Translations under genes and position numbers: made by a program
Shown here: one piece after another, positions 1-22,844 of the stretch
Position numbering within the stretch: the first letter of the stretch is position 1
Layout of the letters: the number at the start of each line of letters is the position of its first letter
Notes under the pieces: model-generated
Database searches by the model: none
Told to the model about the DNA's origin: nothing
What the model saw: only the letters and a program-made list of their open reading frames with translations
Source of the DNA: Actinomycetes bacterium
GTDB taxonomy: Bacteria; Actinomycetota; Actinomycetes; S36-B12; UBA10799
Direction of reading: 5' to 3'
Length of the DNA stretch: 22,844 nucleotides
NCBI GenBank assembly: GCA_029779995.1
Contig: JAKOZM010000229.1
Location: forward strand, 1-22,844

Positions 1-2
1 TG

Positions 3-44
3 GGCCTGCGACTGTCGGCGGACGAGTACGTCGGCTCTGTCTAA
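3..44 (+). CDS. Possible C-terminal tail of an upstream gene (partial)
   Basis: Reading from base 3 gives 13 codons (GLRLSADEYVGSV) followed by TAA at 42-44. The other two forward frames read less like protein. A GC-rich hairpin starts 23 nt after the stop, as expected between two converging genes. The fragment is too short to assign to a family, so this is a tentative call based on its position and the hairpin. Confidence 0.35.
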   Translation, partial: GLRLSADEYVGSV

Positions 45-67
45 CGAGTGCTGACGCTGGGCGTCTG

Positions 68-87
68 GCCGGCCCGGGCGGGCCGGC
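68..87. terminator. GC-rich hairpin between convergent genes
   Basis: GCCGGCCC (68-75), loop GGGC (76-79) and GGGCCGGC (80-87) form a perfect 8-bp stem. It directly abuts the stop codon of the minus-strand HNH gene (88-90) and follows the TAA at 42-44 on the plus strand. There is no T-tract, which is common for actinobacterial hairpin terminators. It could serve both strands. Confidence 0.6.
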
Positions 88-1302
88 TCAGGTTCTTCGC
101 CGCACGGCCACACATCGCGGGATCCCGCCGACCATCTCGATGGTGAACCGGCCGTTGTGCAGATCCTGGTGACACCGTGGGCACAGCAGACACATCGCAT
201 CGACATCGGTGCGGCCTCCCGCGGCCCACGCCACGATGTGGTGGGCATGACAGCCGCGGGCCGCCCGCCCGCAGCGCACACAGCCTCGATCCCGCGCGGT
301 GAGCGCCGCCCACTGCGCGTGACTGGCCCGGCGCTGCGCACGCCCGAGAGCAAGCGGGACGAAGGTGCCCTCCCGGCGCACCCCGAGGATCACCGACACC
401 ACCGCAGCACATGCCAGGAGTTCGAACGTGTCCGGGCCCAGCAGGGTGCCGTCCTCCAGCCGCGCCCCGTGACCCTCCGGTAGTTGTTCGGCGTCGACCA
501 GCACCGTCACCCCGCTGACCCCCAACGGTTTCGTGTTGGCCTGCGCCGCACTGACCAGATCATCCAACGCGTCGGCCAGCCGCTGGCTCGGCGTGCGGTC
601 ATCACCAACAGCAGGCGGGTCGGTGAACGAAGCCAGGGCGTCGCGCAGCCGGGCACCGGCCACCTGGTCCAGATGCCCATCCACGCGGTACAACCCGTTG
701 CCCAGATCCGAGATGTGTAGGCCGCGTTTGGCCCGCGCCGCCCGATAATCCTCGTCCGGGGCGTCGGGCCGGTCCTGGGTGATGAGTACGTCGATCACCT
801 GGGCCAGTACGGCCGGTTCGATCACCGCCGCCGCCGCGACCAGGTCCGCCTCCAACACGGCGAACCGGGGCAGGCGCCCGGCGGCGCGGCACAACAGGTG
901 CACATGCCGGCCCGTGATCTCTCCTTTCCGGTAGGCGTCCGCGACGTGCGGCTTGTCCCGCAGGTCCCGGGCCCGACCGACGATCGCCGAGCCCACCGCC
1001 CGGTTCTGCCCGGTCAACGCCGCCACCATCGACCCCGTCGTCCCCGCGGCGAACACCCGGGAGTCCTGCTGCGCGGTGTCACACACCCCGGCCACCTGGG
1101 TCTGGTAGGCCTCCAGCATCGTCTGCAGACGGGCCGCGGCCTGCACCGCGCCCAGGCGCTGCTCGGCGGTCAACTCCCCCGGATCGGGCAGCGCCAGCAC
1201 CTGCCCGGACAACTGCTCGAACACCGCCGGGGTCTCCACCGGCAACTCCTCAGCCAACCTCGCACGCCGCAACGCCGAGGCCGGCACCTCAAAGAAGCCC
1301 AT
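88..1302 (-). CDS. DUF222 / 13E12-type HNH endonuclease family protein 1
   Basis: This is a 404-residue protein with a long helical DUF222 region (about residues 25-310) and a C-terminal HNH module (about 335-385), the usual build of the abundant actinobacterial 13E12 repeat family. Zinc-type cysteines are visible at C341/C344 and C374/C377, with the H354-H355 pair of the HNH core and a final HxxLH-like H378..H382. The central Asn of the HNH motif, normally in a T-D-x-x-N-L context, is Ala369 here, so nuclease activity is uncertain. The start is supported by GGAGGT (complement of 1311-1316), 8 nt before the ATG, so this gene has a ribosome binding site, unlike many neighbours. The cellular role of the family is not established. 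Many genomes carry several diverged copies, and a second one lies at 15773-16882. Confidence 0.88.
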   Translation of the reverse strand: MGFFEVPASALRRARLAEELPVETPAVFEQLSGQVLALPDPGELTAEQRLGAVQAAARLQTMLEAYQTQVAGVCDTAQQDSRVFAAGTTGSMVAALTGQNRAVGSAIVGRARDLRDKPHVADAYRKGEITGRHVHLLCRAAGRLPRFAVLEADLVAAAAVIEPAVLAQVIDVLITQDRPDAPDEDYRAARAKRGLHISDLGNGLYRVDGHLDQVAGARLRDALASFTDPPAVGDDRTPSQRLADALDDLVSAAQANTKPLGVSGVTVLVDAEQLPEGHGARLEDGTLLGPDTFELLACAAVVSVILGVRREGTFVPLALGRAQRRASHAQWAALTARDRGCVRCGRAARGCHAHHIVAWAAGGRTDVDAMCLLCPRCHQDLHNGRFTIEMVGGIPRCVAVRRRT

Positions 1303-1310
1303 CGGCCGTC

Positions 1311-1316
1311 ACCTCC
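1311..1316 (-). promoter_or_regulatory. Strong ribosome binding site of HNH gene 1
   Basis: The minus strand reads GGAGGT, 8 nt upstream of the ATG at 1300-1302. It fixes the start of the DUF222 protein and contrasts with the leaderless genes in the rest of the window. Confidence 0.75.
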
Positions 1317-1470
1317 AACCGCGATCCGTGTCGAACCAGGAGATGCACCCCTGCGACGTCGCTCCACGAGCTGATGGCCACCAACCTGGCGACACCCCAA
1401 ACCTACAAACAACCTCTGACATTTCCGCGCCCAAGCCCGCACACCCCTGGGGACAACCCCGTTTGCCGCC

Positions 1471-1800
1471 CTACAGGGCCCAGGCGCTCATCGCAGCAGA
1501 CTGTCCGCTGAACACGATCTGCCCACCACCCACCTGCCAGGGGTCGTAATGCCAGCGATACCAGATGACCACAGGAATCCCCCGGCCTGCGGTGTCCACC
1601 GCGACCGACTGCACGCCACACACCGGGACAACAGCGAACGGCCTCACCGGCCACACGACATTCGCACGCCGGAGCGGGCCACACCGCGTGCGCCGCAGGC
1701 GACCTAACAACTGCGAAGAGCCGGTTTCAGCGACGCGCGTCGCCTGGTGAAGCGCCCATGCCGGCAGAGGCGTCCTGGTGGGACGCCCGGGTTCCTGCAA
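1471..1800 (-). CDS. Doubtful small ORF, unknown function
   Basis: This frame encodes 109 residues if the ATG at 1800 is used. The N-terminal half is Arg-rich and looks like a shadow translation. The C-terminal half (from about residue 50) is more protein-like, with a Val-rich stretch and a W-Y-R-W-H-Y-D-P-W cluster, and its codons mostly end in G or C. A small hairpin (1449-1460) follows the stop. No ribosome binding site or -10 box was found for any start, and the 5' end overlaps the hairpin at 1769-1787. It could be a remnant of a longer gene, a real small protein with a start near 1640, or chance. No family recognised. Confidence 0.25.
   Translation of the reverse strand: MQEPGRPTRTPLPAWALHQATRVAETGSSQLLGRLRRTRCGPLRRANVVWPVRPFAVVPVCGVQSVAVDTAGRGIPVVIWYRWHYDPWQVGGGQIVFSGQSAAMSAWAL
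1769..1787 (-). terminator. Hairpin downstream of the VOC gene
   Basis: GGCGTCC (1769-1775), loop TGGTG and GGACGCC (1781-1787) form a perfect 7-bp GC-rich stem about 44 nt beyond the VOC stop codon at 1831-1833. No T-tract follows, so this is a candidate only. Confidence 0.4.
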
Positions 1801-1830
1801 ACGGCGGCCCCATCCTGCCCGGGACCTACC

Positions 1831-2214
1831 TCAGACGGGCGGCATCTCCGGCTGGATGACCCCGTACATGTTTCCCTCCGGGTCCTTGAAGTACGCCATG
1901 ATCCCGATGCCAGACATGTGGGTCACGGGCAGTTGCTCAGTCGCCCCGGCGGCCATACTCCGGTCGTAGTACGTCTGGCAGTTGTCGACGCCGATGACCA
2001 GCGTTGCGCCGGAGATGGGGGAGTCGGCGGTCGCGGGGGCACCGTTGCGTGGCAACAGCCCACCGTTGATGCCGTCGGGTTCATCGCCGGTGTTGATCAC
2101 CCAGTAGTCCAGCTCCCCCCACTTCTGGAAGGTCCACCCGAAGACCACCGAGTAGAAGTCCTGCAGCACCTGGGGGTCGGCTGCTTGGATCTCGAAGTGC
2201 ACAGGTCGTGGCAT
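1831..2214 (-). CDS. VOC family (glyoxalase/bleomycin-resistance fold) protein
   Basis: This is a 127-residue protein, a normal single-chain VOC length. It starts with the typical first beta strand (VHFEIQAADPQ), then the helix and FGW segment (DFYSVVFGWTF), and ends with the second module F-K-D-P-E-G-N-M-Y-G-V, where family members place a metal-binding Glu. VOC proteins are cytosolic metalloenzymes or binding proteins with very varied substrates (lactoylglutathione, catechols, antibiotics), and the substrate cannot be read from this sequence. The gene is preceded by a TACCGT box 6 nt before the ATG and by no Shine-Dalgarno, so it is probably leaderless. It follows the DUF2510 gene by 38 bp on the same strand but seems to have its own promoter. 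Confidence 0.85.
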   Translation of the reverse strand: MPRPVHFEIQAADPQVLQDFYSVVFGWTFQKWGELDYWVINTGDEPDGINGGLLPRNGAPATADSPISGATLVIGVDNCQTYYDRSMAAGATEQLPVTHMSGIGIMAYFKDPEGNMYGVIQPEMPPV

Positions 2215-2220
2215 GGCGCC

Positions 2221-2226
2221 ACGGTA
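2221..2226 (-). promoter_or_regulatory. -10 box of the VOC gene (leaderless)
   Basis: The minus strand reads TACCGT followed by 6 nt (GGCGCC) and the ATG. This matches TANNNT with transcription starting at the start codon. No clear -35 was seen. Confidence 0.55.
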
Positions 2227-2252
2227 ACCCCCCGCCAGCGAATCTGGGAAGG

Positions 2253-3647
2253 TCAGCGAACCGCTATTGGCAGCCCGTCCTCACCAATGGCCCGGTACTG
2301 CGGATCGTCGGTGAGGTCGCGCCAGATCGGTACCACCCCGACGAACGTCACGGCCGACAGGGCCATGGACATCGGCAGGGTGATCAGCGAAAGGACAAGG
2401 CTGGCTCCGAGTTGGGTCGTCGAAGACGTGCTGGCCGTGGTGCCCAGGAACAACAGGCTCACGGGAATGCTGATGACCGTCACGATCACATTGACGATCA
2501 CGCCAGCCGCCAGGGACCACAGGATGTAGCGGCCCAGAACGGCCCAGAACTTGCCCTTCGTGTGGCGCCACGACCACGAGATGGCTTTGCGCCCTAGCAC
2601 CACCTGGACGATGACGGGGATCAGGCGCCCTGTGAGCCATACGGATACCGCGATCAGCACCAGGAAGCCGAGGATGCCCGCGATCACCCCGATCGCCGGG
2701 TTGAGTGCCCACAGGCCCACGACCAGTGCAGCGGCAGCGGTCCACAACAGACCGATGACCAGGCTGAGCAGGATGTAGTAGCCGAGCAGTCGCCACCCAG
2801 CGGTGAATCCGGCGCGCCAGCCGGCCCCCCACGACACGGGCAGGCCAGCGGCAGCGTCGATGCCGACCCGGTTCACGGCAGCGGTCTGAATGGCAGAGGC
2901 GACGAGCAGCAGGACTGTGAGCGCGGTGAGCAGCAGGGCCCAGCCACTGGGCGACAGCGCGGCGAAAGCGTCACGGAAGGCCGCCGAGATCTCCGGGTCA
3001 GTGGCCGCCAGCCCCGTCTCCGGATTGTTCTCCGCCTGGGCTCCGATCAGGTCGACCCCGCGCTGCAGGGCAGTGAGGTCGACGGTGGCCATGACGGCGG
3101 CCACGTAGATGGCGCTGACCGCGGCCCAGATCGCCACCGAGATGCCCAGGATGGGCAACCAGCCCCGGCGCACGATCCGGCCGATGTCGCTGAACATCCC
3201 GCTCAACGGGCGCATGCGGCTCGGGGTGAGAGGTTGTTTCGCGACCGGCTGGTAGGGCGCGTAGGCGGGCTGATTCCAGGCCGGCTGTGGCTGCGCCCAA
3301 GGGTTGTCGGAAGGCTGCTGCTGCGCCCACTGGCCGGCCACAGGTTGCGCGGCGGGCTCGGGTACTTGCGTGGTCGGCTCGGGGCCGGCGAGTTGCTGGG
3401 TCTGCCACGCGTCGGGTGCCGCTGGCTCGGGTACTTGCGTGGTCGGCTCGGGGCCGGCGAGTTGCTGCGTCTCCCACGTCTCTGGGGCTGCCTGCTCGGG
3501 GGCAGGCGCGTCCGTTGGCACTTCGGGTGCCGCTGCAGCTGGCGCACCCCGGGTGTACTCCGTCCATCCCACGCCGCTCCACCAGCGCAGACCGCCAGTC
3601 GCGTCGGGGTTGGGATACCAGCCAGCGGGGGGAAGATCGGTGCTCAT
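2253..3647 (-). CDS. DUF2510 membrane protein with Pro/Gln-rich repeat linker
   Basis: The protein has 464 residues. Residues about 5-35 form a DUF2510 module (P-A-G-W-Y-P-N-P-D ... R-W-W-S-G-V-G-W-T), a short actinobacterial domain often fused to membrane proteins. Residues about 40-150 are a low-complexity linker rich in Pro, Ala, Gln and Glu that holds two copies of a 23-residue unit (T-Q-Q-L-A-G-P-E-P-T-T-Q-V-P-E-P-A-A-...). About six hydrophobic segments follow, starting near W-L-P-I-L-G-I-S, resembling membrane domains found next to glycerophosphodiester phosphodiesterases. I cannot assign a function. The domain order suggests a cytosolic N-terminus on a polytopic membrane anchor. The start is supported by the DUF2510 alignment and by TAGCCT 6 nt before the ATG. 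Confidence 0.82.
   Translation of the reverse strand: MSTDLPPAGWYPNPDATGGLRWWSGVGWTEYTRGAPAAAAPEVPTDAPAPEQAAPETWETQQLAGPEPTTQVPEPAAPDAWQTQQLAGPEPTTQVPEPAAQPVAGQWAQQQPSDNPWAQPQPAWNQPAYAPYQPVAKQPLTPSRMRPLSGMFSDIGRIVRRGWLPILGISVAIWAAVSAIYVAAVMATVDLTALQRGVDLIGAQAENNPETGLAATDPEISAAFRDAFAALSPSGWALLLTALTVLLLVASAIQTAAVNRVGIDAAAGLPVSWGAGWRAGFTAGWRLLGYYILLSLVIGLLWTAAAALVVGLWALNPAIGVIAGILGFLVLIAVSVWLTGRLIPVIVQVVLGRKAISWSWRHTKGKFWAVLGRYILWSLAAGVIVNVIVTVISIPVSLLFLGTTASTSSTTQLGASLVLSLITLPMSMALSAVTFVGVVPIWRDLTDDPQYRAIGEDGLPIAVR
3355..3467. repeat. Two direct 44-bp repeats, 69-bp period, inside the DUF2510 gene
   Basis: The same 44 bases occur at 3355-3398 and 3424-3467 without a mismatch. The 69-bp period is exactly 23 codons, so the repeat extends the Pro-rich linker without changing frame. 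The identity at DNA level points to a recent duplication or to a locus that changes copy number. Confidence 0.9.
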
Positions 3648-3653
3648 GACTCC

Positions 3654-3659
3654 AGGCTA
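3654..3659 (-). promoter_or_regulatory. -10 box of the DUF2510 gene (leaderless)
   Basis: The minus strand reads TAGCCT, 6 nt (GGAGTC) and then ATG. The GGAG in the spacer is only 2 nt from the ATG, too close to act as a ribosome binding site. Confidence 0.55.
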
Positions 3660-3721
3660 GGTTGTGCCAGCGCGAGCCTGGTCAGGCATGGGCCGTGTTG
3701 CGCCAACTGTGGCAATCGGGG

Positions 3722-5566
<1,845 letters not shown>

Positions 5567-5570
5567 AAAA

Positions 5571-5575
5571 TCCTC
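5571..5575 (-). promoter_or_regulatory. Ribosome binding site of typA
   Basis: The minus strand reads GAGGA, 4 nt upstream of the ATG at 5564-5566. It lies in a locally AT-rich leader, which should keep the start site unfolded. Confidence 0.6.
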
Positions 5576-5608
5576 AAATCAGTGGGGGCGTTCTTCCATT
5601 GTCGGGCT

Positions 5609-5614
5609 TACGCT
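5609..5614 (+). promoter_or_regulatory. -10 box and short leader of the secreted protein gene
   Basis: TACGCT at 5609-5614 would start transcription near 5620-5622, leaving a leader of under 20 nt. That leader includes GGAAGGGG (5626-5633), a good ribosome binding site 5 nt before the ATG at 5639. This site favours 5639 over the upstream in-frame ATG at 5624. Confidence 0.45.
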
Positions 5615-5638
5615 GGTACCGGCATGGAAGGGGTAGTC

Positions 5639-6049
5639 ATGAAGCGTGTGGCAGCAGGCATCCTGGTCGGTCTGACGGCAGCCGCGGTGGTGACACCCGC
5701 GCACGCTGCGCCGAGCCGCAATCTGTACATGGTCAAGGATCTGCAGTACATCGACGGTGTGTACTACGGCGACTTTGCGACGTTGGCCAAGAAGGGTTCG
5801 AAGGTGGTGGGGGCCGTGGGCGCTTTCAGTAGCGAGTACACCTGCATCAGGGGCACCGTCAGTAACGGCAAGTTGCGCGCCAAGATCTACGAGAATGGCG
5901 TTCCGATCGGATCCTTCACCCGCAAGTGGGTCGGGTCCGGCTCCCAGCAGCGGATCAAGGGCATGACGTCGGTGACGTACACCGAGGCAAGCACGTACCT
6001 GGAGTCCGACCCCCGATCGTTCATCCAGGACTGCCGCAGCGCCACCTGA
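5639..6049 (+). CDS. Small secreted protein of unknown function
   Basis: This is a 136-residue protein. Residues 1-23 form a classical Sec signal peptide (MKR, a hydrophobic core, then T-P-A-H-A with likely cleavage before A24). The mature part is about 113 residues, rich in Tyr, Ser and basic residues, and has just two cysteines (C69 and C132) that could form one disulfide outside the cell. It shows several G-x-Y/F turns and looks like a beta-rich domain. No family recognised. The frame stays open far upstream, but the signal peptide and the ribosome binding site at 5626-5633 place the start at 5639. The gene ends 4 bp before the convergent EAL-protein gene and is divergent from typA. Confidence 0.78.
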   Translation: MKRVAAGILVGLTAAAVVTPAHAAPSRNLYMVKDLQYIDGVYYGDFATLAKKGSKVVGAVGAFSSEYTCIRGTVSNGKLRAKIYENGVPIGSFTRKWVGSGSQQRIKGMTSVTYTEASTYLESDPRSFIQDCRSAT

Positions 6050-6053
6050 TCGC

Positions 6054-8270
6054 TCAGTTCTGCAACTGCGGAACCGACACGCCCGCGTGCCACATGGCCA
6101 GGCAGGCATCGGCGCTGGTGGGCGCGCTGAACAGGAAACCCTGGCCGATGCGCACGCCCTCGTGCAGCAGGACGCGGGCCTGTGCGATGGTCTCCACCCC
6201 CTCAGCCAGGGTCTCCAGCTCGAGAGCGCGGGCCAGGGCCACGATGGTGCGCACGATCTCCAAAGTCTCGTTCGACTGCCCCAGGCCGACGACGAAGGCG
6301 CGATCGATCTTGAGTTGCTGAGCCGGCAGGTCCGCCAGCCGGGACAGGGAGGAGAACCCCGTCCCGAAGTCATCGATGCTGATGCTCATCCCCAGCGCCC
6401 GGATCCGGTCCAGTTCGCGCTGAGCGCGTACGCCCATGGCTGCGGCCTCCGTGACCTCGATCATCAACCACTCCGGTGAGGTGCCGGTGTCCTGCAGGAT
6501 CCCGGTGATGACATCGGCGAAGCCCGTCTCGAGTTGCTGAGCGTCCACGTTGACCGCGACGACGGCTGGCACCTCCTGGCGCCAGCGCCGCACCACCAGA
6601 CATGACTCGCGCAAGATCCAGCGGCCGAGGTCAGGCATCAGCTTGTAGGCCGTAGCCACCGGCAGGAATTCGGCGGGAGAAACGAGCTCACCATCGCGAT
6701 TCCAGCGGATCAACGCCTCGGCCGCGACCAGCCGACCCGACACCATGTCCACCTGCGGCTGGAAGTCCACCGTGAAGTGCGCCGCGGGATCCCGCATCGC
6801 GGCCCGGAAGGCGCGCCCGATCTGTTGCTCGCGGGCCGCGTGCGCGGCCATGCCCTGGTCGAAGCGCACCACGGAGTTCCCAGGCATCTCCTTGGCAGCG
6901 CGAACGGCGACGTCCGCATTCGTGATCAGGGTGTCCAGGTTGTGGCCGTCCTGCGGGCGCAGAGCGACGCCGATGGATGAGCTCAAAGCGATGTCCCGGT
7001 CACCGATCGGGATGGGCTCTTCGATCAGAGCCTGGACCGATGCGGTGATGTCGTCCACGGATCCCAGATCGAGGGCTCGCATGACGACGAACTGATCGCC
7101 GGAGATGCGGGCCACCACGCAGTCGCGGTCGTCGATCAGCGAGGACAACCGGTGAGCGATCTGGCGCAGCACGAGATCACCGCTGAGGTGTCCCCAACGG
7201 GTGTTGACCTCCTTGAAACCGTCGAGGTCGATGGACAGTACCGCCAACGGTCGCCCGCCAGCCCGGCTGTCCCACTCCTCGAGCCAACTGCGCAGACCGT
7301 CACGGTGCGTCAACCCTGTGAGCGCGTCGCGTTCGGCCAGGAAACGCAGCCGGTTCGTGGCTTGCTGCAGGTCGTCGGCGGTGCCCTTGACCCGCCGGGA
7401 ATGGACCCAGATGACGGCACACAGACCCGCGGTGACCAGCAGGCCTGCCAGCAGCCAGGCCCAGGGGCGCCAGGGCTGAGCTGCGGTCGTCATCGCCGGC
7501 CCGGGACCGCCGGTGACCGTCAGGGTCTGCAGGTCGGACATGGGCAGATCGACTCTGATCGTCTGATCGCTGACGGGCAGATTGCCGCTTGCCCACAAGA
7601 CCTCGTAGGGGGTGACGCTCTCGTCGAGCAGGGACATCGCGTAGGTGTCGTCGGCCCCCTGAGTGGCGTCCAGCCACCCCCAGATATCGACGCCGGCGAC
7701 CACGACACCGGTGAACGTGCCCGCCTGGAACAGGGGTGTGTAGGCGAACACTTGCGATGAGCCGCCGAGGGGACTGCTGCGCCGCGCGACCATGACCGTG
7801 TCGCGGCTGGATCTGGCCAGTTCAGTGGCCTTGGCGCTCACCGGATCGGAGGCCAGGTCGAACCCGCGTAGGTTCGCGGGGGCGCCGCTGGCCAGGTATT
7901 CCACCACCAGGGAGCTGGCCCTCGGTGCCGCGAAAAGGACTCCGGTGAGGTCTTCGCGCTGGTCGAAGGTGACGGCGCTGAACTGGGCGAACTCGGCTTC
8001 TGAAACGGGTTGCGTCACGGCGTAGAACGCGGGAAACGCGGCCATCGCGCCACGCAGTGACCCCAAGGACCGGGCAGCGGTTTGCGCCGTGGAGCTGACC
8101 ACCGCTTGTACCGAGTCATGCGTTTGGCCGTGGATCGCTCGCTGCTGGCGCTGCATCAGCCCAATGCTGACCAGGGTTCCGAGCAGGGCGACCAGGACAA
8201 CCGGCACGGCGTACCGCCAGCCGGATGCCGAATCCCTGTCCGGTTTCGAGCGCCCCACGTGGCTAATCAT
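6054..8270 (-). CDS. CHASE-GGDEF-EAL membrane protein, probable c-di-GMP phosphodiesterase
   Basis: The 738-residue protein has a transmembrane segment (about 20-39), an extracytoplasmic CHASE-like sensor (about 70-250), a second membrane segment (about 268-290), then GGDEF (about 310-470) and EAL (about 485-735) domains. The GGDEF signature reads SGDQF (390-394), so cyclase activity is unlikely, although this domain may still bind GTP. The EAL domain keeps every catalytic landmark I can check: EAL (518-520), N574, E605/E608, DDFGTG (633-638), K654, AEGVET (689-694) and Q710. This predicts cleavage of c-di-GMP to pGpG, controlled by a ligand sensed outside the membrane. The start at 8270 has only a weak AGGT-like site upstream. 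The gene is divergent from the PLC-domain gene, 53 bp away. Confidence 0.9.
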   Translation of the reverse strand: MISHVGRSKPDRDSASGWRYAVPVVLVALLGTLVSIGLMQRQQRAIHGQTHDSVQAVVSSTAQTAARSLGSLRGAMAAFPAFYAVTQPVSEAEFAQFSAVTFDQREDLTGVLFAAPRASSLVVEYLASGAPANLRGFDLASDPVSAKATELARSSRDTVMVARRSSPLGGSSQVFAYTPLFQAGTFTGVVVAGVDIWGWLDATQGADDTYAMSLLDESVTPYEVLWASGNLPVSDQTIRVDLPMSDLQTLTVTGGPGPAMTTAAQPWRPWAWLLAGLLVTAGLCAVIWVHSRRVKGTADDLQQATNRLRFLAERDALTGLTHRDGLRSWLEEWDSRAGGRPLAVLSIDLDGFKEVNTRWGHLSGDLVLRQIAHRLSSLIDDRDCVVARISGDQFVVMRALDLGSVDDITASVQALIEEPIPIGDRDIALSSSIGVALRPQDGHNLDTLITNADVAVRAAKEMPGNSVVRFDQGMAAHAAREQQIGRAFRAAMRDPAAHFTVDFQPQVDMVSGRLVAAEALIRWNRDGELVSPAEFLPVATAYKLMPDLGRWILRESCLVVRRWRQEVPAVVAVNVDAQQLETGFADVITGILQDTGTSPEWLMIEVTEAAAMGVRAQRELDRIRALGMSISIDDFGTGFSSLSRLADLPAQQLKIDRAFVVGLGQSNETLEIVRTIVALARALELETLAEGVETIAQARVLLHEGVRIGQGFLFSAPTSADACLAMWHAGVSVPQLQN

Positions 8271-8310
8271 GCTCGCGACCTGCCAGGGAGTCGAATCGCG
8301 TCAGGCTCGC

Positions 8311-8316
8311 TACGGT
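8311..8316 (+). promoter_or_regulatory. -10 box of the PLC-domain gene (leaderless)
   Basis: TACGGT is followed by 7 nt (GTGACTC) and the ATG at 8324. No Shine-Dalgarno lies upstream of this ATG. Confidence 0.5.
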
Positions 8317-8323
8317 GTGACTC

Positions 8324-10426
8324 ATGCGAGGCAGCCGCCGATGGTCGAGCGTGGCGCTGGTCACGGGGACGGTCCTGTTTCTTCTGGCCAGTGTCGCGGG
8401 TTTCCTCAACGCGAACGTTGTCAATGGTCCCCGGTTCGCTAACCACATCAACGAGATGCGCCAGGATCCGGCGCTGGCGGCGGCCGTCGGCAAGGAAGTG
8501 GCCGCCTTGGTGGTGGACACGCAGCCAGATCTCGTCGCCGTGGCGCCAGCCATCGAATCCGCGGCGGCGACCGTGCTGTCGAGCACCGCGTTCAACGGCG
8601 TATTCACCGCCGCAGTGGTCTCTTTTCACAGCGCCCTGACCGAACAAGGCTCGAGTTCTGCGGTGCTGACCGTGGCTGACATCGGGTCGGCGGCAGTTTC
8701 TCTATTGGATGCGGTGGCGCCGGATCTGGCGCAACGCATCCCGTCCGATCTGGACGTGACGCTGGCTCAGATCGGCGGACAGGATGGTCCGGCCGCGATC
8801 ATCATCCCGCTCTTCCAGACCGTCACAGCGCTGGCTTTGGTGCTGCCGCTGTTGGCGATCGGCCTGTGGGCGCTGGGGGTGTGGCTGGCCGGCGACCGGC
8901 GGATGGCCCTGCTGCGGGTGGGATGGGCGCTTGTCAGCGTGGCGGGCGTGCTGGCCGTCATCGGCGTGCTGGGCTGGATCGCGAGCCGACTCGTGGCGCT
9001 CCCGCCCCTGCAGACCGCGGTGGTGGAATCCGCGGCCGACGTCTTCGGCCAGGCGTTGGCAGTGCGCGTGCTGGTCACGGCTCTAGTGGGTGCCTTGATG
9101 GTCGTCGCGGCCAGCGCCTTGTTGCCACAGGTCCACGTCCATGAGCGCGTCGATGCCGCTGTGCGGTTATTGATGCGCCGTCCTGCCCAGGCCAGTTGGG
9201 CGCTGGTCCGAGCATTGCTGCTGGTGGGCGTGGGTGTGGCATTCATCTTTGTCCCGTCCGTGGCGCTGGCTGTGGTCTCGGTGGTCGCCGGCGCGGCCAT
9301 CTTCCTGGTGGGCGTCAGTGAACTGGACCTGGTCGCCGAGCGGGCGCGCGAACGCCAAGTGGTCGAAGGCGGCAAGGGTTGGCGGTGGGCGTGGGCCCTC
9401 CCGGTGGGGGCAGTGGTGGTAGCCGTTGGCCTGCTTGCCGCCCTCCTGGTGCCTGCGGCCCTACCCCAGCAGGAGTCGGTGGCAGCTGTGGTCGATCCGC
9501 AGGCGTGCAACGGCCACCCGGAACTGTGTGATCGCGCGTTCAGCGAGGTGGCGTTCCCGGCCACCCACAACGCGATGTCGGCCGCCGACCAGCCCGGGTG
9601 GTTCCTCGCCGAGCAGCCGACCACGATGGTCCGCAGCCTCGATGACGGCATCCGGGTCTTCCTGATCGACACCTGGTACGGGCAGGCCACGGCATCGGGC
9701 GGCGCCGTCACTGCCCAGCGTTCCCTGGCGCGTGCGCAGTCCGAACTGACATCCGGGCGTGCGCAGGAGATCACGCCGGCCATGCAGCGCACCGTCGACC
9801 GGCTGCGTGGAGAGGACACCCTCGGTCCGGTAGAGGTGTACATGTGTCACACCTTGTGCGAGTTGGGGGCTACGCCCCTGCAGCAGCAACTCGACGGGCT
9901 GGCGGCCTGGATGGACGCCCACCCCCGCGACGTGGTGACCGTATTCATACAGGACGCCACCTCCCCAGCCGATACCGCCGCGGTGTTTGAACAGGCAGGT
10001 CTGGTCGACAAGACGTACGTGCATACGGCAGGGGCGGCGTGGCCCACGTTGCGCGAGATGATCGACAGTGGTCGCCGGCTGGTCGTGCTGATGGAGAACG
10101 AGGGTGGGGGCCAGCAGTACCCGTACCTGCAGCAGGGGTTCGACCTCGTGCAGGACACGGGCTACACCTACGCGTCGGTGGACGACTTCGACTGTGCCCG
10201 CAACCGCGGTCGCAAGGATGCACAGATCCTGCTGGTCAACCACTGGCTCAGCAGCTTCACGCGCTTGGTCTCGAACGCGCAGCAGGCGAACACCGAGGAG
10301 GTGCTCGGGGACAGGGTCCGCAGCTGTCAGGCCGAGCGGGGCATGATGACGAACTTCGTGGCGGTGAACTGGTACGACCAAGGCGACCTGCTGGCAGTGG
10401 TCGATGAGCTCAATGGGGTCGGCTGA
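8324..10426 (+). CDS. Polytopic membrane protein with C-terminal PI-PLC-like phosphodiesterase domain
   Basis: The protein has 700 residues. An N-terminal membrane segment (about 10-30) is followed by an extracytoplasmic helical stretch (about 31-155), several membrane segments (about 158-188, 195-222, 248-268, 293-330 and 357-380) and a C-terminal domain (about 390-700) of the PLC-like phosphodiesterase fold. That domain has the paired active-site histidines expected of the fold: T-H-N (H415) and M-C-H (H509), with a conserved G-I-R-V-F-L-I-D segment (442-449) between them. Four cysteines (395, 402, 508, 512) suggest disulfides, so the domain probably faces outside. Such enzymes cleave phosphodiester bonds of phosphoinositides or related lipid heads, and the substrate here is unknown. 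The 3' end overlaps the convergent DUF1905 gene by 17 bp. Confidence 0.82.
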   Translation: MRGSRRWSSVALVTGTVLFLLASVAGFLNANVVNGPRFANHINEMRQDPALAAAVGKEVAALVVDTQPDLVAVAPAIESAAATVLSSTAFNGVFTAAVVSFHSALTEQGSSSAVLTVADIGSAAVSLLDAVAPDLAQRIPSDLDVTLAQIGGQDGPAAIIIPLFQTVTALALVLPLLAIGLWALGVWLAGDRRMALLRVGWALVSVAGVLAVIGVLGWIASRLVALPPLQTAVVESAADVFGQALAVRVLVTALVGALMVVAASALLPQVHVHERVDAAVRLLMRRPAQASWALVRALLLVGVGVAFIFVPSVALAVVSVVAGAAIFLVGVSELDLVAERARERQVVEGGKGWRWAWALPVGAVVVAVGLLAALLVPAALPQQESVAAVVDPQACNGHPELCDRAFSEVAFPATHNAMSAADQPGWFLAEQPTTMVRSLDDGIRVFLIDTWYGQATASGGAVTAQRSLARAQSELTSGRAQEITPAMQRTVDRLRGEDTLGPVEVYMCHTLCELGATPLQQQLDGLAAWMDAHPRDVVTVFIQDATSPADTAAVFEQAGLVDKTYVHTAGAAWPTLREMIDSGRRLVVLMENEGGGQQYPYLQQGFDLVQDTGYTYASVDDFDCARNRGRKDAQILLVNHWLSSFTRLVSNAQQANTEEVLGDRVRSCQAERGMMTNFVAVNWYDQGDLLAVVDELNGVG

Positions 10427-10868
10427 GCGGATCCAGTTGGGTCACCGCCTTCGCCGCGCGGCGGACTCGGGTCTGCGCCTGCTTGGCCGAGGCGACGTAT
10501 TGGGCCCACTCGCGGCGATGGGTGTAGGACAGGGCGTCATAGGCCGCTTGCGCCTGCGGTGCGGCGCCCAACGCCTGCCGAAGTTCCACCGGCACCTCGA
10601 CCTCGCGGGGCGCTGTGTCGAGTTCCATCTCGATGTCGATCACATCACCGGCCGTCACCCGCGCAGCCGCTGCGTTGGCCTTGTTGAACCCGAGGAGCAG
10701 GCACCCCTTCATGGGCGCGACGGTTGTGCGGAAGGTGAACCCGTTGACGGTCACAGCGACCGGGACGCGGCGCTTCTCACTGATCTGCGCCAAAACCTCG
10801 GCCGGGACATCCACGTAGGGTGAGGTCCCGTGCTGCTGTGCCACCGGGGCGCGGAATCGTACCGACAT
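10410..10868 (-). CDS. DUF1905 / YdeI (OmdA)-like protein
   Basis: This 152-residue protein has an N-terminal DUF1905 beta domain (about 1-85, with F-R-A-P-V and a central V-N-G-F-x-F-R-T-T-V) and a C-terminal helical YdeI/OmdA segment (A-Y-D-A-L-S-Y-T-H-R-R-E-W). That segment is the hallmark of the family once linked to bacteriocin protection. Its biochemical role is not established. An in-frame ATG exists 13 codons upstream (10907), but it would overlap the divergent GH13 start. The ATG at 10866-10868 has TAGCCT 7 nt upstream and begins the conserved domain, so I chose it. The gene is probably leaderless and cytosolic. Confidence 0.85.
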   Translation of the reverse strand: MSVRFRAPVAQQHGTSPYVDVPAEVLAQISEKRRVPVAVTVNGFTFRTTVAPMKGCLLLGFNKANAAAARVTAGDVIDIEMELDTAPREVEVPVELRQALGAAPQAQAAYDALSYTHRREWAQYVASAKQAQTRVRRAAKAVTQLDPLSRPH

Positions 10869-10875
10869 GGTGATC

Positions 10876-10891
10876 AGGCTACGAGTACCGT
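10876..10891. promoter_or_regulatory. Interlocked divergent -10 boxes (DUF1905 and GH13 genes)
   Basis: On the minus strand, TAGCCT (complement of 10876-10881) lies 7 nt before the DUF1905 ATG. On the plus strand, TACCGT (10886-10891) lies 6 nt before the GTG at 10898. The two boxes are only 4 bp apart, so both promoters occupy the same DNA. CCGACA at 10862-10867, 18 bp before the plus box, may be its -35. Confidence 0.5.
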
Positions 10892-10897
10892 GAGCGG

Positions 10898-12553
10898 GTG
10901 ACGCCATGGTGGACCAGCGCTGTTGTGTACCAGATCTATCCGCGTTCCTTCGCAGATTCCAACGGTGACGGGATTGGGGACCTGCCGGGGATCACCTCCC
11001 GCTTGGACTATCTGAAAGACCTGGGGGTCGACGTCATCTGGTTGAGCCCGGTCTACCGCTCGCCGCAGGACGACAACGGGTACGACATCAGCGATTACCG
11101 CGACATTGATCCGATGTTCGGCACACTCGCCGACTTCGACGAGTTGCTCGCGCAGGTCCACGTCCGCGGCATGAAACTGGTGATGGACCTGGTGGTCAAC
11201 CACACCAGCGACGAGCACCCCTGGTTCATCGAATCGCGGAGCAGCCTGGACAACCCTAAACGCGATTGGTACTGGTGGCGCGACGGCAAGGACGGCCAGC
11301 CGCCCACCAACTGGGGTTCGATCTTCTCGGGCAGCGCGTGGGAACTCGACGAGACCACCGGCCAGTACTACCTGCACCTGTTCACTCGCAAGCAGCCCGA
11401 TCTGAACTGGGAGAACCCGCAGGTCCGGCATGCCGTCTACGATCTCATGAACTGGTGGCTCGACCGTGGGGTCGACGGCTTCCGGATGGATGTCATCAAC
11501 CTGATCTCCAAGCACATCGCACTGCCGCAGGCAGTGGTGCCAATGGGGGAGTTGTACGGCGACGGCGGGCCGTATTACATGAACGGCCCGCGTCTGCACG
11601 AGTTCCTGCAAGAGATGTACGCCAACGTCTTCGCCGGTCGCGCCACCGACTGCCTCACCGTCGGGGAGTGCCCCGGGACTTCAGTGGAGCAGGCCCGGCT
11701 GCTGACCGACCAGCAGCGTCACGAGCTCGACATGGTCTTCCAGTTCGAGCACATGCAGATCGACCACGGCCGCAGCAAGTGGGATGTGCAGGGCCTCAAA
11801 TTGGTGGACCTCAAGGCGAACCTGGCGAAGTGGCAGTACGGGCTGGCGGATGTCGGGTGGAACAGCCTCTACTGGAACAACCACGACCAGCCCCGGGTGG
11901 TGTCGCGTTTTGGTGAGCGGGCCTACTGGTACGAGTCCGCCACGCTGCTCGGTGCCGTGCTCCATCTGCATCGGGGCACGCCTTACGTGTACCAGGGTGA
12001 GGAGTTGGGGATGACCAACTACCCGTTCACCAGCGTCGATGAGTTCGTGGATGTGGAGTCGCTGAACTACTACCACCAGGCCGTGGACCAGCAGGGTCTG
12101 GATCCTCGCACTGTACTGATGGCCCTCGAGGCAGTCGGGCGCGACAACGCCCGGACGCCGATGCAGTGGGACGACTCCGACCAGGCCGGGTTCACAACGG
12201 GCACGCCATGGTTGAGCGTCAATCCCAACCATGACCGCATCAACGCGGCCGCCCAGGTCGGCGATCCGGAATCTGTCTTCTCCTGGTATCGGCGTCTGAT
12301 CGAGCTGCGCCATCGCGACCCGGTGGTGCGCAACGGACGGTTCGAACTGCTGCTGCCGGCTGACCCGCAGGTGTATGCCTTCACCCGCACATTGGGTGAC
12401 GATCGCCTGCTGGTGGTCGCCAACTTCGGCGGGGAACCCGTCCTTGTGCCGATGGAGATGGCCGGCGAGATCGTGCTGTGCAACTACCGGGAACCCGTTG
12501 GCAGCGCTTTGCGGCCGTGGGAGATCCGGGTCTTCCGGCAGCGGGTCGCGTGA
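10898..12553 (+). CDS. GH13 alpha-glucosidase, oligo-1,6-glucosidase type
   Basis: The 551-residue protein is a full-length family GH13 glucosidase. The four conserved regions are present: D-L-V-V-N-H-T-S (97-104), G-F-R-M-D-V-I-N (nucleophile D198), the acid/base Glu in T-V-G-E (E257) and N-N-H-D-Q-P-R (D330). The residue after the nucleophile is Val, which in this family goes with alpha-1,6 specificity (isomaltase, dextran glucosidase), whereas maltases usually have another residue. A C-terminal beta domain ends the chain. There is no signal peptide, so the enzyme should act in the cytosol on imported isomalto-oligosaccharides or on trehalose/glycogen-derived sugars. GTG at 10898 starts the protein at the conserved W-W-x-x-A-V-V-Y-Q-I-Y-P-R-S-F. 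The stop overlaps the start of the next gene (TGATG). No transporter or regulator gene is adjacent. Confidence 0.93.
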   Translation: MTPWWTSAVVYQIYPRSFADSNGDGIGDLPGITSRLDYLKDLGVDVIWLSPVYRSPQDDNGYDISDYRDIDPMFGTLADFDELLAQVHVRGMKLVMDLVVNHTSDEHPWFIESRSSLDNPKRDWYWWRDGKDGQPPTNWGSIFSGSAWELDETTGQYYLHLFTRKQPDLNWENPQVRHAVYDLMNWWLDRGVDGFRMDVINLISKHIALPQAVVPMGELYGDGGPYYMNGPRLHEFLQEMYANVFAGRATDCLTVGECPGTSVEQARLLTDQQRHELDMVFQFEHMQIDHGRSKWDVQGLKLVDLKANLAKWQYGLADVGWNSLYWNNHDQPRVVSRFGERAYWYESATLLGAVLHLHRGTPYVYQGEELGMTNYPFTSVDEFVDVESLNYYHQAVDQQGLDPRTVLMALEAVGRDNARTPMQWDDSDQAGFTTGTPWLSVNPNHDRINAAAQVGDPESVFSWYRRLIELRHRDPVVRNGRFELLLPADPQVYAFTRTLGDDRLLVVANFGGEPVLVPMEMAGEIVLCNYREPVGSALRPWEIRVFRQRVA

Positions 12554-12867
12554 TGGAGGAGCCTGACTACCGCTACATCCTGGCCAACGAGCGGACCTAT
12601 TTGGCCTGGGTGCGCACTGGCCTCGCGTTGATCGCCGGGGGTATCGCCCTGCGGGTGTTCACCGAGGATTCCGAGGTTCTAGGTGCCGCGGCAGTCGGCG
12701 CGAGTCTGCTCGGGGGCGGACTCGCCGTGCTGTCGTTCTTCCACTGGCAGCACGTACAGACCGCCATGAAACGCGGGGAGCCGCTTCCGACGCAGCGTGG
12801 CCCCCTCATTCTGACCGTCGGGGTGGTGGTTCTGGCCGCACTGGTCACCATCGGCGTGATGATCTGA
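12553..12867 (+). CDS. DUF202 small membrane protein 1
   Basis: The 104-residue protein carries the DUF202 hallmark near its N-terminus (N-E-R-T-Y-L-A-W-V-R-T-G-L-A) and three hydrophobic segments (about 17-39, 45-66 and 80-103). DUF202 is also found in the yeast VTC polyphosphate-polymerase complex and in YidH-type bacterial proteins, but its bacterial role is unknown to me. The ATG overlaps the GH13 stop by one base (TGATG). No ribosome binding site is visible, so translation probably depends on termination of the upstream gene. It is followed after 12 bp by a second DUF202 protein. Confidence 0.85.
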   Translation: MEEPDYRYILANERTYLAWVRTGLALIAGGIALRVFTEDSEVLGAAAVGASLLGGGLAVLSFFHWQHVQTAMKRGEPLPTQRGPLILTVGVVVLAALVTIGVMI

Positions 12868-12879
12868 CGGGCACTGCCG

Positions 12880-13149
12880 ATGAACTCGCAGTACGAACGC
12901 ACACGGCTTGCCTGGCGGCGCACACTGCTGGCAATCACGGTGATCGGTGGGCTGGGCGCTGTCCACCTCGCGCTCGCCGATTATCAGATCGAAGCGGGCA
13001 TCGCCATTGTCATGACGGTCATCGGGATCATCCCGATCGTGCATCGACTGCGCTCCTTACGCGGTGAGGCGCCGGCCGCCACCTGGGAGCCGGTGGTCGT
13101 CACGCTGGTGGCGGTCCTGTTGTCGTTGAGTGTGCTCGTCGGGGCCTGA
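12880..13149 (+). CDS. DUF202 small membrane protein 2
   Basis: This 89-residue protein also has the DUF202 signature (Y-E-R-T-R-L-A-W-R-R-T-L-L-A) and three hydrophobic segments. Paired DUF202 genes (yidH/yidG-like) are common and may form a heteromer in the membrane. It lies 12 bp after the first DUF202 gene on the same strand and likely belongs to the same transcript as the GH13 gene. Its last 50 bases overlap the end of the convergent acyltransferase gene. Confidence 0.82.
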   Translation: MNSQYERTRLAWRRTLLAITVIGGLGAVHLALADYQIEAGIAIVMTVIGIIPIVHRLRSLRGEAPAATWEPVVVTLVAVLLSLSVLVGA

Positions 13150-14356
13150 CGAGGAGGTAGGCCAGCACGACCAGGACCAGGTTCACCGCGGCGCTGGATG
13201 GTAGGCCGGCGGCACCCGCGCCCCACCATGTTCCGAAACCGGTCGCGGCTGTATTGAGTACGGCCAACCCGCCCAGGGCACACCCGAGGCCGGCTCGCGC
13301 CAGGCCCGGGAGGCGGGTGAGCCAGCGTTGCGGGGTAGTCGCCACCCCCGCCAGCAGCCAGGCGAGCGGGATGACGAGCGCCACCACCGTCAGGTGCACG
13401 GCCCACCAGGTGAGGCTCAAGGCGGGGGCGGCGAAGCCCAGGAGCATTGCGCAACCGGCCGCGGCGCCGACCAAGGGGATGTGCCAGAGGTACATGCCCA
13501 TCCCCCGCGCCCCGACCAGGGCGATAGCGGTCCAGATTCGGTCGTTGCCCAGCCAGCGCTGCAGCACCGGCCACAACCCGGCCACCAGCAGGATCTGGCC
13601 GGCTCCGAACAGGGCGAGAACCACGCTCGGCGGGGCGAGGTTTGAGAAGCCGGGAATCCCGTTGACGGAGATCAGGCTCACCGAGAACGGGCCACTGATC
13701 GCCACGAGCACGGCAATACCGATCAGGGCCAGACCGGCCGGGATCGCCATACGGCGGCCTCGCAGGGTGGGCAAGTAGTAGCCCACCTGGTGCAGCCAGC
13801 CCCACACGAGCAGCATATTCAGCCACGCGAAGCCCGCCAGATCGGTGAATCGCAGCAGGTCGATGGAGATGATCACTAGGAGCCACCCGGCCAGAGTTGG
13901 CCCGGGCCGGGACGTCCATTTCGTGGTGACAACTGCAGCCGCTGCGACCAGCAGGTAGACCCCCGCGAACCACAGGAGTTGGGCCAAGAACCGGCCGGCC
14001 CCGACCGCATGCAGTGGGAACAGGATGACGGTCCAGAACATCGCATACACCACGACGGGTGCCAGTAGGCGCGATCCGCGTGACTGCAAGTACTGCCCGC
14101 GGCCGTGGCGGATCAGGCTCGCGGCGTTGCTCACCGCCCCGGCAGCGAAGAAGAGGGGCAGGACCTGGAAGATCCAGGTGAGGGGTACCAGGAAGTGCGC
14201 CTCCTCGAGGACGTTCACCGGGGTGCCGTCCGGGGGGATGTGCCAGGCCAGGCTGTGGCCGGCGATGACCACAAGAAGGGCGAGCGCCTTGATGGCGTCC
14301 AGGACGCGGTCGCGATTCCGGGAGGCGGCCACGACGCGTTCGGTCAGCCCCGGCAT
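13100..14356 (-). CDS. Acyltransferase-3 family integral membrane protein
   Basis: This 418-residue protein has about ten hydrophobic segments and an N-terminal acyltransferase-3 signature (R-D-R-V-L-D-A-I-K-A-L-A-L-L-V-V-I-A-G-H). The conserved His in that signature is thought to act in acyl transfer. A typical Y-L-W-H-I-P motif occurs in a later helix. Family members O-acylate exported or membrane-bound glycans, lipids or antibiotics. The acceptor cannot be predicted here and no polysaccharide cluster is adjacent. The start at 14356 is supported by TACCGT 6 nt upstream. A longer ORF in another frame covers the same DNA but is Arg/Pro-rich and not real. The 3' end overlaps the DUF202 gene by 50 bp. 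Confidence 0.87.
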   Translation of the reverse strand: MPGLTERVVAASRNRDRVLDAIKALALLVVIAGHSLAWHIPPDGTPVNVLEEAHFLVPLTWIFQVLPLFFAAGAVSNAASLIRHGRGQYLQSRGSRLLAPVVVYAMFWTVILFPLHAVGAGRFLAQLLWFAGVYLLVAAAAVVTTKWTSRPGPTLAGWLLVIISIDLLRFTDLAGFAWLNMLLVWGWLHQVGYYLPTLRGRRMAIPAGLALIGIAVLVAISGPFSVSLISVNGIPGFSNLAPPSVVLALFGAGQILLVAGLWPVLQRWLGNDRIWTAIALVGARGMGMYLWHIPLVGAAAGCAMLLGFAAPALSLTWWAVHLTVVALVIPLAWLLAGVATTPQRWLTRLPGLARAGLGCALGGLAVLNTAATGFGTWWGAGAAGLPSSAAVNLVLVVLAYLLVRPRRAHSTTTGPPPA

Positions 14357-14362
14357 GTACGC

Positions 14363-14368
14363 ACGGTA
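14363..14368 (-). promoter_or_regulatory. -10 box of the acyltransferase gene (leaderless)
   Basis: The minus strand reads TACCGT, 6 nt (GCGTAC) and then ATG. The left arm of the inverted repeat at 14379-14436 lies just upstream, at the expected -35 position. Confidence 0.55.
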
Positions 14369-14378
14369 CAGGGGGCGT

Positions 14379-14436
14379 GGTCAGACGTGGGGGAGTTGCG
14401 TGAGTTGTCCACAAGCGTGCTGCCACGTGTCTGACC
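14379..14436. repeat. Imperfect inverted repeat between divergent promoters
   Basis: The left arm GGTCAGACGTGG (14379-14390) is the reverse complement of the right arm CCACGTGTCTGACC (14423-14436), apart from two extra bases in the right arm. Read toward each gene, both promoters therefore carry the same element CCACGT(GT)CTGACC shortly upstream of their -10 boxes (10 bp for the acyltransferase, 7 bp for DUF2461). It is a candidate site for a regulator shared by the two genes. Confidence 0.5.
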
Positions 14437-14443
14437 GGGGTGG

Positions 14444-14449
14444 CAGGCT
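14444..14449 (+). promoter_or_regulatory. Weak -10 box of the DUF2461 gene
   Basis: CAGGCT lies exactly 6 nt before the ATG at 14456. It differs from the TASSST pattern of the other leaderless genes only in its first base. Confidence 0.35.
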
Positions 14450-14455
14450 CGACCC

Positions 14456-15088
14456 ATGCCTATTGGAATCCCCGCCGAAGCCTTTGACTTCTACGATCAC
14501 CTGGCCGCCGACAACACCCGTGAGTTCTGGGTCGAGCACAAGCCGCAGTGGGAACGCGATGTCCGCGACCCGTTGCAGGCACTCGCCGACGCCGTCGGGG
14601 AGCCTTTTGGCCCGGCTCATCTGTACCGCCCTTACCGCGATATGCGGTTCAGCCGCGACAAGACGCCGATCAAGGATCACCAGGGCTGCCTCTTCAAGGG
14701 GCCTCACGGCCTCGGTTGGTACATGCAGGTTTCCGGCACCGGGTTCATGGTGGCCGGCGGTTGGTACCAGAGCACGGGGGATCAGGTGAAGCGGTACCGC
14801 GAGTACCTGAGCGAGTACGGCTCAGCCGATCTGCGCAAGGCCCTGGAGGTGGCCACCGCAGCAGGCTTTGTTGTCGACGGTGACCAGCTGAAGACCAGGC
14901 CGCGGGGGGTGGACCCCGACAGTCCGGATCTGGACCTGCTGCGCCATCGCACGCTGCACGCCACCCGTTCCTGGGAACCCGCTGCCTGGATGGAGACCCC
15001 AGAACTGGTCAGCACGGTGCAGGTGTCCTTCGAGGCCATCCGGCCCATGATCGAAACGCTGGCCGAGATGGTGGGTCCGCCGGAGTGA
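14456..15088 (+). CDS. DUF2461 (TIGR02453) family protein
   Basis: The 210-residue protein matches the DUF2461 family in length and layout. It begins with F-D-F-Y-D-H-L-A-A-D-N-T-R-E-F-W and has the characteristic Y-R-P-Y-R-D-M-R-F-S-R-D-K-T-P-I-K segment around residues 59-75, followed by G-W-Y-M-Q-V-S and a G-G-W-Y segment. The family is widespread, soluble and of unknown function. The start at 14456 fits the family N-terminus and the weak -10 box. The gene is divergent from the acyltransferase and shares a possible regulatory repeat with it. Its last 307 bases are covered on the other strand by the open frame of the GNAT gene. Confidence 0.88.
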   Translation: MPIGIPAEAFDFYDHLAADNTREFWVEHKPQWERDVRDPLQALADAVGEPFGPAHLYRPYRDMRFSRDKTPIKDHQGCLFKGPHGLGWYMQVSGTGFMVAGGWYQSTGDQVKRYREYLSEYGSADLRKALEVATAAGFVVDGDQLKTRPRGVDPDSPDLDLLRHRTLHATRSWEPAAWMETPELVSTVQVSFEAIRPMIETLAEMVGPPE

Positions 15089-15633
15089 GCGGCGCCGGGA
15101 GCACTCTCAGCGCCACTGCCGGACAGGCTGACTATTACATCCCTACGCGTTGTTTGTTCCTGCCACTCCGAGGTGAGCAGTTCGTATTGGCAGCCATCGA
15201 GCCAGTCCAGTTCGGCGTGCCGCGAATCAGCAATGCCATGCAGCTCACGGCGCATCCCCAAAGCCTTCAAGGTGCGCACGGCGGCCAGGTTATCGGCGTT
15301 GCAGATGGCGGTGACGCGTCGCAGCTCCAAAGGGCCGAACGCGGCCGCCAGCAGCCCGTACCCCATTGCCGAGCCCACCCGCAATCCCCAGTAGCGGGGA
15401 TCGACGATGTACCCGATCCTGCCTTCGGTCCGCAATGGCATCCCCGGTTGTTCGGCGACGCAGGAGAAGTCGGTGTCGCTGTCGGCCACAGCCAGCCAGT
15501 CCCGCCGGAACACGTCTGGATCAACTGATGTCCGAATCATGAAATGGTTTGCATCGGCGTCGTTACGCAAACTGAGCAGGCGCTCGATGTCGTCCGGTGT
15601 CGCGTAGCGCAGCAGCAGCGAACCAACGAGCAT
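14782..15633 (-). CDS. GNAT (RimJ/RimL-like) N-acetyltransferase with a doubtful C-terminal extension
   Basis: Residues 1 to about 160 form a complete GNAT domain of the RimJ/RimL type. It starts with L-L-L-R-Y-A-T-P-D-D and has I-G-Y-I-V-D-P-R-Y-W-G-L-R-V-G-S-A-M (acetyl-CoA loop region) and the N-x-x-A-V-R-T-L-K-A-L-G-M motif. It should transfer an acetyl group from acetyl-CoA to an amine, possibly a ribosomal or other protein N-terminus. The domain ends near 15150, but the frame has no stop until 14782. The extra 120 residues are Ser/Arg-rich and lie antisense to DUF2461, so they look like a shadow. A stop (TAG) occurs in a neighbouring frame just after the domain, so a one-base indel or sequencing error may have removed the normal end. 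No clear ribosome binding site or -10 box was found. Confidence 0.72.
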   Translation of the reverse strand: MLVGSLLLRYATPDDIERLLSLRNDADANHFMIRTSVDPDVFRRDWLAVADSDTDFSCVAEQPGMPLRTEGRIGYIVDPRYWGLRVGSAMGYGLLAAAFGPLELRRVTAICNADNLAAVRTLKALGMRRELHGIADSRHAELDWLDGCQYELLTSEWQEQTTRRDVIVSLSGSGAESAPGAAHSGGPTISASVSIMGRMASKDTCTVLTSSGVSIQAAGSQERVACSVRWRSRSRSGLSGSTPRGLVFSWSPSTTKPAAVATSRALRRSAEPYSLRYSRYRFT

Positions 15634-15726
15634 CGGCCCCGCCGTTGTGTGACGCCCTTCCCCTCTGAGTGCTCCTAGCCACCGCCTTTGGCTCGAGATG
15701 AAAATGTCAAGTAGTCCACACCGAAT

Positions 15727-15741
15727 TACCTGGTCAAGGTA
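15727..15741. repeat. Short inverted repeat upstream of HNH gene 2
   Basis: TACCT (15727-15731), GGTCA and AGGTA (15737-15741) form a perfect 5-bp inverted repeat. It ends 19 bp before the -10 box TACGGT, so it would overlap the -35 region. It could be an operator, but so short a repeat may be chance. Confidence 0.3.
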
Positions 15742-15760
15742 GTTTGTCGTAGGTCCTGCG

Positions 15761-15766
15761 TACGGT
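15761..15766 (+). promoter_or_regulatory. -10 box of HNH gene 2, deciding its start
   Basis: TACGGT is followed by exactly 6 nt (ATGGGT) and ATG at 15773. The in-frame ATG at 15767 directly abuts the box, so a leaderless transcript would begin at 15773. Confidence 0.5.
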
Positions 15767-15772
15767 ATGGGT

Positions 15773-17237
<1,465 letters not shown>

Positions 17238-17238
<1 letters not shown>

Positions 17239-17648
17239 TGGCAACAGCACAGGGATTACAGCGCACGTTCGGGACGTGGTCTGCGGTGAGTCTCATCTCC
17301 GGTGCGGCGCTGTGGGCAGGCGGCAGGAACGACCCGGCGCGCAGGTTTGGCCGACAGACATTCGCCTGGGGTGTCATCAATGCGGGGATTGCTGCGTGGA
17401 CCAGTTCCCGGCCCACGCCTACGACAGCACGGCTTCGCCGGATCCTGCTCGTCAATGCGGTCGCCGATGTCGGTTACATGACGGTCGGGGCCGCTCTTTA
17501 CCGAAAAGGCCTGCGGCCAGACGGGGCGGCGGTCATGGTGCAAGGCGCCTTCCTACTCGCGCTGGACACCCACTTCGCGTACCACTTGGACGACAATGCA
17601 CCACCAGACCCGTGGGACGACGTGGAACCTGACGCCTTAGCAGGCTGA
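17238..17648 (+). CDS. Small membrane protein (possibly DUF6992-like)
   Basis: This 136-residue protein has about four hydrophobic segments: residues 11-28, 41-56, 69-87 and 97-112. The R-L-R-R-I-L-L-V-N-A-V-A-D-V-G-Y-M segment (65-81) and the W-G-V-I-N-A-G-I-A-A-W segment recall a small membrane family I think is DUF6992, but I am not certain. The tail is acidic and likely cytosolic. The gene is coupled to DUF5522 by a 1-nt overlap and a good ribosome binding site. It ends 40 bp before amrS, which has its own promoter, so any link to the downstream system is only positional. Confidence 0.75.
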
Positions 17649-17652
17649 CGCC

Positions 17653-17682
17653 TTGACACAGACCCGTCCGCGGTAGTGCCCT
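17653..17682 (+). promoter_or_regulatory. Promoter of amrS with consensus -35
   Basis: TTGACA (17653-17658) is a perfect -35 hexamer. It is followed by an 18-bp spacer and TGCCCT (17677-17682), which ends 6 nt before the GTG at 17689. The -10 is weak, but the geometry matches the other leaderless promoters. This suggests that the amr block is transcribed from here. Confidence 0.5.
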
Positions 17683-17688
17683 AGAGGT

Positions 17689-18756
17689 GTGGGGGCGCAC
17701 GAGACGTTGTACTGGCACCTGCGCGACGACGGTCGCGTGCAATGCGATGTGTGTCCGCGCGCGTGCCGCCTCCATGATGGCCAGCGTGGCCTGTGCTTCG
17801 TGCGGGCTCGTGAACACGACATGATCGTCAGCAGCACTTACGGCCGGTCCAGTGGATACTGCATCGATCCCATCGAGAAGAAACCCCTCAACCACTTTCT
17901 GCCCGGTACCCCCGTACTCAGTTTCGGTACCGCGGGCTGCAACCTGACCTGCAAGTTCTGCCAGAACTGGGACATCTCCAAGTCCCGCGACATCGACAGC
18001 CTGTCCGATGAGGCCAGCCCCGAGCAGATCGCCGACGCCGCGGTGCGCTTCGGGTGCACGAGCGTGGCGTTCACCTACAACGACCCGGTTGTCTTCTTGG
18101 AGTACGCCGTGGACACCGCGCAGGTGTGCCGGGAGCGTGGCATCAAATCTGTCGCGGTGACCGCCGGATACGTCGAGGCCCGCCCCCGCGCGGAGCTGTT
18201 CGGCGCCATGGACGCCATCAACATCGATCTCAAGGGATTCACGCAGGAGTATTACCGCAGTGTGTGTGGGGGCAGCTTGGCAACAGTGTTGGAAAGCATC
18301 GAATGGGCCGTGCATGAGAGTCCCGCTTGGGTCGAACTGACGACGCTGATCGTGCCCGGTCACAACGACTCCGACGCTGAACTCGATCGGCTGACGCGGT
18401 GGGTCGCCGACCACTGCGGGCCTGATGTGCCGATGCACTTCAGCGCATTCCACCCCGATTGGAAGATGCTGGACACCCCACCGACTCCGCCCGAGACCTT
18501 GTCCCGCGCCCGGCAGATCGCACGGTCCAACGGCATCCGCTACGCCTACACCGGCAACGTGCACGATGCCGAGGGTGACACCACGTTCTGCCCGGGCTGC
18601 AACGCAGCTGTCATCGAGCGGGACTGGTACGAGGTGCTCTCCTTCGACCTCGTCGAGGGCCGGTGTCAAACCTGTGGGACGGATATCGCCGGGGTGTTCC
18701 AGACGGTGCCCGGTTCCTGGGGTCGGCGACGGCTGCCGGTGCGACTGCACGGATAG
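17689..18756 (+). CDS. amrS: AmmeMemoRadiSam system radical SAM enzyme
   Basis: The 355-residue protein belongs to the radical SAM family that occurs with AMMECR1 and Memo homologues (TIGR04337 type, related to pyruvate formate-lyase activases). The 4Fe-4S motif is C84-x-x-x-C88-x-x-C91 within G-C-N-L-T-C-K-F-C-Q-N-W. An N-terminal set of four cysteines (C19, C22, C26, C36) and a C-terminal pair of CxxC motifs (C301/C304 and C326/C329, rubredoxin- or zinc-ribbon-like) are typical of this subgroup. Conserved segments A-F-T-Y-N-D-P, D-L-K-G-F and H-F-S-A-F-H-P-D are intact. It should cleave SAM to a 5'-deoxyadenosyl radical, on a substrate not established to my knowledge. GTG at 17689 is the start. 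The gene is followed after 9 bp by the acyl-CoA ligase gene, then amrB and amrA. Confidence 0.93.
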   Translation: MGAHETLYWHLRDDGRVQCDVCPRACRLHDGQRGLCFVRAREHDMIVSSTYGRSSGYCIDPIEKKPLNHFLPGTPVLSFGTAGCNLTCKFCQNWDISKSRDIDSLSDEASPEQIADAAVRFGCTSVAFTYNDPVVFLEYAVDTAQVCRERGIKSVAVTAGYVEARPRAELFGAMDAINIDLKGFTQEYYRSVCGGSLATVLESIEWAVHESPAWVELTTLIVPGHNDSDAELDRLTRWVADHCGPDVPMHFSAFHPDWKMLDTPPTPPETLSRARQIARSNGIRYAYTGNVHDAEGDTTFCPGCNAAVIERDWYEVLSFDLVEGRCQTCGTDIAGVFQTVPGSWGRRRLPVRLHG

Positions 18757-18759
18757 CCT
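18754..18759 (+). promoter_or_regulatory. -10 box of the acyl-CoA ligase gene, built on the amrS stop codon
   Basis: TAGCCT begins with the TAG stop codon of amrS and is followed by 6 nt (GCTGAC) and the ATG at 18766. This would allow leaderless expression of the ligase, amrB and amrA independently of amrS. Confidence 0.5.
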
Positions 18760-18765
18760 GCTGAC

Positions 18766-20103
18766 ATGTACGTCCTGACCGCCGCGGAGTACCAACGCCT
18801 CGCCGAGCGGGCCGCCGCCGGGCTGTCGCAACGGGGACTACGCCCCGGCGACCGGGTGGCGATCGTGACCCCCGAGCACCGCTACCCGCAGGCGGAAGCC
18901 GCAGTGCTGCAGTCCCGGGTGATCGCCATCGTGGCGGCCGCGCTGCGGTCGGGGATGGTGCCGGTGCCGATCAACCCGCTGCTCACCGACGCAGAACGGG
19001 CCCACATCATCACGGACAGCGGGGCCAGCGTCACGATCTCAGAGGCCGCCGACATCCTGGCCTTGACCCAGGCAACCGGCCCGGCTCCCGAGTTGTCCGA
19101 GTGGCCGATCGGGCGTCCCATGCACTACACCTCCGGTACGACCGGCCGGCCGAAGGGCGTCTACACCCAGGGCATCGGTGAGCCCCTGACCGAGGCCCTG
19201 TGGCGTGACGAGATCGACCATTGGGAGTTCACGGCCGATGACGTGACCCTCGTCCACGGTCCGCTGTGCCATGCCGCGCCACTGCGCTACGCGATGGCGG
19301 TCCTGCACGTGGGTGGTGCGGCTGTTCTCCCGGGCGAGTTCGACGCGCCGAGCATCGTGCGGGCGATGGCCGACCATCGGCCCACGCACGCCTTCCTCGT
19401 CCCCAGCCACCTACAGCGCCTGTTCCAAGGGGATCTGCCAGCCAGTCCCTACCGGCTGATCACCCATGCCGGTGCGGCTTGTCCTCCGAGCATCAAGCGC
19501 CGCCTGCACGACTGGGCCGGGACCGAACATGTGTGGGAGTTCTACGGCTCCACCGAAGGTCAGTTCACCGTCTGCCCCGGGGCGTCCTGGGAGGATCACG
19601 TGGGGACCGTCGGCGTCGCGCGACCTGGCCGCCGCCTGGCGATCAGGGACGGCATCATCTGGTGTCACACCCCCGCCTTCGCGCGGTTTGAATACTGGAA
19701 CGACCCCGTGAAGACCGCGGCCGCCTGGGCCGGTGACGCCTTCTCCGTGGGTGACCTGGGTCGGCTCGATGGCGAGTACCTCTTCCTGGAGGGCCGCCGA
19801 GAGGACCTGATCATCACCGGCGGCGTGAACGTGTATCCAGCGGAGGTCGAGGCGGTCCTGCTCGAGTGCCCGGGGGTCAGCGAGGTCGCGGTGTTCGGCC
19901 GTGACGACCCGCGTTGGGGACAGCGGGTATGCGCGGCGTTCACGGGTGAGGCTGCTCCGGCCGACGTCCACGAGTGGGCCCGGCGTTGTCTTGCCGCCTA
20001 CAAGCGCCCCAAGGACCTTGAACACCACACCGACCTGCCCCACAACGCCAGCGGGAAGGTGGAGCGACTGCTGCTCGCAGGGGGTCCAGATGGCCGTGCG
20101 TGA
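18766..20103 (+). CDS. AMP-forming acyl-CoA synthetase (ANL superfamily) inside the AmmeMemoRadiSam cluster
   Basis: The protein has 445 residues and all main ANL core motifs: P-loop Y-T-S-G-T-T-G-R-P-K-G (121-131), Y-G-S-T-E-G (260-265), G-D-L-G-R-L-D-G (329-336), hinge R-x-x-D-L-I-I-T-G-G (345-354) and the catalytic Lys in N-A-S-G-K (K431). It should activate a carboxylic acid with ATP and pass it to CoA or a similar thiol. It is shorter than the usual 500-550 residues. The P-loop begins at residue 121, so the N-terminal subdomain is trimmed although its start looks natural (L-R-P-G-D-R-V-A). The acid cannot be predicted. It ends 14 bases inside amrB, which points to a joint role with the AmmeMemoRadiSam proteins. 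Confidence 0.9.
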   Translation: MYVLTAAEYQRLAERAAAGLSQRGLRPGDRVAIVTPEHRYPQAEAAVLQSRVIAIVAAALRSGMVPVPINPLLTDAERAHIITDSGASVTISEAADILALTQATGPAPELSEWPIGRPMHYTSGTTGRPKGVYTQGIGEPLTEALWRDEIDHWEFTADDVTLVHGPLCHAAPLRYAMAVLHVGGAAVLPGEFDAPSIVRAMADHRPTHAFLVPSHLQRLFQGDLPASPYRLITHAGAACPPSIKRRLHDWAGTEHVWEFYGSTEGQFTVCPGASWEDHVGTVGVARPGRRLAIRDGIIWCHTPAFARFEYWNDPVKTAAAWAGDAFSVGDLGRLDGEYLFLEGRREDLIITGGVNVYPAEVEAVLLECPGVSEVAVFGRDDPRWGQRVCAAFTGEAAPADVHEWARRCLAAYKRPKDLEHHTDLPHNASGKVERLLLAGGPDGRA

Positions 20104-20857
20104 ACCTGCTGTGGCGGGCCGCTTCTACGCCGCAGATCCTGACGAGCTGCGCCGGGAGGTGTCGGAGCACTTTGCCGCTGTCACTGTTGCCCTGCCCGGC
20201 CAGCCGCCCGGTGTCATCGTCCCGCACGCGGGGCACATCTACTCGGGGCCGGTCGCGGCGACGGCCTACGCGCAATTGCACACTGCCCAGCGGGTGGTCA
20301 TCGCAGGTCCCGCCCACTACGTACCCGTCGCGGGCCTGGTCGCACCCAGGGCGCAGGCGTGGCGCACACCCCTGGGCCTGGTCGAGATTGACGAAGGTGG
20401 CATCGGTGACGCCGGTCTTCCTCGAGACGACTACCCCCACGCCCCCGAGCACAGCCTCGAGGTGCAGTTGCCCTTCTTGCAGGAGCAGTTGGCCCCGGGC
20501 TGGCGTCTGCTGCCCATCCTGGTGGGTCGGGCTGAACCCAGTGAGGTCGCCGATGTGCTGCAGCCGTTCCTCGCCGATCCGGGGACCGTTGTGGTCCTGT
20601 CCACCGACCTGTCGCACTACCACCGGTACGAGACGGCGGTCGGCCAGGATCGCGCCACAGCCCAGCGCATCGTGAGCCGCGACTGGCAGGGCATAGCCGA
20701 CGACGATGCGTGCGGCGCCTATCCGTTGCGGGGTCTGCTGCTGGCTGCGCAAAGGATGGGCCGGGGAATCGTGCAACTCGACCTGCGCAACTCCGGCGAC
20801 ACGGCGGGCCCGCACGATCGTGTGGTGGGATACGGCGCCTTCGCGGTGGGGCCTTGA
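20090..20857 (+). CDS. amrB: AmmeMemoRadiSam system protein B (Memo-like)
   Basis: This 255-residue protein matches the MEMO family (TIGR04336). It begins with R-E-P-A-V-A-G-R-F-Y, has the metal-site motif P-H-A-G-H-I-Y-S-G (H46, H49), then G-P-A-H-Y (H76), S-L-E-V-Q-L-P-F-L, S-T-D-L-S-H-Y and C208 in A-C-G-A-Y-P-L. The His and Cys positions correspond to those that form the active-site-like cavity of human MEMO1, which is related in fold to class III dioxygenases. Its reaction here is unknown. The ATG at 20090 overlaps the ligase gene by 14 bases and is preceded by AGGGGG (20079-20084) with a 5-nt gap, which fixes the start. The stop overlaps the amrA start by one base. Confidence 0.93.
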   Translation: MAVREPAVAGRFYAADPDELRREVSEHFAAVTVALPGQPPGVIVPHAGHIYSGPVAATAYAQLHTAQRVVIAGPAHYVPVAGLVAPRAQAWRTPLGLVEIDEGGIGDAGLPRDDYPHAPEHSLEVQLPFLQEQLAPGWRLLPILVGRAEPSEVADVLQPFLADPGTVVVLSTDLSHYHRYETAVGQDRATAQRIVSRDWQGIADDDACGAYPLRGLLLAAQRMGRGIVQLDLRNSGDTAGPHDRVVGYGAFAVGP

Positions 20858-21399
20858 TGTTCACCCCCCAACAGCGCCGCGAGATGCTGGACCTGGCCAT
20901 CACCAGCATCGAGGCGGCGCTGCGCACTGGCGCCCGGCCGACTCCCGGTCAGCTCCCGGATTACCTGCAGGAATGGGGCGCGTCGTTCGTCACCCTGCGC
21001 CGGCGCGGTGAACTGCTCGGCTGTATCGGGGCGCTCGAGGCCTATCAGCCACTGGGCCGCGACATCGCCACACACGCCGTGGCGGCGGCGTTCGATGACC
21101 CGCGGTTCCCGCCGCTCGACACCTTGGAGGGCGTGCATGTCGAGATCAGCGTTCTGGGCGAACTGATCCCGTTTGCCGCCGACTCCTACCTCGACGTCGT
21201 GCGGCGCCTGCCGCGCGCCGGCGCCGTGGTCGAGGCGCGTGGTCGGCGCGGCACCTTCCTGCCTGCCGTGTGGGAGCAACTACCCACGGCCGATGATTTC
21301 GTCGCGGGTCTGTGGCGCAAGGCGAGCCTGCCTCCCCAGACCTGGCCGGTGGCGTTATGGACCTACGAGGTGGAGGAGTTCGGCACTGACGTCGGGTAG
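20857..21399 (+). CDS. amrA: AmmeMemoRadiSam system protein A (AMMECR1 domain)
   Basis: This 180-residue protein is one AMMECR1 domain, the standard size. It carries the invariant segment L-L-G-C-I-G (usually L-R-G-C-I-G) and the following A-x-x-A-A-F-D-D-P-R-F-P-P-L, then V-H-V-E-I-S-V-L-G-E. AMMECR1 is the human homologue named after an Alport-syndrome contiguous deletion, and its molecular role is unknown. The ATG at 20857 overlaps the amrB stop (TGATG), so translation is coupled. It closes the block amrS-ligase-amrB-amrA. The last 37 bases overlap the convergent SDR gene. Confidence 0.92.
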   Translation: MFTPQQRREMLDLAITSIEAALRTGARPTPGQLPDYLQEWGASFVTLRRRGELLGCIGALEAYQPLGRDIATHAVAAAFDDPRFPPLDTLEGVHVEISVLGELIPFAADSYLDVVRRLPRAGAVVEARGRRGTFLPAVWEQLPTADDFVAGLWRKASLPPQTWPVALWTYEVEEFGTDVG

Positions 21400-22289
21400 T
21401 GCACGCCGGTGAGTTCCTCGGACAACGTCCACAGTTTTACCGCGACCGCCTGATCCTTGGCCGCGCTGGTGCGGCCAACCCGCTTGGGCGCACCGCGGGT
21501 CTCGAAGAAATCCTTGGGCCCGAAGTAGTCCCCGCCGGCGACGTCGGCCATGGTGGCCGCGTACAGCTGCGGCCGCGCGCCGGACTCGGCCGACTGTGCC
21601 ATGACCAGGTTCATGAGCCGCGTTCCGAGTTTGCCGACAGGGTTGTGAGCCACTTGCGGTCCGGCGTACTGCAGGTTCGTCGCTGAGAAGCCGGGATGTG
21701 CGGCCACACTGCGTAGCTGCCAACCTGCCTGCCGCACCCGACGGTCCAACTCAGCGGCGAAGAGCAGATTCGCAAGTTTGCTCTGGCCGTAGGCGGGCCA
21801 CGCGCTGTACTTGCGCCGTTCGTAGTTCAGGTCGTCGAGATCGATCGCGCCCATCTTGTGGGCCATGCTGGATACGGTCACCACCCGGGAATCGGAACTG
21901 GTGAGGGGCATCTTCGGCAACAGCAGGCCGGTGAGCGCGAAGTGCCCCAGATGGTTGGTGCCGATCTGGGTCTCGAAGTCGTCCCGCGTGCGTCCTAGGG
22001 GCGGGGCCATGATCCCGGCGTTGTTCATCAGGACATCCAGATGGTCCACGCTTGCGGCAGCGTCGCGGACACTGGCAAGGTCCGCCAGATCGACGGTCAC
22101 GGTGCGGGTGGGCTGCGGGATCCGTGCCTGCGCTGCCGCAAGTCGCTGCTCGGAACGGCCCGCCAGGATGACGTCCCCGCCCGCGGCGGCGATGGCTATC
22201 GCTGACTCCAGGCCCAAGCCGGAGGTGGCCCCAGTGATGAGGAACGTGAGCCCGCTCTGGTCCGGTATGTCTGTGATGTTCCAACCCAT
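21363..22289 (-). CDS. Short-chain dehydrogenase/reductase (SDR)
   Basis: From the ATG at 22289 the protein has 308 residues. It has the Rossmann motif T-G-A-T-S-G-L-G (19-26), D-L-A-D-L (68-72), N-N-A-G (89-92), catalytic Ser at 140/141 and Y167-x-x-x-K171, so it is a complete classical SDR using NAD(H) or NADP(H). The sequence is of the WWOX/retinol-dehydrogenase-like group (T-N-H-L-G-H-F, A-Y-G-Q-S-K-L-A-N). The substrate is unknown. An ATG 15 codons upstream exists, but TACGGT ends 6 nt before 22289 and the domain begins right after, so I chose 22289. The 3' end overlaps amrA by 37 bp. The DUF427 gene lies 51 bp upstream on the same strand. Confidence 0.9.
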   Translation of the reverse strand: MGWNITDIPDQSGLTFLITGATSGLGLESAIAIAAAGGDVILAGRSEQRLAAAQARIPQPTRTVTVDLADLASVRDAAASVDHLDVLMNNAGIMAPPLGRTRDDFETQIGTNHLGHFALTGLLLPKMPLTSSDSRVVTVSSMAHKMGAIDLDDLNYERRKYSAWPAYGQSKLANLLFAAELDRRVRQAGWQLRSVAAHPGFSATNLQYAGPQVAHNPVGKLGTRLMNLVMAQSAESGARPQLYAATMADVAGGDYFGPKDFFETRGAPKRVGRTSAAKDQAVAVKLWTLSEELTGVHYPTSVPNSSTS

Positions 22290-22295
22290 AGTCCC

Positions 22296-22301
22296 ACCGT
22301 A
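22296..22301 (-). promoter_or_regulatory. -10 box of the SDR gene (leaderless), deciding its start
   Basis: The minus strand reads TACGGT, 6 nt (GGGACT) and then the ATG at 22289. It would lie inside the coding region if the upstream ATG at 22334 were used. Confidence 0.55.
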
Positions 22302-22340
22302 AGTTGATCGGTGACGGGCCGCGAACGCGGCCACCGCTGA

Positions 22341-22619
22341 TCAGGAAACGGTGACTCCACGCCAGAAGGCCACATGATCCTTGATGTGGGAGGCCTCGGG
22401 TCTTGGATGTGGGTAGGCCCAGACCGCGTCGGGATTGCTCTGACCGTCGACCACCACGGTCCAGTAGGACGCCGTACCCTTCCACGGGCAGACCGTGTGG
22501 GTGTCGGTTGCGGTCAGCAGATCCCAGTTGACACTGTCGTGGGGAAAGTAGTGATTACCTTCGACGACGACTGTTTGGTCACTGTCGGCGATCACGGCGC
22601 CGTTCCACGTTGCCTTCAT
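22341..22619 (-). CDS. DUF427 family protein
   Basis: The 92-residue protein has the complete DUF427 pattern: M-K-A-T-W-N-G at the start, G-N-H-Y-F-P, then T-V-C-P-W-K-G-T-A-S-Y-W and a C-terminal A-W-A-Y-P-x-P. It is a small soluble beta-rich domain without an assigned reaction. The frame is open for 51 codons further upstream, but those overlap the end of the FAD-protein gene and are not family-like. CACGCT, 6 nt before the ATG at 22619, is a one-base variant of the usual -10 box. It lies between the SDR and the FAD oxidoreductase on the same strand. Confidence 0.88.
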   Translation of the reverse strand: MKATWNGAVIADSDQTVVVEGNHYFPHDSVNWDLLTATDTHTVCPWKGTASYWTVVVDGQSNPDAVWAYPHPRPEASHIKDHVAFWRGVTVS

Positions 22620-22625
22620 GCTTCC

Positions 22626-22631
22626 AGCGTG
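22626..22631 (-). promoter_or_regulatory. Weak -10 box of the DUF427 gene
   Basis: The minus strand reads CACGCT, then 6 nt (GGAAGC), then ATG. The spacing is right but the first base departs from TANNNT. Confidence 0.3.
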
Positions 22632-22665
22632 CGGGTTATGCCGAGGGCCCGCCACAGGAGCAGTT

Positions 22666-22844
22666 TCAGTCAGCCGTGTCCAGCCCCCGGCGCACTCGGG
22701 TGGCCGCTCTGCGCCCGCTGACCAGCGCCCCTTGAATCGACGGTGTGTCCCGATGGTCGCCTGCCACGACAATGCCGTCGAACATCTGCCGTGATCGCGT
22801 GCGGAAGGGTGGCAGTGCGGCAGGCAATGCTTCTGCGATGGGGT
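22666..22844 (-). CDS. C-terminal end of an FAD-dependent oxidoreductase / amine-oxidase-like protein (partial)
   Basis: The minus strand stays open from the window edge to a TGA at 22666-22668, giving 59 codons. The segment V-A-G-D-H-R-D-T-P-S-I-Q-G-A-L-V-S-G (about 15 codons in from M-F-D-G-I-V) is the typical C-terminal FAD-binding motif of phytoene-desaturase, protoporphyrinogen-oxidase and amine-oxidase-like flavoproteins, where the Gly-Asp contacts FAD and the S-x-x-G-A-x-x-S-G helix follows. The N-terminal dinucleotide-binding part lies outside the window, so the exact subfamily and substrate cannot be told. The stop lies 47 bp before the DUF427 start. Confidence 0.82.
   Translation of the reverse strand, partial: PIAEALPAALPPFRTRSRQMFDGIVVAGDHRDTPSIQGALVSGRRAATRVRRGLDTAD

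What the first reader, a model, noticed from the sequence alone, without database searches (positions are those of the whole stretch)
17689..21399. AmmeMemoRadiSam cluster with an acyl-CoA ligase inserted between AmrS and AmrB
The sequence shows the order radical SAM (amrS), AMP-forming ligase, Memo-like amrB, AMMECR1-like amrA, with gaps of 9, -14 and -1 nt. Co-occurrence of the three amr families is known, but I know of no established reaction for them. The tight overlap of the ligase with amrB suggests (inference) that it is a working part here. It may activate a carboxylate that AmrS, AmrB and AmrA modify, or recycle the product as an acyl-CoA. This gives the system a possible chemical handle.
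Basis: partly seen in the sequence, partly recalled or inferred. Interest (0 to 1): 0.75.

Follow-up and report, generated by a model that had tools for sequence, protein, structure and literature searches.

The report
CoA ligase embedded in AmmeMemoRadiSam operon
A lineage of little-known actinobacteria carries an extra enzyme gene, of the kind that attaches coenzyme A to organic acids, wedged inside the widespread but functionally unsolved AmmeMemoRadiSam gene cluster, and the arrangement is old and conserved enough to suggest that the enzyme works with the cluster.

Summary
Confirmed: amrS (17689-18756), an ANL acyl-CoA-ligase-type gene (18766-20103), amrB (20090-20857) and amrA (20857-21399), gaps 9, -14, -1 nt. 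It is not a one-genome accident. Of 44 listed ligases at least 67% identical to this one, 15 share an exact contig length with a close AmrB, against about 0.2 by chance. Five AmrB proteins carry N-terminal gene-caller extensions compatible with dual coding of a ligase C-terminus over 59 nt. All 17 contig-linked ligases fall in one clade. The wider ligase family showed no amr neighbour (0 of 80 loci), and 53 other amrS loci (18 with a recognisable amrB) had no ligase in or beside the cluster. This looks like one capture by a Nanopelagicales-like actinobacterial lineage, kept over divergence down to about 62% identity. The enzyme keeps the ANL motifs, reaches no NCBIfam cut-off among the models shown, and models best on aryl/acyl-CoA ligases. 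Best reading: it CoA-activates a carboxylate substrate or product of the Amr reaction. That link is inferred; a co-expressed passenger is almost as likely. New variant of a known kind.

The parts
17689..18756 (+). amrS, radical SAM enzyme (355 aa, GTG start), CX3CX2C at residues 84-91
   Evidence: TIGR04337 601.6 bits, cut-off 220; motif
18766..20103 (+). ANL-superfamily acyl/aryl-CoA-ligase-type enzyme (445 aa)
   Evidence: PF00501 and PF13193; ANL motifs; AlphaFold2 model pLDDT 91.7, best PDB match MenE 5x8f/5x8g
20090..20857 (+). amrB, Memo-like protein (255 aa), start codon 14 nt inside the ligase gene; putative metal ligands H46, H76, C208
   Evidence: TIGR04336 231.5 bits; phmmer alignment to MEMO1 for the two histidines; motifs
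20857..21399 (+). amrA, AMMECR1-like protein (180 aa), 1-nt overlap with amrB
   Evidence: TIGR04335 142.9 bits, cut-off 99
20090..20103 (+). 14-nt overlap of ligase end and amrB start
   Evidence: sequence; the same overlap is compatible with protein ends from other contigs
16936..17238 (+). DUF5522 small protein, possible first gene of the same transcription unit (inference)
   Evidence: PF17653 78.9 bits; gap data
17205..17648 (+). DUF6992 protein, 40 nt upstream of amrS
   Evidence: PF22503 69.4 bits

Best explanation
In the ancestor of one Nanopelagicales-like actinobacterial lineage, a member of an ordinary actinobacterial family of short ANL ligases was placed between amrS and amrB, and it has been kept there with overlapping, probably translation-coupled reading frames. 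It became a lineage-specific fourth component of the Amr pathway. It most likely uses ATP to adenylate a carboxylate and pass it to CoA, and that acid is a substrate or product of the AmrS/AmrB/AmrA chemistry (AmrB being a Memo/LigB-fold putative iron protein). Shown: gene order and overlap in the window; clade-wide linkage; ligase-amrB overlap in relatives by dual coding; intact ANL motifs; fold by prediction. Inferred: CoA as acceptor, an aryl or similar compact acid as substrate, and a shared pathway with Amr.
For: Contig-length matching: 15 of 44 close ligases (at least 67% identical) share a contig length with an AmrB, all 15 within the best 62 (jitter mean 0.23, maximum 3 in 5,000 trials); 7 of 44 share one with the AmrS list (mean 0.48, maximum 4); of 76 more distant ligases 1 matches the AmrB list (mean 0.73) and 0 the AmrS list. 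Calibration: of 29 clade AmrS (my cut, 73% identity and up), 6 match an AmrB contig and 6 match a ligase contig. Dual coding: 16 of 16 ligase/AmrB pairs allow an overlap, 9 of 16 of 14 nt or more against 29 of 240 mismatched pairs; five AmrB proteins with 15-residue extensions are compatible with a ligase C-terminus over 59 nt, each with exactly 1 of 120 ligases, against 0 of 4,400 shuffled ends. All 17 linked ligases lie in one 44-row clade, none among the other 134 rows. The AmrB tree groups all 15 linked AmrB, with five ligase-free actinobacterial AmrB outside. Ligase and AmrB distances correlate (r 0.81, 0 of 5,000 permutations). ANL motifs are intact in 43-44 of 44 rows, and clade-specific residues include A170, Y175 and M177, which I place by recalled alignment beside the A4 motif, listed as acyl-pocket in PMC8388817 (passages). 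Nearest structures are CoA ligases such as MenE and 4CL.
Against: Conserved linkage shows co-inheritance and probable co-expression, not a shared reaction; the mirror-tree correlation also follows from plain vertical descent. No ANL gene is in or beside 53 other amrS loci examined, so Amr chemistry in general does not need it. Two of the six contig lengths that hold both AmrS and AmrB of the clade show no ligase, and only 15 of 62 clade AmrB match a ligase by contig, so some members may lack it. The joins to the outlying members are weak (ligase P0043 at SH-aLRT 82; AmrB P0182 at 90/55). The pocket-residue argument was made after seeing the positions. I know of no established reaction for AmrS/AmrB/AmrA.
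Confidence: 0.47

Rival explanations
1. Passenger: the ligase keeps its old, unrelated job (activating a fatty or aromatic acid for general metabolism) and merely shares the amr transcript, fixed by one insertion and kept because the overlap makes it hard to lose.
For: Single origin in one clade; no ANL gene in or beside 53 other amrS loci; the wider family was not amr-linked in 80 loci and matches S1 in 31 and CoaE in 32 of 80, so it has a job without Amr; G022 has an amr cluster and a 48% identical ligase elsewhere.
Against: Retention of linkage and overlap over a clade reaching 62% pairwise ligase identity, and 18 clade-specific positions, suggest selection on the arrangement, though neither excludes this.
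Confidence: 0.4
2. The ligase transfers the acyl-adenylate to something other than CoA (an amine, a carrier or a protein), as McbA-type amide synthetases do.
Confidence: 0.1
3. It is the organism's MenE (o-succinylbenzoate-CoA ligase).
For: Structure search ranks B. subtilis MenE first; the TIGR01923 alignment is full-length.
Against: TIGR01923 gives 166 bits against a cut-off of 330. In 12 relatives nothing passes that cut-off, so the cut-off itself says little here, but in G024, G001, G002 and G004 other ANL genes score above the family member (e.g. G024 246 against 172). No men gene was recognised among the window ORFs scanned.
Confidence: 0.03

Closest known systems
AmmeMemoRadiSam system (TIGR04335/TIGR04336/TIGR04337)
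   Same: All three defining proteins, adjacent, same strand, above cut-off
   Different: A fourth gene, an ANL ligase, is inserted between amrS and amrB and overlaps amrB; not seen at 53 other amrS loci
Unnamed actinobacterial short ANL ligase family (Nocardioides, Aeromicrobium, Blastococcus and others)
   Same: 42-62% identity, mostly about 420-480 aa, same motifs
   Different: No amr genes at 80 loci; often near S1/CoaE genes
MenE, 4-coumarate/feruloyl/4-chlorobenzoate-CoA ligases
   Same: Fold and ANL motifs
   Different: About 23-32% identity in the structural alignments; fails the menE cut-off
Human MEMO1 (Fe/Cu-binding, extradiol-dioxygenase-like fold; PMC11081632)
   Same: AmrB aligns, with the H49 and H81 equivalents (numbering by my count)
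   Different: No ligase context known to me; the paper calls MEMO1's primary molecular function unknown (abstract; passages)

Membership tests
AmmeMemoRadiSam system | AmrS, AmrB and AmrA above NCBIfam cut-offs and clustered | tested here: met
   601.6/220, 231.5/26, 142.9/99; coordinates
AmmeMemoRadiSam system | Radical SAM CX3CX2C in AmrS | tested here: met
   CNLTCKFC at 84; motif in 29 of 29 clade AmrS
AmmeMemoRadiSam system | Memo metal ligands (H49, H81, C244 of MEMO1) | tested here: inconclusive
   Both histidines align; the Cys lies outside the phmmer alignment and is matched by motif only (C208; ACG motif in 62 of 62, PHAGH in 61 of 62)
AmmeMemoRadiSam system | Biochemical activity | not testable with these tools
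   No established reaction known to me
ANL superfamily ligase | AMP-binding and C-terminal domains, A3/A5/A7/A8/A10 motifs, catalytic Lys | tested here: met
   motifs 43-44 of 44 rows; K431 invariant in 19 sequences
ANL superfamily ligase | CoA as the acyl acceptor | not testable with these tools
   Inferred from nearest structures only
MenE | TIGR01923 above 330 bits | tested here: not met
   166.3 bits; no gene of 12 relatives passes either
FadD4 fatty-acid-CoA ligase | NF038341 above 850 bits | tested here: not met
   200.3 bits

The most novel reading that the evidence does not exclude
The ligase is a dedicated fourth enzyme of the Amr pathway in this lineage: the unknown Amr substrate or product is a carboxylic acid, and its CoA thioester is an obligate intermediate, so the ligase's substrate profile would reveal the chemistry of the AmrS/AmrB/AmrA (and MEMO1/AMMECR1) families.
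Probability: 0.35. Interest if true: 0.8.

Novelty: new variant of a known kind. Interest (0 to 1): 0.52.

Why it matters
AmrS, AmrB and AmrA form a widespread gene trio for which I know of no established reaction; AmrB and AmrA have human relatives (MEMO1, AMMECR1) of unknown molecular function. An ANL ligase is a standard enzyme to assay. If it works in the same pathway, screening its acid substrates is a direct route to the Amr chemistry.

Tried and rejected
MenE identity was tested and judged unlikely. A viral-contig scan found no relative. No genome of the window's own lineage is held, and none turned up in the orders of G001, G207 and G260, so the DNA of relatives could not be read; adjacency in relatives rests on contig lengths and dual coding. 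Whether clade members lack the ligase could not be tested. P0031 (shares length 2,406 with an AmrS of only 69%) was treated as a chance match and left out of the 17 linked ligases; P0023 also matches a second, 70% AmrS. P0047 (325 aa) was left out of the tree for its length. In the ligase tree at least nine L rows (L001, L044, L048, L049, L053, L057, L060, L063, L065) were wrong-frame ORFs picked by my script; they count among the 134 other rows. A hypergeometric test of pocket residues (p 0.014) is not used as evidence, because I chose the segments after seeing the positions. Literature: searches list no paper that, by title or abstract start, describes a ligase in an amr cluster (open-access library, capped listings); one search found nothing on a pocket paper that I looked for. 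The 2019 JBC PCAD-Memo paper is recalled and not held.

Full report
Observation. The window holds, on the + strand, amrS 17689-18756, an AMP-forming ligase 18766-20103, amrB 20090-20857 and amrA 20857-21399. Profile scores for the three Amr proteins are far above cut-off, and the ligase carries both ANL domains. Gaps of 9, -14 and -1 nt are exact. Two small genes, DUF5522 and DUF6992, precede amrS on the same strand.

Which organism. No genome is held for the window. Its TypA protein is 85% identical to that of G024, the best of 394 genomes drawn evenly from the class (385 matched at 1e-200), and G024 lies in the order of G001, a MAG titled Candidatus Nanopelagicales.

Is the arrangement conserved? 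Protein searches give no context, but they list the longest contig of each cluster. Of 44 listed ligases at least 67% identical to the window's, 15 have a contig length found in the AmrB list, all 15 among its best 62; random jitter of the lengths gives 0.23 on average and at most 3 in 5,000 trials. Seven of 44 match the AmrS list (mean 0.48, maximum 4). Of 76 listed ligases below 67%, one matches the AmrB list (mean 0.73) and none the AmrS list. Seven of the 15 shared lengths lie between 2.8 and 5.2 kb, so linkage there is tight. As a yardstick, among 29 AmrS proteins (my cut, 73% identity and up), 6 match a clade AmrB and 6 match a clade ligase, so by this measure the ligase is as constant a partner of AmrS as AmrB is. 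Against full constancy, of six contig lengths with both AmrS and AmrB, four show the ligase and two (10,262 and 37,128 bases) do not, and 15 of 62 clade AmrB match a ligase. The lists are partial, so a missing match is not proof of absence.

Reading frames give a second, independent line. For 16 of 16 ligase/AmrB pairs (the window included) some DNA exists that encodes the ligase end and the AmrB start in overlapping frames; 9 of 16 allow 14 nt or more, against 29 of 240 mismatched pairs within the clade and 3 of 1,232 pairs of unlinked ligases with these AmrB. A 4-nt overlap is a weak constraint that most unlinked pairs allow too (917 of 1,232 have it as their longest). Strongest are five AmrB proteins whose predicted start lies 15 codons upstream: their extra residues are compatible with a ligase C-terminus in the other frame over 59 nt, each with exactly one of 120 ligases, and 0 of 4,400 shuffled ends fit. 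This is the window's 14-nt overlap plus 45 nt.

Phylogeny. Seventeen ligases count as linked: the 15 above and two matched through AmrS (P0023, P0039). In a tree of 178 ligase rows all 17 fall in one group of 44 rows (the window and P0001-P0043: 43 rows at SH-aLRT 99, joined by P0043 at 82), none among the other 134 (nine of those were bad ORF picks of mine). The 15 linked AmrB group together too (62 rows at 94/95, joined by P0182 at 90/55), with the ligase-free AmrB of five actinobacterial genomes outside. Pairwise distances of ligase and AmrB correlate (r 0.81, 0 of 5,000 permutations; 0.70 without P0043), as vertical co-inheritance predicts. Within the group ligases differ down to 62% identity. 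I read this as one capture, old and retained.

Elsewhere. Matches to S1 occur at 31 and to CoaE at 32 of the 80 (query identities). In the order of G001, 41 of 166 genomes match AmrS at 1e-3 but only two strongly, both without the ligase in the cluster; one of them, G022, has a 48% relative of the ligase on another contig. In the class sample 5 of 394 match at 1e-60, one of them (G494) at only 38% identity. I fetched wider DNA for 8 actinobacterial loci, 5 of 6 plasmid hits and 40 loci from 39 genomes, taken from the top of the list for the phylum of G523, a MAG titled Deltaproteobacteria (269 of 297 genomes with AmrS at 1e-60). Of these 53 amrS loci 18 show an amrB match to the window's AmrB. 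None has an ANL gene in or beside the cluster; 3 have one 4.1 to 5.6 kb away, centre to centre.

How it most likely works. AmrB aligns with MEMO1 at two of its three metal-binding residues (residues from PMC11081632, passages; numbering by my count); MEMO1's iron site resembles that of extradiol dioxygenases (same paper, abstract). AmrS has the radical SAM cysteines. I infer that the ligase loads onto CoA an acid that enters or leaves the Amr reaction, at about 0.47. A co-expressed passenger is nearly as likely (0.40). An amide synthetase (0.10) or MenE (0.03) is less likely.

Novelty. The Amr trio is known; a conserved, overlapping fourth gene in it did not turn up in my searches (open-access library only, titles and abstract starts seen). 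I rate it a new variant of a known kind.

Noticed in passing
window 16936-17648 (+): DUF5522 and DUF6992 genes directly upstream of amrS on the same strand; they may belong to the same transcription unit.
   Followed up: partly
window 88-1302 (-) and 15767-16882 (+): Two DUF222/HNH-type genes in one 23-kb window (the HNH match of the second is just under its cut-off).
   Followed up: no
window 6054-8270 (-): GGDEF-EAL cyclic-di-GMP protein with a CHASE match just under its cut-off.
   Followed up: no
P0183, P0184, L155:3576-4970: Fused Memo-AMMECR1 proteins: P0183 has both domains and P0184 likewise by its precomputed Pfam domains; a 1,395-nt amrB on an Ideonella plasmid also matches both.
   Followed up: partly
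L156, L157, L158: amrS matches on Sinorhizobium, Mycobacterium and Methylocystis plasmids with no amrB or amrA match within about 6 kb; no gene is annotated under these matches.
   Followed up: no
phylum of G523: 269 of 297 genomes have amrS, many with several copies; 30 of 40 fetched loci show no amrB match to the window's AmrB, which may be paralogy or divergence.
   Followed up: no
L005, L022, L044: Records titled Bifidobacterium breve (L005, L022) whose ligases group with other actinobacterial MAGs, and one titled Bacillus sp. AZ43 (L044) with a 49% match to this actinobacterial ligase family; the titles may be mislabelled.
   Followed up: no
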